DNA from: Opitutia bacterium
GTDB taxonomy: Bacteria > Verrucomicrobiota > Verrucomicrobiia > Opitutales > T3Sed10-336
Assembly (NCBI GenBank): GCA_003558065.1
Contig: PWMU01000047.1
Coordinates: 1 to 64,000, forward strand
Direction: 5' to 3'
Length of the DNA stretch: 64,000 bases
Below the pieces are notes generated by a model that did no database searches, was not told the origin of the DNA, and saw nothing but the letters and a program-made list of their open reading frames with translations. This document shows positions 1-64,000 of this stretch, piece by piece. Numbering within the stretch: the first letter of the stretch is position 1; each line of letters starts with the position of its first letter. The position numbers and the translations under genes were made by a program.

Positions 1-123
1 GTTCGCGATACGGCCCCATTGCGAACGTTTCAGGAAATGAAGGTCACATTTGAGAGCGGAGAAAACTTGCCTGAGGGAATGTTCGAGAATGAGCACAGGC
101 TCGCGTATTATTACCTCTGGTAG
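1..123 (+). CDS. C-terminal end of an unrecognised protein (partial)
   Basis: Frame 1 is open from the window edge to a TAG at 121-123, giving 40 residues ending in EHRLAYYYLW. The composition (acidic and aromatic, no runs of Arg or Pro) looks more like protein than a shadow frame, but it is too short to recognise. It lies in the stretch left of the tmRNA att-like repeats and so may belong to an integrated element. What lies upstream of the window decides whether it is real. Confidence 0.3.
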   Translation, partial: VRDTAPLRTFQEMKVTFESGENLPEGMFENEHRLAYYYLW

Positions 124-229
124 GTCCCGTACCTAAAATACTTGCACGAGAATACCTTGGAAGCATATCATACTCGTCGATGGCACGGCCCTGGCTGACG
201 AGGTTGAAGGCGCTCATCGGGACTTCCTG

Positions 230-1304
<1,075 letters not shown>

Positions 1305-1309
1305 TTTTG

Positions 1310-1316
1310 ATTATCA
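1310..1316 (-). promoter_or_regulatory. -10 element of the tmRNA promoter
   Basis: The - strand reads TGATAAT five bases upstream of the tmRNA 5' end, a near-consensus -10 box at the right distance from the first G. No convincing -35 box is seen at standard spacing. Confidence 0.5.
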
Positions 1317-1517
1317 GGGAGAGGGGACCTGGGGAAGGGACACTCTCTCAAAGAACAGTCGAAGCAGTGGTTCCTCGGCGGAACCGGACTGCTCCTCAAC
1401 AGGTGAATATAAGCCATGCGGGACGGAATGCGCAAGGAGAATCGGGGATTTTAGAGGGAGACTGTTCCGGGCAACGCGGCTATTGGCAGAACCGGGTTTT
1501 TCGGCTAGGGTCTCGTG

Positions 1518-2681
1518 ATGGTCTATTTCGATCACAATGCGACGACGCCGCTGCCGAAGGCGGCGCGTGCGGCCTGGCTGCAGGCGGCGGACGAGGCTTG
1601 GCACAATCCCTCGAGTCCTTATCGGGCGTCCGCCAGGGTGCGCAATCTGCTTGAAGGTTCGCGGGGGCGGCTGGCTGAGTTCCTTGGCTGTCGGGCTGAC
1701 GAGGTGGTCTTCAATTCCGGGGCCACGGAGGCCAACAACGCGTTGTTCACCCATCTCTCCCGCCGGTCCGACGCGGGTCGCGGGGTTCTGTTGTCGCCGG
1801 TCGAGCATCCCTGCGTCCTGGAAGCGGCTTCGTTTTCTTTTTCCGGTCGCGTCACTTTTCTCAATGTGGACGGTGACGGCGTGGTCGATCCGGAGGATCT
1901 GCGGGCGAAACTCCGGGAAACGTCTCCGTTGCTGGTCTCGGTCCAGGCGGCGAACAATGAGACGGGCGTGATCCAGCCGTTCCAGGCGCTGGCGAAAATC
2001 TGCCGGGAACACGGGGTCTGGTTTCACTGCGACGCCGCCCAGTGGTTCGGGAAATTGCCGGGATCGCGGTTACAGGGCTGCGATTTTGTCACCGGTTCGG
2101 CTCACAAGTTCGGCGGGCCCAAAGGAACCGGTTTTCTGCGTGTGCCGTCGGCGGCCGACGATTTCCGGGGGCAGTTGGGTGGAGAACAAGAGCACGGCCA
2201 CCGGGCGGGGACGGAGAATTATCCTTCAGTCGCGGCGATGCTGGCGGCGCTGGAGGAGCGTGAAGCCGGCGGCTATGCGGACCTCGCGGAGCGGGCTTCC
2301 CGGCGGAATCGGTTCGAAAGCCGGTTGCTCAAAGAGTTGCCGGGAGCCAAGGTGGTTGCGATGGAACGCGAGCGGCTTTGGAACACCGTTTCGATTCTCC
2401 CGCCCCGCTATGAAAACCACGGATGGGTGATGAAGCTCGACCGCGAGGGATTCGCCGTTTCCACGGGTTCGGCCTGTGCGAGCGGGAGTCAGTCGCCCTC
2501 CCACGTTCTTGCCGCCATGGGGTACACCGCGGAAGAGGCCAGGCGGGTGGTGCGCGTCAGTGCCGGGCCGGAGACGCGCGAAGAGGATTGGCTCGGCCTG
2601 GCGCAGGCGTTCGGGCGGGTCTGGCGTCGTTGGGAGGCAAAAGGAACGGATTCGTCCCTCACCGAAGTCATCTCGATCTGA
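1518..2681 (+). CDS. Cysteine desulfurase (NifS/IscS class V aminotransferase)
   Basis: 387 residues, the usual length. This PLP enzyme takes sulfur from L-cysteine as an enzyme persulfide, releasing alanine, for Fe-S clusters and thiolated tRNA. The N-terminus has the family signature YFDHNATTPL, the PLP-binding lysine lies in GSAHKFGGPKGTG, and the catalytic cysteine (about Cys320) is in STGSACASGS. ATG at 1518 is preferred; a GTG directly before it at 1515 would add one residue. No iscU or scaffold gene is adjacent, so the specific pathway (IscS, NifS or SufS-like) cannot be set. recF follows after 14 bp on the same strand, suggesting co-transcription. Confidence 0.93.
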   Translation: MVYFDHNATTPLPKAARAAWLQAADEAWHNPSSPYRASARVRNLLEGSRGRLAEFLGCRADEVVFNSGATEANNALFTHLSRRSDAGRGVLLSPVEHPCVLEAASFSFSGRVTFLNVDGDGVVDPEDLRAKLRETSPLLVSVQAANNETGVIQPFQALAKICREHGVWFHCDAAQWFGKLPGSRLQGCDFVTGSAHKFGGPKGTGFLRVPSAADDFRGQLGGEQEHGHRAGTENYPSVAAMLAALEEREAGGYADLAERASRRNRFESRLLKELPGAKVVAMERERLWNTVSILPPRYENHGWVMKLDREGFAVSTGSACASGSQSPSHVLAAMGYTAEEARRVVRVSAGPETREEDWLGLAQAFGRVWRRWEAKGTDSSLTEVISI

Positions 2682-2695
2682 CCCCTGTTCCGTCC

Positions 2696-3802
2696 GTGAT
2701 CCTTCGAGAGATAGCACTGCAGGATTTCCGCAACATTGAGCGGGCGCGTCTCGATTTCCAGGGCGGGCGCCACTTCTTTTACGGGTCCAACGGCCAGGGG
2801 AAGACCAATTTGCTCGAAAGTATCGCCTACCTGACAGCGCTGCGTTCCTTCCGGACCGCTGACAACCGTCTTCTGGTACGCGATGGATCTCCCGGAGCGG
2901 CCGTTTCTTATTTCCTGGAGCACGAGAGTTTCGGCGGGTCGCGGATCATCCTGCGAATCGCGTCTTCCGGAGCGCGGGAGGTTCACTGGGAGGGAGAGAA
3001 GGTGGAACGTCTGGGGGACATTATCGGCAAATTTCCCGCCGTCGTCTTTACTTCCGGCGACATTCAGTTGGTACGGGGTGCGCCCGGCATTCGGCGGCGC
3101 TGGGCGGACCTGGTTTTTTCGGCGACCGATCCCGGCTATTTTCTGGCTCTGCAGCAGTATCATCGGAGCCTGGCGGCCCGGAATGCCTTGTTGAAGCGAC
3201 GGGCAAGCGCTGGCGAGATCTCGGCGTTCGAGAAGGAAATGGCGGAGCCGGCGGCCCGGGTGATCCGGAGCCGGAGCGAAGGAGTGGCGGCGCTCAACGG
3301 TTTTCTGGAAAAGGTTTACCACCGGGTGAGCGGCGGGGGGGAGCAGGCGGCCCTGCAGTACATTTCCTCGGCCGGAGAAGAACCCTTGGCGGGGGCGTTG
3401 ATGGATCGGTGGAAAGGTGCCCGCGAACGGGACATGTTGGCTGGCGCGACCCAGACCGGGCCCCATCGCGATGATTTTGCACTGTACCTGGATGGCCGTT
3501 CCGCGATCCGTTACGGATCGGAAGGGCAGCAGCGTTCGCTGGTGATCGCGCTGCGTTTCGCGCAGATGGAGTACTTTCGCGGCCGCACCGGCTGGTTGCC
3601 TCTCGTGCTGTTGGATGACGTGGTCGGGGAACTCGATCCGGGCCGACGCGAGCGCTTCTGGGCCAATCTCGGCGCGGAGGTCCAGGTGTTCGCGACCGGG
3701 ACCGAGCGCCTCGCGTTTCCGGGACAAAACTGGCGCTTTTTCCACACCGATGCGGGCGTCTTTCGTGAAGAAGAACGGGCGCCGGTCCCTGTTCAGGAGT
3801 AG
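2696..3802 (+). CDS. recF: DNA replication and repair protein RecF
   Basis: 368 residues from a GTG start, normal for RecF. RecF is an SMC-like ATPase that works with RecO and RecR to load RecA at gaps. Visible motifs are Walker A GSNGQGKTN (about 30-38), the ABC-type signature region around GSEGQQRSLVIA, and Walker B PLVLLDDVVGELD. The frame is open upstream into nifS, but the conserved N-terminus (ILREIALQDFRN) begins at GTG 2696. Unusually it lies behind a cysteine desulfurase and not next to dnaN or gyrB, which are not in view. Confidence 0.95.
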   Translation: MILREIALQDFRNIERARLDFQGGRHFFYGSNGQGKTNLLESIAYLTALRSFRTADNRLLVRDGSPGAAVSYFLEHESFGGSRIILRIASSGAREVHWEGEKVERLGDIIGKFPAVVFTSGDIQLVRGAPGIRRRWADLVFSATDPGYFLALQQYHRSLAARNALLKRRASAGEISAFEKEMAEPAARVIRSRSEGVAALNGFLEKVYHRVSGGGEQAALQYISSAGEEPLAGALMDRWKGARERDMLAGATQTGPHRDDFALYLDGRSAIRYGSEGQQRSLVIALRFAQMEYFRGRTGWLPLVLLDDVVGELDPGRRERFWANLGAEVQVFATGTERLAFPGQNWRFFHTDAGVFREEERAPVPVQE

Positions 3803-3966
3803 CTTGCGGCCTCGCGTGGTTATTTTCCTCGATTTTGATTTCACCTTTCTGTCTCCTCTGTTATAAGAAGCCCTCTCGAGTTTTTCGGAAAAACCGGGGG
3901 GGCGTGCTCCCGAGAGCATGTGGGTGCGCTTTGGTGGTTCTCTTTTTCCTTCCCTGGAAACCCTGA

Positions 3967-4344
3967 ATGATGAAGAAGCGGAAACTAAAAAAGCCCGGGC
4001 TCGATGAGCTGAAACGGGAGGTGCTTACGTTTGCTCAGGATCGCGACTGGCTGCAGTTTCATTCGCCGAAAAATCTTTCCATGGCGATCGCCTCGGAATC
4101 CGCCGAATTGATGGAGTTGTTTCTGTGGTGCGAGAGCCACGACTCGCGAGCCCTGCCTGAGGACGCCGAGTCAAAGACCCGCATCGAGGAGGAGCTGGCG
4201 GACATCATTATTTTCGCCCTTCAGATGGCCAACGTTGCCGAGATCGACCTCGACGAGGCGATTCGGGCCAAGCTGCGAACCAATTCCGAGAAATATCCCG
4301 TGGAAAAATGTCGCGGGCGCTCGGTCAAGTTCTCGGAGTTGTGA
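3967..4344 (+). CDS. MazG-like nucleotide pyrophosphohydrolase (RS21-C6/dCTPase type)
   Basis: 125 residues. The all-alpha MazG-like fold cleaves (d)NTPs to NMP and pyrophosphate; close relatives prefer dCTP or modified dCTP. The metal-binding acidic motifs are visible as ESAELMELF (about 44-52) and EEELADIIIFAL (about 76-87), the ExxE...ExxD pattern. The C-terminus (KYPVEKCRG) is also typical of the family. It stands alone 164 bp after recF, with a TTATAA-like box near 3862 that might be its -10 element. A nucleotide-pool cleaning role is inferred from the family. Confidence 0.85.
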   Translation: MMKKRKLKKPGLDELKREVLTFAQDRDWLQFHSPKNLSMAIASESAELMELFLWCESHDSRALPEDAESKTRIEEELADIIIFALQMANVAEIDLDEAIRAKLRTNSEKYPVEKCRGRSVKFSEL

Positions 4345-4426
4345 GGAGGGCGGGTGGTTCTCGGTGATCGATTGTCAGTGAGGATGGGTGACATCTGACT
4401 GACAGTCGCTGATTCCGCTGTTTTCC

Positions 4427-4458
4427 AGGAGTCTGTCGGGCTTCGCCGACAGACTCCT
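4427..4458. repeat. Perfect 32-nt palindrome, copy 1 (REP/terminator-like)
   Basis: A 13-bp stem AGGAGTCTGTCGG closes over a GCTTCG loop. The same 32 bases occur again at 37588-37619. Here the left end, read on the - strand, supplies the last two bases of the TAG stop of the GH78-like gene. There is no T-run after it, so it is not a textbook terminator; a mRNA 3'-end stabiliser or repeated extragenic palindrome is more likely. Confidence 0.8.
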
Positions 4459-6736
4459 AGCCACCCTGCAAGTACCCGTTGTCGTCCAAGTGAAGCCGTT
4501 CCCGTTTCCTGATCGAGATCCACCTTTCGGATCCGGACGAAGGAAGCTCGATTTCGACCGGGGTGGTCGTCTCAACGCGGTAGTCGAAGCCGTTCCCGGT
4601 CCGGGTCCATTCGATCCTCGCCAGGCCTCCATCCGGCAGGGGGACCGCGCCCTGCGCCGAGTCCAGATCCCCGGGGCGGAGTTTGAGTTCGAAGCCGTGA
4701 GCTTTTCGGTCGAAGCGCGGATGCAGTCCGAGACCGTAGCGTGAGAGCATCCAGGTCGGGCACCCCGACCACTGATGACAATGGGTCCAGCGGGGATCGA
4801 AAACTTCGAGCCAAGTGGTGTAGCCGGCATCGAGCATCCACCCCCAGCAGTGGCGGAATTGGTCGAGAACGAAGGCCATCTCCCCGTTTTCAATCAACGC
4901 GGTGAAGGCGAAATGGGAGAAGGCGGGAGTGATCAGGCGCGACTCATTCAGCCCGGGGCGCGCGTTGCGGGGGGCGTCGGGATTGTTGGGGAAGCAATCG
5001 AGGAGGTGGCTCTTGAGGTAATCCAGGCAGCCGGCTTTCTCCCGCTCGTCCGGTAACCCGAGATACAGGGCAAGCGCGCAGGCGTGGTAGCCGAGAACGG
5101 GCCAGGGGGAGGCTGCGTTTTCGCCGTTCGTATCATGTATCGATGAATCCAGTATTTTCTGAACGTGCGCCTCCAACGCCGCAAAATGCCGCTCATCCCG
5201 GGGGCGGTCGAGTTTTCGGCACCAGGAGACCATCGCGCGGAGCGCGATCAGGAAGTACAGGTTGTAGGCGATATTGATTTTGCCCTCGTTACGGACGAAT
5301 CCCCAGTCAATGAAGATCCAGGCCGGTGGGTGTTCGAGCTCGTCGACCAGCCCGGCGTCCGTGATCGACGGGGCGAAGGCCTCCATGTTTTTCAGAGCAT
5401 AGGGAAACAGCTGTTCCAGGAGTTCCCGCTCGCCGGTGAGTTCATGGTAATGGAGGCAGGCCCGAGGCCACAGAAGGGCGTAGGTTGAAAGCCAGGCCGG
5501 GCCGCCCGGGCACAGTCCGGCGATCAGACCGTCTTCGCGGGCGCAAAGCGCGCTCTGCATCAGGCTGCGTCGGCACAGCCTGAGGTCGCTGTAACCTGCC
5601 GCGGCGATGTCCATTCCCGCCATGACTGCGTCACCGGTCCATTGTCCCCGCTCCCGGGTCGGATTGTCGGTCAGGGCGTCTTCAGCGCAGGCGCGGTGGG
5701 TTTCGATCCCGGTTGTCCAGATTCGGTTGAGCCGGTCGTCTCGGCATGAGAACCTTCCTTCGGGGGCTCCGAAGTAACATCGTTCGAAAAAGGCTTCGCG
5801 GAGGAACCGGACCCGGCCGGGCGGCGCGAGGACATGGATTTCGACATAGCGTCCCCCGCGCGGTGTGAGCGGCGCGAATTCCTGGACACCGCCGCGGGCG
5901 ACGTAGTGATCCAGGTTGCAGGAAGGACCCGCCGAGAGATTGATGTAGGGTGAAACCCGTTCGTGGGCCAAAGATTCGCTGTAGGCAAACTCCACGACGG
6001 CGCCTTCCGGCAGGTCGAGGACAAACTCCGGCCGCATCAGGCGGACCCGTCCGAGGTCGTACCGGCGCCAGACCCCCTCCGCGGGCAGTTGCCGGGGATT
6101 CAGTTCCCGGAGAAAGAAACGGGCGGCCGGATCGTCGAGTTCGTAGCCGAAAACTTGAGCCAGTTCGCCCCTGGACAGGGGTCCAGGGGTGTGTTCGAAG
6201 CTGCGAACCGGTGCGATTGAGGGCGGCAGGAGCGGCCCGATGCCCGGATCGACGGCCGCCGGTGTCGGCCAGTCGCGGTCGTTGAAACCGGGCTCGCGCC
6301 AGCCTTCCGGGTTTTTTGCGGTATCGCACCACTCGACCCAGCCGAGCTGGGGATTGATCCGTCTGACGGATTTCCGGTAGCCGTCAAGCCGGATCGCCTT
6401 CCATGAAACCGGGATCTCCCGTCCCGCCGCGAGCGGATGCACATTGAGGAACGGCGGGAGTGTATCCAGAAGCCGTGTGGTTGCCCCGATCCAATGGACC
6501 TGGGACGCCAGGATGTGCTCTCCCGGGGGCAGCGTTTTTACGGTGCTTCCCCATTCAGGGTGCCGTCGTTCGAAGCGGGCCGGCCCCTCCATCAGCGACT
6601 CCCCGTCCAGCCACAGCACAAACCAGCTCGCCCCGATTGCCCGTATTTCCACCTCGGTTTCACTGTCGAGATAGAAAACGCCCCGAAAGGCGGCGTAGGT
6701 ATCGGGTTGAGGTTTTTCGTGAATCCAGAGGTTCAT
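4457..6736 (-). CDS. Alpha-L-rhamnosidase-like glycoside hydrolase (GH78 type)
   Basis: 759 residues. An N-terminal beta-sandwich region is followed by an (alpha/alpha)6 barrel. The GH78-type catalytic motif TDNPTRERGQWTGD is present near the middle and the characteristic EVFDPRWTHCHQWSGCPTW near the C-terminus. The expected reaction is hydrolysis of terminal alpha-L-rhamnose from plant or algal glycans or glycosides. No signal peptide is seen (the N-terminus is MNLWIHEKPQ), so it probably works in the cytoplasm on imported oligosaccharides. The TAG stop is shared with a palindromic repeat. It is divergent from the + strand operon at 6.9 kb. Exact substrate is unknown; related unsaturated-rhamnogalacturonan or other GH78 activities are possible. 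Confidence 0.82.
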   Translation of the reverse strand: MNLWIHEKPQPDTYAAFRGVFYLDSETEVEIRAIGASWFVLWLDGESLMEGPARFERRHPEWGSTVKTLPPGEHILASQVHWIGATTRLLDTLPPFLNVHPLAAGREIPVSWKAIRLDGYRKSVRRINPQLGWVEWCDTAKNPEGWREPGFNDRDWPTPAAVDPGIGPLLPPSIAPVRSFEHTPGPLSRGELAQVFGYELDDPAARFFLRELNPRQLPAEGVWRRYDLGRVRLMRPEFVLDLPEGAVVEFAYSESLAHERVSPYINLSAGPSCNLDHYVARGGVQEFAPLTPRGGRYVEIHVLAPPGRVRFLREAFFERCYFGAPEGRFSCRDDRLNRIWTTGIETHRACAEDALTDNPTRERGQWTGDAVMAGMDIAAAGYSDLRLCRRSLMQSALCAREDGLIAGLCPGGPAWLSTYALLWPRACLHYHELTGERELLEQLFPYALKNMEAFAPSITDAGLVDELEHPPAWIFIDWGFVRNEGKINIAYNLYFLIALRAMVSWCRKLDRPRDERHFAALEAHVQKILDSSIHDTNGENAASPWPVLGYHACALALYLGLPDEREKAGCLDYLKSHLLDCFPNNPDAPRNARPGLNESRLITPAFSHFAFTALIENGEMAFVLDQFRHCWGWMLDAGYTTWLEVFDPRWTHCHQWSGCPTWMLSRYGLGLHPRFDRKAHGFELKLRPGDLDSAQGAVPLPDGGLARIEWTRTGNGFDYRVETTTPVEIELPSSGSERWISIRKRERLHLDDNGYLQGG

Positions 6737-6894
6737 CTCCGGAACCCTGCCAAAGCTGCAGCGCGGGTGAAAGCCGAAATCTTGACCGATTGCCGCAGGA
6801 GGTTACGGATAAGGGACGGTGTTCGTGACGTAACGACCGGGTAGTACGCCCTTGCGAACGACCGACGAGTGATAATCCAACCATGGGAGCCGAA

Positions 6895-7209
6895 ATGGGA
6901 ATAAAAACCGAACAGGGTGATGACCGGCGGGGGCCGGACGGCAAGCAATTGCTGGATCTTGTGTTTCTTGAAGCGCGGGCGAAGCTCATCGATATCGCGG
7001 GGATCCTCGACCGGATCGACCGCTACGGCGGAGCGGAGGATTACCGGCTGCGCGCCTTCTACCGGGCGTTGGAGGAGCTTTCCAGGCCCGGTGGCGGGGA
7101 CCGGGCAAGGCGTGTCCTCACGACCTTCAGCGACCCCACCGACGAGCCAGTCGACAGTCCATTGATGCACGGTGCCACGGGTGCCTGGCCCGGCGGGGAG
7201 AAGGAATAG
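6895..7209 (+). CDS. Small protein upstream of the EboB-type hydrolase
   Basis: 104 residues from ATG 6895, which has a GGGAG five bases before it; ATG 6883 would add four residues. The middle (FLEARAKLIDIAGILDRIDR) looks like a charged amphipathic helix, and the C-terminus ends FSDPTDEP...GATGAWPGG. There is no signal peptide or membrane segment. The stop is 31 bp before the TatD-like gene, suggesting one operon. It occupies the place an eboA gene would have, but it is much shorter than EboA-domain proteins (generally over 200 residues) and I see no EboA signature. It may be a lineage-specific partner of the ebo-like hydrolase; function unknown. Confidence 0.7.
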   Translation: MGIKTEQGDDRRGPDGKQLLDLVFLEARAKLIDIAGILDRIDRYGGAEDYRLRAFYRALEELSRPGGGDRARRVLTTFSDPTDEPVDSPLMHGATGAWPGGEKE

Positions 7210-7240
7210 TTGCGTGTCCGGCGTCGAACGGGCAAAGTAG

Positions 7241-8125
7241 GTGCCGATGCGGTATATTGAACCACATGGCCACATGGTGAGCCGGACTACGGACGACTAC
7301 CTCGCGATGGTTACGGCCGGTTGCCGGGCGGTTTGCGAACCGGCATTCTGGGCGGGCTACGACCGGAAGTCGGTTGACGGATTCTATGATTATTTCTGCC
7401 AGCTGACCGATTACGAGCCGAAGCGGGCAGCGAAATTCGCGCTGCCTCACTTTAGTTGGCTCTGCCTCAATCCGAAGGAGGCCGAGGATACCGGGCTCGC
7501 CGACGACGTGCTCGCGTTGATTCCACAGTTTCTGGATCGACCGAACGTGTTGGGAATCGGCGAGATCGGTCTTAACAAAAATACGCGCAACGAACTGAGT
7601 GTGCTCGAAAAGCACATCGACCTGGCTGCGCGTCATGATCAGCTCATTCTCGTGCACACGCCCCACCTGGAGGACAAGCTCAAAGGGACCCGGCTGATTG
7701 TGGATGCGATTCTCGGCGACAAGCGTATCGAGCCCGCCCGCGTGATTATCGACCATGTCGAGGAGCATACGGCACCGCTGGTGCTGGATAAGGGATTCTG
7801 GGCCGGCATCACACTTTATCCCGAGTCGAAATGCACGTCCGCGCGTGCCGTCGATATGCTCGAGATGTACGGCCGGGAACGGGTCTGGCTCAACTGTGCG
7901 TGTGACTGGGGGGTCAGCGATCCGCTGGCGGTGCCGAAGACGGCGCTGGAGATGCGCAAACGCGGGCACTCCGAAGAAACGATCGACCGGGTACTCTACG
8001 CGAACCCCCGGAGGTTCCTGCTGCAGAGTCCCCGGTTTGCGGCGGTTTTCGGAGATGAAGGGATGATTTTTCCGACGGTTCCGTCCGGCAAAAGGAGTTT
8101 GAGTCCAACCCGGGACAGTTTCTAG
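7241..8125 (+). CDS. TatD-family metal-dependent hydrolase, EboB-type
   Basis: 294 residues from GTG 7241; ATG 7247 is an alternative. This is a TIM-barrel amidohydrolase of the TatD superfamily. Putative metal ligands are the N-terminal HxH (PHGHM, residues 9-11), Glu in GIGEIGLNK, His in LVHTPH, His in IIDHVEEH and Asp in CACDWGVSD. It differs from the classic TatD at 15.6 kb by starting almost at the HxH and by its CDWG motif, and resembles the EboB branch of ebo clusters. The other ebo-type genes of this window lie at 29-34 kb. It is 10 bp before the next gene, so likely in an operon with a lipoprotein and a sugar-type oxidoreductase. Its substrate is unknown. Confidence 0.75.
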
Positions 8126-8135
8126 GGTTGGGAGT

Positions 8136-9506
8136 ATGTGCGGCGTATCATTCTCATACAAGTCATTCAGGTCCGTCCCGGAGGGTGGCCGGGCGGTTCG
8201 CTCCCTTCAGGCGGCGGCGATCTTCGTGCTGTTTGCCGGCTGCGGGGAGGCGGTTTTCGGCGAAAACAGGGAGGATACCATGAACTACCGAGTGATCGAG
8301 CATTATTACGGTCCGGAGATCCGGTTCCACGACTGGCAGCCCGCCCGCGGCGACTTTGTGACGGACCAGCGGGAGATCCGCCGCCGCTGGCCGGACGAGC
8401 TGCGCGGGGAAGGGCAAGCGTTGATCCTGGCCGGCGGCGCGCTGCAGGTTTTTGCGAAAGAACCGTCACTCGTGACCCGCAGTGATTATCCCTACGGGGG
8501 CGGCGGCGACGTAGAACTGTGCGCCCGGTTTCATTTTGAGCGCATGGGGGACGACGGCAGCGTGGCCTTTCACTTCAACGACGATGCGAACGGCGGGGGG
8601 AAAGCCGGTTTCAGGGTGGTGTTCGAGCCGGGAAGAATCACCGCCTTTCTCCGCGGAGAGGAGATTTACAGCGGCGCCTTCGACCGTTTCCAAAGGGAGG
8701 TGCAGCACCTGCTGAAGCTGGTCACCCTGGCGGACCGTTACGCGATTCTGCTCAACGGCCGGCTATTGGCGGAAGGGGAGATGGATACGACGAGGGGCGA
8801 CAACGAAGGGTGGACCCACCTCGCGGTTGAAGACGCGGCGATCGAGTTGACCGGGTTCGAGGAGAATTTCATCGAACACGATGTCGAGTTTCCGGACTGG
8901 GAACGGACGGAACAACTGTACCGGGAGTCGTTCGGCCCCGAATCGTACGAAGAAAACTGGGTTCTCAACGGGGAAGCGCCGGAGGTTGCGGAGGATTTCT
9001 TTATTGTCCGCAACATGGGCAACCTCATCCTCAGAGAGAGGTTTGAAGGGCCCGTCGCGGTGGATATTGAGGCGTCGCAGGTGACGATGGAGGATGAGTA
9101 CAGCGCGGGTGTGACCGACGCCATCTTTATTTGGATGATGGACAAAGCCGACGGCGATCTGTTCGAGTATTTGAAATCGCTGGACAACGCCTCTTTGCGC
9201 AATCTCATGGAGATCCCGTTTTACTGGGTTGACTTTGGCGGCTCCAATAACGTGACCACGCGCTTTCGCAAGAATCCCCACAGGTGGATGATTCGCCAGT
9301 TTCAGGACCGGCCCCGGTTGCTCGAACGGGACCGGATTTACCAGATAACACTGGTTCAGAACGGGAACCTGACCGAGTTCTGGGTTGACGGCGATCCGTG
9401 GATCCGTGCCTACGATCCGGATCCGCTGAGATCGGGTCACATCGCTTTTCGTGCCTTTATCGGGGATTTGAAAGTCGAAAGCCTCGAAGTCTGGAGGATC
9501 GAGTGA
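8136..9506 (+). CDS. Lipoprotein with lectin/glucanase-fold (DUF1961/DUF6250-like) domains
   Basis: 456 residues from ATG 8136. A hydrophobic stretch AAAIFVLFAGC with a lipobox-like LFAGC near residue 36 suggests a lipoprotein signal. The mature part looks like two beta-sandwich units: one with HFERMGDDGSVAFHFND and a second with YRESFGPESYEENWVLNGEAP. The second resembles DUF1961-type concanavalin-like domains common beside polysaccharide genes. A good Shine-Dalgarno (GGGAGGA) precedes an internal ATG at 8281, so a cytoplasmic form starting MNYRVIEHYY is possible. It overlaps the next gene by four bases (GTGA), implying coupling. Carbohydrate binding or processing is inferred from fold and context only. 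Confidence 0.6.
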   Translation: MCGVSFSYKSFRSVPEGGRAVRSLQAAAIFVLFAGCGEAVFGENREDTMNYRVIEHYYGPEIRFHDWQPARGDFVTDQREIRRRWPDELRGEGQALILAGGALQVFAKEPSLVTRSDYPYGGGGDVELCARFHFERMGDDGSVAFHFNDDANGGGKAGFRVVFEPGRITAFLRGEEIYSGAFDRFQREVQHLLKLVTLADRYAILLNGRLLAEGEMDTTRGDNEGWTHLAVEDAAIELTGFEENFIEHDVEFPDWERTEQLYRESFGPESYEENWVLNGEAPEVAEDFFIVRNMGNLILRERFEGPVAVDIEASQVTMEDEYSAGVTDAIFIWMMDKADGDLFEYLKSLDNASLRNLMEIPFYWVDFGGSNNVTTRFRKNPHRWMIRQFQDRPRLLERDRIYQITLVQNGNLTEFWVDGDPWIRAYDPDPLRSGHIAFRAFIGDLKVESLEVWRIE

Positions 9507-10462
9507 GCGTCCGGATCGGGGTCCTCGGTACCGGCGCGCATTCGCGCGCCACTCACGGTCCGGCACTGCGCGAGATTGTGCGGCGGTCTCCCGGGGGTGT
9601 GGAGCTTGCGGCTGTTTGCGACCTTGAAGCGGAGAAGGCGCGCGATTATGCTTCGGAGTTCGGATTCGAACGTGCTTATTCCGATATCGACGAAATGCTG
9701 GGGCGGGAAGACCTCGACGGACTGATCGCCGTGACCCCGGTCAAGCTGACCGAAAAGATCGTTTCCGCCCTGTTGCCGCGCGGATTTCCCCTGTTGATTG
9801 AGAAACCGCCGGGCGAGACGCCCGAGGCGACGCAACGGCTGGCCGCGCTGGCCGAGCGGTACGGGACGCCGCATATGATTTCGTTCAATCGGCGCTTCAG
9901 CCCGGTAATTGTGAAGGCTCGTCAATGGATCGAGGAAGGCGGGGGGGAACGCCGTCCGAAAATGATCCTTGGACGCATGCTGCGTCACGCCCGCCGCGAA
10001 GAACACTTCGCCGCCGGTACCGGTATCCATCTGGTCGATACCGTTGTATCTCTGCTGGGCGCTCCCGAGTCGATCGGCACAGTACGGATTCCCACCGCGC
10101 AGGCGGGCTCTTTCCTCTTTTACGCGCACGCAAACTATCGAAACGAGAGGACGGCCCTTTTCGCCATTGCGCCCGCTGTCGGAGCACTGGAGGAGACTCT
10201 GGAGATTCACGGACAGGACTACTGTCTGAAGGTGGATGTCCGCGGCCAGCGTGTCGCGCTGTGGCAGGAGAAAGAGGAGGTCTGGCAATGGGCCGTTCCG
10301 GCCTCTGCCGACCGGGAGATCCGGGATGTGATCGCCGAGACCGGGGCTTTTTTGAGCGCAATCGAAGGGAAACAGCTGTATTGGCCGACGCTTACGGATG
10401 CGCTTGTTTCGATGCGGGTGGCCGAGGCTATCCAAAAAGGCGGGACGGTCGCGTTTGATTAA
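9503..10462 (+). CDS. Gfo/Idh/MocA-family NAD(P)-dependent oxidoreductase
   Basis: 319 residues from GTG 9503, which overlaps the previous stop. The frame is open further upstream, but the Rossmann fold starts here (VRIGVLGTGAHSRA). The family's EKP motif is present (LLIEKPPGET), followed by the C-terminal alpha/beta domain. Members oxidise or reduce sugars, inositols and related polyols with NAD(P). It is the last gene of the + strand group that begins with the EboB-type hydrolase, linking that hydrolase to sugar-like chemistry. Substrate unknown. Confidence 0.87.
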   Translation: MSVRIGVLGTGAHSRATHGPALREIVRRSPGGVELAAVCDLEAEKARDYASEFGFERAYSDIDEMLGREDLDGLIAVTPVKLTEKIVSALLPRGFPLLIEKPPGETPEATQRLAALAERYGTPHMISFNRRFSPVIVKARQWIEEGGGERRPKMILGRMLRHARREEHFAAGTGIHLVDTVVSLLGAPESIGTVRIPTAQAGSFLFYAHANYRNERTALFAIAPAVGALEETLEIHGQDYCLKVDVRGQRVALWQEKEEVWQWAVPASADREIRDVIAETGAFLSAIEGKQLYWPTLTDALVSMRVAEAIQKGGTVAFD

Positions 10463-10600
10463 GGCATGCGGAATCACAGGCACGTTTCCTGTGCTTTCGA
10501 CCCGCAACGGATAGCGAAATAAATCGGCTCCTGCAAAGGCCTGTAGAGATTTCCGCCAGTTTGAAATGGGGGTGTTTTTGCCGGAATGATTTCCGGATTT

Positions 10601-11317
10601 TCACTGAAAATGCGAGTTGCCCGGCCAGGGGTGGAGTTGTTCGGCGACGCGGGCGAGGATTTCTCCCGGGGCTTGTTCGGCCAGAGCAATGCCGAGGCCG
10701 ATGGTTCCCAGGTTAACCAGGATCAGCAGCAGGGCGAGCTTGTCGGCAAAGGTCCAGGGAGTGTGCCAGGGATGTCCGGCTGAGGCGATACTTGCGGCGC
10801 GGGATCGGGCCGGTCCGGAGTCGCATTTTGTTTGCCGGCGGCGATTCAGGATTTGAAGCCGGTCGAGCTTGCGCACACAGAGGATACGCGTCGCGAGAAA
10901 CAGGTCTTTGAGGGGCAGCGGCAGCAGCGCGCGTAAGCCGCTTGCGAGACCGCCGAGGCGGACGCCGAACAGGCTGATTTGCCCGAGTCCCGCCAGGCCG
11001 GCGACGCCGAAACTCACACTGGTGAAAACCAGCAGGACCAGGGCGATCGTGATCAGGAGCAGGTCGAATTTGATGTCCCACGCCGCCCAGGCGGCGAGGC
11101 GGGAGGCGCCGCGGGCGCCGTCGTGATGCTTTTTAACCGTCTCAAAGGCGAAATGGAGCGCGACGAGCGCGATGAGCCAGAAGAGACCGATCCAGAGCGT
11201 CAGAATAATCGAAAGGGCGACGTACCCGACGAGAAAGGCACGGGAGTCGTCGTGCTCGATGATCCATCGGCGCAACGGCCCGGGAGACAGGGCAGGATCG
11301 ATGGGGGCTGCGGCCAC
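10601..11317 (-). CDS. Unrecognised integral membrane protein
   Basis: 238 residues from a GTG at 11317; the open frame extends further but overlaps the upstream gene and lacks a better start. Hydrophobic helices are visible around LVGYVALSIILTLWIGLFWLIALVAL, DLLLITIALVLLVFTSVSFGV and near the C-terminus LALLLILVNLGTIGLGIAL. A basic cytosolic-type loop (RKLDRLQILNRRRQTK) lies between. It follows another membrane protein in the nagB operon, so a role in the same membrane complex or in transport is conceivable, but no family was recognised. Confidence 0.6.
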   Translation of the reverse strand: MAAAPIDPALSPGPLRRWIIEHDDSRAFLVGYVALSIILTLWIGLFWLIALVALHFAFETVKKHHDGARGASRLAAWAAWDIKFDLLLITIALVLLVFTSVSFGVAGLAGLGQISLFGVRLGGLASGLRALLPLPLKDLFLATRILCVRKLDRLQILNRRRQTKCDSGPARSRAASIASAGHPWHTPWTFADKLALLLILVNLGTIGLGIALAEQAPGEILARVAEQLHPWPGNSHFQ

Positions 11318-11378
11318 TGGCGTTCTGCTGAAGCGAAACCGGACCCGGGTCCGGGGTCCGGATGACTCTTTCTTACGT

Positions 11379-12161
11379 TTAGAGTTTCTCGTTGCCCTCG
11401 TTGCGTCCCGTTCCCTCAAGGGTGTCACTGCGGCGGTCGCCTTCATCGTCGTAGTCATCCTCGATCTCGGCCTGCCGGGTTGAAACGGTAACTTTGCTCG
11501 AGGACAGAATCCGGTCGATCCGGCGGCGAAGCAGGGGCAAGAGAGGGACATGGTTGATGCGGCGCAGCTCGGTCCGGCCGCTGGCGCTGTAGACAATCAG
11601 CGTGCCCGCGCCGAGCAGGAGCAATTCCATCAGGTCCGGGTAGGTGGTGCGGACCCGTTTTGCGCCCCGGGCTAGCGAGTCGTCCACACGACCCCAGGAG
11701 AAATGCTCAAACTCGTTATGGGTGAGGCGCCACCGATGCTGGATGCGGGCCCAGACGAGCATGACGAGGTAGGGGGCGCCGACCAGGGAGCTCATGGCTA
11801 TCCCGAAGCCGCGATCGTATCGGACGTCGAGCCCGGCAAACCAGCGATAGAGATCGCCGATAACCGTGATTCCCTGAACGTCTTCGAGCCAACGTCCTAT
11901 GAAGAAAACCGCGACGAAGATGGCGAGCCAGAATGCGGCGTAGTTGCGTTCGAGGTCGACGCCCAGGGTCAGGAGGACGACCGCGAAGCCGATCAGATAG
12001 ATCCAGCCGAGGGTTTGCAGCATAGCGTCGCCGCTCTCCGGGTCGGTGATCAGGAAGAACAGGAGCCCCATCAGGATGATGGGCCACGCGAAGACCAGTT
12101 TCGGGTAGGCGCAGAAGGTGACCTTCGTCGGCTCCTTGTAGGTCTGTCCCCCCTGGCTCAC
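11379..12161 (-). CDS. Unrecognised integral membrane protein coupled to nagB
   Basis: 260 residues, GTG start overlapping the nagB stop (GTGA), which implies translational coupling. Several hydrophobic helices are clear: VFAWPIILMGLLFFLI, LGWIYLIGFAVVLLTL, YAAFWLAIFVAVFFIG and YLVMLVWA. After the membrane part there is a soluble domain (THNEFEHFSWGRVDDSLARG...) with another hydrophobic stretch (LLLLGAGTLIVYSA) that resembles a membrane-anchored PH-like module. The C-terminal tail is highly charged. Function unknown. Confidence 0.65.
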   Translation of the reverse strand: MSQGGQTYKEPTKVTFCAYPKLVFAWPIILMGLLFFLITDPESGDAMLQTLGWIYLIGFAVVLLTLGVDLERNYAAFWLAIFVAVFFIGRWLEDVQGITVIGDLYRWFAGLDVRYDRGFGIAMSSLVGAPYLVMLVWARIQHRWRLTHNEFEHFSWGRVDDSLARGAKRVRTTYPDLMELLLLGAGTLIVYSASGRTELRRINHVPLLPLLRRRIDRILSSSKVTVSTRQAEIEDDYDDEGDRRSDTLEGTGRNEGNEKL

Positions 12162-12937
12162 AACTTTTCAGCGGCTGGAATATCGAGGTAAAGGCGTGCG
12201 TGGGACTGCTGCCGGAGAATCGAAGCCGGGCAGGCGGTCGACACGGGCCCCTTCAGTGCGTTGGCGACGGCGTCAGCCTTGCGGCTGTCGGGAACCATCA
12301 CAAAGACACGTTCGGCGGAAAGGAGGGTTGGAATCGTCAGGCTGAGGGCCCGGGTGGGAACGCTGTCCATCGAAGGAAAGTGTCCCTCGCCGACCTGCTG
12401 TTTCTTGCACGCCTCGTCGAGTTCGACCACCTTGACGGTTTTCGGGTCGTTGAAGTCGGCGACGGGAGGATCGTTGAAGGCGAGGTGACCGTTCTCGCCG
12501 ATGCCCATGCAGGTGACGTCGATCGGCTTTTCTGTCAGCAACGCGGCGTAGCGTTCGCATTCGGCCTCGGGATCCGGAGCGTCGCCCTTGAGGAAATGAA
12601 ATTCCCTTGGCTTGGCCGTCGCCACCACCCGTTCCTTCATCCAGCGGCGGAAACTGGCCGGATGGTCTTCGTCGATCCCAACGTACTCGTCCATGTGAAA
12701 GCCGGTAATCTTGTCCCAGGGAAGGTTGTGTTCCCCGACCAGCGCTTCAATAAACGAAAACTGGGAGTTTCCCGTGGCCAGGATGACACGGGCTTCGCCC
12801 TTTTCATCAACCGCTTTCCGAATCACGGGAGCCACGGCGGCGGCCGCTGCACGGCCCATGGCCGCGGTATCCGCGTAGATCTCGACGGAAAGCTCATCCG
12901 AGCTGAAAGTACTCTCAGGTTTTGGCAGGTTTTCCAT
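12158..12937 (-). CDS. nagB: Glucosamine-6-phosphate deaminase
   Basis: 259 residues, typical length. It converts glucosamine-6-phosphate to fructose-6-phosphate and ammonia. The catalytic aspartate is in GFHMDEYVG and the signature MGIGENGHLAFNDP carries the ring-opening His and neighbouring residues. The N-terminal phosphate-binding loop region (LATGNSQF) is also seen. It lies 6 bp after uxaE and overlaps the membrane protein that follows, so it is mid-operon. No nagA is in the window; a substrate other than GlcN6P is possible because the neighbour acts on hexuronates. Confidence 0.88.
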   Translation of the reverse strand: MENLPKPESTFSSDELSVEIYADTAAMGRAAAAAVAPVIRKAVDEKGEARVILATGNSQFSFIEALVGEHNLPWDKITGFHMDEYVGIDEDHPASFRRWMKERVVATAKPREFHFLKGDAPDPEAECERYAALLTEKPIDVTCMGIGENGHLAFNDPPVADFNDPKTVKVVELDEACKKQQVGEGHFPSMDSVPTRALSLTIPTLLSAERVFVMVPDSRKADAVANALKGPVSTACPASILRQQSHARLYLDIPAAEKL

Positions 12938-12943
12938 AGTGGC

Positions 12944-14197
12944 CTATCCTTGTGAAAGGGCGCCGAGATGTCTATCGAAATGTGCTTCCAACGCCTGCCG
13001 GTGTTCCGCGCTGTGCTTTTCGAGCGTTTCGAGGAGGGCTTCTCGAAAAGGACGGCCCGCGGCGTTCCTGCCTTCCGAGAGAACGGAGCCGAAGGTGACG
13101 TGGAGCAGTTGCCGCACGGGCCGTTCTTCGAAAAAGAGCCGTTCCGAACCCGAGCCGCTTTTTTTGAGCGCCTCCCGGATCTCTTCGTCGGTGGTTGAGA
13201 TATGATACGAGCGCCGGTCTTCAGCGAAACGTTCGCCGCAGTACTCCAGGATTTCCCGGAAAAGGCCGGGGTTGACCCGGAACACGGTGCGGAGGGCTTC
13301 GAGGTAACTGGTTCCCGCCGTTTTCACGTGGAGGAGGTTCCCGCAGACCCGTCCGAGTATCGGGTAGATGCTGAATTTGTCGGAGCCGCTGTGGACGCTG
13401 ATCTTGTAGGGCCCGTAGCGTTCGGCTATCGCGACGTGCTGTTTGAGGGTGGTTTCGAACTCCTCGAGGTCTCCGCGGTAGTCGATGCCTTTTTCGAACT
13501 CGCCGATGAATCGCGGGGCCAGGCTGACGATCCGAATACCCCGTCGTTTCAGTTCGAGGGCGATAAAGAGATGCTCCAGGGGGCTGGTTGGCGAGGCGGT
13601 TTCGTCGACTGAAATCTCGATCTCGTAGCCCCCGTAGCCGTTGGCGGAAGCAATGGCAGCGGCCATCTTCTCGCAGTGGGCGAGGGCGCGCGCGTATTTG
13701 CCGGCCGCGCGGTAAAGGGTCTCCCTGTCGAAGCGATAAACGGTTCCCCCGGCGGCAAATTTCTCTCCGAGGAACCGGTCGTCCCAGTCAAGCGTGGTAA
13801 AGACCCCTTCGGAGTAGAGTTCCTCGACCGCGGCCATCAGCGTGCCGAACGGCTGCGCATCAGCCTGGTCGTTGACGAATTCGGAGGGATCGATGGTGTA
13901 GAAGGTGAACCCGGCCGTCGACGTTGGGGCGACATCATTTTCCGTTTTAAGGTGGTCGGCGTCGGCGCCCCATGCCCCCTGGTAATTCGCTGCTTTCAGG
14001 GCGTCGACCGCGGCCTTCATCACGTCGGCCGGGGTGCGGCCTGTGCGCGACATTTCGCGGATCGATTGCTGGGCGAAGATGGGCGCGAAATCATACTTAT
14101 TGTTGACTTCGAGGTGCCCGCGAGTGGCGAGGCCGAGGCGATCACCGTACCCGAATGATTTTTTCAGGCCGAGAAGTTGGGGAGAGATGGAAGCCAT
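12944..14197 (-). CDS. uxaE: Tagaturonate epimerase
   Basis: 417 residues, family length. UxaE interconverts D-tagaturonate and D-fructuronate, a shortcut in galacturonate catabolism known from Thermotoga and found in many polysaccharide degraders. Recognised from the overall sequence, including FGYGDRLGLATRGHLEV, GAWGADADHLKTE, YKISVHSGSDKFSIYP and the YHISTTDEEI region; His and Asp residues in these are likely metal ligands. It is the first gene of the operon uxaE-nagB-two membrane proteins. A 25-bp inverted repeat lies 14-38 bp before the start codon and may be the operator. No other hexuronate genes are in the window. Confidence 0.85.
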   Translation of the reverse strand: MASISPQLLGLKKSFGYGDRLGLATRGHLEVNNKYDFAPIFAQQSIREMSRTGRTPADVMKAAVDALKAANYQGAWGADADHLKTENDVAPTSTAGFTFYTIDPSEFVNDQADAQPFGTLMAAVEELYSEGVFTTLDWDDRFLGEKFAAGGTVYRFDRETLYRAAGKYARALAHCEKMAAAIASANGYGGYEIEISVDETASPTSPLEHLFIALELKRRGIRIVSLAPRFIGEFEKGIDYRGDLEEFETTLKQHVAIAERYGPYKISVHSGSDKFSIYPILGRVCGNLLHVKTAGTSYLEALRTVFRVNPGLFREILEYCGERFAEDRRSYHISTTDEEIREALKKSGSGSERLFFEERPVRQLLHVTFGSVLSEGRNAAGRPFREALLETLEKHSAEHRQALEAHFDRHLGALSQG

Positions 14198-14210
14198 GTT
14201 GAGTGCAGTG

Positions 14211-14235
14211 TTGCATTCGGTCCGGTTGAATGCAA
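14211..14235. promoter_or_regulatory. Inverted repeat upstream of uxaE (possible operator)
   Basis: TTGCATTC and GAATGCAA form perfect 8-bp arms around a 9-bp spacer. The element lies 14-38 bp upstream of the uxaE ATG on the - strand, where a repressor would block transcription or initiation. The cognate regulator is not in the window. It could instead be chance, but 8+8 matched bases at a promoter are unlikely. Confidence 0.5.
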
Positions 14236-14354
14236 GTCGGAGCTTGTCAGGAAAATTTCTGCTTTCCTCCGGTGTGATTTTGTCTCAAATAAAGCGTTCT
14301 TTTTCCGCCCAGCCGGCGAATCAACTTATGCACTTTCGATTCCGTTTTCTCTTT

Positions 14355-15032
14355 ATGTTCAAACGGCTGCGTTCCCGGGTTGCCTGGATCCATGCCGCAG
14401 CGATGCTTGGAATGGTGTTTTTTGGCTCAGTTGGCGGCGCGGCAAACCCGTTGCCGTTGCCCGCGGCGGAACCGCCCGGCGATCTGAGCCGGCGCTGGGC
14501 GTTCGAGACGGGGGTCGCTTTCATCACGAGCAATAACATTGACCAGCTGATACGGGGCAATGTTAACGTATCGCGCGGCGATGCGGGCGGGCAGCTGTAT
14601 CACCTTACCGCCTCCTACCTGCTGCACGAATTCGAATGGGAGACGCGGGCCGGAGTGTTGCGCCCGCAACTGGAGCTTCCGGCAACGCTGGGCCTTGTCG
14701 ATGAGAATGCACGGAGTCCTTTTCTCGACTACAACCTCGCTATTCAGGGGCGCTGGGTGGATTTTCCTTGGAACGACCATGTTTCCACCACCTTTGGCAT
14801 GGGGGTTGGTTTGTCTTATTCCGAAAAGGTCCTCGCGATGGACATTGAGCGGCATCCCGACAGGGATCGCTCCCACCTGAAGTTCACCTGGCCGATACAG
14901 ATTACGTTCGCAAGCCCCGAAAGCCGTCACCACCAGATCATTCTTTACCTCGCCCACCAGTCCGGGGGCCACGTTTTCGACCGGGGCGGCGTCAACAGCC
15001 TGGGCATCGGGTACCGTTTCGGGTTTGAATAG
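14355..15032 (+). CDS. Outer-membrane barrel resembling acyloxyacyl hydrolase / PagL
   Basis: 225 residues from ATG 14355 (ATG 14328 is an alternative). A signal peptide is followed by alternating beta-strand sequence and a C-terminal aromatic residue (YRFGFE). Near the end, YLAHQSGG...GGVNSLGIGYRF matches the PagL pattern, in which His and Ser (H-x-S) form the active site and a downstream Asn and GxGxRF follow. PagL removes the 3-O-acyl chain of lipid A at the outer membrane. The similarity is confined mainly to this end, so the enzyme assignment is tentative; a plain barrel protein is the alternative. Confidence 0.55.
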   Translation: MFKRLRSRVAWIHAAAMLGMVFFGSVGGAANPLPLPAAEPPGDLSRRWAFETGVAFITSNNIDQLIRGNVNVSRGDAGGQLYHLTASYLLHEFEWETRAGVLRPQLELPATLGLVDENARSPFLDYNLAIQGRWVDFPWNDHVSTTFGMGVGLSYSEKVLAMDIERHPDRDRSHLKFTWPIQITFASPESRHHQIILYLAHQSGGHVFDRGGVNSLGIGYRFGFE

Positions 15033-15063
15033 AACGGGGGTACGGGGATCGGCCGGGCGCCGA

Positions 15064-15474
15064 TCACCCCTGTCCCTGCCGCTCGGGGAGCTGGCGGACG
15101 TAAAAGGGGAGGGTGGCGGCGTGGGCCTCGTCGACATACAGGTCGATCTGGTATTCCCCGAACCTTTCTAGGCGCATCCGCTGGAGGTTCAGGATGAGGT
15201 TGACCGCTGTGGATTCGACATCGGGGCCGATCCGTACCCTGATGTTCCCTTTCATCGGCGGCATGATGTCTTTGCCGTCGGTATCGACGACATTGAGCCG
15301 GATGTTGTGTTCGCCCTCTTCAGTCCGGTCGAAGCGGGCGCGACAGGCGATTGCGCAGGCGGAATGGACCACGGGAGTTTTCCGGGCGAAAATATTGTCG
15401 AAGGCGCCGAGAACATTCAGCTTGCCCTGCTGATTGGTGGCGGCGTCGCAAAGGAGAAAGGCTTCGGTTTTCAT
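15064..15474 (-). CDS. DUF6941-like protein
   Basis: 136 residues from the ATG at 15474; the open frame extends to 15627 but the family start is MKTEAFLLCDAAT. The sequence reads QQGKLNVLGAFDNIFARKTP then a beta-rich domain (GEHNIRLNVVDTDGKDIMP...IDLYVDEAHAATLPFYV). This small conserved protein has unknown function and occurs widely in bacteria. It is convergent with the PagL-like gene and divergent from tatD. Confidence 0.7.
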   Translation of the reverse strand: MKTEAFLLCDAATNQQGKLNVLGAFDNIFARKTPVVHSACAIACRARFDRTEEGEHNIRLNVVDTDGKDIMPPMKGNIRVRIGPDVESTAVNLILNLQRMRLERFGEYQIDLYVDEAHAATLPFYVRQLPERQGQG

Positions 15475-15637
15475 AATCGGTGGAGAAAGTCGGGTCGCTG
15501 CGGAGGATTCCCGGCGGCACTTCCCGCAGGAGTTCGGCGGATGATTCCGGCAACGGCCTGAGAATCCGGTCCGGTTCGAAAAGTTGCTGGCCAACCCACA
15601 GTACGGCCGGCATAACACCAGGATCAATTCTTTAGTT

Positions 15638-16441
15638 ATGGCCGGATGGATCGACAGTCACGCGCACTTGGAGGTTTTCGCCCGAAAGGGCGAGCTGGAT
15701 CCGGTTCTGGAGCGGGCCCGGGAGGCCGGCGTGGAGCGGGTCGTGACGATCGGGACCCGGCCCGGCGACTGGGAGCTTTACCGCCGGATCGCGGCGGAGC
15801 GAAGCTCGTTCGTTGCGTTTACCGCGGGATTGCATCCCTGCGACGTTGACGAGGGCTGGGAGGAGACCGTTCGGGCTCTGGGGAAATTCCTCGATGGGGG
15901 AGCCGTGCCGGCGGCGGTGGGGGAAACGGGGCTCGACCGTTTTCATCTGCCGAAGGATCAGAACGCCGCGCGCGCGGCGTTCGAACGGCAGGAGGCGGCC
16001 TTTCGGGCGCACATAGATCTCGCCGCGCGCCGGGAACTGCCCCTGGTGGTTCATTCACGCGGGGCGTTTGCGGATTGCGTACAGATGCTTGACGCTTCTG
16101 GATTTGACTGGAGCCGGGTGGTCTTTCACTGCTTTGCCGACGGGCCGGAAGAAATCCGGGAGCTTAACAGTCGCGGAGGGCGGGCTTCGTTTACGGGCAT
16201 TATCACCTACAAGAGCGCGGAAAAGGTTCGCGAAGCCGTTCGCGCGCAGGGACCGGACCTGCTCATGCTCGAGACGGACGCCCCCTACCTGGCCCCGGTG
16301 CCGCACCGGGGAAAACGCAACGAGCCGGCGTTCGTGCGTCACACCGCGGCCTGTGCGGCGGAGGTGCTGGGGATCGACGAGGCGCGACTGGCGGGGATAA
16401 CATCGGCGAACGCGAAGCGGTTTTACGGCCTGGAGGACTGA
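15638..16441 (+). CDS. TatD-family hydrolase (putative 3'-5' DNase)
   Basis: 267 residues from ATG 15638; the frame runs upstream but the conserved IDSHAHLEVF begins here. Metal ligands fit the TatD pattern: HxH in DSHAHL, Glu in VGETGLDRF, His in LPLVVHSRGAF, His in VFHCFADG and Asp in LETDAPYLAP. TatD enzymes are Mg-dependent nucleases proposed to act in DNA repair or tRNA and protein quality control. This is the ordinary branch, distinct from the EboB-type homologue at 7.2 kb. Confidence 0.85.
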   Translation: MAGWIDSHAHLEVFARKGELDPVLERAREAGVERVVTIGTRPGDWELYRRIAAERSSFVAFTAGLHPCDVDEGWEETVRALGKFLDGGAVPAAVGETGLDRFHLPKDQNAARAAFERQEAAFRAHIDLAARRELPLVVHSRGAFADCVQMLDASGFDWSRVVFHCFADGPEEIRELNSRGGRASFTGIITYKSAEKVREAVRAQGPDLLMLETDAPYLAPVPHRGKRNEPAFVRHTAACAAEVLGIDEARLAGITSANAKRFYGLED

Positions 16442-16520
16442 TCCGGTCGGGGACAGCCGATCGATCACCGAGTGACCGGTAATCCACAGATTTTTGACCG
16501 TCGGTCAGACCGATCGATGA

Positions 16521-16820
16521 TCAGCTCTCTTCAAACTTGTTCTCGAACAGTTCCTCGAGAGCTTTACAGGCGTCTTTCGCGTCGGCTCCGTTCGCGGAGA
16601 CCCGGAGCTTCGAGCCCTGGCCGGCCGCCAGCATCATGAGGCCCATGATGCTCTTGCCGTCGACCACCTCATCATCCTTTTCAAAATAAATGTCCGCCTT
16701 GTAGCGGTTGGCGACACGCACGATCATTGCCGCGGGCCTTGCGTGAACGCCCATCTTGTTCTTGACCTCGATCGTTGTTTCGTGGCCCTTTTCGGTCGAT
16801 TTGGTCTTGCCGGCTTCCAT
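16521..16820 (-). CDS. HPr phosphocarrier protein
   Basis: 99 residues. The phosphorylatable histidine is His26 in GVHARPAA and the regulatory serine Ser57 in DGKSIMGLMM. It has about ten extra N-terminal residues (MEAGKTKSTEKG). HPr passes phosphate from enzyme I to PTS IIA proteins; where the serine is conserved it can also be a target of HPr kinase. No PTS permease, enzyme I or hprK is in the window, so a regulatory (incomplete PTS) role is as likely as sugar uptake. Confidence 0.9.
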   Translation of the reverse strand: MEAGKTKSTEKGHETTIEVKNKMGVHARPAAMIVRVANRYKADIYFEKDDEVVDGKSIMGLMMLAAGQGSKLRVSANGADAKDACKALEELFENKFEES

Positions 16821-16927
16821 TAACGTGATTTTGTACTTTGTGCTAAACCGCTAATTGGTACCCGAACACCCGGTGAAATGCAAGCCGGGATCTCGGAACC
16901 CGTTCTGTGTGGGATGAAAAAAGCGGC

Positions 16928-18712
16928 TCAGCCGCGGGCGGGGAGGGTTTCGGGAATCGCGTCCTGCTGGATTCTCCACATTCTCGCATACTCGCCTCCG
17001 CGGGCGATCAGGTCCGAATGGGAGCCTTTCTCAAGGATTTCGCCGTGCCTCAGCACCACGATCTGATCGGCCTGCTGGACGGTGGAGAGCCGGTGTGCGA
17101 TGACCAGGACCGTGCGGTTCTGCATGAGGCGGTTGAGCGCTCCCTGGATCCGGCTTTCGGTGAGCGTGTCGACGCTGGAAGTGGCCTCGTCGAGCACGAC
17201 CACCCGCGGGTCTTTCAGGAGGACCCGGGCGATGGTCAGCCGCTGCTTTTCACCCTGGCTGAGGCGGACTCCCCGCTCTCCGATTTCCGTGTCCAGACCG
17301 TAAGGCAGGCGCTCCACAAAATCGTTGGCTTCGGCGGCTGAAAGGGCGTCCCAGAGGGCCTCTTCGGTGGCGCCCTCTTTGGCCAGCAGCAGGTTGTCCC
17401 GGACGGAGCCCTCAAAGAGGAAGGGCTCCTGGGCGACATAGCCGACGTGGCTTCTGAGTTGTTCAAGGTCGATCCGCCGTATATTCACGCCGTTGAGGAG
17501 GAGTTCGCCGCCGGTCACGTCGTAATACCGCAGGAGTAGGTTGGCGAGCGTGCTTTTGCCGGCGCCGGTGTGACCGACGAGAGCGGTGACCTTGCCGGCC
17601 GGCAGGGTGAGCTGGATTCCCTCGACCACTTGAGCGCGCTCCTGGTAGGCGAAACTGACGTTCCGGAACTCCGCTTCGATCAATCCGTTGGGGAATCCGG
17701 TCGGATTGGGAGCGTTTCGCACCGCAACGGGATGGTCGAGAATTTCGAAAACGCGGTCGCCGGAAGCCCTCCCGGTGCTGATGAGCTGGTTGACCTGATT
17801 GAGCCGGTTGATCGGTTCGTAAAACATGGCGCAATAGAGAAAGAAGCCGACCAGCTCCCCGTGGCTCATGCGTCCCTCCATGAGAAGGTAGCCGCCGAAT
17901 CCGAGGACCATGACCGCTCCCATGCTTCCGATAAAGCTGCTGCCGGCTATGTAGAGCGAGTAGCGGTACATCGCCCGGAGCGTGTTGTCCCTGAGCTTTT
18001 GGGCTCGTCCATGGAAGCGTTTCCGTTCCCGCCGATGCAGGGCGAAGGCGTTGATCAGGCGGTTGCCCTGGAGGTGTTCGACCAGGAGACTGTTGAGGCT
18101 GCCCGCGCATTCGCGGACTCGCTTCCACTGGCCCCGAATGATCCTCGAGTGGTTGTACCCGAGGCAAAGAAGAATCGGGAGCGGAATCATCACCAGCAGC
18201 GCCAGGCCCGGCTGGAGGGCAAACAGCATGCCCGCCACCCCCACAATGGTCAGTGCGGCGATCAATCCCTGCTCGGTTCCGTCCAGAATGGCGCGTTCGA
18301 CGTTCTGCACGTCTTCGATGACCCGGGAAGCGATTTCTCCGCTGGGCCGGTTGTCGTAGTAGGCGATCGGGAGCTCGAGCAGCTTGTCGTGCACATCGTG
18401 CCGAAGGTCGAGGAGTACTTTCTGTTCGAGCGTGTTGTTGATCCGGATGCGCGCGAAATTGAGGCTGTCCCTCCCGAAATAGCAGAGCACGACCACCAGG
18501 ACGCCCCAGGCGAGAGCCCCCAGTTCCTGCCTGGGGATGACCTCGTCGATCACGACGGAAATGACCTTGGGGATGGCGATGAGGCACATGGTGCTGCCCA
18601 TTGCCAGGACGAGAGTCAGGAAAAACAGCCGCTTATAGCGGAAAATATACGACGCCACCCGGTGGATCGTGTTTTTCCCGGCGGGCTGCGACTGGTCGGA
18701 TGTTTTGGTCAT
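16928..18712 (-). CDS. ABC exporter, fused permease/ATPase (MsbA-like)
   Basis: 594 residues from ATG 18712; the upstream extension is not hydrophobic and is omitted. Six transmembrane helices (for example LFFLTLVLAMGSTMCLIAI and LGALAWGVLVVVLCYFG) are followed by a nucleotide-binding domain from about residue 350. Walker A is GHTGAGKST, the Q-loop YVAQEPFLF, signature LSQGEKQR, Walker B RVVVLDEATSSVD and the switch histidine in VIAHRL. Half-transporters of this type flip or export lipids, such as lipid A core, or peptides and drugs. Substrate is not evident from the neighbours. Confidence 0.9.
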   Translation of the reverse strand: MTKTSDQSQPAGKNTIHRVASYIFRYKRLFFLTLVLAMGSTMCLIAIPKVISVVIDEVIPRQELGALAWGVLVVVLCYFGRDSLNFARIRINNTLEQKVLLDLRHDVHDKLLELPIAYYDNRPSGEIASRVIEDVQNVERAILDGTEQGLIAALTIVGVAGMLFALQPGLALLVMIPLPILLCLGYNHSRIIRGQWKRVRECAGSLNSLLVEHLQGNRLINAFALHRRERKRFHGRAQKLRDNTLRAMYRYSLYIAGSSFIGSMGAVMVLGFGGYLLMEGRMSHGELVGFFLYCAMFYEPINRLNQVNQLISTGRASGDRVFEILDHPVAVRNAPNPTGFPNGLIEAEFRNVSFAYQERAQVVEGIQLTLPAGKVTALVGHTGAGKSTLANLLLRYYDVTGGELLLNGVNIRRIDLEQLRSHVGYVAQEPFLFEGSVRDNLLLAKEGATEEALWDALSAAEANDFVERLPYGLDTEIGERGVRLSQGEKQRLTIARVLLKDPRVVVLDEATSSVDTLTESRIQGALNRLMQNRTVLVIAHRLSTVQQADQIVVLRHGEILEKGSHSDLIARGGEYARMWRIQQDAIPETLPARG

Positions 18713-18804
18713 GACGTTCCTACGTTTAGCCCGGGGCCGGCAAATCGCAAGATTTTGATCGTTGCCAAGGGGGAATGCCGTGCTATACACCTTTGGGCTG
18801 GAAG

Positions 18805-19227
18805 ATGAAGTCAGCCGAATTTTTGCCATCGCCCTACATTCCGCATCCCTGCGGCTTGATGCACCTGCCGCGGATGGTCGAGAAGATCCGCCGACATTGG
18901 GCCGGTGAGCTGGCGGCGCCGTATATTCCTACGCTGGGGCGGGGCTTTGACGACCTCCTGTGCCGTCACCTGGACGTGCCTTTTGATGATTTCCTCGAGG
19001 CGCTCAAGGCTTGCCCAAGCGGGGGAGGGCTCGAGGAAGCCGTTTCCCGGCTGCTCCCGGAAGAGGTCCGTGCGCCGGAGTGGAACCGGAAGCTGGTCCA
19101 GCGCGGGTTGGCGGGGGTGTCGCTCGAAAGGCTCGATGCGAGAAAGCGCGAACTGAAACTTTCTCACCGTGAGGATATTCTCACGATGTGCGATTTGCTT
19201 GAAGTCAACGAAGGCAGGCTTCCGTGA
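18805..19227 (+). CDS. DUF5069 domain protein
   Basis: 140 residues from ATG 18805 (ATG 18775 would add ten). The family-like opening GLMHLPRMVEKIRRHWAGEL is followed by YIPTLGRGFDDLLCRHLDVPFDDFLEAL. It is an all-helical small soluble protein family, common in Verrucomicrobiota, with no known function. It is divergent from the ABC exporter. Confidence 0.75.
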   Translation: MKSAEFLPSPYIPHPCGLMHLPRMVEKIRRHWAGELAAPYIPTLGRGFDDLLCRHLDVPFDDFLEALKACPSGGGLEEAVSRLLPEEVRAPEWNRKLVQRGLAGVSLERLDARKRELKLSHREDILTMCDLLEVNEGRLP

Positions 19228-19330
19228 CGAAAGGCAAGAGGAGGTTGCCTTTACCGGGTGAAGGCCTGCGGAAAGGACCGGTTTCCTCGACTCTCGACTC
19301 TTGAAACCCGGCACCGTTTTTTTCTCTCCC

Positions 19331-20245
19331 ATGTCCGACTACATACAGGCCAACACGAATGGAAAGCTACACGACGCGAACGAGCCGTCTGTTTCCGTCC
19401 TCGACCGCAGTTTTTTATACGGTGATTCGATCTACGAAGTCTGCCGCACCTACGACGGCGTGCTGTTTGCCTATGACGAACACTGGGACCGACTGAAACG
19501 GTCCGCCGGGGCGCTCGGCCTGGAACTGCCGTTTGACCGGGGTGTGCTCCTGACGGAGATACGGCGAACGGTATCGGCCTTCTTTGATAGGATCGGGGAG
19601 AAAGGCGAGATTTACGTCCGGTTGCAGGTGTCCCGCGGAGCGGGTGCCATTGGGTTGGATACGGGACTCGCCGATCGCCCGCTTTACGCGTTGATTGTTC
19701 AGCGACTGAAGGAGTGGCCGGAGGAAAGAATCCGGAAAGGGTTCAAGCTGGCGGTGTCCACCACTCTCTACAGAAATTCCGTCCAGACGCTGAATCCTGC
19801 CTGGAAGACCGGCAATTACCTCAACAATCTCCTCTGTCTCCGCGAAGCCAGACTGAAGGGGGCGGACGAAGTCCTCATTCTCAATCTGGACGGCGCCGTG
19901 GCGGAGGCTTCTGTTTGCAACCTGTTTTTCATCAAAGGCAAAAGACTGATAACCCCGCCCCCCAGCGCCGGCATCCTCGAGGGCATTACCCGGAAGATCG
20001 TGCTTCGAGAGGTGGCCTCCGCCTGGAAGCTCGATATCGCCGAGGAACCGGTTTACCCGGCGCAGTTCGACGAGTTTGACGAGTGTTTCATGACATCGAC
20101 GACGAAGGACATCGGCCCGGTGTCCGGGATCGATGACATCGCTTTCAAGGTCGGGAAGAAAACCCTCACCTCAAAGATTCGAAAGATGTTCGCGGATTAC
20201 GTGAAACAACACAACGAGCAACGGATCGAGATGCGAATTTTCTGA
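19331..20245 (+). CDS. PLP-dependent class IV aminotransferase (BCAT / ADC-lyase fold)
   Basis: 304 residues from ATG 19331. Motifs include FLYGDSIYEVCRTYDG near the N-terminus, the PLP lysine in NPAWKTGNYLNNLL, and Glu in AVAEASVCNLFF, which stabilises the PLP ring. The fold is shared by branched-chain aminotransferase, D-amino acid aminotransferase and 4-amino-4-deoxychorismate lyase. Sequence alone does not separate them; ilvE- or pabC-like roles are both possible. It is a single gene before pyruvate carboxylase. Confidence 0.85.
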   Translation: MSDYIQANTNGKLHDANEPSVSVLDRSFLYGDSIYEVCRTYDGVLFAYDEHWDRLKRSAGALGLELPFDRGVLLTEIRRTVSAFFDRIGEKGEIYVRLQVSRGAGAIGLDTGLADRPLYALIVQRLKEWPEERIRKGFKLAVSTTLYRNSVQTLNPAWKTGNYLNNLLCLREARLKGADEVLILNLDGAVAEASVCNLFFIKGKRLITPPPSAGILEGITRKIVLREVASAWKLDIAEEPVYPAQFDEFDECFMTSTTKDIGPVSGIDDIAFKVGKKTLTSKIRKMFADYVKQHNEQRIEMRIF

Positions 20246-20396
20246 GGCCGACGGAAAAGCTTTGCCGGGTAACCCACTTCAAGGAGCGCGGCAAGTCTCC
20301 GTGATGGAGAACCGGGACACGGCGGACGGAGCCCACTCACCTAACTTTTCGGATTGAATCCCGGCCGCCCCGCATTGATAACCTCCCCCTGAACCT

Positions 20397-23300
20397 ATGA
20401 AAAAACTCCTAGTTGCCAATCGCAGCGAAATCGCTATCCGGGTTTTCCGTGCCGCAAATGAACTTGGCTACCGTACTGTCGCCATTTACGCACAGGAGGA
20501 TCGATTCGGGGATCACCGGTTCAAAGCGGACGAAGCCTACCTCGTCGGGAAGGGAAAGGGGCCGGTCGGCGCCTACCTCGACATCGAAGGAATTATCGCC
20601 CTGGCTCGTGAAAAAGGGGTGGACATGATCCACCCGGGGTACGGATTCCTGGCGGAGAGCGCGGAATTTGCCCGGTCCTGCGAGGAGGCCGGTATCATCT
20701 TTGTCGGACCCCATTCGGAGATTCTGGCCCGCATGGGGGACAAGACCACCGCCCGCGAACTGGCGACTAAAGCGGGAGTACCCGTCCTTCCGGGAACAAA
20801 GACTGCGATCAAAGATCCGAAGACAGCGGTGCGCACGGCGAAGGAGATCGGATTTCCGTTGATCGTCAAGGCCGCCTATGGCGGCGGCGGCCGGGGGATG
20901 CGGGTGGTTGACCGGGAAAAGGATCTGGAGAGACTGGTGCGGGAGGCGCAAGCCGAAGCCGAACGCGCGTTCGGCAATCCGGCGGTTTTCCTGGAACGCT
21001 ACATTCGCCGGGCCAAGCACCTGGAGGTCCAGATTATCGGCGACAGGAACGGCAACCTTCTGCATCTTTACGAACGGGATTGTTCGGTCCAGCGTCGCCA
21101 TCAGAAGGTTGTTGAAATCGCTCCGGCGGTGGCTGTTGCCGATGACGTCCGCCGCGAATTGTGCGATGCGGCCGTTCGGGTGGGCCGCGAGATCGGCTAT
21201 GACAATGCCGGGACGGTTGAGTTTCTGCTCGATTGCGACACCCGGGAGTGGTTCTTCATCGAGATGAATCCTCGTATTCAGGTGGAGCATACCGTTACCG
21301 AAATGATCACCGACCTGGATATCGTACGCGCCCAGATCGAAGTGGCGCAGGGCTATTCGCTGCACGGTTCGAGAGTTGCCTTTCCGCGGCAGGAGGGGAT
21401 TCCGCGCATCGGCTATGCCATCCAGTGCCGGATCACCACCGAGGATCCGGAGAGCAACTTTGTGCCGGACTACGGTAAGATCCTCAACTATCGCTCGGCG
21501 GCGGGGATGGGGATTCGTCTGGACGGGGCAATGGGGCATACGGGTTCCGTTATCACTCCGTTTTACGATTCGCTTCTGGTGAAGGTCACGGCTTTCGGGC
21601 CCAGTTTCGAGATCTCGCGGCAGCGGATGGACCGCGCGCTGAGGGAGTTCCGCATACGCGGTGTGAAGACGAACATTCCTTTCCTGGAAAATGTGATCCA
21701 CAATCAGGTGTTCTGTGCCGGAGAGGCGACTACGTCGCTGATCGACAACACGCCGGAGTTGTTCCGGTTTCAGCCGCGACGGGACCGCGCCACCCGCCTG
21801 CTCAATTTCCTCGGTGACACCATTGTCAACGGCAACCCTCAGTTGAAAGGCCGGAGGCCCGGGAAAAGCCTGCTTTCTCCCGAACCGCCGAATTACGACC
21901 GAAAGGAACAGCCGCCTTCGGGGACCCGGGACTACCTGAAAAAGCACGGTCCGGTGAAATTCGCGGAATGGACCGCGAAGCAGAAACGGCTGCTGCTGAC
22001 CGATACAACCCTTCGCGACGCGCACCAATCCCTGTTCGCGGCGCGTATGCGGAGTTTTGATATGCTGGCGGCCGCGGGAGCCATAGCGCGACGGGCGCCG
22101 GAGCTGTACAGCCTGGAGATGTGGGGCGGAGCGACCTTCGACACTTCGATGCGTTTCCTCCGAGAGGATCCCTATCAGCGACTGAGGTTGCTTCGGGAAA
22201 AGATCCCGAACATCTGTTTTCAGATGCTCCTCCGCGGTGCCAACGGAGTCGGATACACGAACTATCCCGACAACGTGGTGGCCGGGTTTGTGAAGCATGC
22301 CGCCGAAGCGGGGATCGATATTTTCCGGATCTTTGATTCCCTGAATTACCTGCCGAACCTCAAGGTCTCCATGGACGCGGTTCTCAACAAGACGGACGCG
22401 GTTTGCGAGGCGGCGATCTGTTACACCGGGGACATTCTCGATCCGGAACGGCAGAAGTATTCACTGAAATACTACGTCAAGCTCGCAAAGGAACTGGAGA
22501 AACGGGGCGCCCATGTTCTGGCGATCAAGGATATGGCCGGCCTCTGTAAGCCGTATGCGGCGACCAAACTCATCAAGACGCTCAAGCAGGAGGTCGGGAT
22601 CCCCATTCATTTTCACACCCATGACAGCAGCGGCATCGCCGCCGATTCGGTTCTCCGGGCTTGCGACGCCGGAGTCGACGTGGCTGATGCCGCGATTGCG
22701 TCGATGTCCGGGTCCACGAGCCAGCCCAACCTCAATTCCATCGTCGCTGCCCTCAGGAACACGCCGCGGGACACCGGGCTGGACGTGGGGAGTCTCAACG
22801 AATTCACCTACTATTGGGAGGATGTCCGCGGGATTTACGGGCCGTTCGATACCAGCCCGCCCTTCGGCAGCGCCGAGGTTTACTATCACGAAATGCCCGG
22901 CGGCCAGTACACAAACCTCCGGGAGCAGGCGGAATCCATGGGTCTCGGGCACCGCTGGCACGAAATCGTTCGCTATTACCGGGAGGTTAATGACTTGTTC
23001 GGCGATATCGTCAAAGTGACGCCGAGCAGCAAGGTGGTGGGTGATATGGCCATGTTCCTGATATCACGGGGGGTTGAGCCCGAGGATGTGGTGAACCTCG
23101 AACCCGGAACCTCGTTTCCGGAGTCGGTCGTTGACATGTTCGCGGGGGGACTGGGCCAGCCTCCGGGCGGCTGGCCCAGGAAGCTCCAGCGGGTGATTCT
23201 CGGAAAGAGGAAGCCGCTCAAGGGGCGTCCGGGCGCCGGCAAGCCCGCTCTCAATTTCAAGAAGGAGCGGAGTGCTCTGGAGAAGAAGCTGAAACGTCCT

Positions 23301-23840
23301 GTTTCTGACGACGAGCTGTTCTGCCATCTGATGTACCCGCAGGTTTTTGAGGAGTTCGACGGGTTTCGGGAGGAGTATTCCGATGTCAGTGTTCTCCCGA
23401 GTTCGGCCTTTTTCTACGGTCTGCAGCCGGGCGAGGAGATTTCTGTGGATATTCAGGAGGGAAAGACCCTCTTTATCAAGCTGCTTCATGTGGGTGAAGT
23501 CGACGACAAGGGGCAGCGAATTCTCACTTTTGAGCTCAACGGAAAACCCCGTGAAACCACCATTCTGGACAAATCGGTTCAGGCCGATTCGAAACCGCGG
23601 GAGAAGGCGGATCCCGCCGATTCCGCCCAGGTGGGAGCACCCATACCCGGCATGGTTACGACGGTTTCGGTCTCTGTCGGTCACAAGGTTTCCAAGGGCG
23701 ACAGGCTTCTGGTGCTCGAGGCTATGAAGATGCAAACCACCGTTTACGCGCCGACTGACGGAGTCATTGAGGAGTTGTTCGTCAAAGTTGGTGATTCGGT
23801 CGAAAGCAAGGATCTCCTGGTTCGGTTCCGCGCGAAGTAG
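20397..23840 (+). CDS. pyc: Pyruvate carboxylase
   Basis: 1147 residues, full single-chain type. It carboxylates pyruvate to oxaloacetate using ATP, bicarbonate and biotin, refilling the TCA cycle. Domain order: biotin carboxylase with ATP-grasp (about 1-450; LVANRSEIAIRVFR, KAAYGGGGRGMR, EMNPRIQVEHTVTE), carboxyltransferase barrel (about 535-800; TTLRDAHQSLFAARM, IKDMAGL, HTHDSSG), PYC_OADA conserved region, and a C-terminal biotinyl domain with the biotin lysine at about K1111 in LEAMKMQT. All the key motifs are intact. The start is the ATG of MKKLLVANRSE. Confidence 0.97.
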   Translation: MKKLLVANRSEIAIRVFRAANELGYRTVAIYAQEDRFGDHRFKADEAYLVGKGKGPVGAYLDIEGIIALAREKGVDMIHPGYGFLAESAEFARSCEEAGIIFVGPHSEILARMGDKTTARELATKAGVPVLPGTKTAIKDPKTAVRTAKEIGFPLIVKAAYGGGGRGMRVVDREKDLERLVREAQAEAERAFGNPAVFLERYIRRAKHLEVQIIGDRNGNLLHLYERDCSVQRRHQKVVEIAPAVAVADDVRRELCDAAVRVGREIGYDNAGTVEFLLDCDTREWFFIEMNPRIQVEHTVTEMITDLDIVRAQIEVAQGYSLHGSRVAFPRQEGIPRIGYAIQCRITTEDPESNFVPDYGKILNYRSAAGMGIRLDGAMGHTGSVITPFYDSLLVKVTAFGPSFEISRQRMDRALREFRIRGVKTNIPFLENVIHNQVFCAGEATTSLIDNTPELFRFQPRRDRATRLLNFLGDTIVNGNPQLKGRRPGKSLLSPEPPNYDRKEQPPSGTRDYLKKHGPVKFAEWTAKQKRLLLTDTTLRDAHQSLFAARMRSFDMLAAAGAIARRAPELYSLEMWGGATFDTSMRFLREDPYQRLRLLREKIPNICFQMLLRGANGVGYTNYPDNVVAGFVKHAAEAGIDIFRIFDSLNYLPNLKVSMDAVLNKTDAVCEAAICYTGDILDPERQKYSLKYYVKLAKELEKRGAHVLAIKDMAGLCKPYAATKLIKTLKQEVGIPIHFHTHDSSGIAADSVLRACDAGVDVADAAIASMSGSTSQPNLNSIVAALRNTPRDTGLDVGSLNEFTYYWEDVRGIYGPFDTSPPFGSAEVYYHEMPGGQYTNLREQAESMGLGHRWHEIVRYYREVNDLFGDIVKVTPSSKVVGDMAMFLISRGVEPEDVVNLEPGTSFPESVVDMFAGGLGQPPGGWPRKLQRVILGKRKPLKGRPGAGKPALNFKKERSALEKKLKRPVSDDELFCHLMYPQVFEEFDGFREEYSDVSVLPSSAFFYGLQPGEEISVDIQEGKTLFIKLLHVGEVDDKGQRILTFELNGKPRETTILDKSVQADSKPREKADPADSAQVGAPIPGMVTTVSVSVGHKVSKGDRLLVLEAMKMQTTVYAPTDGVIEELFVKVGDSVESKDLLVRFRAK

Positions 23841-24060
23841 GAGTCCCCGCAGGTTCACCGTCGGGCGTTTCGTCCGGGTTCGGAGAAATTCCGAATTCCC
23901 GGGTGATCATGTGGCGATTTTCGTCCATTTACTGTCGTTTTATCATTTATTCCGGGGATTTCCGGGGGTTGGTACGGAACTAGCTATCAAGCTTATGTGC
24001 CCGGACTTCAGGGTGCGATTCCAAACCTCAGAGCTCCTAACCATACATGATACTATTGCC

Positions 24061-24762
24061 ATGAACAAACGCATACTCAAGACAGCGGCCGCGCTCGCGC
24101 TTTTCCAGGCGAGCACCTCCGGCTACACCCAATTCGTTCACGACGACGTTTCGGTGGAGACCGACTTTGCTTTCGAATCCGAATACTCCTTTCGCGGGGA
24201 AAAACTTGATGGCCCAAGCCTGCAGCCCGGTGTGGAAATCGGGATCAACGACGGTTACATCGGGACCTGGTTGTCCATGCCGCTGGACCGGCAGCCGATC
24301 AGCGGCAACGAAGTCGATTTCTACGCCGGCTGGGTGTTCGCGGTGAGTGAGACGGTCGACCTGGATGTCGGGTATACCTACTATTGGTATCCGCAGGCGG
24401 GCGGAAGCGATCGTGAGCCGTACGCTGGGGTGACCTTCGACACGTTGCTGGAACCGGCGGTTTATTTCTTCTATGAAACCGAGGGAGAGGTGTTAACCGT
24501 GGAAGGATCCATCGGGTATGAGTACGATCTTTCGGGAGCCGGTTTTGAAGGTCATGTTCTGGATCTCGGCGCCTATGCCGGATACGTGACCAACGATGAG
24601 GACTACTTCTACTACGGCCTGTCGGCGAATCTGGTTTACGCGCTGAGCGACGCCGCTTCGTTCTCCGTCGGTCCCCGTTTCGCCGGGAACAGCGATGGCG
24701 GAGTCGTTGCCGGCCCGCAGCAACAGCTTTGGTGGGGAACTGCAGTCAGTGTGGCATATTGA
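24061..24762 (+). CDS. TorF-family putative porin (gcw_chp type)
   Basis: 233 residues from ATG 24061; the open frame runs back into pyc but this is the first start followed by a signal peptide (LKTAAALALFQASTSGYTQ). The mature part is tyrosine- and glycine-rich alternating strand sequence (ESEYSFRGEKLDGPSLQPGV...YYWYPQAGG), as in the gcw_chp/TorF group of outer-membrane proteins. A 220-bp leader separates it from pyc, so it probably has its own promoter. Solute unknown. Confidence 0.7.
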   Translation: MNKRILKTAAALALFQASTSGYTQFVHDDVSVETDFAFESEYSFRGEKLDGPSLQPGVEIGINDGYIGTWLSMPLDRQPISGNEVDFYAGWVFAVSETVDLDVGYTYYWYPQAGGSDREPYAGVTFDTLLEPAVYFFYETEGEVLTVEGSIGYEYDLSGAGFEGHVLDLGAYAGYVTNDEDYFYYGLSANLVYALSDAASFSVGPRFAGNSDGGVVAGPQQQLWWGTAVSVAY

Positions 24763-24888
24763 TTGTTTGAAATGTCCTGTGCTTGCGGAAAACCCTTCCG
24801 TATCGCGTGCCCGTCTCCGGCCACGGGGGCGGGCCGTTCGCCTGTAACGAACTTGCCAGAGCGCGGACGGCAACGCTAGGCTGGGCGC

Positions 24889-25707
24889 ATGACGACAAAT
24901 AGAGACCCGAACCCGGAAGATCCCACACACATCGATCCGCTCAAGGAGACCTATCATGAGAAAATTGTGGAGAATCCGCTTTTTCTTAAAAGCCTCGAGG
25001 CAAAGGACACCGCGCTGCTGGTGATCGATATGCAGTATCTGGACGCCGCCGAGGGGCACGGAGTTTTTGCCGACGCCGCCACCTCGGGGGTGCGTCCGGA
25101 GGAGGCCGAGTATTACTTCAGGCAGCTGCGGGAGAAGGTGATTCCGAACATCGTCCGTCTTCAGAAAATTTTTCGTTCCCATCGGATGGAAGTGATCCAT
25201 ACCCGTATCCAGTCGCTGACCAGGGACGGACGGGATCGCAGCGCGGGGCACAAGCGCCTTGGCCTGTTGGCCGCTCCCGGATCGAAAGAGGCCGAGTTTC
25301 TTCCGGAGATCGCGCCGGTCGGCGACGAGCTGGTCGTCAACAAAACCTCCAGCGGTGTCTTTCCAACGACCAATCTTTATTACGTGCTCAAAAACATGGG
25401 AATTAACGCTCTCTTCGTGGTGGGCGTTTACACGAACGAATGTGTGTCCAGCACCGTGCGCGCGGGGTGTGATCTCGGGTTTCACATCACCCTCATCGAA
25501 GATTGCTGCACGACGGTAACGCCCGAGCTGCAGGACTCATCGATCGCCACGCTGCGCGACCGTTACTGCCGCGTGATCGACACGGATCGGGCGGTCGAGG
25601 AGATCGACACGTATGTATCCGATCTCCGCAAGCGCCAGATTTCGACTCTGGTGCCCGAAGATCGCATTTATGAGGGGGGTCATCCCGGCGAGCGGAAGGA
25701 AGCGTAA
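24889..25707 (+). CDS. Isochorismatase-family cysteine hydrolase
   Basis: 272 residues. The catalytic triad is visible: Asp in LLVIDMQYL, Lys in VVNKTSSG and Cys in YTNECVSSTVRAG. The family includes nicotinamidases, N-carbamoylsarcosine amidases, ureidoacrylate hydrolases and true isochorismatases. The roughly 40-residue N-terminal extension and EGHGVFAD insert do not decide the substrate. It stands alone; a terminator-like hairpin follows at 25761. Confidence 0.85.
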   Translation: MTTNRDPNPEDPTHIDPLKETYHEKIVENPLFLKSLEAKDTALLVIDMQYLDAAEGHGVFADAATSGVRPEEAEYYFRQLREKVIPNIVRLQKIFRSHRMEVIHTRIQSLTRDGRDRSAGHKRLGLLAAPGSKEAEFLPEIAPVGDELVVNKTSSGVFPTTNLYYVLKNMGINALFVVGVYTNECVSSTVRAGCDLGFHITLIEDCCTTVTPELQDSSIATLRDRYCRVIDTDRAVEEIDTYVSDLRKRQISTLVPEDRIYEGGHPGERKEA

Positions 25708-25760
25708 GGACGGCGTTCCCGGTTGGTCCGGCCGGTCTGCCGGGGTGAACGGCGTTGGAA

Positions 25761-25785
25761 TAGGGTGAAGACCCTAGGGGTTTTT
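25761..25785 (+). terminator. Terminator-like hairpin after the cysteine hydrolase
   Basis: TAGGGT and ACCCTA form a 6-bp stem over GAAG, followed by GGGG and five T. The stem is short, so this is only a possible intrinsic terminator, placed between the hydrolase and the promoter of the porin. Confidence 0.4.
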
Positions 25786-25811
25786 GTCTTGATTCCTAAT
25801 GACGGATTGGG

Positions 25812-25840
25812 TTAAGAGGCCTTTCAGGTTCAGTTATATT
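25812..25840 (+). promoter_or_regulatory. Sigma70-like promoter of the porin gene
   Basis: TTAAGA and TATATT are separated by 17 bp, matching 4/6 and 5/6 of the consensus boxes. The -10 box ends 42 bp before the porin ATG at 25883. This supports ATG 25883 over the in-frame start at 25799, which lies upstream of the boxes. Confidence 0.5.
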
Positions 25841-25882
25841 ACTAAAACCGAAGGACAAGTGTTCACAAAACCCAGAACCACT

Positions 25883-27091
25883 ATGAAAAAAAACATCAGC
25901 TCACGAATTGCAAAATGGATGTCTTTGGCGGGAGCGGCGGCGGTCGCCATGCCGGCCGGCCTTCACGCGGAAGAGCACGGTAACGCGGAGGGGCTGGAGC
26001 CCGTCCTGAGTTCGGTCAGTGACCTGCAGCTAAAAGGATCGTTCGGTGCCGAGTTCGGGGCCTCCAGCTCGAATCGGAATCGCGGTCTCGGGCCGACGCA
26101 AAATTATCACACCTTCAATATATCCCATTTGCGATTGGGGATTGAGGGCGATGTACATGATGACTTCCAATTCGACACGGTGTTGTCGCTGTTGCCTTCG
26201 GTGGCCGCAGGTGGCACCGTGATCAATGATCTTGGCGGTGAAGGCGCCGGGGTGAATCTGTATCACGCCACCCTCACCTACTCGGGATTGGACTTTGTCG
26301 ACCTTTCGGTCGGTTACGAGTTCCCGCGCTTCGGTATGGAAGCGTATGCGCACGACGAGGACCTGATCACGATCACGCGGTCGGTGCTGAGCACCACGTT
26401 GCGTCCTTCCCAGCACACGGGGGTTTCGGCTCATGGGGATTGGGATATCTTCGACTATCGTGTCGGGGTGTACAACAGCGAAGCGGATGGCTCTGCGAAT
26501 CAGTCGGGATCCTATCCGAATAGCTATCTTTTCAATCTGAGCGGCGGTGTGGACCTGGATGAGTACGTTCGTGCGATTCATGACGATCTCTCGGCGGATC
26601 TCCGTGCCGATTTTATCTATAACGATGAAGCGGGGACGACCAATACCGCCGAGTTGTACAAGAACGCTTTTGCCCTCGGGACCAACATCGAGTTTATGGA
26701 CGTTAATGTGGCCTACGAGTACATCTGGGCGCGCAGCACCGCTCCTGGACCCCGGCCGCGTGTGCAGGGCTATATCCTGACACCGTCCTATTTCATTACC
26801 GATGACTTGCAGGCGGTCGTTCGGTATGAAAGGGTGCGGAATACCGAAGGTTCTACGGCTGGTAGTACCCTGCTTGGGCACAACGCTTATGCCGCCGATG
26901 TGCAGGGCGTGCCTGCCGCGGCCGCGGGCAATAAGTATCAGGCCCTTTACCTGGGGAGTAACTACTACATGTACGAAGATCGGTTGAAACTGATGGGCGG
27001 CATTGAATTGGCCGAACTCCGCGATACGGAAGGGGCCAATACCCAGAGCCGCACCCACACGCTGATGACCGCTGTCCGGATGCAGTTCTAA
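25883..27091 (+). CDS. Phosphate-selective porin O/P-like outer-membrane protein
   Basis: 402 residues from ATG 25883, which gives a classic signal peptide (MKKNISSRIAKWMSLAGAAA to AGLHAEE). The mature protein is strand-rich and ends in an aromatic (TAVRMQF), as in 16-stranded porins. Family-like features include HLRLGIEGDVHDDFQFDTVL and the terminal repeats of YNDEAGTTNTAELYKNAF. The phosphate label is the family name; anion or polyphosphate selectivity is not shown. A strong terminator follows. Confidence 0.75.
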   Translation: MKKNISSRIAKWMSLAGAAAVAMPAGLHAEEHGNAEGLEPVLSSVSDLQLKGSFGAEFGASSSNRNRGLGPTQNYHTFNISHLRLGIEGDVHDDFQFDTVLSLLPSVAAGGTVINDLGGEGAGVNLYHATLTYSGLDFVDLSVGYEFPRFGMEAYAHDEDLITITRSVLSTTLRPSQHTGVSAHGDWDIFDYRVGVYNSEADGSANQSGSYPNSYLFNLSGGVDLDEYVRAIHDDLSADLRADFIYNDEAGTTNTAELYKNAFALGTNIEFMDVNVAYEYIWARSTAPGPRPRVQGYILTPSYFITDDLQAVVRYERVRNTEGSTAGSTLLGHNAYAADVQGVPAAAAGNKYQALYLGSNYYMYEDRLKLMGGIELAELRDTEGANTQSRTHTLMTAVRMQF

Positions 27092-27120
27092 TTCACGTTT
27101 CTTCCTTGATATCACCTTGG

Positions 27121-27157
27121 AAAAACGGGCTCCCGTGGCGGGAGCCCGTTTTTTTTT
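27121..27157 (+). terminator. Strong intrinsic terminator of the porin gene
   Basis: CGGGCTCCCG and CGGGAGCCCG form a perfect 10-bp stem over TGG, extended by A/T pairs and followed by nine T. A-runs on the other side make it potentially bidirectional. Confidence 0.9.
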
Positions 27158-27300
27158 GGCTTGTTCGCCTGCGTGGTATTGCGCCGATAACGGGGTCCTT
27201 TCGCGTCGCAAACAGTATCGCTACGGAATGGCGAACCCTTTCGAAATCCCAATCAATCAGGGAGATGACCCTGAATTTCGGAGAGGTTCGAAACAGAAAC

Positions 27301-27336
27301 AAAAAAAGGGCCCTCCGGAAGAGGAGGGCCCTTTTT
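27301..27336 (-). terminator. Bidirectional terminator of the convergent 27.96 kb gene
   Basis: AAAAAAAGGGCCCTCC pairs with GGAGGGCCCTTTTTT around a six-base loop. It lies 20 bp after the stop of the - strand outer-membrane protein, and its A/T flanks would also stop + strand read-through. Confidence 0.85.
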
Positions 27337-27356
27337 TGTGGAGCGCTGAAACCCCA

Positions 27357-27959
27357 TTAGAAGTTGTAGCGCAGGCCGCCGAGCAGCCCCAACTCGCCGT
27401 CTTCGATATCGACCTCCCCGATGAGACCGAGCTCCTGGGTCAGGAAGTACTGGACGGTTCCCGTGATCCCGATCCAATTGTCGTCGATGTCGCCGCCGAA
27501 GAAGACGTGACGGATCTCGCCCGCGAATTCGAAGTCCTCGTTCAGGCGATGGCGGATGCCCCCGCGGACGCTGAATCCGACTTCATCGATGCTGCCGCCG
27601 CCGAATTGCCCCGGCAAATCCAGGTCCATGTATTCAATGGCCGGGCCGGCGTAAAGGTCGGTGTCCTCAAGAATCTTGTACCGGTAGGCGGCGCCGAAAT
27701 GGGCCTGCGTGAAGTCGATGTCATCCGTAAGGTAGCGCAGTTGACCGAAGAGGAATACCTCGGGAGCCACGAGGGCAGCGCCACGGACGCGCACGCCGAC
27801 GTAATCCTGGCTTCCGGGGCCCGCACCGTAGCTCGGATAAAGGGCGAGATTCCCCTCCAGGTAGTTATAGTTGATGCCTTCGGGCGCCACAGTTTGCGCC
27901 GATGCGGTCACCGCACCCATCATTCCGGCTGTGAAAAGTGTAATTAAGGTTTTTTTCAT
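27357..27959 (-). CDS. Small outer-membrane beta-barrel protein
   Basis: 200 residues with a signal peptide (MKKTLITLFTAGMMGAVTASA) and eight-strand-like barrel sequence (YRYKILEDTDLYAGPAIEYMD, SVRGGIRHRLNEDFEFAGEI) ending LRYNF. It resembles OmpA/OprF-N or YfaZ-like barrels in size. It has no extra periplasmic domain. Function unknown; the neighbouring porin is convergent and not in the same operon. Confidence 0.75.
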   Translation of the reverse strand: MKKTLITLFTAGMMGAVTASAQTVAPEGINYNYLEGNLALYPSYGAGPGSQDYVGVRVRGAALVAPEVFLFGQLRYLTDDIDFTQAHFGAAYRYKILEDTDLYAGPAIEYMDLDLPGQFGGGSIDEVGFSVRGGIRHRLNEDFEFAGEIRHVFFGGDIDDNWIGITGTVQYFLTQELGLIGEVDIEDGELGLLGGLRYNF

Positions 27960-28110
27960 AGTGATATTTTCTGCGTTTTCTTTTGTAGCGTTTAGTCCTG
28001 ATGCCGTGTCGGCCCGATTCCGGGCCTTTGGCAGGGTTTTTCATTTTGTCGGGGTTGTAGCCCCAATCGTCAAGGAAGAACTGTTGGGTGTCTTTAAAAA
28101 ATCGTGACAC
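27865..28110 (-). CDS. Possible small basic protein after fabD
   Basis: An 81-codon frame from GTG 28110 begins SRFFKDTQQFFLDDWGYNPDKMKN and then becomes very basic (KRYKRKRRKYHY). Its last third overlaps the outer-membrane protein gene in another frame. It starts 31 bp after fabD. The first 50 residues look protein-like, but the overlap and the weak start keep this doubtful. Confidence 0.2.
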   Translation of the reverse strand: MSRFFKDTQQFFLDDWGYNPDKMKNPAKGPESGRHGIRTKRYKRKRRKYHYEKNLNYTFHSRNDGCGDRIGANCGARRHQL

Positions 28111-28141
28111 GAACCGCCGGTTCCGGTCCGGATGAAGAATG

Positions 28142-28999
28142 TCACGTCCGGGCCTTCTGGATTTTTCTCAGGAGTCCGGCTAGTACTTTGCCGGGCCCGA
28201 CCTCTTCGAAATCCGCACCAGGGGCTTGGTCGAGGAGGTAATCGATGGACTCGGTCCACCGGACCGAGCTGACGATTTGCTCGGTGAGGTTGGCTGGGAT
28301 CTCATCGTCCTTGTAGGGACGGGCCGATACGTTCGCAACGACGGGAAACGCGGTTCTGGAAAAAGTGAAGGATTCGAGGAAACGGGCGAAGGATTCAGCC
28401 GCCGGCTTCATGTAGCGGGAATGAAAGGCGGCGCTCACTTTGAGCGGGACGACCATGCGGGCCCCGGCGTCCTTGAAAACCGGCCCGGCCCGGTCGAGGT
28501 CCTCTTTTGGGCCGGAAATCACGGTTTGATCCGGGGCATTCAGGTTGGCGATGTCGATCGAATCGAGGCTGTTCCCGCGCAGCGCGTCTTCGATCTTCCG
28601 CCGGTCGAGTCCCACGATCGCGGCCATGCCGCCGCCGGTGGCCTCGCCCATCAACCGCCCCCGTTCCTGAACCAGGCGAAGGCCCGTTGCGAAATCGAAC
28701 ACTCCGGCCGCCAGCAGGGCGTTGTACTCGCCGAGACTGTGACCGGCCGCGAAAGCGGGCGCTTCAGCGCCGTCCTCCAGCGTTTGCATCCATGTGAGGG
28801 CGTTGACGACGTAGAGGGCGGGTTGCGTGTGCTGAGTGAGGTTCAGTCTGCCTTCCGGATCCTCAAGACAGAGTTGCTCGATCGAGTAACCGAGGACCTC
28901 GTCGGCGGTACGAACCTGGTCGCGGAAGCGCGGGAAGAGTTCCGCACCCATGCCGGGTGCCTGGGAACCTTGTCCGGGAAAAAGGAATACTCGGGTCAT
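28142..28999 (-). CDS. fabD: Malonyl-CoA:ACP transacylase
   Basis: 285 residues. FabD transfers malonyl from CoA to acyl carrier protein for fatty acid elongation. N-terminal FLFPGQGSQAPGMG, the nucleophile serine in AAGHSLGEYNAL, Arg in LVQERGRLMGEA, and the second catalytic His in SAAFHSRYM are all visible. It lies downstream of the ebo-like genes on the same strand after a 113-bp gap. No other fab genes or acpP follow. A dedicated role with a polyketide or lipid product of the ebo-like genes is conceivable but not shown. Confidence 0.93.
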   Translation of the reverse strand: MTRVFLFPGQGSQAPGMGAELFPRFRDQVRTADEVLGYSIEQLCLEDPEGRLNLTQHTQPALYVVNALTWMQTLEDGAEAPAFAAGHSLGEYNALLAAGVFDFATGLRLVQERGRLMGEATGGGMAAIVGLDRRKIEDALRGNSLDSIDIANLNAPDQTVISGPKEDLDRAGPVFKDAGARMVVPLKVSAAFHSRYMKPAAESFARFLESFTFSRTAFPVVANVSARPYKDDEIPANLTEQIVSSVRWTESIDYLLDQAPGADFEEVGPGKVLAGLLRKIQKART

Positions 29000-29112
29000 T
29001 GGCGGGTGGTAAGTGTTAAGTGAAGAGCGACGAAAACGGGAAATCGTTTTCTATAGGGTCCGAAAACGGTCGGTGTCAATCTTGCAGCGGAGGCCGGTTG
29101 GCCTCCGGGGTC

Positions 29113-30498
29113 TCATTCGTTCCGGCCGGGGGCCACCATTTGCCGGATGCGGTCCTTCACGTTGGTGGAGCCGATCGAGGCCGGCAGGTCGGGGACCGGG
29201 TGGCCGGTGATGAAGACCGGGTGGTTTCCCTCGTCTTCCGGGATGCGTCCGTGGGAGCCTTTCACGAGCGCGGGGTCCAGCGGAATTACATCGAGCAGCG
29301 TGCGGAATCCGAGTTTCTTCTTCAGAAAAAACTTCATAAGCTTGAGCCTGGGAAATCGGATCTCGGGATCCAAGAAGAGTTCGACCGGGTCGAATCCGGG
29401 TTTGCGGTGGATATCGACGCAGCGTGCGAAATCCGGAGCCTTGCGGTCGTCATTCCAGTAATAGTAAGTAAACCAGCAGCGGGGTGCGGCGATGGCGATC
29501 AACTCGCCGGCGCGTGGGTGGTCGAGTCCCCGGGCGTTTTTTTCTTTCGCTCCCAGAACTTCGGCCACGCCCGCGGTTCTCTCCAACACCCGGCGGACCT
29601 CGGGCTCGATCGAGGGGTCGTTGATGTAGATATGCGCGACCTGGTGGTCGGCGACCGCGAACGCCCGGCTCGCGCCGCAGTCCAGAAGTTCCAGGCCCAG
29701 CTCGTCCTTGACGGTGATCCATCGCTTGTCCCGGAAGACCCGGTTCAGGTGGACGGGTGTATTGACTCCCTCGATACCGTACTCCGAAAGGACCGCGACC
29801 CGGATCCCGCGTTGGGTGAAGAAGTCGATAAGCTCTCCGGCGATGGTATCGATTTCTTCCAGGTCGCCGGCGATGGCGGGGTCACCCGGACCCAGGCGCT
29901 GAAGGTTGTAATCAAGATGCGGCAGGTAGATCAGGCTGAGCGTGGGCGAGTGTTTTTCCTCGAACCAGCGGGCGGATCCGGCGATCCACCGGGAGGAATC
30001 CGATGCGGACAGAGGACCCCAGAAAGTGGGGAAAGGAAACTCGCCGAGGTCCTTCTTGATTTCGTGGCGCACTGTCATGGGGTGGGTGTAGACGTCGAAG
30101 ACCTTGCGTCCGTCCGCCGGATACATCGGTCTCGGGGTGATCGAGTAATCCGCTGAGGAATACATATTGTACCACCAAAAGAGTTTGGCGCAGGTGAAGG
30201 ACGGGTCCGCGGCCTTCAGCTCGTCCCAGATCTTGGGAGACCGGACGAGTCGCTCGGGCTGCTTCCAGAACTGGACTTCCGCCAGGTCCCGGTTGTACCA
30301 GCCATTGCCGACAATCCCGTGTTCCGAGTGGCGTTTGCCGGTGACGTAATCGTACTGGGCCGTGCAGGTGACGGCGGGAAAAGCCGGGTCGATCCTTGCC
30401 AGGCTACCCCCGGAGGCGAACGCTTTCAGGCGGGGCGTATGGTCCCCGATCAGCGAGCCGCAGAGGCCGACGATATTGATGACAGCGGTGCGTTGCAT
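29113..30498 (-). CDS. Alkaline phosphatase-superfamily phosphodiesterase, EboF-type
   Basis: 461 residues of the nucleotide pyrophosphatase/phosphodiesterase fold. The nucleophile is probably Thr in FPAVTCTAQYDYVTG; the family insertion HSEHGIVGNGWY follows. Two canonical metal motifs differ from classic NPP enzymes: the usual DHG segment reads SEYGIEG here, and DxxxHxxG reads DYNLQRLG. C-terminal DHQVAHIYI provides another His. No signal peptide is seen. It is the last of the - strand eboC-D-E-F set, 208 bp after eboE. In ebo clusters this gene is needed with the others for trafficking a metabolite to the periplasm; the substrate here is unknown. Confidence 0.78.
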   Translation of the reverse strand: MQRTAVINIVGLCGSLIGDHTPRLKAFASGGSLARIDPAFPAVTCTAQYDYVTGKRHSEHGIVGNGWYNRDLAEVQFWKQPERLVRSPKIWDELKAADPSFTCAKLFWWYNMYSSADYSITPRPMYPADGRKVFDVYTHPMTVRHEIKKDLGEFPFPTFWGPLSASDSSRWIAGSARWFEEKHSPTLSLIYLPHLDYNLQRLGPGDPAIAGDLEEIDTIAGELIDFFTQRGIRVAVLSEYGIEGVNTPVHLNRVFRDKRWITVKDELGLELLDCGASRAFAVADHQVAHIYINDPSIEPEVRRVLERTAGVAEVLGAKEKNARGLDHPRAGELIAIAAPRCWFTYYYWNDDRKAPDFARCVDIHRKPGFDPVELFLDPEIRFPRLKLMKFFLKKKLGFRTLLDVIPLDPALVKGSHGRIPEDEGNHPVFITGHPVPDLPASIGSTNVKDRIRQMVAPGRNE

Positions 30499-30706
30499 GG
30501 CGACAGCCTACGGCGGGCAGGTGCCGGTTAAAGTTCAAAGTTCATGCGGGAGGAGTCATGCAGTTGGCTCTTACCGGTTTCAGAGAGGATTTTGTGTTCG
30601 TGCAATTCCGAGACCGTCGGTAAACGCCGTGACTCGCAGGATCTCGGGCGGAAGACCCGCCTTTAACGATGAACCTCGAGGCCTGAACCGGCGGTTCCGC
30701 GGCGTC

Positions 30707-31900
30707 CTATCCAAGCCGTTCCAGTACCCAGCGAAACTCTTTTTCGATACTGTCCACTATCGACTCGCGTCCCAGGGCCTCCGGAAAGACATCGAAAGTG
30801 TAGGTTTCGATCTCGAGATGAGGGCAGTCGCCCTTTTGCAGGAACTTGAAGAATGCGGGGTTCAGGCACGGGGCGGTGGAACTCAGGGGGCCGTTGTTTT
30901 CGAAGTACAGAGGAACGTGAAAATGGACGCGGATACGTTCGATGTCGGACTTGAGCGGAAGCGAATCGAGCGCGGAGGGGAGGTCGGTCCAGCTCTCGAG
31001 CCCGCCGTCGCGGCGCCGTGCACGGACCTGGTGGAGGTACACCGGTTCGTCAAAGGCCCGCAGGGCCTCGAACGCTTCAGGCGAGGGTTCGGCCTCGAGG
31101 GCGTTACTGAACTGGATTTTGGACAGACGAATACCTTCGTCCCGGTAGCGGCGACAGGATTCGGCGAGATCCTCGAATTGAAGAGCGAGGTGGCAGGTGT
31201 CCACGCAGACACCGATGTGGCGCCGAAGGGTCTCTTCCGCCTCGGAACGGGTGAGCCCGCTTTGTCCGGCAATTCGTCCCGCCCCTTCCCGAAAGAGGTT
31301 TTCCCGGAAAAAGCGGAGGGCTTCCGGGGTGGATTCCAGAAGGCAGTCGGGTTCGGGCTCGAGGCCGAGGTGAATCTCCTTTCCGCTTTCTTCGTACAGG
31401 CGTTTGAGGTGAAGCGCGGCTTCGGCGAGCCGTCCGACGATAGCGGAGTTTTGGCGGGGGTCGCGGAGCCAGGATTTATAGGATCCCGGAACGGTGCTGA
31501 TGCTCCCTTCCTGTCCTTCGGGCAGGAGGACCGCGAGAATGTCGGCCAGGCGACAGGTGTAGCGGAGGCGTTCCTCGGTTTGCCAGTCGGGTTGGTATAC
31601 TTTCTCCTTCACCGAGGCTCCATGGAAACGGCCGTAGGGAAAGCCGTTGATAGTGAAGGCGTAAAAATTGTGCGCCTCCAGGAATTGGCGTGCGGCGCGG
31701 CGGGTTTCCGGCGAGTTCAGATCCTCCGTCGCCCGCACGCCCAGGCGCAGGCCCAGGCCGAAAGGAGCTTCTCCGGAAAGACGGTCGCGGAGGGCGCCGG
31801 CATGAGTTTGCACTGATTCCCGGACCTCTTCCCAGGTTTCACCCCGGTGGACATTCAGGCAGTAGGTCAGGTGGCGTGGCGGCTCGGTCGAAAGTTTCAT
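30707..31900 (-). CDS. eboE: Metabolite traffic protein EboE (xylose isomerase-like TIM barrel)
   Basis: 397 residues from ATG 31900, which overlaps the eboD stop (ATGA) and so is coupled to it. TIM-barrel segments include LTYCLNVHRGETWEEV, GLEPEPDCLLES, GVCVDTCHLALQFED, RVHFHVPLYFE and HLEIETYTFDVF, with Glu, His and Asp in positions for a metal site. The NVHPGE-like opening and the HVPL and EIETYT segments fit EboE. Reaction unknown. Confidence 0.8.
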   Translation of the reverse strand: MKLSTEPPRHLTYCLNVHRGETWEEVRESVQTHAGALRDRLSGEAPFGLGLRLGVRATEDLNSPETRRAARQFLEAHNFYAFTINGFPYGRFHGASVKEKVYQPDWQTEERLRYTCRLADILAVLLPEGQEGSISTVPGSYKSWLRDPRQNSAIVGRLAEAALHLKRLYEESGKEIHLGLEPEPDCLLESTPEALRFFRENLFREGAGRIAGQSGLTRSEAEETLRRHIGVCVDTCHLALQFEDLAESCRRYRDEGIRLSKIQFSNALEAEPSPEAFEALRAFDEPVYLHQVRARRRDGGLESWTDLPSALDSLPLKSDIERIRVHFHVPLYFENNGPLSSTAPCLNPAFFKFLQKGDCPHLEIETYTFDVFPEALGRESIVDSIEKEFRWVLERLG

Positions 31901-33162
31901 AGTGTGGCGGCGCGATCCTTCAGATAAACGAGTGCTTGCTCTATACCGGTGTGATCCACGCTGTCGACTTCGAATCGGTTGCCGATGCCCTGTGGAAACG
32001 TGAGAGTGAGTTCGCCGCCGAGGTGTTCGCGGAAATCCTCCAATCCCTTCAGGAGTTGCAGTTTGCCGGCGGGGTCGAGCCATTCGTTCTCCGGGTACCA
32101 CAAGGGAAAGCCGGAAGCCTTCAAGCCCTCGTAGATCGATTCGAATTCCTGCTCCGCGAGCCAGCCGCGGTCGGCTGCGTAACGGGCATCAAGGGCCAGG
32201 CCCATAGCGACGGCATGCCCGTGGCCGATACGGTAATTGGACAGAATTTCCAGTTTATGGGCGCTCCAATGCCCGAAGTCCAGCGGCCGCGCCCGGCCGA
32301 ACTCAAACGGATCCCCGTTGGAACGGATATGATCCAGGTGGAGCTCGGCGCAACGCCGGACCAGTTCGGCCATGAGGTCTTCGTTCCGGTCGCGCAGGCC
32401 GGGAGCCGCCCCGCACAGAAAACGGAAGAAGGCGGCGTCCTTGATGATCGCCACCTTGAATGCCTCGGCGATTCCCCCGACCCATTCGCGTTCAGGGAGT
32501 GTCGTGAGAAAGTCGCGGTCGTTGAGGACGGCGAACGGGGGTGCGAAGACGCCGATGGCGTTCTTAACGCCGTCGAGGTTGATGCCGTTCTTCACGCCGA
32601 CGCCGGCGTCATTTTGCGCGAGAACGGTGGTTGGCACCCGCACGAGGCGGACCCCGCGGTGAAGGAGCGAGGCGGCCAGGCCCACCGAGTCGAGCATCGC
32701 GCCTCCGCCGATGGCAATGATGTAGGACTGGCGGCAAACACCGCGGCGAAGGGAATCCCTCAGGGTGTCAATGGCGAGATCCAGACCTCCTTTGGCCGCT
32801 TCTCCTCCGGGAAATACTTCCGGTGCTGTAATGAGTTCCAGGGCATCGCCGTGGGTCTCAAAATACCCCTCCACTTTTTGGGCGAGGCCGGGCTGCATCG
32901 CCGCGACCTGGTCGTCGATGTAGACGCGAGCCCGGTGCCGACGGTCCTCGGAAAGCCGTTCCAGGGTGTTCTTCAGGACCGGATTTCTCGGAGAAAAAAG
33001 ATCCCGTGTGAAAACAACCGGATACTCGAAGGTTACGGAAAATGCCTGCCGGAACGGTTTGGAGGAAAAGCCATCCTTCGCGACGGGTGGCCGGCGGCCG
33101 GACGCGCAGAGGTGCGTGGCTCCCTCGGCCGGCGACGTAGAAGTGTGTGGATTGGCTTCCAT
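31897..33162 (-). CDS. eboD: EboD, 3-dehydroquinate synthase-like sugar-phosphate cyclase
   Basis: 421 residues from ATG 33162; the longer frame overlaps eboC and is not used. The NAD-binding loop AIGGGAMLDSVGLAAS and RVPTTVLAQNDAGVGVKNGIN match the dehydroquinate synthase family. Metal ligands fit Glu in VGGIAEAFKVA, His in LDFGHWSAHKLE and His in GHGHAVAMG. The enzyme may cyclise a sugar phosphate, by analogy to AroB-like cyclases, but no product is known for the ebo branch. It starts 11 bp after eboC and overlaps eboE by four bases. True aroB for aromatic biosynthesis is probably elsewhere. Confidence 0.82.
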   Translation of the reverse strand: MEANPHTSTSPAEGATHLCASGRRPPVAKDGFSSKPFRQAFSVTFEYPVVFTRDLFSPRNPVLKNTLERLSEDRRHRARVYIDDQVAAMQPGLAQKVEGYFETHGDALELITAPEVFPGGEAAKGGLDLAIDTLRDSLRRGVCRQSYIIAIGGGAMLDSVGLAASLLHRGVRLVRVPTTVLAQNDAGVGVKNGINLDGVKNAIGVFAPPFAVLNDRDFLTTLPEREWVGGIAEAFKVAIIKDAAFFRFLCGAAPGLRDRNEDLMAELVRRCAELHLDHIRSNGDPFEFGRARPLDFGHWSAHKLEILSNYRIGHGHAVAMGLALDARYAADRGWLAEQEFESIYEGLKASGFPLWYPENEWLDPAGKLQLLKGLEDFREHLGGELTLTFPQGIGNRFEVDSVDHTGIEQALVYLKDRAATL

Positions 33163-33173
33163 TAACGTGCTGT

Positions 33174-34106
33174 TCAACTGGAATAAAACCATCTTGCCAA
33201 CCGACGTTGCAAGGGCCAAAGACAAAAGACGGCGGCTCCGAGAGCCACGTTCGGCGGAGTCGGTCCGGAAGCAACGATAAGGGCGGACTGCAGCGGAATC
33301 AAGGCGCCGATCCATTTACCGATCAGGGGCGGGATGCTCGACACGTTTGTACCTGCGGCGAGGGAAAATCGCACGCTTGCGCCGATGCACACAGTGAGAA
33401 AGGCGACCCAGCTCAGCGCAAATACTGCCCATTGAAGTAGGTGGGCCGGCGTGGAGATTGTAAAATAGGCTGCCAGTCCGATCACCGAAACAGCGGCGGG
33501 GAGCCAGCCTTCCCAGGATCGATAGCCTCCCTCGGTTTCCTTGTGAGCCAGCCAGGTGACCGCGGCAATATACACGGTGACCAGGCAGGCCGCCCAGATC
33601 AGCAGCGAAGGGGGCGTGTCGATTGGGCTCACCGCTGTCGCGGCAGCCGCTCCGAGCGAAAGATTGAGCCCGCGGCAGAGTCCCATGTTCAGAGCTGCCG
33701 CAAGCCGTTGCCGCTTGGTTAGAAAGTTGTAGGCGAGGACCGCTCCCGCCAGGAGGATCGCACAAATCGACGCCGCGATTCCCGCCAGAAGGGGAAGCAG
33801 GATTCCTGCCGCGAGCAGGACGAATCCCATCCGCAAGGCGTTTCTCGGCGGAACGGCGCCGCTTGGAATGGGACGATCCGGGCGGGCGCGACGGTCCTCT
33901 TCGAGGTCCACCCAGTCATTAAAGACCAAACCGGCGCCGTAAAGGCAGAAGCTTGCCGAAATGACCGCTCCCGTGATCAGAGGGGCGTGGAGCACCCCGC
34001 CGGTCGCCAGAAGTGCTCCCGCGAGCACGTCCCCAGGAAGCGTAAGCAGATTCGGGAGACGGAAGAGCGCCAGCCAGGCTGCACCCTCATGCCTGCGTCC
34101 GGTCAC
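33174..34106 (-). CDS. eboC: EboC, UbiA-like prenyltransferase
   Basis: 310 residues, GTG start overlapping the stop of the DUF6807 gene (GTGA). A UbiA-type membrane protein with seven or more helices. The first prenyl-diphosphate motif is visible as FNDWVDLEEDRRARPDRPIPSG; a canonical second Asp motif is not obvious. Helices include LLLIWAACLVTVYIAAVTWL. UbiA enzymes attach prenyl chains to aromatics or use them as carriers; in ebo clusters the acceptor is unknown. It is followed by eboD. Confidence 0.82.
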   Translation of the reverse strand: MTGRRHEGAAWLALFRLPNLLTLPGDVLAGALLATGGVLHAPLITGAVISASFCLYGAGLVFNDWVDLEEDRRARPDRPIPSGAVPPRNALRMGFVLLAAGILLPLLAGIAASICAILLAGAVLAYNFLTKRQRLAAALNMGLCRGLNLSLGAAAATAVSPIDTPPSLLIWAACLVTVYIAAVTWLAHKETEGGYRSWEGWLPAAVSVIGLAAYFTISTPAHLLQWAVFALSWVAFLTVCIGASVRFSLAAGTNVSSIPPLIGKWIGALIPLQSALIVASGPTPPNVALGAAVFCLWPLQRRLARWFYSS

Positions 34107-35350
34107 GGTTCCTGGACTGTTACCGTTACGCCGACCGGCTCGACAAAATCCCGGTAGATTCTGGCGAAGTAATCATGCGAGGTATCTTCGGTCTTGCTCG
34201 CCCGCTTGATCAGGATGCGGTACCGCAAAGTGAGTGGCGTTTCTTCCTCCAGATCGGCGGTGAAGAAAGCTCCGAAGCGCCCGTAGTTGCGGGTGGAATA
34301 GTGTGTCGGACCCGGATTGGACGGATGATCGGCGTGAAAGACACTGTAACGGTGGCGATTGACTGTGAAGAGACCGACGAACCAGGGCGCGTCCTCCCAG
34401 ATGTCGTTGGAGAGCGATACGGCCGATTCGGGGTGAATGAAGGCGGTGGTTTCCTGGTTCTCGGCGACCTCCTGGGACGCGCGGAACTGGAAACCGGCGT
34501 GATGGGCGTCACCCCCGAGATGGACATCGCCGGTTGCCGCGGTCAATTCGATCGCAAAGTCAAGGATCAGAGTGTCTTCGTCTACCCACCATGCGGTGAC
34601 TTCGCGGGTGTCGGTTACGAGGATCCGCTCCTCGGGATCCTTCCAGTCGGTGCGCGACGCCGTCCGGCCCACTACGGGGCCGGTGATTTCACGCTCCGAA
34701 AGGTACTCGCGGTGGCGCTGGGTTTCCTGATTCGGGCCGTACCAGAAGTCCCAGCTGTCATCGCCGCTCCGCGTCCGGTTCCATCCGAGGAAGAGACCGC
34801 GGTGGTGCGAGTAGAGCCCGCCGTGTCCCTTGGTGATAAAGCCGTCACCGTCGAAATGATAAATGTGGTGAAAGGTTTTGAAGGTTTCTTCGTGACGATC
34901 CGGATCGTAGGCGTTCATGTGCCGGTAAACGGCCCGGTCTCCGTAGTGGAGGTTGCGGTACCCGTTGCCGTGATCAAAGTGGAATCCGGTTTCGTTCCGG
35001 TCGTTTGGTTCGGACTTGAGCACGAGCCGGTAGGTTTTCCTCTGTCCGCTCCGCAACTCCGGCTGGACCCAGTAGACCCTTGCGAACGTCGCTCCTTCCT
35101 TATCGATTCGTTCCACCTGGGTTCGCCATCCGGGCCGGAATCCTTCCGGGTCGACGATGTAGCAGAACAAATCCTCTACATCCGCGTGTGATTCAGGGAG
35201 GGGCAGATCGGCGATCACTGAAACATTCTTTCGGGCGATTTCCTTCGGATCGAGCTCTACCTCGTAATCCAGGTTGCCGATCCCCTTGGTGGGCAACGTG
35301 CCTGCAAGGAGAAGGCTCAGGGCGGAAAGGAGGAAGGAGGTCAGGCTCAT
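34103..35350 (-). CDS. DUF6807 family secreted protein heading the ebo-like operon
   Basis: 415 residues from ATG 35350 with a signal peptide (MSLTSFLLSALSLLLAGTL). The frame goes on to 35392 but the signal peptide starts here. The beta-rich body is typical of DUF6807, often auto-named PmoA (methane oxygenase) although it has no relation to methane oxidation. Recognised segments are GNGYRNLHYGDRAVYRHMN, FHHIYHFDGDGFITKGHGG, YSHHRGLFLGWNR and HAGFQFRASQEV, with several His clusters. Homologues often sit near sugar oxidoreductases. The four-base overlap with eboC implies shared translation, so its product is made with the ebo-like proteins. It is presumably periplasmic; function unknown. Confidence 0.72.
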   Translation of the reverse strand: MSLTSFLLSALSLLLAGTLPTKGIGNLDYEVELDPKEIARKNVSVIADLPLPESHADVEDLFCYIVDPEGFRPGWRTQVERIDKEGATFARVYWVQPELRSGQRKTYRLVLKSEPNDRNETGFHFDHGNGYRNLHYGDRAVYRHMNAYDPDRHEETFKTFHHIYHFDGDGFITKGHGGLYSHHRGLFLGWNRTRSGDDSWDFWYGPNQETQRHREYLSEREITGPVVGRTASRTDWKDPEERILVTDTREVTAWWVDEDTLILDFAIELTAATGDVHLGGDAHHAGFQFRASQEVAENQETTAFIHPESAVSLSNDIWEDAPWFVGLFTVNRHRYSVFHADHPSNPGPTHYSTRNYGRFGAFFTADLEEETPLTLRYRILIKRASKTEDTSHDYFARIYRDFVEPVGVTVTVQEP

Positions 35351-35823
35351 AAGCGGTGGTCCGGATTGGTTTGGTGTGACGATAAATCCCATCCTGTTTC
35401 CAAATGCTGGTCAAGGAAAGAGGGAAGCTCCGGCGGGAGGCCGTGTTCAACCCTTCGTCGCCGGGCCGGTATTCCATTCGGTCTCGAGAGGCCTTCCGGT
35501 TCCGGGCAGCATCCCTTCGCAGCCGGTGTTTGCATCCCCCGGGGTCAGCCACGGGCCGGCAGCAGTGGCATTCACGTGCCTTTGCCGGCCGGAGGCCGCG
35601 GCCTCCGAGGCAAAGGATTTGTCGGGGGAAGGCACGCTTCGGGTCGCCGCCGGCTCCGGGATACACCCGGTTTGGAAAGGGGACCGGCCAAAAGGCTTGA
35701 CCTCCGAAAGAGAGAGAAAACATAGTTGAATACCGGTTTTGGTCTCTTGATCGGCGCCGGGATGGTTATCCCGTCGTTTCAAGAAGCTGACCGCGTGAAA
35801 CCGTCACTATCGATCCCTTTACT
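35351..35823. other. GC-rich intergenic region between divergent operons
   Basis: All six frames are largely open here because of high GC, but none has a convincing start, signal or family resemblance. The region must hold the promoters for the DUF6807-ebo operon (-) and tctCBA (+). A long imperfect hairpin at 35579-35616 is the only structure noted. Confidence 0.5.
35579..35616. repeat. Long imperfect hairpin in the intergenic region
   Basis: Outer arms CCTTTGCC and GGCAAAGG enclose an inner perfect stem GGAGGCC-GC-GGCCTCC. There is no T-run. It could end transcription from upstream or be an extragenic palindrome. Confidence 0.5.
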
Positions 35824-36837
35824 ATGAAACGACCATTTACTCTCCTGCTGGCAACGGTGCTCCTTTTCTCATTCGGGTGCGAACAGATTGATGAGGATTA
35901 TCCTTATTCGTGGAAGCCCGAGCGTCCGATGACTATTATCGTTCCCTGGGCCGCCGGCGGGTCGACGGACCAGGTGACCCGGGTTGCCGCGAAGGAACTC
36001 GAGAACGCCCTCGGTCAAACGGTGGTGATTGCCAATCAGTCCGGCGCCTCGGGTTCGATCGGCACCCGAAACGCCCTGCGGGCCGATCCCGACGGTTACA
36101 CCTGGACCTCCGGCGCCGCGTCGAGTCTGGGGACGTATTCCGTTCTGGGGCTTGTGGATACGGATCTCGACGACTGGCATCTGTTTCTGACCGTCGCCAA
36201 TGTGGCGGTGGTAAGCGTTAATCCCGATTCGCCGTATGAGGATTTCGGTGACTTGCTTGCTGCGATGGAAGAGGATCCGAGGATCTCCGTGGCTACGGCC
36301 GGAACGGCTTCGAGCGGACACAATGTGATGGACCTGATCAGCAAGACCGCGGGCGTGGACTACCGTCATGTGAGTTATGACGGCGGCAATCCGGCGGTGA
36401 TTTCAACGGTCTCGGGCGAGACCCAGGTGACGACGCTACTGGCGACCGAACAGGTGGAAATGATCCGTGGCGAGCGGCTCCGTCCTCTCGCCACACTCTC
36501 GAAGGAACCCCTTGAAATCGAAGGCTACGGCGAGATTCCTTCGATATACGAATGGTTGCCGGATATCGATTACGCCACGAATTATTTTGGCATCTGGGTT
36601 CGCAAGGGCGTTCCCGACGAGGTCCTGGAAACCATGGAACGGATTTGGGAGGAGCAGATAAGCAACTCCGAGGAGCTGAAGCGTTACGCTCGCCAGCAGG
36701 GGGCGATTCACACGCCTTATTACGGGGAAGACGCCAGGGAGCGTGTCTGGGAAAAGGTGAAGAGTGATGCCTGGGTCTTGTACGATTCGGGGCAGGCGGA
36801 GGTTTCACCGGAGGAACTCGGTATTCCGCGTCCTTAG
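35824..36837 (+). CDS. Tripartite tricarboxylate transporter substrate-binding lipoprotein (TctC)
   Basis: 337 residues. A lipoprotein signal (LLLATVLLFSFGCEQ; lipobox LFSFGC) anchors it, whereas many TctC proteins are free in the periplasm. The family core follows: RPMTIIVPWAAGGSTDQVTR, NQSGASGSIGTRNAL, GYTWTSGAAS and the C-terminal YFGIWVRKGVPDEV. TctC captures a carboxylated solute for the TctAB permease; the substrate is not predicted. tctB follows 128 bp later. Confidence 0.87.
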   Translation: MKRPFTLLLATVLLFSFGCEQIDEDYPYSWKPERPMTIIVPWAAGGSTDQVTRVAAKELENALGQTVVIANQSGASGSIGTRNALRADPDGYTWTSGAASSLGTYSVLGLVDTDLDDWHLFLTVANVAVVSVNPDSPYEDFGDLLAAMEEDPRISVATAGTASSGHNVMDLISKTAGVDYRHVSYDGGNPAVISTVSGETQVTTLLATEQVEMIRGERLRPLATLSKEPLEIEGYGEIPSIYEWLPDIDYATNYFGIWVRKGVPDEVLETMERIWEEQISNSEELKRYARQQGAIHTPYYGEDARERVWEKVKSDAWVLYDSGQAEVSPEELGIPRP

Positions 36838-36965
36838 TCTGGTAAGCGGAAACGGCAACGGCAATCGCTGCACAGGATTCTGCATGGATCAATTGAGGAT
36901 CGATCTTCACGCATTCCCGGGGTCTTGCCAGGGGAAGAACCGCGAGAGCCGCCGGGGTAAGTAGC

Positions 36966-37589
36966 ATGGCAAGCGACTCGCCAAGCGAGCACCGGGACGA
37001 CCAGCCGGCTGAGCTCCACTCGATGCTTCGTCTCGATCTGCTGAGCGGAGTGGCTTTCTCCGCCCTGGGATTGTTTATGGCGATCAAGTCGTGGTACATG
37101 CCGCGTCTGGAGCACCGCGATGTGAGTCCCTTCACCGTTCCGGGAATTGTGACCGGGGTGCTCGGCGGGGTGCTGCTCGTGCTGGGGATTTTCATGATCG
37201 TGCGCGCTGCGGCTAAAGGAGGATGGAGGTTCGCGGGGAGCGGAGCGGCGATTCGCGAAGCCTTGTTGACCAGAGGCGGAGCCAAGCTGTTGCTGACGCT
37301 TGGGCTGACCCTCGGCTACGCAGCGGGCTTGGTCGGCCGGATTCGGTTTGAGTGGGCGACGATTTTGTTCCTGTTTGTCTTTATTCTCCTTTTCGAATGG
37401 AACAAGCCGGCGGCCGGCGGGGACCAGCTCCGCGTCTTTCAGCGAATCGATGGGTTTTTCATGAGAGTGTTCGGCGGGACTGCCGGTCTCCGGATTAGAA
37501 CGATGGTGGCCGCGGCGATATTGGCGACGGTTGTTGCCTTTACGGTCGTGTACGTTTTTCAGGAGGTGTTCCGGATTCGCCTGCCCTAG
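36966..37589 (+). CDS. Tripartite tricarboxylate transporter small subunit (TctB)
   Basis: 207 residues with four hydrophobic helices (LLSGVAFSALGLFMAIKSW, GVLGGVLLVLGIFMIVRA, LLLTLGLTLGYAAGLVG, MVAAAILATVVAFTVVYV) as in the small TctB subunit. The order C-B-A fits the transporter. Its TAG stop is shared with the palindromic repeat copy at 37587. That could lower read-through to tctA, or protect the tctCB mRNA. Confidence 0.82.
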   Translation: MASDSPSEHRDDQPAELHSMLRLDLLSGVAFSALGLFMAIKSWYMPRLEHRDVSPFTVPGIVTGVLGGVLLVLGIFMIVRAAAKGGWRFAGSGAAIREALLTRGGAKLLLTLGLTLGYAAGLVGRIRFEWATILFLFVFILLFEWNKPAAGGDQLRVFQRIDGFFMRVFGGTAGLRIRTMVAAAILATVVAFTVVYVFQEVFRIRLP

Positions 37590-37620
37590 GAGTCTGTCGG
37601 GCTTCGCCGACAGACTCCTA
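37587..37620. repeat. Perfect palindrome, copy 2 (REP/terminator-like)
   Basis: The same 32 bases as at 4427-4458 (37588-37619 here), with an added T/A pair on the outside. It starts inside the tctB TAG stop and sits in the 44-bp gap between tctB and tctA, so it would form within the tctCBA transcript. No T-run follows. Confidence 0.8.
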
Positions 37621-37633
37621 ATTGATTTAAATT

Positions 37634-39163
37634 ATGCCTGAAGGATTTCAGTTTCTGCTGCAGGGGATCGTCAGTATTCTAACGTCTCCGGCTATCATTC
37701 ACGTACTCTGGGCGACACTGCTCGGTATTTGCGTGGGGATGCTGCCCGGATTGACCGCGACGCTCGGGTTGACGTTGCTGACCACCCTGACGCTCGGCAT
37801 GTCTTCGAACGATGCTATTCTGATTCTTATCTGCATGTACGTGGGCGCCATTTACGGGGGGAGCCGGAGCGCCATTCTGCTCAATATTCCCGGCACACCG
37901 GCGAGTGCGGCGACGTCGCTCGACGGCTTTCCACTGGCGCGGTCGGGGAATGTCGCCCAGGCAATGGGGATCGCCACGGCCGGGTCGGTCCTGGGAACGC
38001 TGATCGGCATGGTCTGCCTGGCTCTCTTTGCGCCGATGCTCGCCGAGTTTGCGCTGGACTTCGGTTCGTTCGAGTTTTTCTGGCTCGCGGTGTTCGGTAT
38101 CGTGATCTCCGGGCGCCTGACGGCGGCGGACGATCCGGTTAAAGGCTGGATTGCCGGCTTCATCGGGTTGAGCGTGGCGATGGTGGGTGAGGATCCGATT
38201 CATGCCTACGACCGCTTCAGTTTCGGAAACCCGGATCTTCGGGGCGGGTTCGACCTGTTGCCCGTCCTGGTCGGAGTTTTCGGGTTTGCCGAGATTCTCA
38301 CGGTGATGAAATCACCTGTTTACAAGGTCACCAAGAATGTCGCCGATTCGGTGATACCCAAGGTTCGGGAGGTTTTGGGGTACTGGAAGACGATTATTCG
38401 TTCCGGCATTACCGGAACCTTTACCGGGATCATTCCCGGGGTAGGCGAAGATATGGGGGCGTGGGCGTCTTATGCCATGGCCAAGGGCTTCAGCAAGGAG
38501 AGGGAAAAGTATGGCAAGGGGTCTGTCGAAGGGTTGATGGCGGCGGAAACAGGAAACAGCGCCTCGGTTCCGGGCTCGATCATTCCCGTATTAACACTGG
38601 CGATACCGGGATCCGCACCGGCCGCTGTGTTGCTGGCCGCGCTCTTTATTCACGGCGTCAATCCCGGTCCCTTGATCATGACCAACAATCCGGGGTTGGT
38701 GTTTGAAATCGTGGCAATGATCCTGTTCGCCAGCCTGGCCATTCTGGTATACGGGCTCCTTCTGACCAAGCCGTTGGTTCATATCCTGCGCGTTCCGAGC
38801 CAGAAGCTGATGCCGATTATTTTCGTTTTGTGCACGGTGGGCGCGTTCGCGGTGGCAAGCCGGGTGTTCGATATCTGGGTCATGCTCGGCTTCGGGGTGC
38901 TCGGCTTCATCCTTCGGGAAATGAAGTACCCGATGGCCCCGCTCGTCCTCGGCGTTGTCCTCGGCCCGATCCTCGACCAGAACCTGCGCCGAAGTCTCAA
39001 TCTGACCGACGGGGAATTGATCCCGTTCTTCACCCGTCCCATCTCCCTGACGCTCGTGATCATCATTGTGCTGACCCTGGCGCTCGGTTTCAAACCCGTT
39101 ACCAACGCCCTCAGGAAAGGTCTGAACAGGGTGTTTTCGGGATCCCTCGGGAACGGAACCTGA
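37634..39163 (+). CDS. Tripartite tricarboxylate transporter large permease (TctA)
   Basis: 509 residues with about a dozen hydrophobic helices. The TctA signatures are present: MLPGLTATLGLTLLTTLT near the N-terminus and GIIPGVGEDMGAWASYAMAKG in the middle, followed by GSVEGLMAAETGNSASVPGS. It forms the membrane channel with TctB and takes solute from TctC by ion-coupled transport. The set is complete, but no regulator (TctDE) is adjacent. Confidence 0.92.
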   Translation: MPEGFQFLLQGIVSILTSPAIIHVLWATLLGICVGMLPGLTATLGLTLLTTLTLGMSSNDAILILICMYVGAIYGGSRSAILLNIPGTPASAATSLDGFPLARSGNVAQAMGIATAGSVLGTLIGMVCLALFAPMLAEFALDFGSFEFFWLAVFGIVISGRLTAADDPVKGWIAGFIGLSVAMVGEDPIHAYDRFSFGNPDLRGGFDLLPVLVGVFGFAEILTVMKSPVYKVTKNVADSVIPKVREVLGYWKTIIRSGITGTFTGIIPGVGEDMGAWASYAMAKGFSKEREKYGKGSVEGLMAAETGNSASVPGSIIPVLTLAIPGSAPAAVLLAALFIHGVNPGPLIMTNNPGLVFEIVAMILFASLAILVYGLLLTKPLVHILRVPSQKLMPIIFVLCTVGAFAVASRVFDIWVMLGFGVLGFILREMKYPMAPLVLGVVLGPILDQNLRRSLNLTDGELIPFFTRPISLTLVIIIVLTLALGFKPVTNALRKGLNRVFSGSLGNGT

Positions 39164-39246
39164 GCGGGATACCGTGCCCGAACTCCGGAAGGCACCGGAT
39201 TCGAATTGCCCTTTTCCGGCCCGGCGGTTTAGCTTTTGAGTCCATC

Positions 39247-39903
39247 ATGAAAGTACTCGTTATTGGAGCAAACGGAAAGACAGGGCGGCGGGTGGTCCGG
39301 CGGCTCAAGGCGAGTTCCCGCGAACCGCTGGCGATGATTCGTACGCCGGACCAGAGGCCGGCTTTCGATGAACTTGGCGTGCCGACCGTACTCGGCGACC
39401 TCGAGTACCCGATCGATCACGCCGTTCGCGGCTGCGACGCCGTGATCTTCGCGGCCGGATCGGGGTCCCGGACCGGCAAAGACAAGACCGTGCTGGTCGA
39501 CCACCTCGGGGCGATTCGCTCAATGGTGGCGGCAGCGGTCCACGGGGCGTCACGTTACGTTATGCTTTCGTCCTTTCGCGCCGATCCGCGGAGCGATTCA
39601 CGTATCAAGCATTACCACCGGGCCAAGGGATTGGCCGACGATTTTCTGCGCACCCAGCATGAGGTGATGGAGCAGAGCCTGGAGTGGACGATCGTGTGTC
39701 CCGCCGGTCTAACCGAGGAACCCGGTACCGAAAAGGTTGCGGTTGGCAAAGTCGGGTGGGAGCCTTCCGGAGAATTCCAGACTTCGAGGGACAACCTCGC
39801 CGCGGCGCTGGTCGACTCGCTGGACGAACCCAATACGGTGCGCAGGGAGTTCGTGCTGATCGACGGTGAGACCCCGCTTCGAGACGCGCTCAGGTCGGTC
39901 TGA
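39247..39903 (+). CDS. NAD(P)-binding atypical SDR family protein
   Basis: 218 residues from ATG 39247; the open frame before it lies in tctA antiphase and is not used. N-terminal MKVLVIGANGKTGRRVVRRL is a Rossmann nucleotide-binding loop (GxxGxxG), and GCDAVIFAAGSG, YVMLSSFRADPRS and WTIVCPAGLTEEPG are typical of the NmrA/SDR_a5-type group. Such proteins act as oxidoreductases or redox sensors. Downstream of the transporter but separated by 83 bp. Confidence 0.8.
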   Translation: MKVLVIGANGKTGRRVVRRLKASSREPLAMIRTPDQRPAFDELGVPTVLGDLEYPIDHAVRGCDAVIFAAGSGSRTGKDKTVLVDHLGAIRSMVAAAVHGASRYVMLSSFRADPRSDSRIKHYHRAKGLADDFLRTQHEVMEQSLEWTIVCPAGLTEEPGTEKVAVGKVGWEPSGEFQTSRDNLAAALVDSLDEPNTVRREFVLIDGETPLRDALRSV

Positions 39904-40051
39904 GGGAAGCGGGAGTCTGGAGATAATCCGGCGCTGCCGAAAGGCTCGAAGGGGCTGGAGTCGTTGGCGGTCCCTGCGCGCAAGGCGGGACCGATCTCGC
40001 GGAACCGCCGGTCTTCCGCCGGGCCGGCGCGGTTCCCTGTCGTGGTACCCT

Positions 40052-40540
40052 TTATGCGGCGATCCGCTCGCCCAGGACTCCACCGGCGATGACCGCCAGG
40101 AGAAAAATCGAGAGAACGAGAATTCCGAGAAGGATCAGTCCTCCGAGGACGGCAAAACAGAGCCGGAGCTTTGCCAGTGAACGAATGAAGCTTTCCTGGT
40201 CGGCCTCGTACTGGGCTCGGTCCGCAGCGTTGGCGGATTGAAACAGCAGAACGCCGATCCAGATCGGCAACCAGGCGATGATGAGGCCGATAATGGTGAG
40301 CGCCAGCAGCACGCCGTAAAGGAATGCGACGACGCCGAGAAACCGCATCCAGCCTTTGGCTTCCCAGAGAGGGGCGCTCAGTTCGCGAATCAACTTCTCG
40401 GTGTTGCCGTCCATTCGGGATATGTCTTCGTCCACACGATTTATCCGGAGATACAAGGCCCCTGCGGGGTACAAGGCAACGGTAATCATGAGGAACCCCG
40501 CCACGAAAAAGCGCCATCGACGCTGGGAGTCCGGGCACAA
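40052..40540 (-). CDS. DUF5362 family membrane protein
   Basis: 162 residues. An N-terminal helix (FFVAGFLMITVALYPAGALYL) is followed by a helical segment and a pair of C-terminal helices (FLGVVAFLYGVLLALTIIGLIIAW and LGGLILLGILVLSIFLLAVIAG). The pattern WMRFLGVVAFLYG...GLIIAWLPIWIGVLLFQSA fits DUF5362. Function unknown. Confidence 0.65.
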   Translation of the reverse strand: MCPDSQRRWRFFVAGFLMITVALYPAGALYLRINRVDEDISRMDGNTEKLIRELSAPLWEAKGWMRFLGVVAFLYGVLLALTIIGLIIAWLPIWIGVLLFQSANAADRAQYEADQESFIRSLAKLRLCFAVLGGLILLGILVLSIFLLAVIAGGVLGERIAA

Positions 40541-40582
40541 ACCGAGTCCGCGGGCTCCTTTTTATTTGCTTTGATCCGGCCG

Positions 40583-40735
40583 ATGGAGGATAGAATTTAT
40601 GTTCCCGATGCCGACGACCTGTCGCTGGGCGACGAACTCTACGCTTACCGTAAAGGTTGGGCGCGCCTCGCCCGGGCCGACACTCACGGCGGCGGGCCGG
40701 CAACCCGGGAAATTCGACCTGAAAGGACACCATGA
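40583..40735 (+). CDS. Possible 50-residue protein coupled to a lipoprotein gene
   Basis: ATG 40583 opens a 50-codon frame (MEDRIYVPDADDLSLGDELY...), the stop of which overlaps the following lipoprotein start (ATGA at 40732-40735). GGAGG overlaps rather than precedes the start, so a ribosome site is unclear. Normal composition and the overlap suggest a real leader or small partner protein. Confidence 0.35.
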   Translation: MEDRIYVPDADDLSLGDELYAYRKGWARLARADTHGGGPATREIRPERTP

Positions 40736-41223
40736 AAGCTGTGCTGATCCCCTTGTTTTTTATTTTCCTCGCCGGCTGTGCGACCAGTTCCTACCGGAAC
40801 CAGGCCGAAGATTTTCGCGAGAGCGGGGGCGAGGAAGCGGCCGCTTACGGGACTTTGGCTCCTGTGTCGGTTGAAGCCCTGGAGTATTTTCTTGCGGAAC
40901 AGTACGGCGCCGTGGATGCCTTTCTGGAAGGGGTTGAGGAAAGGCTGCATGATTCCCTCGAGTTACAGCGATATATCCGCGATGCGCGGGAGATCAATGA
41001 AAGAGCCCGCCTCGACACCGATCCCGACTGGGTCGATTTTATCCGGCGGATACGTTCCGATGACGAGCTTTACCTCTTCGAGTATCGGAGGGAATACTAC
41101 AATGACTTCGGATTGCTTGTGCTGCGTGACGGGAGAATTGTTTTCCGTACCGTCTGGGACAGCGCCTGGCCGTCGGGAATGGATGCCCAACAGATTGCGA
41201 ATCCGGAAATCGACCGGCTGTAG
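40732..41223 (+). CDS. Unrecognised small lipoprotein
   Basis: 163 residues. The signal MKAVLIPLFFIFLAGCATSS has a clear lipobox (LAGC). The mature part is acidic and helical (EALEYFLAEQYGAVDAFLEGV) with a C-terminal beta segment (LYLFEYRREYYNDFGLLVLRDGRIVFRTVWDS) resembling a PepSY- or SH3-like small domain, but no family was recognised. It is presumably attached to a membrane facing the periplasm. Confidence 0.65.
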   Translation: MKAVLIPLFFIFLAGCATSSYRNQAEDFRESGGEEAAAYGTLAPVSVEALEYFLAEQYGAVDAFLEGVEERLHDSLELQRYIRDAREINERARLDTDPDWVDFIRRIRSDDELYLFEYRREYYNDFGLLVLRDGRIVFRTVWDSAWPSGMDAQQIANPEIDRL

Positions 41224-41289
41224 AGCCTGTGAATCCGGGCCCTTGTGAGCGGGGACTGAATGGGTGCCCGGTACCGCCTTTGTGATCAA

Positions 41290-42549
41290 TCAATCTTCGG
41301 CTGAGGGGATCTCATAAAAGAACCTGGCCACGGCGCGTCCGAAATCAGAGCCCAGGGCCAGGTAGCGTTCGACGGTCATGTAACGACCGTCGTTTGGGCC
41401 GTAGGTAACGTCCTGGTACGCGGCTTCGAAGGTTATCGAATGAACGCCCAGTGCCCGGTAGCCCCAAGCCTTGGCAGTGGTGCCCGCGATTCCTCCGTCC
41501 CGCCCGCCGTCCGGATTGAAATCGGGATTGATCTCGTTGAAGCTTCGCTTGAAGGCCAGCATCTCGTCGTACATCTCCCGCGAAGTGACCTCCGCGCTGT
41601 TGTAATAAAAGAAGTTTTCGCGAATGGACGAGTGCGCGTGCTTGTCGGAGAACAGGAGGATATCGTCATGCGTTTCGTGGTGATGGACGATGCGGTCGAT
41701 GGCGGCTTGAATGGTGGGGGCCTGCGGATCCGTATCGAGCCACTGCCGGTTAAGGTTGAGCCCGGCGGCATTGGTCCGGAAATTGCCTCGAAGTACGCCG
41801 TCCGGATTGATGAAGCCGATTATGTGAAAGCTGCAATTTTCGAGAAGCGCCGCAGCCTGGGGGCTGTCGGAAAGCAGCCAGCGGATCAGGCCCTCGATCA
41901 TCCAGGATCCGGGGGTTTCGCCGGGATGCTGGCGTCCCACTACCCAGATCGAATGTTTCTCCGATTCGGGAATGTCCGGGTCGGCCAGACTCAGTAGATG
42001 AACGGGGTTCCCGTCGAGAGATTCCGCGAGTAGCTCGACCCCGGAAACCCTCGAATGGGACTCGATTTCTTCGAGGAGATCGAGCCAGCGGGAGAAATTG
42101 TAAACCGGAACCAGCGCAAGCCAGTCGCTGTCGGTTTCCGGAGTGTAAGCGAATTCAAAGACGCCGTTTGCGTAGCGGGCGTTTTTGATGCGATTCCAGG
42201 TTTCACCGTCGTCATGGGAGACCACCGGCGCGTTGAAGCGCCATGCGCCGGAGGCGTTTGTATCGCCGGCGTTGACGATACGCAGCGTGATATCCCTTTC
42301 GGCGGCTCCTGTCAGGCGGAAGGAGTACCAGCGTTTGTGGTTCGAGGTTCCGTCGTTGTCGGCGAGGATGTTGAATTCGATCGAAGTGTCGTCGACCTGC
42401 TCCCAAGCGCCGACACTGGCGCCTTCGAAGTCGGTATCGAGAGTGATTGTCTTTACCGCGGCCGGTTCGGATCCGGAAAGGCCGGCCGAGACCGGCACGG
42501 CGAGACAGGTGGAAAGCAACAGAGGTAAACGGAAGCGGGATTTGTTCAT
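41290..42549 (-). CDS. M14-family zinc carboxypeptidase (cytosolic CCP-like subgroup), secreted
   Basis: 419 residues with a signal peptide (PLLLSTCLAVPVSAG). An N-terminal beta domain resembling that of CCP-type M14 enzymes is followed by the peptidase: the zinc ligands are in GRQHPGETPGSWM (HxxE), with a third His expected around IVHHHETHDD or DKHAHSS. Arg and Asn for the substrate carboxylate are in NPDGVLRGNFRTNAAGLNLNR, and the catalytic Glu is in HSITFEAAY. It removes C-terminal amino acids or side-chain glutamates. Export fits a role in peptide scavenging. Confidence 0.82.
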   Translation of the reverse strand: MNKSRFRLPLLLSTCLAVPVSAGLSGSEPAAVKTITLDTDFEGASVGAWEQVDDTSIEFNILADNDGTSNHKRWYSFRLTGAAERDITLRIVNAGDTNASGAWRFNAPVVSHDDGETWNRIKNARYANGVFEFAYTPETDSDWLALVPVYNFSRWLDLLEEIESHSRVSGVELLAESLDGNPVHLLSLADPDIPESEKHSIWVVGRQHPGETPGSWMIEGLIRWLLSDSPQAAALLENCSFHIIGFINPDGVLRGNFRTNAAGLNLNRQWLDTDPQAPTIQAAIDRIVHHHETHDDILLFSDKHAHSSIRENFFYYNSAEVTSREMYDEMLAFKRSFNEINPDFNPDGGRDGGIAGTTAKAWGYRALGVHSITFEAAYQDVTYGPNDGRYMTVERYLALGSDFGRAVARFFYEIPSAED

Positions 42550-42606
42550 GGGTTTTTCACGAAGTCAATGATGGTGCGTGAGATGCCGATAGCGCCGGGG
42601 CGCCCC

Positions 42607-43077
42607 TTATTGGACTTTCAGGACTGAGCCCGGTACTCCGTTGGCCAGAGTGAACGTTTCGTTTTCGCGCTTGCCGAGAATCCGTGTTGCCATTGGGGAC
42701 TGGGGGGTGACCACCGTGATCTCGTCTCCGTTGAGCGTGAGGATCTGGCCGCCCGCGGCGGGGGCAACGAAAAACCGATCGCGCGAGCCGTTTATGTCAC
42801 AAGTGACAAGTGCGCCCAGGGCTACCGCGTCCTTCGGTTCCAGCAGGTCGTTCCGGTATTGTTCCAGGGTCTCGATCGCCTGCGCCCACTGGCGCGCCTG
42901 CGTGGCCTGGCCCGCAGCCAGGTAGGATGCTTCGATGCCTTGGGTGTCCCATTGGGACTCGGCTCGGGCCTCCTCGTTCGTGGCATACTCTGCGGCGTCC
43001 TGCGAGGCCGAGACCGCGCCTTCGAACTCGGCTTTCAGCAGGTCGAGCAGTTCGGTCAATACATCCGTCTTGTTCAT
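42607..43077 (-). CDS. Gre-like transcription elongation factor (GreAB family)
   Basis: 156 residues from ATG 43077; a TTG at 43083 is an alternative start. The N-terminal helical part (SQDAAEYATNEEARAESQWDT) is followed by GIEASYLAAGQ and a C-terminal FKBP-like domain ending SPMATRILGKRENETFTL. That C-terminal signature is Gre-like. The arrangement matches small GreAB-like proteins that may bind RNA polymerase in its secondary channel. Whether it stimulates transcript cleavage is uncertain. Confidence 0.72.
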   Translation of the reverse strand: MNKTDVLTELLDLLKAEFEGAVSASQDAAEYATNEEARAESQWDTQGIEASYLAAGQATQARQWAQAIETLEQYRNDLLEPKDAVALGALVTCDINGSRDRFFVAPAAGGQILTLNGDEITVVTPQSPMATRILGKRENETFTLANGVPGSVLKVQ

Positions 43078-43232
43078 TTCCAATCAGGATAACCCATTCC
43101 GGGGGAAACGCCAAGACCAGTTGTGTGCATCCGTCGAATTTGGGCCGGGAAAGAGGTCGCAACCGAAACACATGTGCTGATTCCTCACACTGTTCGGCAT
43201 TCTCCGGTCTGCGGCTGCGTTGGTTTTGATGG

Positions 43233-43257
43233 GTAAACGATTGGTTTACAGTAGAAT
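43233..43257 (+). promoter_or_regulatory. Inverted repeat and -10-like box upstream of the fasciclin gene
   Basis: GTAAAC-GATTG-GTTTAC (43233-43249) is a 6-bp-arm inverted repeat directly before TAGAAT (43252-43257), a 5/6 match to a -10 box. No -35 box at normal spacing is seen, so the start may be activator-dependent or the repeat may be an operator. It lies about 100 bp before the gene. Confidence 0.35.
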
Positions 43258-43360
43258 GAAAATAAGTCGCCTCATTGGCCGACTCTGTGCTGTGCGCTTG
43301 GCACGGATCCTGTTAGGGAAGCAGCCGGAATATGAACAACCAGCATGAAAGGGTATGATT

Positions 43361-44155
43361 ATGAGTACGGAAAAGCAAAGCAGAATCAGTTCGTCCATTG
43401 CGTTGGCGGCGGCGGGTTTATTCGGGATTTCGACGGCGCTCGCGGCGCAGGATTTCCCCGCCCCTGAACAGGAAGAGGAGGAGCGGCAACCGGCGCAGCC
43501 GGAACAACGGGAGGCGGCTCCCGAGCCCGAGCCCAGGGCCGAGCGCGAAGTCGATGAGGACGGCGATTCACTGGTGGACGTGATCAGTGAAAAAGAGGAA
43601 CTGGAGAAGTTCGCCGAGATTCTCGAACAATCGGGATATGCCGATCGGTTTGCAGAAGAGCTGAGCGCGATGCGCCATTCGGAAACTACGATTCTCGCGC
43701 CTCACAACGACGCCTTCGAAGATCTCCCGGACGAGGTGATCGAAAAGATGAAGGATCCGGATAACCGTCTGGAAGTCGCCGAGGTCATCGATCATCACCT
43801 CTTTCCACAGGGGAGAACGGCTGAAGAGATGAAGGAGGCTCCCGCACTCTTCAATTACAGCGCCCGAAACGTCACTGTGGAGGAGGGCGACGACGCGATT
43901 GAAATACGGACTGAAGACGCTGAGGTGAAGGTTGTGGAAGCGGACCTTGAAGCTTCCGACGGTTACGTCCATGTGGTGGATGATTTCCTGGTGGCATCCA
44001 TTGACGAGTCCACCTTTGAACGGGAGGAAATGGCTCCGCAAATGCCCGAACAGCAACAGCCGCAGCAACAACAGCCGCAGCAGCAACCGCAACCGCAGCA
44101 ACCGCCGCAACAGCAACCGGAGGGCGGCGATGATGAGGAAGCTGCGCCCTGGTAA
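43361..44155 (+). CDS. Secreted fasciclin-domain protein with Gln/Pro-rich tail
   Basis: 264 residues from ATG 43361, which has AAGGG seven bases before it (ATG 43355 is the alternative). The signal peptide (SSIALAAAGLFGISTALA) is followed by an acidic Glu/Pro/Gln linker, then one FAS1 domain: DGDSLVDVISEKEELEKFAEILEQ..., TTILAPHNDAFEDLPDEVIE..., VIDHHLFPQGR and VHVVDDFLVAS. The last 40 residues or so are Gln/Pro-rich. FAS1 domains mediate adhesion or protein contacts outside the cell. A terminator follows at 44185. Confidence 0.85.
   Translation: MSTEKQSRISSSIALAAAGLFGISTALAAQDFPAPEQEEEERQPAQPEQREAAPEPEPRAEREVDEDGDSLVDVISEKEELEKFAEILEQSGYADRFAEELSAMRHSETTILAPHNDAFEDLPDEVIEKMKDPDNRLEVAEVIDHHLFPQGRTAEEMKEAPALFNYSARNVTVEEGDDAIEIRTEDAEVKVVEADLEASDGYVHVVDDFLVASIDESTFEREEMAPQMPEQQQPQQQQPQQQPQPQQPPQQQPEGGDDEEAAPW
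44050..44119 (+). repeat. CAG/CAA/CCG tract coding for Gln/Pro
   Basis: Near-repeats of CAGCAACAGCCGCAGCAA code for the Gln/Pro tail of the fasciclin protein. The codon mix (CAG, CAA, CCG) is not a perfect triplet repeat, so slippage is less likely than in a homogeneous tract, but length variation between strains could be expected. Confidence 0.7.
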
Positions 44156-44184
44156 TCTGTAAGGGAATGAGTACTGGGGAAAGG

Positions 44185-44213
44185 ACGGCCGGCTCGGATC
44201 TCGAGCCGGCCGT
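44185..44213 (+). terminator. Hairpin terminator after the fasciclin gene
   Basis: ACGGCCGGCTC and GAGCCGGCCGT form an 11-bp stem over a 7-base loop, followed by TTTCCGTTT. A moderate intrinsic terminator. It is also upstream of the convergent DUF2264 gene's 3' end. Confidence 0.65.
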
Positions 44214-44309
44214 TTCCGTTTGTACGCCTGCCAATCCTCGCTGCGGATTCAGAGGCTGATTCGTGGGTCGTACAGCTCGCGGCAGCGGTTCATCCGGGTT
44301 GACTCCCGT

Positions 44310-46205
44310 TCAGGTCAGGTAGGGAATGTTTCCGTACCGGTACCCGAGGCTGCCTCGGGACACGGAGGCCGAGTGGCGGGCGCTCAGCCGGGTCTTTCCG
44401 CCCTTGACCGGCACGGCGAGGAGGTAGTGGACGGAGCGGCTCCAGAGAATATTGGGTTCGGGTTCGTATTCTTCCCGTACACGTTTCCACTTTGACGCGG
44501 GATGAAGGACTTCCCAGCCTTCCAGGTTCTCAATGGAGATTTTGCGGCCGACTGATCGTACCTCGGTCCAGTGGACCCTGCCATCGCGACCCGACCTTGC
44601 CTGGCCGTCCCGGTGGAATCCGAGGGCGAAGCCGCCTTCGACCCACTGCGCGCCTGTGAGTTTGGAGACGGAGACCTCGATGTCGTGCTCGGTGGTGTAG
44701 CTTTCCCCTTCGATCCGAATCGTGGTGTGAACCACGGCGTCGAGCGCCGGGGAACTCAGGCGGTAGCGTCTCCGGACGCGCAGAGTGTGCGCGTCATGGG
44801 TATCGACTTCCAGAATGCCGGCCGGACCGACCGAAGCACCGTCGTCAAGGCGCAACGCGAATTCGCAATCCCAGAAGGTCCGGTAAGTGGTCGTGGCGGA
44901 GTTGCACGGGAATGCCGAGGAATAGACAAACTTGTCGTATAGAGCCCGTTCCGCGGACCGGGGGTTACGGAGATTGAACAGGCGTACCTCGCCCGACTCC
45001 TTGAAGCCCTGGAAAACCAGGCCGGGGCCCTGTCGGGCTATCTGGAAATCACCTTCCTCCACCGGAAAGGGACGCGGCGGGGCGGTCCAGAAACGGTGGT
45101 CGGGGTCGAGCGCGAGACAGAGAAACGCCTGCATTCCCCAGTAGGGATGGCCGCAATTAATGTAGGAGGAACTGCCGCCCCTGGAGCCGTCCGGGCTCAG
45201 GTTTTCTATCAGGGCACCGCCTTCGTCGATGGAGCCCGCGTTGAGCCAGGCGACGAGGTTGCGGGCCAACATCGAGCGGCTGAGACCGGGGTCGGGCGCG
45301 GGGATCCCGACGTAATGGGCTGCGATCAGGCCGTTGAGCCATCCCCAGCGGTAAGGGAGAGAGCGGCCGAACAGGACGTTTTGTCCTGCGGCGTCGATGA
45401 GCATCGGAAGGTCGCGCAGGCGGAGGCTGAGCTGTTCCAGGGCCCGGTCGAGGAGGGGGTTTTCCCAGTCCGGAAGGATCGCCCGCAGATAGCAATTGTG
45501 TGAGCCGAACACCCAGAAGTTGTAGTAGTCGATATTGCTGTAGCGCTTGTCCCAGCACCAACCGTCCTGCAGGTAGAGTTCGTCTCCGATAAGGAGGTCC
45601 CGTCGCACTTCCTCGACCGAACCTTCGAATCCATGTTGCCGCAATGCGTGACGGAGGGCGTGATTGACGGCTGTGAAGAGCGACCAGTTGTTGATGTGAT
45701 CGGTGTAACCGGCCATGACGGCGAGCCAGGCCTGGATGTTGGCGATATGCTCGTGGGTGAGGCGTTCGAAGATCCAATCGCGTGACAGCCAGAGCGACCA
45801 CGCGATGACGGACGCCTCAACCTGACGCTGATTCTTGACCGGTCCGGGGTTTCCCCAGAAATCCGGGTGTTTGGGATCGGTGCCGTTGGTCAGTGCCTTG
45901 ACGATGATGTCCTTTGGGTCGACCCACCGTTCCTCCGTGACCTCCAGCGTTCGGGGGTTCGCCGGCTGGGCCGCCCAGGCGGCCAGCCCCGGAAGCATCC
46001 GGGCGACTCCGTCGCACTGGAGGCCGCTCTTGCTGACGAAGTTATTGAGGACAATGCCGTTCGGCGGCTGCCAGACGGCGTAACTGTCCGAGGTGGCTTC
46101 CAGGATCCGAAACCAGCCTTGGAAAATCCTCAGAAAGGTTTCCTGGTACCACTCGCGGTCCCCAGACCGCGCGGTCTGGGTAGAAGTCGAAGGTGCGGGA
46201 TGCAT
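44310..46205 (-). CDS. DUF2264 domain protein
   Basis: 631 residues from ATG 46205; a GTG directly before it is an alternative. The N-terminal half is an alpha-rich barrel-like domain (PGLAAWAAQPANPRT, HINNWSLFTAVNHALRHAL, YYNFWVFGSHN), and the C-terminal half is beta-rich (EGDFQIARQGPGLVFQGF, KLTGAQWVEGGFALGFHRDG). DUF2264 resembles glycan-modifying (alpha/alpha)n barrel enzymes in overall layout, and members often appear in polysaccharide-use loci. No signal peptide is seen. Function unknown. Confidence 0.85.
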   Translation of the reverse strand: MHPAPSTSTQTARSGDREWYQETFLRIFQGWFRILEATSDSYAVWQPPNGIVLNNFVSKSGLQCDGVARMLPGLAAWAAQPANPRTLEVTEERWVDPKDIIVKALTNGTDPKHPDFWGNPGPVKNQRQVEASVIAWSLWLSRDWIFERLTHEHIANIQAWLAVMAGYTDHINNWSLFTAVNHALRHALRQHGFEGSVEEVRRDLLIGDELYLQDGWCWDKRYSNIDYYNFWVFGSHNCYLRAILPDWENPLLDRALEQLSLRLRDLPMLIDAAGQNVLFGRSLPYRWGWLNGLIAAHYVGIPAPDPGLSRSMLARNLVAWLNAGSIDEGGALIENLSPDGSRGGSSSYINCGHPYWGMQAFLCLALDPDHRFWTAPPRPFPVEEGDFQIARQGPGLVFQGFKESGEVRLFNLRNPRSAERALYDKFVYSSAFPCNSATTTYRTFWDCEFALRLDDGASVGPAGILEVDTHDAHTLRVRRRYRLSSPALDAVVHTTIRIEGESYTTEHDIEVSVSKLTGAQWVEGGFALGFHRDGQARSGRDGRVHWTEVRSVGRKISIENLEGWEVLHPASKWKRVREEYEPEPNILWSRSVHYLLAVPVKGGKTRLSARHSASVSRGSLGYRYGNIPYLT

Positions 46206-46366
46206 CACAAGCGGAATTCTTCCGATCCATTTGAGTTGGGCAAGGGTAATAAGGCTTTTTGAGGCCGGTTGGAGCGTTTTAACAGTCGATTTACGGAATC
46301 GATTTCCCGGGGCATTTCCCTGCCCGAAAGTGACGGTAAGTTAAATAAAGAGTTGACCTTGCCGGG

Positions 46367-46407
46367 GGAAACAACCTTTTTTATTGGTTTCCCTGTTTGG
46401 GGACCAA
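46367..46407 (+). promoter_or_regulatory. Two mutually exclusive hairpins in the rpsU leader
   Basis: GGAAAC (46367-46372) can pair with GTTTCC (46387-46392). The overlapping TTGGT...CCC (46384-46393) can instead pair with GGGGACCAA (46399-46407). The two cannot form together. The element lies 20 bp before the S21 start, and the start codon has no Shine-Dalgarno. This layout suggests leader control, for instance by S21 itself; sequence only. Confidence 0.4.
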
Positions 46408-46427
46408 CCATTTCTGAATAAGTTTTT

Positions 46428-46625
46428 ATGCCGATTGAGATAAAAGTTCGCAAAGGAGAACCTATGGAGCGCGCCATTCGGCGCTTGAAAAAACGCTTGG
46501 ATCGCGAGGGAATCATCAAGGACGCCCGTGCCAAGCGCTATTTTGAAAAGCCTTCGGAAGTGAGGCGCCGCAAGAAAAAGGTCGAGGCGTTTAACGACAT
46601 GTTGCGCAACCGGCGCAACGCCTAG
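46428..46625 (+). CDS. rpsU: 30S ribosomal protein S21
   Basis: 65 residues. The basic helical sequence (MPIEIKVRKGEPMERAIRRL, then the RYFEKPSEVRRRKKK segment) is classic S21, which sits near the anti-Shine-Dalgarno and helps start-site recognition. A TTGACC box at 46353 may be its -35 element; a matching -10 box is not clear. The start AAGTTTTTATG has no Shine-Dalgarno. Confidence 0.97.
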   Translation: MPIEIKVRKGEPMERAIRRLKKRLDREGIIKDARAKRYFEKPSEVRRRKKKVEAFNDMLRNRRNA

Positions 46626-46715
46626 CGGGGCTTGCCGCGGTTCGGGGCGCTCGATCGATTGCGGGCCGGGTTATTTCTGGACTCCCCCTTCGGCCCCCTG
46701 GAACGCTACCTCGAA

Positions 46716-47657
46716 ATGCCAGTTTCCCTTTCAACCAGTTGGTGCTCGGGCCGCCACAAGGATGGCTACGAGATGGTAAAGGAAATGGTGGATCTCGGCT
46801 TCGAGAACATCGAGCTCAGCCACGGAATCCGGGTGTCGCTGGTGCCGGGAATTCTCCAGGCACTGCACGAGAACCTGGTTTCCATATCCTCGATCCATAA
46901 TTTCTGCCCTCTTCCCAATGGGGTGCAATACCCCGCCCCGAACCTGTTCCGGCCGTCCGCGATCAGCGGACAGGAAAGTCACTTATGGTACCGGCACACT
47001 CGTCGGACACTGGAGTTCGCCGAGCGGGTCAAGGCTCCGCTGATGATCACTCATCTCGGCAGCATCTCGTTTCCATTTCGCTCGCCGGCCAAGAAGTTGA
47101 AAGCGTTCCGCGAGAAAGCCGGAAGCGAGTGCCTGGAGGATCCCCGTTACCAGAATCTTCTGGAGAAAACCCGGACGAAGCTGCTCAAGCGGATGCCGAA
47201 GTTCTGGAGCCAGGTTCTCAGGAACGTGGAGCGGATCATTCCCGCAGCGGAGGAGAATCGGGTCAAGATCGCCGTTGAGAACCGGGAGGGCATTGCCGAG
47301 TTGCCGTTGGACGACCGCTTCAGCGACTTTTTTGACGAGATTTCCTCCAGCGAACACGTCGGGTACTGGCACGACACCGGGCACGCCGAACTCAAGGAGC
47401 AGTACGGGCTCATCGAGCACGAAACCCTGCTCCGTGAAAACGATCACCGCCTGCTGGGGTTTCATGTTCACGACGTGTCCGAGGACGGCGAAGATCACCA
47501 GCCCATTGGCACGGGGATCATCGATTTCGAAATGGTTGCGAAGTATATCCGGCCCGAGCACCCGGTCATCCTGGAATTCAGCCCGCGTCTGACTTCGGAG
47601 GAAGTCCTCGAATCCAGGGAATACGTGGAAAAGCTGCTGGCGAGTCGTTCGGCTTAG
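46716..47657 (+). CDS. Sugar-phosphate isomerase/epimerase-like TIM barrel
   Basis: 313 residues from ATG 46716; the earlier in-frame ATG at 46632 gives an unrelated N-terminus. AP endonuclease 2-type barrel: VDLGFENIELSHGIR, VSISSIHNFCPLPNG, PLMITHLGSI, VKIAVENREGIAELPLD, GYWHDTGHAEL, LLGFHVHDVSEDGEDHQP and PVILEFSPRL. The Glu, His, Asp and His residues at these strand ends fit a divalent-metal site. Enzymes of this fold isomerise sugars or inosose, or cut abasic DNA; no specific activity is evident. Placed between rpsU and mutL. Confidence 0.8.
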   Translation: MPVSLSTSWCSGRHKDGYEMVKEMVDLGFENIELSHGIRVSLVPGILQALHENLVSISSIHNFCPLPNGVQYPAPNLFRPSAISGQESHLWYRHTRRTLEFAERVKAPLMITHLGSISFPFRSPAKKLKAFREKAGSECLEDPRYQNLLEKTRTKLLKRMPKFWSQVLRNVERIIPAAEENRVKIAVENREGIAELPLDDRFSDFFDEISSSEHVGYWHDTGHAELKEQYGLIEHETLLRENDHRLLGFHVHDVSEDGEDHQPIGTGIIDFEMVAKYIRPEHPVILEFSPRLTSEEVLESREYVEKLLASRSA

Positions 47658-47736
47658 CGGGAACGGGCGGTTGCGGCTCCGTTTTCCGGAGGTTTTCCAA
47701 ATGGACTCAAGAGGAAAGAATTTCTAAGTTGGGCCG

Positions 47737-49566
47737 ATGACGTCGATTCGCATTCTCCCTGACCGGGTAGCCAACCAGATTGCGGCCGGTGAGGTGATCG
47801 AGCGACCGGCGGCGGTGATCAAGGAGTTGTTGGAGAACAGTCTCGACGCGGGAGCGACCCGGGTGGAGGTGGAGTTCCGGCAGGGGGGGCGCTCGTACAT
47901 GCGCGTTGAGGACAACGGCTCCGGGATGCGCCGCGACGACGCTCTGCTGGCCCTGGAGCGGCACGCCACCAGCAAGATCCGGGAAGCCGATGATCTGGAT
48001 CTGGTCGCTTCGTTTGGGTTCCGCGGGGAAGCGCTGCCCTCGATCGCCAGTGTTTCCCGTTTTCTGATCCGCACCCGCGAGGCGGGGGAGGAGACCGGTT
48101 CCGAAATTCTGGTCAACGGCGGCAAGATCCTCCATGTCCGCGACTGCGGGATGCCCCCCGGAACGCGCATCGAGGTCAGCCACCTGTTCAACTCGGTTCC
48201 GGCGCGGCGGAAGTTTCTCAAGACCGACAACACCGAAACCGGTCACATTGTGCATTGCGCGCGTCTCTACGCTCTGGCCCATCCGCAGATCGCGTTTACC
48301 TTGATCGACGGCGGACGGGTTCTTTTCCAGTCGCCTCCCTGCAGCGAGCTGAACGAACGGATCGGTGAAATCTTCGGCGAGAAGGTGCTCGACAACCTTT
48401 TGCCGATCGGCGCCGCGGAGGCCGATCTGCGGCTGAGCGGTTACGTCGGTAAGCCGGGGGTGGGGCGTTCGACGCGTCACGAAATGATCACCTTCGTGAA
48501 TCGCCGCCCGGTGGAGAACCGAACGCTTTCGTATGCGTTGCTGGAGTCCTATCATTCCTCCCTGAGCAAGGGCCGGTATCCGTTGGCATTCCTGTTTCTC
48601 GATATCGATTCGCGAGGGGTCGACGTCAATGTGCACCCGGCGAAGCGGGAGATTCGATTCAGGGAGGAAGGTCGGGTTCGCCGTTTCGTCATCGGCGCGG
48701 TGCTGAAGCGACTGGAATCGGGTTCCTCGCCGGAGGCGGCCGGCTCCGGTTCCGCGGCCGGCCCGGACCCGGAACCGGGCGAGCCCGCCGCAGGGTCGCG
48801 GGGCGCGGCGCCTCCCGCGCCGATTCCGATGCCGGGGGCATTCTCGACGCAACCGCGAGCTTCGCCAAAGACCGGGGTGGCTGCTCGATCCGGCGGGCTT
48901 CCCCCCGCGCCCGCGCCGACTGTTGCCGCTGGAGATGGACCGGAAGCAAAAGGCCGGGGTTTTTCGGTGGACAGTCCGGGGGGCGCAGCTGAAGGCTGGC
49001 GTTTTCTGGGACTGGCTCACGGGCAGTATGCCGTGTTCGAAACCGGGGCCGGACTGGTGCTTCTCGATCGACGGGCCGCTCATGAGCGCGTTGCTTACGA
49101 AGAAATCCTTGACCATTATCAGAAGGAAAAACCGCCCGCCCAGTCCCTTCTCTTCCCGGTGCCCCTCGAGGTGGATGCCCTCGGTGCCGCGGTTCTCGAG
49201 AATCACCGGGAGTTTCTCAAGGCGACCGGATTCGAGGTGGAACCCTTCGGTCGCAACTTTTTCCGGGTGGAAAGCGTCCCGGTATGGGTCGATCCGGAGC
49301 GGGTGGAGCCGTTTTTGCGGGACCTGATCGGGTTGATGCGGGACGGAAACCTTCCCGAAAGCCAGCCTTCACTGGCCAGGGATACGATCGCCCGGCTCGC
49401 GGCATGCCGGGCCGTGCGGATCAGCGACAGCGCGACGGAAGCCGAAATGACCGGTCTCGTCGGGCGCCTCCTGGCCTGTAGGCAACCGCTGACCAACCCG
49501 CGTGGCCGTCCTGCGTTTGTCGAAATCAGCCGCGGGGAGCTGGACCGGCGTTTTCAGAAGCGGTAG
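47737..49566 (+). CDS. mutL: DNA mismatch repair protein MutL
   Basis: 609 residues. GHKL ATPase domain: ELLENSLDAGATRVEV, VEDNGSGMRRDDALLAL and FGFRGEALPSIASV. A Gly/Ala/Pro-rich linker spans about 335-410. In the C-terminal domain, the nuclease motif DQHA(X)2E(X)4E appears as DRRAAHERVAYEE, ACR is kept, and CPHGRP reads NPRGRP. MutL couples MutS mismatch recognition to strand removal. The altered residues suggest loss of zinc binding and of endonuclease activity. No mutS or mutH is nearby. Confidence 0.95.
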   Translation: MTSIRILPDRVANQIAAGEVIERPAAVIKELLENSLDAGATRVEVEFRQGGRSYMRVEDNGSGMRRDDALLALERHATSKIREADDLDLVASFGFRGEALPSIASVSRFLIRTREAGEETGSEILVNGGKILHVRDCGMPPGTRIEVSHLFNSVPARRKFLKTDNTETGHIVHCARLYALAHPQIAFTLIDGGRVLFQSPPCSELNERIGEIFGEKVLDNLLPIGAAEADLRLSGYVGKPGVGRSTRHEMITFVNRRPVENRTLSYALLESYHSSLSKGRYPLAFLFLDIDSRGVDVNVHPAKREIRFREEGRVRRFVIGAVLKRLESGSSPEAAGSGSAAGPDPEPGEPAAGSRGAAPPAPIPMPGAFSTQPRASPKTGVAARSGGLPPAPAPTVAAGDGPEAKGRGFSVDSPGGAAEGWRFLGLAHGQYAVFETGAGLVLLDRRAAHERVAYEEILDHYQKEKPPAQSLLFPVPLEVDALGAAVLENHREFLKATGFEVEPFGRNFFRVESVPVWVDPERVEPFLRDLIGLMRDGNLPESQPSLARDTIARLAACRAVRISDSATEAEMTGLVGRLLACRQPLTNPRGRPAFVEISRGELDRRFQKR

Positions 49567-49645
49567 GGAGAAGAGGGGGCAGGTTCGAGGGAGTCAGGAA
49601 GAGGAATCCGGCCTGAAACCGGTTTGGTGTTGCCAGGGACCCGGC

Positions 49646-49674
49646 ACGCGGCTTCCCCAAGCGGGAAGCCGCGT
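49646..49674. terminator. Hairpin between convergent mutL and the TPR gene
   Basis: ACGCGGCTTCCC and GGGAAGCCGCGT form a perfect 12-bp stem over CAAGC. It starts exactly at the stop codon of the - strand TPR gene. No T-run is present, so it may act with Rho or as a 3'-end protector for both transcripts. Confidence 0.55.
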
Positions 49675-50180
49675 CACCCATCTTCGTTCTCTTCGGGAAG
49701 GATGAATTCGGAGAAGTTTTCCTCGAGCCCGTCGACGATCTCTTCAAAGCGCTGAAATGCGTGTTGTTCGGGATGGTTTTCCGCGGCGGTCTCAAGGTAG
49801 TCGACGGCGTCTTCCCGTCGATTGAGAAGGACCAGGGTGTACCCGACGTTCATCACGAGCACGGGGTTGCCGGGGTCTTCCTCAACGCGCTCTTTGTAAA
49901 GCTCAAGGGCCGTTTCCAGGCTTTCGCGGGCATCTTCAGGCCGATCCAGCCGCTGCCGGGTGAAGCCGCGGCCGATCCAGAGTTCGGGGGCGTCGTCGGC
50001 GATCTCCAATGCCTCTTCGAGAAGGCGGTCGGCCTTTTCCCAATCCTCCTGGGCCATGGCCAGGTTGGCGCGGTTGGCGAGGTCCTGGGCCTCGGCGTCG
50101 GGTTCCGCGGCGAGCGGGACGCAGAGAGTGACAGCGATCAGACCGGCGAGCCGGCGCAGCGTTTGTGGTGTTCTGAACAT
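49674..50180 (-). CDS. Secreted TPR-repeat protein
   Basis: 168 residues with a signal peptide (LRRLAGLIAVTLCVPLAAE). TPR-like helices follow: ANLAMAQEDWEKADRLLEEAL, PELWIGRGFTRQRLDRPEDARESLETAL and VLVMNVGYTLVLLNRREDAVDYLETA. Such proteins act as scaffolds in the periplasm. Gap of 73 bp to holB, so possibly in the same transcript. Confidence 0.8.
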   Translation of the reverse strand: MFRTPQTLRRLAGLIAVTLCVPLAAEPDAEAQDLANRANLAMAQEDWEKADRLLEEALEIADDAPELWIGRGFTRQRLDRPEDARESLETALELYKERVEEDPGNPVLVMNVGYTLVLLNRREDAVDYLETAAENHPEQHAFQRFEEIVDGLEENFSEFILPEENEDG

Positions 50181-50253
50181 AATAAATCGTGGTTGTGTGT
50201 GTGACAGGCGGAATGAAAAAACGTTGCCTCCCGGATCGTGTCGCAGGCCGGTT

Positions 50254-51222
50254 TCAGCGTCTCGCCCATAGCCGTAACGAATGGAGAAGGAAATGCTCCA
50301 GGGCCGCCTGTTCTTTCAGGTTCACCCTGAGCAGGCCGGCGCATTTCTCGAGCCGGCGGACGGCCCCGGTGAGAGCCCGCGCCGGAAAGACCTTCTCTTT
50401 CCGTCCGAGTTCGCGCCCGAACTCGTGGGTCGCTCGTTCGATCTCGAGAAGAAAACGGTGGCGGACCGCCACCTTGACTCCCTCCTCAAGCGCCTCTTGC
50501 TGTTCGCTCTCCAAGTGGGCCGGGAGTTTTTCCTTCCAATCCGCCCAGCTGCGGCTGGTTTCCTGCTCCAGGACGTGCTGGAATCGGGTCAGGAGCCCGA
50601 ACAGCCGAATCGTCGAGGAGGCCACCTCCGGCGGTTTCCTGACGCCCGCGGCCACGTCTCCCAGCCAGGTCCGGTAGGCGTCGAGCCATTCCCGCATCGC
50701 TTCCGGGCAGGCGGCGGTCGTGTCGGTATCGGGGAACCGGAAGGTCAGGCACCGGCTGCGGATGGTCGGCAGAAGCCCGTAGGGCTGGGTGGTGAGGAGG
50801 AGGATAACGGTGTCTGCCGGCGGTTCCTCAAGGGTTTTCAGGAAGATGTTGAAGGCGGTCTGGTGCATGCGCTCGGCTTCGTAGAGGATCGCCACCTTCT
50901 TTTTCGAGACCTGAGGGGAATGGCAGATCTTGCGGATGAGTTCACGGGTGTCCTCCGCGGATATCTGCCGCATCTTTTTGGCCGGGCGGACGGTGAAAAA
51001 ATCCGGGTGGCTGGCGAGCGGCAGGGCGGCCGCTTCCGCTGTCGGAGCCGCCCGGCGCAGGAGATTGGCGGCCAGATGCTCCCCCACCGTTTCCAGGAGC
51101 GCGAAGTCTTTGGCCGTTAGAATGAGGCTCTGAGGAAAACGGTTTTCTTCGGCCGCGCGCAGAAGGATTTCGGCCGGACGCGAGGCGGCGACCTCTTCAG
51201 GAAAGACGTTCTTTGATGGCAT
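50254..51222 (-). CDS. holB: DNA polymerase III delta-prime subunit
   Basis: 322 residues from ATG 51222, which lies inside tmk and gives a 26-base overlap. The AAA+-type clamp-loader subunit has HPDFFTVRPAKKMRQI..., AILYEAERMHQTAFNIFLKTLEEPP, and the sensor/arginine-finger SRC in PTIRSRCLTFRF. No zinc-binding cysteines and no Walker A lysine are seen, as expected of delta-prime. It opens the sliding clamp with the other subunits. The C-terminal collar domain is recognisable but diverged. Confidence 0.88.
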   Translation of the reverse strand: MPSKNVFPEEVAASRPAEILLRAAEENRFPQSLILTAKDFALLETVGEHLAANLLRRAAPTAEAAALPLASHPDFFTVRPAKKMRQISAEDTRELIRKICHSPQVSKKKVAILYEAERMHQTAFNIFLKTLEEPPADTVILLLTTQPYGLLPTIRSRCLTFRFPDTDTTAACPEAMREWLDAYRTWLGDVAAGVRKPPEVASSTIRLFGLLTRFQHVLEQETSRSWADWKEKLPAHLESEQQEALEEGVKVAVRHRFLLEIERATHEFGRELGRKEKVFPARALTGAVRRLEKCAGLLRVNLKEQAALEHFLLHSLRLWARR

Positions 51223-51829
51223 CCTGGATCTGTTGCTCCACGGTTTCCACTGAAGCGGTGCCGTCGAGTACGACAAAGCGTTCGGGCAGTGATTTCGCCA
51301 GCATCTGGTACCCGTCCCGTACCAGCTCGTAGAATTGGATGTTCTCTTTCTCCATGCGGTCCGGAAGGTCCGAGACGCGGTGGCGAATGCGGTTGAGCCC
51401 GACCTCCGCAGGAACGTCGAGCACAATCGTCAGATCGGGGATGAGGTCCCCGACCGCGAAGTTATTGATGACCGTCACCGGATCCTTCGACAGTTTCCGC
51501 GCAACGCCCTGGTAGACCGTGGTCGAGTCCAGAAACCGGTCGCATAAAATCACTTTACCCTCCTTCAATGCCGGTTCGATGACCTGGCGGACCAATTGGG
51601 CGCGGCTGGCGGCGAAAAGAAGCAGCTCGGTTTCCGGGCACATCTCCTTTCCCGCGGCGCTGTGTTTGAGCAGGTGACGGATCTCCTCCCCGATTTCGGT
51701 GCCGCCGGGTTCCCGGGTGACGATGACCGGATGTCCCTCCCCGTCCAGACGCGAAGCCAGGCGGTCCATCTGCGTGGACTTCCCGCTCCCTTCGGAGCCC
51801 TCGAATGAAATAAATACGCCGTTTCGCAT
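51197..51829 (-). CDS. tmk: Thymidylate kinase
   Basis: 210 residues from ATG 51829; the frame runs further but the fold begins at VFISFEGSEGSGKST, which holds the P-loop. The DR motif (ILCDRFLDSTTVYQGVAR) and lid region follow. It phosphorylates dTMP to dTDP. It sits in the operon pfkB-like - tmk - holB, a common pairing of tmk with holB. The start is 20 bp after the kinase gene. Confidence 0.95.
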   Translation of the reverse strand: MRNGVFISFEGSEGSGKSTQMDRLASRLDGEGHPVIVTREPGGTEIGEEIRHLLKHSAAGKEMCPETELLLFAASRAQLVRQVIEPALKEGKVILCDRFLDSTTVYQGVARKLSKDPVTVINNFAVGDLIPDLTIVLDVPAEVGLNRIRHRVSDLPDRMEKENIQFYELVRDGYQMLAKSLPERFVVLDGTASVETVEQQIQDAIKERLS

Positions 51830-51848
51830 GAGATCGAATGGATAAGAT

Positions 51849-52964
51849 TCAATCTTTCCAGTTTCGCAGGAAAGAGTCGATTTCATTCAGTGACGGACTT
51901 CGGGCATTGCGGACCAGGTACCCGGAGAAACAGACTCCCAGGGTCAGGGAGGCGAGGGGCGTCATGTTCAGAGTGTGTCCGAGCGACAGCCCCGCATTGA
52001 AATGATCTCCGGCGCCCGTGGTCAGGACCGGGCTGTCCGTGTACGGTCCCGGCAGATACCAGGTGTCCTCGCGGGTCGCACAGGCGGCGCAGTCGCGGGG
52101 ATGAACCGCGACCATGCTTAGAGAAAGCTCCTGGCGGATCTTTGTGGTCAGCCGCTTCAGGCTGTCTTCGTCTTCTCCCGATTCCTTGATCCCGAGGACG
52201 CGGCCGACGAGCTGGCCTTCTTTCAGATTCATTCCCAAAAGGGTTTTTCCATAGGACTGGAATCGTTTGATCGTCAGAAGCGCGCTCTTGATATCGCTGT
52301 CCGAGCGCTTTTCCGGGTCCGCCAGATCGAAGAAAAAGGTTCGCTGATCCCGCGAGGGCAGATTGGGCAGAACCTTTTCCAACAAGGCGTTCAGAATATC
52401 CGTCATCGACGGGATCATGGTCCAGTTAACCATCCCGATCAGGTCGAGGCGGGAGAAGAGGTCGAAGAACTTCCCCTCGCCGACGGTTTTAACCATGGCT
52501 TCGTAGGTAATAGCCTCGAGGGAGGAGGTCGTGTTGAGCAAAAGCTTGCCGTCGGTGAACTCCAGGGCGTCGGTGGTACCGGGTGCGCCGAGGGAAAAAG
52601 CTTCGGTCTTTCCGGCGAACTCCTTGAAGACCGGATGGACCTCGGGGGTTCCGAGGGCGCCGATATAGCGGACCTTCATGCCGGCTGAGAGCAGAGCGTG
52701 GGCCATGATCGGGCCGTTGCCCCCAAGCCGGTGTTCCCGCGGAAAAAGCTCGATGTTGGTGCTCTTGCCCGCGGCGCTTTCGATGCGGCGGGCGAAATCG
52801 GGAATGGTGGCGATCGGGGTGAAATTCTCTCCGGGACCGGACCGGTTGGCGACCGGTTGGACGATTCGATCGACGAAGCCGTCGAATCCGACCAGCCCGA
52901 GACGCGAGGACAGCCGGCCCCGCTTGGCTTCGAGTTCCTCCAGAGTGTGAGTTTTGAAATTCAT
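51849..52964 (-). CDS. PfkB-family carbohydrate kinase
   Basis: 371 residues. N-terminal GFDGFVDRIVQPV and GGNGPIMAHALLSAGMKVRYIG are PfkB-like substrate-binding elements; the anion-hole and catalytic base are in TTGAGDHFNAGLSLG. Members phosphorylate sugars (ribokinase, fructokinase) or nucleosides. The long N-terminal extension and NTTSSLEA region do not identify the sugar. It is first in the tmk-holB transcript. Confidence 0.87.
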   Translation of the reverse strand: MNFKTHTLEELEAKRGRLSSRLGLVGFDGFVDRIVQPVANRSGPGENFTPIATIPDFARRIESAAGKSTNIELFPREHRLGGNGPIMAHALLSAGMKVRYIGALGTPEVHPVFKEFAGKTEAFSLGAPGTTDALEFTDGKLLLNTTSSLEAITYEAMVKTVGEGKFFDLFSRLDLIGMVNWTMIPSMTDILNALLEKVLPNLPSRDQRTFFFDLADPEKRSDSDIKSALLTIKRFQSYGKTLLGMNLKEGQLVGRVLGIKESGEDEDSLKRLTTKIRQELSLSMVAVHPRDCAACATREDTWYLPGPYTDSPVLTTGAGDHFNAGLSLGHTLNMTPLASLTLGVCFSGYLVRNARSPSLNEIDSFLRNWKD

Positions 52965-53101
52965 CTTGTAATGTGAAGTTCATAAAAAAGACGTTGAAGT
53001 TGAAACATCAACACTAATTGCTTTTCCTACTCACTTGAAAGGCAGGCGGGCTTCGGAATGGATCCTCCAGGCAAAGCCCGTTATTTCTGCGCCGGTCGAG
53101 G

Positions 53102-53107
53102 TATAAT
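53102..53107 (+). promoter_or_regulatory. Consensus -10 box upstream of the tolQ/exbB operon
   Basis: TATAAT is a perfect -10 hexamer 40 bp before the ExbB/TolQ start. No -35 box lies at the usual distance, so the assignment is partial. Confidence 0.4.
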
Positions 53108-53146
53108 GATTGAACGAACCCATAAAAACGCCAAACATCGCCCGGT

Positions 53147-53860
53147 ATGACCGCGCACGTTCTGCTTGTCCAAATTTTCGCCGAATCCTCGACCCCGAAT
53201 ATTCTGACCTATTTCGGGCAGTCGAATGTCGCCGGGAAGATGATCGTGATGGCGCTGATTCTCTTCAGCCTTATCGCGTGGACCATCATGATAGGCAAGT
53301 ACATGGAGCTTCGAAGGATGAAGGAACTGAATCTCGCGTTCGAGGATCGCGTGATGAGGGGGCATTCCCTGCTCGAACAGGAACAGCCGCATTCCAAGGG
53401 GATTCCCTACAACGTTCTCTATCACGAAGCGGTGAATGCCTACCGTCGCGCCGAGAACTCCGGGGCGCAGGACCTGGAGACTGTCAGGCGTCTGCAGATC
53501 AGCCATATGGAAAACGCGCTTCAAAGATCCGTGACCCGCAAGAGCGCCGAGTACGAATCCCGCATGGTTTTTCTGGCCAGTATCGTGACCGGCGCTCCGT
53601 TTCTCGGGCTGCTCGGAACGGTCTGGGGGGTGATGGACGCGTTCGGGGCGGTCGCCTTGCGCTCCACCGCGACGCTCCAGATGCTCGCGCCGGGGGTGTC
53701 CGGGGCGCTGCTCACCACCGTTGCCGGACTGCTGGTGGCGATCCCTTCGGTCTTTGGTTACAATATCCTGTTGACCCACACCAAGAACATGATCAGCGAG
53801 CTGGAGAATTTCGCCAGTACCCTCGCCGACCAGATTGAGATGGAGAGCAAGCAGGACTGA
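53147..53860 (+). CDS. MotA/TolQ/ExbB proton channel protein
   Basis: 237 residues. Three transmembrane helices (MIVMALILFSLIAWTIMIGKY; FLASIVTGAPFLGLLGTVWGVMDAF; APGVSGALLTTVAGLLVAIPSVFGYN) and the conserved GTVWGVMDAFG plus the PGVSGALLTT segment. This is the TolQ/ExbB subunit of a proton-driven motor in the inner membrane. It is followed by a TolR/ExbD and a TolA/TonB-like protein, with short gaps of 13 and 23 bp. The Tol reading fits the C-terminal TolA-like protein. Confidence 0.92.
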   Translation: MTAHVLLVQIFAESSTPNILTYFGQSNVAGKMIVMALILFSLIAWTIMIGKYMELRRMKELNLAFEDRVMRGHSLLEQEQPHSKGIPYNVLYHEAVNAYRRAENSGAQDLETVRRLQISHMENALQRSVTRKSAEYESRMVFLASIVTGAPFLGLLGTVWGVMDAFGAVALRSTATLQMLAPGVSGALLTTVAGLLVAIPSVFGYNILLTHTKNMISELENFASTLADQIEMESKQD

Positions 53861-53873
53861 TTCAGGAGCGGTT

Positions 53874-54299
53874 ATGGCGAGAATTTTCCGCAGAAATCCC
53901 CGGTTGGGAGCTTTGGCAGAGCCGAATGTGACCCCGCTCATCGACCTGGCGTTTTCGTTGCTGATCATTTTCATGATCACGACGCCGCTGCTCGAACAGA
54001 CCATTCCGCTGGAGCTCCCCCGCGAGGAAGAGCGGGAGGACGATGGCGTCCAGCCCGATGTCCGTTACCAGGCAATCGGTGTCGAGGGCCCCGGTATGTA
54101 CCTCTGGGGCAGCGACGCCGTTGACGAGGATGAAATGCGCCGGCGGCTCGAAGAGCTCAAGGGAAGTGATGACGATGTTATCCTGAATGTACGGGCTTCG
54201 GGCACCGCCAATTACCAGGAAGTTGTCGATCTCCTCAATCTCGTGAAGGACAGCGGCTTGAGCAAAATTAGCTTGGACACGCAGGTCGGTATCGAGTAA
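53874..54299 (+). CDS. Biopolymer transport protein ExbD/TolR
   Basis: 141 residues from ATG 53874; the open frame starts earlier in tolQ and is not used. N-terminal EPNVTPLIDLAFSLLIIFMIT with the conserved Asp in the single helix, then the periplasmic EEREDDGVQPDVRYQAI domain. It pairs with the TolQ/ExbB channel. Confidence 0.92.
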   Translation: MARIFRRNPRLGALAEPNVTPLIDLAFSLLIIFMITTPLLEQTIPLELPREEEREDDGVQPDVRYQAIGVEGPGMYLWGSDAVDEDEMRRRLEELKGSDDDVILNVRASGTANYQEVVDLLNLVKDSGLSKISLDTQVGIE

Positions 54300-54322
54300 A
54301 GTAAGGGCAAGTGAACTGACCT

Positions 54323-55165
54323 ATGGCGAATCGTTCCAACAAGGCTTTTGTGATCGCGGTCGTACTGCACCTGCTGCTCTTTGCGTTGCTGTTTACGGGC
54401 TACCTGATCTCGCCCAGCGAACCCGATCCGGAAATGACGCCGTTCGAGCTTTACGATCCTCCCAGTGAAGCGCAGGACCAGCCCGCCGAAGCCGCCCAGT
54501 CCGAGCCGGAACCCGAACAGCGGCAGGTACGCCAGATGGAGGTGCCCGAGTTCGAGATTGAAGAAGTGGACATCGCTCCCTCGGAAGCCCGCGAACGGCC
54601 GCGTCCCCAGCCTGAACCTGAGCCCGAGCCGGAGCCTCAGCCCGAACCCGCTCCGGAGCCCGAGCCACGTCGCGCCGAACCGGAACCCGAGCCCGAACGC
54701 ATGACTGCCGCCGAGTTCCGGCAGCGTCATGGGGCGCCGTCCGAACCCCGCCCGAGACAACAGCCCGCGCCGCAACCCCAACGCCAGGTGGAGGCGCCCC
54801 GGATCGACACCTCGAACATCCGCCGCGAACTGCAGTCCGCTGTGACCTCCGAGAGCGATGTGGCACAGGTCAGCCGGCTTTCCGCCTCCGACCAGCGGCA
54901 ACTCCAGCGTTATTTCGATCGTTTGCGCGTCGCCATCGAACGATCTTGGGACCAGCCCTCCAGTGCGCGCCGGGGGATGGCCGCCACGGTACGCTTTTCC
55001 CTGGCCTCCGACGGCCGCATCAGCGGGGCCCAGGTGATCCGCTCGTCGGGCAGCGACGAGTTCGATCGCTCCATCGTCCGCGCCTTCGAACGCCTCGGCT
55101 CCTTCGAGCCGCCCCCCGACGGCGACAGCTACACCCCGAATCTGACATTCCGCGTGGACGATTAG
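54323..55165 (+). CDS. TolA/TonB-like energy transducer
   Basis: 280 residues. One N-terminal helix (AFVIAVVLHLLLFALLFTGYLI), a long Pro/Glu-rich periplasmic span (QPEPEPEPEPQPEPAPEPEP repeats), and a C-terminal TonB/TolA domain (YFDRLRVAIERSWDQPSSARR ... GSDEFDRSIVRAFERLGSF). The Pro/Glu span makes it longer than usual. The C-terminal pattern WDQPSSAR...SSGSDEFDR resembles TolA more than TonB. It passes proton-motive energy to the outer membrane. Confidence 0.85.
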   Translation: MANRSNKAFVIAVVLHLLLFALLFTGYLISPSEPDPEMTPFELYDPPSEAQDQPAEAAQSEPEPEQRQVRQMEVPEFEIEEVDIAPSEARERPRPQPEPEPEPEPQPEPAPEPEPRRAEPEPEPERMTAAEFRQRHGAPSEPRPRQQPAPQPQRQVEAPRIDTSNIRRELQSAVTSESDVAQVSRLSASDQRQLQRYFDRLRVAIERSWDQPSSARRGMAATVRFSLASDGRISGAQVIRSSGSDEFDRSIVRAFERLGSFEPPPDGDSYTPNLTFRVDD

Positions 55166-55505
55166 AGGCCCTGAATCCGGGAAGCTGTCGCAGATGAGTC
55201 AAGTTTTTCGGAACACGCACTATTTTCCTTCGTGGCGACCGAGTTACTAATAGTCTCGGAACGGGACGAAAACGAATACAACGGACCGAAATCAGACCAT
55301 TTCCCCTCAGCCCCATGTAGGAGCGGGTTTACCCCGCGCTCCGAGCGGAACCAGGACCCCGCCTGCGGTTGTTCAATTAACGTGATCACCCGCGCCTGAA
55401 ACAGCTCCTCCAGCGGCTTGAGGCGGGCATCGGGCAGCACATAGAACAGGCCCGAGCGCGCGAACACACCGTCGGCGACCAGGGCGCGTGCAGGTGGGGG
55501 GATGA
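55166..55505. other. Gap with REP-like sequence and a possible gene remnant
   Basis: A - strand open frame in this gap (protein-like part at about 55350-55497, reading ADGVFARSGLFYVLPDARLK) has no plausible start and may be the remains of a gene. At 55318-55342 is GTAGGAGCGGGTTTACCCCGC, a REP-like short palindrome. No complete gene is seen. Confidence 0.4.
55318..55342. repeat. REP-like short palindrome
   Basis: The core GCGGGTTTACCCCGC is a 15-base imperfect palindrome preceded by GTAGGA. Elements of this look recur in many bacterial genomes. Only one copy is seen here. Confidence 0.4.
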
Positions 55506-56276
55506 CTATTCTCGACGGCGCCGCCACAGGGCGAGGGCACCAACGAGGCCGCCAAAGACGAGGGCGTACGTGGAGGGCTCGGGAACGAGGGAAATCTCGT
55601 CGATATCAAAAAACTCCCCGGTGTCCGAATAGTCACCGAGAACGCTCAGCCGAATCGCGCCGGGGCCCCGATCGGGATCGGTCGCCGCGGAGCCGATCGA
55701 AACAAACGACTCGTTCTCCGGCTGATAGCCGACCTCGTAGGTATGATTCACGCTGTCGTAATTTAGAACAAAGCGGATCGGGGTATCCTGGGAAGCGGTA
55801 AACGCAGAGACCGAGGAAATGGTTTCCCCATCGCCAAGGGCATTCCCGATGAGGGAAACTTCGTCCTCAGCGGTCCGGAAAATCCGCAATTGGGCGGTGA
55901 TAACATTGTTCACGCCGTCGGTGAAGCCGAAGCGGACGTTTTCATCCTCGTCGCCAGTGAAGTTCCATCCGGCCACGTTCATTGAGAGGGAGAAGTTGCC
56001 GGGGTCGGTGATCTGGGAGACCGCCCAGGAGCTGAATTCTCCCTCCGGGGGATCACGACGGATCCGGAACACTCCGTCGGCGGTCACCTCCGAGCCGCCG
56101 ATATCCTCGTTCCAGGAAGAGCCTCCCGCCACACTGTTTTCCGCATCGCTTAGAAGGGTTCCCGGGGCGTCGTTGAATTCCCAGCTTTGGATCACGGAAG
56201 CTTGAGCGGGAACGGCCAAAGCCAGACTGAATCCCCCGGCGGCGATCAATGTTCTTTTTAGAGTAATTCTCTTCAT
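55506..56276 (-). CDS. PEP-CTERM sorting-signal protein
   Basis: 256 residues from ATG 56276 (ATG 56279 is adjacent). The signal peptide (LKRTLIAAGGFSLALAVPAQA) is followed by a beta-sandwich-like body (SVIQSWEFNDAPGTLLSDAEN...). The C-terminus has a full PEP-CTERM signal: VPEPSTYALVFGGLVGALALW followed by RRRRE. Exosortase cleaves this signal and anchors or releases the protein, often in biofilm matrix. No exosortase gene is in the window. Confidence 0.9.
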   Translation of the reverse strand: MKRITLKRTLIAAGGFSLALAVPAQASVIQSWEFNDAPGTLLSDAENSVAGGSSWNEDIGGSEVTADGVFRIRRDPPEGEFSSWAVSQITDPGNFSLSMNVAGWNFTGDEDENVRFGFTDGVNNVITAQLRIFRTAEDEVSLIGNALGDGETISSVSAFTASQDTPIRFVLNYDSVNHTYEVGYQPENESFVSIGSAATDPDRGPGAIRLSVLGDYSDTGEFFDIDEISLVPEPSTYALVFGGLVGALALWRRRRE

Positions 56277-56543
56277 CATTTTATTTGCTTTGGGAGGGAG
56301 TACCGGCACAGTCAAACCACGTGAGCCGCTTTTTTGAAATCGATTAAAGAAGTTTGGTTTTAAGGGGGCCATAAGGCAACCTTTTTTCAACGATCCAGGG
56401 AACCGCTCCCGGCTTTTTCATTTGGGCGGTCATCACCGAAGGTTCACTCCCACCGGAGCGCCCACAGGAGAAAACCGTGACCGGCAGCCGGCCCGCCCGT
56501 TGGCGGACGGGCGGAACCGGTGCGGGCAAAATGCCGCCATTTT

Positions 56544-58883
56544 TTACGGCAGCAGCGAGGGGTCGATTTCGGCGGTTACGCGGAAGAAGGCGCGGGGCCC
56601 TTCATCAGAGATATCGACCGACCATTCCACGCGTTCATAACCCTCCGGAGGGGTTGCGTCGGGGTCGTCCATCACGACGGGCGTTGCGTCTTCAACCGGA
56701 CTCCAGTCGGCCAGCGCATCACTTTTTTCGATGACATACACGATGCCCGGTTCCTCGGAACGGTTCCAGCGAAGCGTCAGCGTCGTGGTGTCGCCGCCGA
56801 CCTGTGCCAGCGAGCCGTCCGGCTCGGTCGGGTTGGTACCGAAGGCGAATTCCTGGACGTTGGTGAACCCGTCGCCGTCGGGATCGGCATCGGTTGCCGC
56901 GTCGTCGCCGGAGAGCCCATGGGAAGCGGCCCAATCCTCGAACGTTTCGCCCGGCGGGGCATCCTCGCGTATGAGCCAGCCGTCCTCGAAGAACCAGCCC
57001 TCCGGGGTTGTCACGCTTGTAAAGTCAAAATCCGGTTCTCCGGACCCCGTGAAATTGAAGAGGGCAAAGCTGTCTTCGCCGTTCGGATCGATCTCGTCAA
57101 AGGAGACGACAAGTGAAGAGCCGGTGAAGCCGGTTTGCTCGTCGAAGAATATTAAGTCGGCCGCTTCGACATCGTCCAGCACGAGTTCCAGGTTCGCTGC
57201 TTCGGAAAATGAGACGTTGTTAAGATGGAGTGGTCCGGCGCTGGCCACTGAATTAATGCCGCCGAGGGTGACGTTTTCGACCGTTCCGTTTCCGGAGAGG
57301 GCGCCGCTGACGGCGATGCCGGCGCCCGATCCCTGGATGGCGACTTCGCTTTCAATGTTCAGGTCGCTGTTGAAATCGCCTTCGCCGGCAAGGGAAGAGT
57401 CATCCTGGAAGAACGATCCGGAATCGACGTCGATCGATGCTCCATTGAGCAGGATCGAGCTGTTTCCCCGCACGTGGAGGGTGCTGCCGGCAGTGACGGT
57501 GCCATTGTCCCGGACGATGAGTGTTCCAGTGCCCCCGGTCGCTTCCCCGTCGGGGTCCGATCCCAAAAACAGGGAGTGAGTGGCGATGAGCCTGGAGTCG
57601 CTTCCCGCGATATCGACCGTGCCGATAGCGCCCTCCTCGCGCCCGATAAAAGCACCAAAGGTTGTTTCGGGACGGAAGGCCACTTCCACTTGTCCACCGT
57701 CCAGTATATTGAGCGTGCCATTTCCATTCTGGCCGACATGAAGGAAGCTCTCGACATTGATTCTTGCTCCACCGGTGACGTTGGCTGTCCCGGTGCCGTC
57801 CAACCCAAGTTGCAGGAAAGTGCCGAGGTCGATCGCGGAGTTTCCGCCGTCCACATTCACCACGCCGGTGGCTCCCTCCTGGTTTCCGACGCGCAGTGAG
57901 TTGGCGATGGAGGCCGCGCCTCCGTTGGTCACGTTGAGTGTCCCAACCGTTCCTTCCATGTCGGTGTTGCCCACGAAGGCCCATTTTTCCACGTTCAGCT
58001 CAGAGCCGTCCCCCTCGATGGTCGCGGTACTGCTGTTGGAACTTACCGATGCAACGCGAAAGACGCCGTCCGCGTTGATCACGCCGCCGCTGTTGACGTC
58101 GAGCGTGCCCTCACCGCCCGATCTGCGCCCGACCCAGAGGTCGTAGGCGTCGTTTTCGCCGGTGACGTTCACCGTCGCGCCCTCGGAGACGGTCATGGCG
58201 CCGGTCCCTCCGCTGCCGATGGCCAGCCTTGCAAAGTCGCTGTTGAAAAAATTGATTTCGGTCTCCGAACCGCTCACGTTCAGCATTCCGGTGCCGCCGG
58301 CCTCCTCGATGTCACCGAACATCATGCCGCCAATGACGAAGCTTTGGGCCAGCGAAATTTGCCCGCCATCGAGGACGTTTATTTCCCCCGTCCCGGCGCG
58401 CCCGACTTCAACCGGCCAGGAGGAGTGATTCCACTCATTGCCGGAGCCGACGATATTGACCGTCCCCGATGCGCCCGGAAGCGTGCCGAGCACGGCCCGG
58501 CGGGTTCTGAGGAGCGACTCGCCTTCGATGTTAACCGTCGCCTCTCCATCGTAGCCGAAATGGGTGAAGGTGCCGTCGCTGGCGAACTCCAGCAGCGTAA
58601 AATCGAGGAGATTTAATTCCGCCGTGTTGGTTGTTCCGCTTTCGTCGGAGTCGGCCAGCCGGGCACTCGCCTGCGAGTTGATAGCGGAGGAAATCAGGTC
58701 GAGCCGGCCATCCTGATCTTCACCGAAGGCGATCAGGAAACCGTCTTCCCAGGTCTGCTCTTCAAACGACAGGGTGTTGTCGCCATTAAAGATCTCCTGG
58801 GCGCTGGCCGGCAGGACGGTCACGAGGAAGCTCGCCGCGACGACGGCCGGTTTCAACGCAGCACTTCGGTTGGGTTTTTTCAT
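56544..58883 (-). CDS. Secreted protein with PEP-CTERM/T5SS-type repeats
   Basis: 779 residues with a signal peptide (VVAASFLVTVLPASA). The body is about a dozen units of the form G-x-G-T-hydrophobic-N-V-x-x-G-(A/S)-x, for example GTGEINVLDGGQISLAQSFVIGG and GVVNVDGGNSAIDLGTFLQLG, predicting a beta-helix. The C-terminal module (FEDWAASHGLSGDDAATDAD with PDGDGFTNVQEFAFGTNP) resembles that of the next gene. No transporter barrel or PEP-CTERM signal is visible. Adhesion or matrix function is inferred. Confidence 0.8.
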   Translation of the reverse strand: MKKPNRSAALKPAVVAASFLVTVLPASAQEIFNGDNTLSFEEQTWEDGFLIAFGEDQDGRLDLISSAINSQASARLADSDESGTTNTAELNLLDFTLLEFASDGTFTHFGYDGEATVNIEGESLLRTRRAVLGTLPGASGTVNIVGSGNEWNHSSWPVEVGRAGTGEINVLDGGQISLAQSFVIGGMMFGDIEEAGGTGMLNVSGSETEINFFNSDFARLAIGSGGTGAMTVSEGATVNVTGENDAYDLWVGRRSGGEGTLDVNSGGVINADGVFRVASVSSNSSTATIEGDGSELNVEKWAFVGNTDMEGTVGTLNVTNGGAASIANSLRVGNQEGATGVVNVDGGNSAIDLGTFLQLGLDGTGTANVTGGARINVESFLHVGQNGNGTLNILDGGQVEVAFRPETTFGAFIGREEGAIGTVDIAGSDSRLIATHSLFLGSDPDGEATGGTGTLIVRDNGTVTAGSTLHVRGNSSILLNGASIDVDSGSFFQDDSSLAGEGDFNSDLNIESEVAIQGSGAGIAVSGALSGNGTVENVTLGGINSVASAGPLHLNNVSFSEAANLELVLDDVEAADLIFFDEQTGFTGSSLVVSFDEIDPNGEDSFALFNFTGSGEPDFDFTSVTTPEGWFFEDGWLIREDAPPGETFEDWAASHGLSGDDAATDADPDGDGFTNVQEFAFGTNPTEPDGSLAQVGGDTTTLTLRWNRSEEPGIVYVIEKSDALADWSPVEDATPVVMDDPDATPPEGYERVEWSVDISDEGPRAFFRVTAEIDPSLLP

Positions 58884-58948
58884 AATGCTGTTTTCTTTTT
58901 TTGAGGGATCCGGGTTGTATGTGAAGAAAGGGGCGAGGGGATGAATAT

Positions 58949-61621
58949 TCAGTCAGCAAGCTCCAGTTGAAGACGCATCAATCGTCTGGGTGAATCGTAA
59001 ATATTTTCAAAATCCGTCACCGAGATCAATCCATTCTCGTCCTGAAGGCCGATTTCCGGGGTGAGCGCCCAATCTCCGGTCTGGGCCGGTCGTTCGGCAA
59101 GGGTCTCCCAGGGACCTGCCGGGTTGTCCGTCGCCTGGACTCGCCACGTGAGATCCCGTGTCGAGGTCTGTTTCAAAAAGTGCAGGACCAGCCGGCCGTT
59201 TTCAATTCGGCTCTCGTGGCGAGGGGGGCGGCCCGGAGACGAGGGAGCGGCACCGAGTGCATATTCAAGTAAAAGGGGTAAGCCGTCGCCGTCGAGGTCG
59301 GCGAGCGGGGAGGCCTCGGCGGGCAGGCCGTGCTTGTGTCGCCAGGCATCGAAAGTGAGTTCCCCGGATGCCATCGCGCCTACTTCGCTGGGGACCAAGG
59401 GTCGGCTGTAAACGCGAAAATCCCGCATCGCACCACCGAAAAACCCGTCGGTGTCGGCTTCGCCAGGTTTCCACCCCAGCCAGAGAATTTCGTCAGGGTC
59501 AAGCGGCGGAACCCAACCGGAGCTGAATCGAACCTGTTGGCCGTCGATATACACCCTCTTTATCCCGTGTGCGTCCACCGTTACAGCATAATGGCGCCAC
59601 TCACCGTCGGTCCATTCCGTCACCGCGTCGAGGGACGAGGCGGAGGCGGACCCGAGCCAGCTCCGAAGAGTCGAGGAGGAGGAAAGAAAGATATTGATTG
59701 AGCCGGCTGTCCCACGGGAGCCGAAGCTAACCAGATTATGCCCGCCGGTTGAGACGGAAGGATCGATGCGGAAATGAAAGGCGATACTGAAGCCCTCCGG
59801 GGAATCGAACGTGACTTTCGGCAGCGCAGCTGTGGCTTCTTCTCCATCGAAGGCGATAGCTTGGCCGTTAGATGTGGATACCGAGGCCGGTCCCCGCCCG
59901 GCCGGAAGGGCAGTGGCGTGATGCTCGTTGCCGGACGAGTCCAAAAGGAGGTTGCCGTCAACCTCGCCCCGCAGCCAGACCATGATGCCGTGTGGCGCGT
60001 CATCGTCGATGAGTTGCACCGTGGCCACGGATGGATAACCCGGTTCGTAGCCCTCGCCGGGAAGAACCCGCAGCACGATCTCCTTGTCGGGCTCCGGAAT
60101 CGCATCGTTCACCAGGTTAATGGCGATATCCTTTTCGGTGACGCCGGCCGGAAACCTCACGGATTCAGGCAGGTCCCGGGCAAAGTCGTAATGCCGGCCG
60201 GGAACCGCGGTGCCATCCCAATCCACATTCACAGTAAGCTCTCCTTCCTCCGAGGTTCGGCGCAGCCGGAAAAATCCTTCGCCATCGCTTTCGAACACCT
60301 CCGGTGTCTTTGCCTCGAGCCGCACCGATTGACTTGTTCCATCACCCAGTGGAAGAACCAGCGTGGAGGTATCGGCGGTCTGCCGGAACCGGGGGGCCAA
60401 TCGAACCTCGATGGTTTTGTCGCCGGAATCTTCATTCGGCGAGAGCGGGAGAAGGGAAAAGGTCGCGGCCGTTTGCCCGCTGGAGAATCGGATACTGGTA
60501 TTTGTTGCGAGAAAATCCTCACCGCGGGTCGCCGTGCCGCCAAAATCAATGTCCATGGTGCTGGAGAAATTTTTGTAGCCCTCGCGAATGACCTGAAATT
60601 CCACGGGCGACCCCCCTTTTTCCAATTCGACGGCATCGGTTTGCAGAGTGTAAAGGGGAAGCGTGCCGACGGAGTAACCGTAGTTTTCGTAGAGGTAGGG
60701 CTGCATGACACGGGCGAAGTTCGCGGCAAAGGAGCGGCGATTTGAGACCGTGTCGCGCACCCCCTCGAAATTGGCTTCCACCTGCACGCCATTAACAGAG
60801 CTGTTGTCGATGAAGGAGGTGTGTGCCCGAATCGTAAAGCCGCCCCGAAAAAAGGGGGCATCCCCGGGAGCGGGATGGTCGGAGCTAGGCCAGGAGGGGA
60901 TGCCGCGGTCGTTGAGGCGATCGCCCAGACTGGCTGAGCCTCGCAGCAGCTCCGGGAAGGGAACGCCGGGGCGGCGAAGCATCAGCGTGCGAAGGGAGCT
61001 GTTCCACCCGAATCCCGGCGCTTCCAGTTCCGTGTCGGTACGGTTTAATTCCACGTTGCCCAAATGGTAGCCGAGCTCGATTCGCTGGATTTCGTGACCG
61101 TGACCATGAATGTCGGCCAGGAAACCGAAACCGAAATCGGCCTTTGCCGTCGCCCGGGCGGTCTCGATGAAATCATGGTACTCGTGCCATGCCTGTTCGG
61201 CGAATTCGTTTTCCTGCGCGGCCTCGAGAATTTCACGGTTCGCATCGAGTTTGGTGCGGCGCAGGTGGCAGATGACGACGTGCGGGTATTTGCCGGTCCT
61301 TTCCGTGATTTCCGCGGCGATTTTTTCGGTCAGTTGCCGCGTGTTGAGATCCGTGACCGTAACCCCCCAGGTGCGGTCCGGGATTTCGTCGGGCCTTAAA
61401 TGTCCGCCGTGGCCCGCAGTGAGGATGACCGGCAAATTACCGGCGCGGTACTCAATGTAATCATTGCGTCCGAAGTAGGCCTCGCCCGGCTGGTAATCCG
61501 TCGCTTCGGCCCCGATCACCAAAAGAGCCAGGAAACAAATTCCAATGCCAATGAGCAATCGGGGGATGGCACGGCCACGGCCCGGGCCGGAAAATTTAGA
61601 ATGTTCGAACGGAATCCTCAC
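58949..61621 (-). CDS. Secreted FGase-like / Calx-beta / LamG protein
   Basis: 890 residues. A hydrophobic N-terminal signal or anchor (RLLIGIGICFLALLVIGAEA) is followed by an N-formylglutamate amidohydrolase-like domain (NLPVILTAGHGGHLRPDEIP, DIHGHGHEIQRIELGYHLG). Two Calx-beta-like units follow (DFGGTATRGEDFLATNTSI, DWDGTAVPGRHYDFARDLPE), then a LamG-like domain (GIMVWLRGEVDGNLLLDSSG...WRHYAVTVDA) and a C-terminal module (DAWRHKHGLPAEASPLADLD, then DGDGLPLLLEYALGAAP) like that of the previous gene. It may be a surface enzyme bound through its beta domains; the substrate is unknown. Confidence 0.72.
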   Translation of the reverse strand: MRIPFEHSKFSGPGRGRAIPRLLIGIGICFLALLVIGAEATDYQPGEAYFGRNDYIEYRAGNLPVILTAGHGGHLRPDEIPDRTWGVTVTDLNTRQLTEKIAAEITERTGKYPHVVICHLRRTKLDANREILEAAQENEFAEQAWHEYHDFIETARATAKADFGFGFLADIHGHGHEIQRIELGYHLGNVELNRTDTELEAPGFGWNSSLRTLMLRRPGVPFPELLRGSASLGDRLNDRGIPSWPSSDHPAPGDAPFFRGGFTIRAHTSFIDNSSVNGVQVEANFEGVRDTVSNRRSFAANFARVMQPYLYENYGYSVGTLPLYTLQTDAVELEKGGSPVEFQVIREGYKNFSSTMDIDFGGTATRGEDFLATNTSIRFSSGQTAATFSLLPLSPNEDSGDKTIEVRLAPRFRQTADTSTLVLPLGDGTSQSVRLEAKTPEVFESDGEGFFRLRRTSEEGELTVNVDWDGTAVPGRHYDFARDLPESVRFPAGVTEKDIAINLVNDAIPEPDKEIVLRVLPGEGYEPGYPSVATVQLIDDDAPHGIMVWLRGEVDGNLLLDSSGNEHHATALPAGRGPASVSTSNGQAIAFDGEEATAALPKVTFDSPEGFSIAFHFRIDPSVSTGGHNLVSFGSRGTAGSINIFLSSSSTLRSWLGSASASSLDAVTEWTDGEWRHYAVTVDAHGIKRVYIDGQQVRFSSGWVPPLDPDEILWLGWKPGEADTDGFFGGAMRDFRVYSRPLVPSEVGAMASGELTFDAWRHKHGLPAEASPLADLDGDGLPLLLEYALGAAPSSPGRPPRHESRIENGRLVLHFLKQTSTRDLTWRVQATDNPAGPWETLAERPAQTGDWALTPEIGLQDENGLISVTDFENIYDSPRRLMRLQLELAD

Positions 61622-61724
61622 GGTGTGGCGGGAAGATCGGGAGAACAGCCGGCTCGGCTCACTGGAATGGAAGAATCGGCCGTTTGCCTACGTTATTGGT
61701 GAAACGGGAGGAACGCTCGCCCGC

Positions 61725-62438
61725 TCAATGGGGGTTGGCCGGCCAATCGTTTTCGTTCCGGTATTCGACGTGGCCGTCGAAGAAAGCAAAGTTACGCCCG
61801 TTCGAGTGAGCAAAGGGAATGGCACCCGATGCGCCCTCTCCCGGAAAACCGAGAAACCCCCCGTAGTTCACGCTGTCGATGTCGCTGATCATCCAAATCA
61901 TGCTGGGCTCCGTCGCCTGTCGCGCCGGACCGAATTGTCCGGCTGCTTCGATCTGGTGCAATCGTCTTGGATAGCCTGCCGGGCCACTGCCGGCCGTTCC
62001 AAATGGCATCGGCGGTACCGTGGCGTTGTTAAACCTGTGGTTGAGCAAGTACGTCACTTCGAAGGAATGCACCTGCCGTGCTTCAGTATTACTCGGGCAT
62101 GCCCAAACGTCCTCGGCCCGCTCCAGATACGGCTCCAGGAAAACGGTCAGATGGCGGCTGTTCCTGTCATCCCAATCGTCTTCCTCCATGGTCACGGGAT
62201 TGCGGAGCGAACGGTTCAGGGTAGTGCCCGGCCCCGGCCCGGGCATCCGCTCTTCATTATCATTCGCGTACATAAGGACGCCCATCGCGAGTTGCCGCAG
62301 GTTGGAGCTGCAAACCGCCTGCCGCGCGCTCTCGCGGACGCGGCCGACTACGGGAATAAGGATCGCTGCCAGAATGCCGATGATCGCGATCACGGTGAGC
62401 AACTCAATCAACGTGAATCCGGAGGGTTGTTTTTTCAT
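61725..62438 (-). CDS. Prepilin-type N-terminal methylation domain protein (DUF1559-like)
   Basis: 237 residues. The type IV pilin-like leader (GFTLIELLTVIAIIGILAAILIPV) has the Gly/Phe cleavage site after Gly and Glu5. The C-terminus has the H-X9-DG feature (AHSNGRNFAFFDGHVEYR) typical of the large pseudopilin groups in Planctomycetota and Verrucomicrobiota. It may be a minor pseudopilin of a secretion or display system. No pilus-assembly genes are near. Confidence 0.88.
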   Translation of the reverse strand: MKKQPSGFTLIELLTVIAIIGILAAILIPVVGRVRESARQAVCSSNLRQLAMGVLMYANDNEERMPGPGPGTTLNRSLRNPVTMEEDDWDDRNSRHLTVFLEPYLERAEDVWACPSNTEARQVHSFEVTYLLNHRFNNATVPPMPFGTAGSGPAGYPRRLHQIEAAGQFGPARQATEPSMIWMISDIDSVNYGGFLGFPGEGASGAIPFAHSNGRNFAFFDGHVEYRNENDWPANPH

Positions 62439-62808
62439 GGGTGATTCAAATTCAACAGGATATCAGATTCGGAACATCCGCGGTCACCCCTCATCAGAGG
62501 GGGCGGGGTCGGTCGAAACGAGTCATTTGGGGCGCAATGTCGCCGACATGAGGAAAGGGCGCAAGAAAAAAGGAGAACGGGTTGTTTCAAAAAGGCACTG
62601 CGGCAAGCCGGAGTGCCGGCCTGCGGTGGCCTTGTACCTCCGGAAACCGCTGGTCAGCAGCAACCGTTGCCATTTCGGTGCGGTGCAGGGCCTCGATCTT
62701 GTTTTGCCGGACGGGGGAGAGTGAGAACGAAAGCGAACCGCATCGGCTGAGTAGGGGGAATCGTTGCACCGGCGTTTTTGCGGTTGCCGGTATGACTGGG
62801 GGAGGACT
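62439..62808. other. Intergenic gap with hairpin
   Basis: No convincing ORF. A hairpin GGCACT-gc-GGC-aa-GCC-gg-AGTGCC lies at 62594-62617 and could be a REP-like element. The region presumably holds promoters for the prepilin-like gene (-) and the delta-60 gene (+). Confidence 0.4.
62594..62617. repeat. Short hairpin, REP-like
   Basis: GGCACT pairs with AGTGCC and an inner GGC pairs with GCC. It stands alone in the gap with no T-run. Confidence 0.4.
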
Positions 62809-64000
62809 ATGGTTTTTCAAAATAAAACTCCATTCCCGATGAAACAAACCCAATTCCCCGCCCGCCGTCTGCTGACACTGCTGACAGCTTTCTTCATTTT
62901 TGCCTCAACCGCACTCGCTATTGAGCTCTCGCCCGGAGAGGCGGGCTTGTTGTTCGACCGGCAAATGGAAGGTATCGGTCTCAAAGACGATGACCGGACG
63001 CGGGACATCGATGGTTCACGGGAGGCTGCCGTGCGCATGGAGGCTGGAGAACAGTCGTCCGATGAAGCTGCTGGCGCAATCCTGTTGAGCGATTCCGGGG
63101 TGCCGGAAAACCGGCCGGCCGGCAGGATCGTCGGCGAGCTGAGTATTGTCCATGCGGATGAGGATGGCGCGGTCCAGTTCGACCTTGCGGAGGGCGAGGG
63201 TGATGGGGGTAACGACGCCTTTTTTATCGACGGAAATTTCTTACGAACCGCCATTGTTTTCGATTACGACCTGCGCAATTCCTACTCGGTCCGGGTGAAG
63301 GCGACTGATTCGGACGGACTTGAGATGGAAGAGATGTTTCTTCTGGATGTGATTGCTTCGCCGCCGCCGGACCCTGCCCCTGGAACTCCGGATGCGTCGT
63401 TCTCCACCGTGGTCTCGCTGGACAGCGGAATATCGGCGGCAGCGCAACAGGAGGATGGGAAGTGGCTCGTAGCGTGGACTCCCGGCGGCCAGCTTTCGCG
63501 CTTGAATGCCGACGGCAGTCCGGACGAATCGTTCATGGAGGGAATGGGGGATCCGAACGGCCAGGTTCATGCCATCGCTGTCCAGCCGGATGGGAACATT
63601 CTCGTTGCCGGAAGCTTCAGCATGATCGACGGCCGGCCCGCCGGCCGGATCGCGAGACTGCATGCGGACGGAACGTTGGACGAGACTTTCCGCAGCGACT
63701 TCATCGGCTATCTCACGGGGACGATTGTGGCAATCGGGCTTCAAGAGGATGGCAGGATCGTGGTCGGCGGCTCCCTGACTCCCTCCCTTTACGACGACCG
63801 AATCCACCTCGCGCGGTTGCACCCGGACGGGACACTGGACGATACCTTCGCTGACGGAGTTTCCGGCCCCGACCACACGGTGCACTCGGTTGTCCTGCAA
63901 ACCGACGGCCGCATCGTAATCGGCGGCCGGTTCTCGAATGTCAATGGCACCCCTCGCGGCCGTGTCGCACGGCTTCACCCGGACGGTTCGGTTGACACGA
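62809..64000 (+). CDS. Secreted delta-60-repeat protein (3' end outside window)
   Basis: The frame is open from ATG 62809 (GGAGG directly upstream, spacing short) to the window edge, about 397 codons. ATG 62839 is an alternative start and yields a signal peptide MKQTQFPARRLLTLLTAFFI. After an acidic segment and a cadherin-like beta domain (SIVHADEDGAVQFDLAEGEG... NSYSVRVKATDSDG) come delta-60 propeller repeats such as AIAVQPDGNILVAGSFSMID and RIARLHADGTLDETF. These repeats build a beta-propeller in secreted or surface proteins. The C-terminus, where sorting signals would be, is missing. Confidence 0.82.
   Translation, partial: MVFQNKTPFPMKQTQFPARRLLTLLTAFFIFASTALAIELSPGEAGLLFDRQMEGIGLKDDDRTRDIDGSREAAVRMEAGEQSSDEAAGAILLSDSGVPENRPAGRIVGELSIVHADEDGAVQFDLAEGEGDGGNDAFFIDGNFLRTAIVFDYDLRNSYSVRVKATDSDGLEMEEMFLLDVIASPPPDPAPGTPDASFSTVVSLDSGISAAAQQEDGKWLVAWTPGGQLSRLNADGSPDESFMEGMGDPNGQVHAIAVQPDGNILVAGSFSMIDGRPAGRIARLHADGTLDETFRSDFIGYLTGTIVAIGLQEDGRIVVGGSLTPSLYDDRIHLARLHPDGTLDDTFADGVSGPDHTVHSVVLQTDGRIVIGGRFSNVNGTPRGRVARLHPDGSVDT

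Follow-up and report, generated by a model that had tools for sequence, protein, structure and literature searches.

The ebo cluster (eboA-F) is widespread, and in Nostoc a compound does not reach the periplasm without it; the pathway is known but poorly understood. The study of Nostoc ebo mutants (PMC6282210) found the scytonemin monomer retained in their cytoplasm and put forward a sugar-lipid carrier. In PMC5133447, cyclisation of sedoheptulose 7-phosphate is the presumed role of EboD and prenylation that of EboC, and an EboC homologue farnesylates quinolines in vitro (PMC9235831). The DUF6807 family (PF14100) appears in passages of three papers, in a count of DUFs (PMC10971088), as the product of a gene that may form an operon with two genes for beta-galactosidases (PMC5342196) and as a PmoA marker (PMC10291797). 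These passages, from the open-licence PMC literature, contain no functional test, and the term 'PmoA' is absent from the 2016 ebo paper.

Here we describe a DUF6807 gene that immediately precedes eboC in a genome of the family T3Sed10-336. The window is the whole 64,000-nt stretch of DNA that was analysed, and its relevant features are listed in Table 1. A soluble partner with a confident structural model, encoded by a gene coupled to that of a membrane prenyltransferase, would be a direct handle on the ebo product. A link to eboC would also give the DUF6807 family a pathway context.

Table 1. Positions of the DUF6807 gene, the ebo genes and other genes of the window, with profile scores in bits and model cut-offs in parentheses
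Feature	Position	Strand	Details
DUF6807 gene	34103..35350	-	415 aa; ATG at 35350; PF14100 match
DUF6807 protein, domains	N-terminal beta domain, residues about 27-113; mutarotase-like supersandwich, residues about 122-405		hydrophobic leader precedes
eboC, UbiA-type prenyltransferase	33174..34106	-	GTG start; PF01040 78.2 (34.2)
eboD, sugar phosphate cyclase (3-dehydroquinate synthase-like)	31897..33162	-	NF004852 515.8 (333)
eboE, TIM-barrel protein	30707..31900	-	NF035939 430.8 (250)
eboF, type I phosphodiesterase-like	29113..30498	-	PF01663 183.3 (23)
fabD	28142-28999		after eboF
eboB-type TatD-like hydrolase	7241..8125	+	PF01026 34.3 (27); same contig
DUF6250 gene	8136-9506	+	after eboB-type gene, same strand
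tagaturonate epimerase UxaE-type gene	12944-14197	-	PF16257 449
TctC, TctB-like, TctA (tripartite tricarboxylate transporter)	35824-39163	+	divergent from DUF6807-ebo unit; kept in G106

The DUF6807 gene and the ebo genes of the window

The preliminary description of this locus placed the DUF6807 gene at the head of a co-directional ebo run, with its stop codon overlapping the eboC start. Both points are borne out by the sequence: C, D, E and F types lie downstream on the minus strand, and the DUF6807 TGA and the eboC GTG (34106) share the four bases GTGA. An in-frame ATG is also present upstream of the DUF6807 start, at 35392. The intergenic distances are -4 nt for DUF6807/eboC, +11 or -19 nt for eboC/eboD (the eboD start may be at 33162 or 33192) and -4 nt for eboD/eboE, followed by +208 nt for eboE/eboF and +113 nt for eboF/fabD. 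Thus, the tight unit consists of DUF6807, eboC, eboD and eboE, with eboF after a 208-nt gap. A promoter and terminator scan of positions 27900-36000 returned a single promoter-like site, on the plus strand, and four terminator-like sites (shuffled mean 9.0), which have no bearing on a shared transcript.

The DUF6807 protein belongs to its family by Pfam profile search (PF14100, 112.9 bits, cut-off 27, residues 134-389). Differences at the three codon positions (0.26, 0.21 and 0.52) follow a purifying pattern and show that the gene is under constraint at the protein level.

The name EboC denotes an EboC-type protein, by place and tree, and its scores lie below the equivalog cut-offs (156.1 of 250 for NF035940, and 167.9 of 260 for NF045897, the SCO3242 model). 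The EboD type was assigned through NF004852, with no match to an EboD-named model. The first Asp motif, NDxxDxxxD, is kept in all 21 aligned EboC rows, and the second, DxxxD, is missing at the aligned place in all 21, the window EboC among them (motif definition from PMC4106721). In an archaeal UbiA, both motifs matter in substrate binding, the second one less (same source). The chemistry of EboC is thus uncertain and may be unusual.

The eboB-type gene lies about 20 kb from the remaining ebo genes. Its product is 90% identical to a protein that adjoins fabD of the ebo set in G106, a second species of the same genus. The EboA model NF035938 matched none of eight genomes and none of 14 control genomes, so the search does not establish absence of EboA. 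In both the window and G106, fabD follows eboF (77% identical); a fabD profile had no match in the loci surveyed below (sets of 70 and 20).

Recurrence of the DUF6807-eboC pair

The genomes that matter most here are the window's genome (G000), G106, and G072, from another genus of the family. DUF6807 had been suggested as a partner of the ebo set, a suggestion that absence of the pair from all related genomes would have undone. A neighbourhood survey found DUF6807 beside eboC in three of eight family genomes, in two genera, and the related genomes with the pair are G106 and G072. The G106 homologue is 58% identical to the window protein, and the GTGA overlap between its reading frame and eboC is identical to that of the window, at a junction that spans two contigs: the homologue runs to the end of one, the other opens with a matching-frame tail and eboC, and the two ends have 15 bases in common. 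In G072, 23 nt separate a DUF6807 homologue (39%) from the gene downstream, which encodes EboC (44%). The G072 neighbours differ from those of the window, with an MFS transporter upstream of DUF6807 and with eboD and eboE on another contig. We note that an MFS gene precedes both the DUF6807-eboC and the eboD-eboE pair of this genome (L056 3682-5253 and L057 6423-7859). Given the overlap kept in G106 and the adjacency in G072, we conclude that the coupling is more than chance.

The subfamily of the window protein is present in three of the eight family genomes (804, 757 and 724 bits; next best 251). EboC is found in four, including all three subfamily carriers. The fourth, G085, has EboC adjoining a divergent EboD and is without DUF6807 of this subfamily, and the four genomes without EboC also lack the subfamily; the sample is small (n=8), with two genomes under 85% complete (67% and 82%). 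An association of DUF6807 with EboC that is conserved within one family is suggestive of function. DUF6807 and EboC (57%) also differ more between G000 and G106 than the other linked genes that were compared, as EboD, EboE, EboF, EboB, FabD, TctC and TctA are 72-93% identical. This pattern would fit co-evolution of the two proteins, but it would also fit weak constraint.

To place the pair in a wider context, ebo loci were read in genomes outside the family, in 89 of the 176 that have EboE (70, plus 19 usable of 20). The EboE-positive genomes number 180 in all, with four in the family; in the order, 31 of 132 genomes have EboE, and in the phylum 154 of 387. L189 is excluded from the 89 because its stretch came from the wrong contig and holds no ebo gene, and G037, G099 and G130 stand outside the 89, with short flanks only. 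Of the 89 loci, 47 have a recognised EboC (26 + 10 + 11, hand count). DUF6807 adjoins eboC in none of these 47, and none occurs anywhere in their stretches, which mostly extend about 8 kb to each side and are shorter at contig ends, so that neighbours may be hidden. A general ebo component role for DUF6807 is rejected on this result. The earlier proposal of a new ebo partner survives in a narrower form, with recurrent eboC adjacency in the family and a sugar-handling fold (see below) in its favour. As the pair recurs in the family and is absent beside eboC outside it, DUF6807 looks like a lineage-specific extra part of the ebo cluster.

Searches for the subfamily agree with a restricted distribution. 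A full-length match among the 387 phylum genomes was found in the window's genome only, in a set that is without G106 and G072, hence incomplete for the family, and for which mostly four candidates were scored per genome. Ten other genomes that match the subfamily profile at E up to 1e-40 all score under 200 bits. A wider profile scan of genome contigs returned two loci, which correspond to G106 and G072. PF14100 itself is encoded somewhere in 27 of the 31 EboE-bearing genomes of the order, so co-occurrence at the level of the genome alone means little.

A DUF6807 gene is found just 5' of a lone eboE in two loci of one genus, at 99 nt in L130 (7005-9503, with a sigma-70-like gene ahead) and at 220 nt in L173 (7372-10057). 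The sister genome G306 (L174) has no DUF6807 beside eboE, giving two of three genomes of that genus; L173 and L174 were chosen as sisters of L130 and are thus not independent. These DUF6807 proteins belong to a different subfamily and are 39-42% identical to the copy on contig 66 of G000. Their adjacency to eboE may be an independent link or chance.

Two lineages within the ebo cluster

Gene orders among 94 loci comprise 26 complete E-C-D-F, 10 C-F-D-E, one C-D-E-F and 57 partial arrangements. In quick trees (SH-aLRT support, no bootstrap), EboE, EboC and EboD of the window fall on the C-F-D-E side (99, 98 and 99, respectively), and the window EboF groups with EboF of the E-C-D-F clusters (100). 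EboB is also placed on the E-C-D-F side (100), in a tree that holds the G106 protein in place of the window protein.

Identities to the window proteins can be compared for loci with at least three genes. For C-F-D-E loci, the values are 34-46% for EboC, 44-57% for EboD, 42-52% for EboE and 31-36% for EboF, and for E-C-D-F loci they are 29-40%, 41-47%, 37-44% and 52-64%, respectively; the EboC alignments are often short. Judged by these placements, the window carries a mosaic ebo set, with EboC, EboD and EboE from one cluster lineage and EboF from the other. The ebo proteins of G085 are likewise divided, with EboC and EboD on the C-F-D-E side and EboE on the E-C-D-F side. Thus, mixing of the lineages is a feature of the family.

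Fold and possible roles of the DUF6807 protein

The AlphaFold model of DUF6807 has a pLDDT of 92.8 and a pTM of 0.90 (29 family members as alignment); the A2 alignment was the input for both the structure model and the survey profile. The protein is confidently predicted to have a beta domain at its N-terminus and a galactose-mutarotase-like supersandwich; its relation to PL26 and GalM is one of fold alone. VIA-align aligned residues 23-415 with the PL26 exo-rhamnogalacturonan lyase (5xqg; Z 19.2, rmsd 3.6, 328 aligned) and residues 122-385 with GalM (4bze_B; Z 17.0, rmsd 3.3, 223 aligned). Foldseek alone is weak, with a single match at E up to 0.001 (TM 0.27). By sequence, phmmer found no solved chain in the PDB at E up to 1, and the profile returned two chance matches only, to viral VP1 (E about 0.8). 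GalM membership by sequence was rejected, as hhalign against seven GalM-type proteins was insignificant (probability 0.8%, E 0.071).

Six residues, H182, H183, W203, R290, W323 and R354, are invariant in the 29 aligned DUF6807 proteins. The HH pair is thus a family motif, and the His-rich segments to which attention had been drawn are partly accounted for by such motifs. In the model, a hydrophobic helix spans residues 3-17, with no Lys or Arg before it in the window species; the leader of the G106 homologue is more typical. The protein is probably exported.

Our tentative proposal, possible rather than probable, is that DUF6807 partners EboC as an exported protein that handles a sugar or cyclitol, and that its gene is an accessory gained by the ebo cluster of this family. 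In the cytoplasm, EboD, EboE and EboF would prepare a headgroup derived from a sugar or cyclitol, and EboC would join it to an isoprenoid in the membrane. After this sugar or cyclitol moiety has come to face the periplasm, exported DUF6807 would bind or modify it. The DUF6807 gene may have come with, or been added to, the EboC/D/E set of one ebo lineage, which would now work with EboB and EboF of the other. Doubts arise because G085 has EboC without DUF6807, the pair is absent from all 47 outside loci, the fold match is structural only and the leader is without a basic residue. A more specific version, which we regard as unlikely, is that DUF6807 is a periplasmic mutarotase-fold enzyme that processes the headgroup of an EboC-made isoprenoid carrier, brought in together with an EboC/D/E set that took the place of the native genes.

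It is also conceivable, if somewhat doubtful, that DUF6807 serves ordinary sugar catabolism, owes its place in an operon with eboC to descent and is functionally unlinked to it. The genome of the window has six PF14100 copies, the family is common in EboE-bearing genomes of the order, and the pair was seen in three genomes only. The 57 neighbour ORFs of 14 other DUF6807 copies also lean to sugar metabolism. Gfo/Idh/MocA oxidoreductases and xylose-isomerase-like proteins are the commonest (three each), and single glycosidases and lyases also occur. These ORFs comprise 55 of 66 listed (11 overlapping or doubtful ones were left out) and a further two that were picked by eye, L107:4548-6068 and L058:1883-3760. 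As the three Gfo/Idh/MocA matches include the former, their count is inflated, and there was no control set; thus, the neighbours indicate only a lean towards sugar metabolism. Against simple descent, G072 retains the pair (39-44% identity) amid different neighbours, and G106 retains the GTGA overlap.

The protein might instead be non-catalytic, a binding protein that is exported or faces the membrane and that stabilises EboC or holds the headgroup in place of, for example, EboA. Coupling to the gene of a membrane protein is consistent with this role, as is the use of supersandwich folds as binding domains (the YidC periplasmic domain is among the Foldseek matches). The EboA model is unmatched in the eight genomes searched, as it is in every control. 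The invariance of the polar residues H182, H183, R290 and R354 in 29 proteins suggests a site, and we consider a purely binding role quite unlikely. Finally, it is very improbable that DUF6807 belongs with the divergent TctC-TctB-TctA transporter rather than with ebo: TctC and TctA adjoin it in the window and G106 (85% and 93% identical), but the Tct genes are on the opposite strand, and the link is rejected because the 9-kb DUF6807 contig of G072 keeps EboC adjacent with no Tct gene seen.

In comparison with known systems, the proposed exported partner of EboC has the domain and invariant motifs of the PF14100 family; its subfamily differs in having an N-terminal beta domain and was found at full length in only three genomes. 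The two-domain fold over residues 23-415 is common to the PL26 lyase 5xqg, a target of 896 residues with 8% identity and a fold match unaccompanied by any sequence match to solved chains. The supersandwich is common to GalM (4bze), a likeness by fold alone. The window resembles the ebo cluster eboA-F, as described in PMC5133447 and PMC6282210, in having EboC, EboD, EboE and EboF types in one run, with EboB elsewhere on the contig. It differs from that cluster in the DUF6807 gene coupled ahead of eboC, in the order C-D-E-F and in the apparent origin of EboC/D/E and EboF from different cluster lineages.
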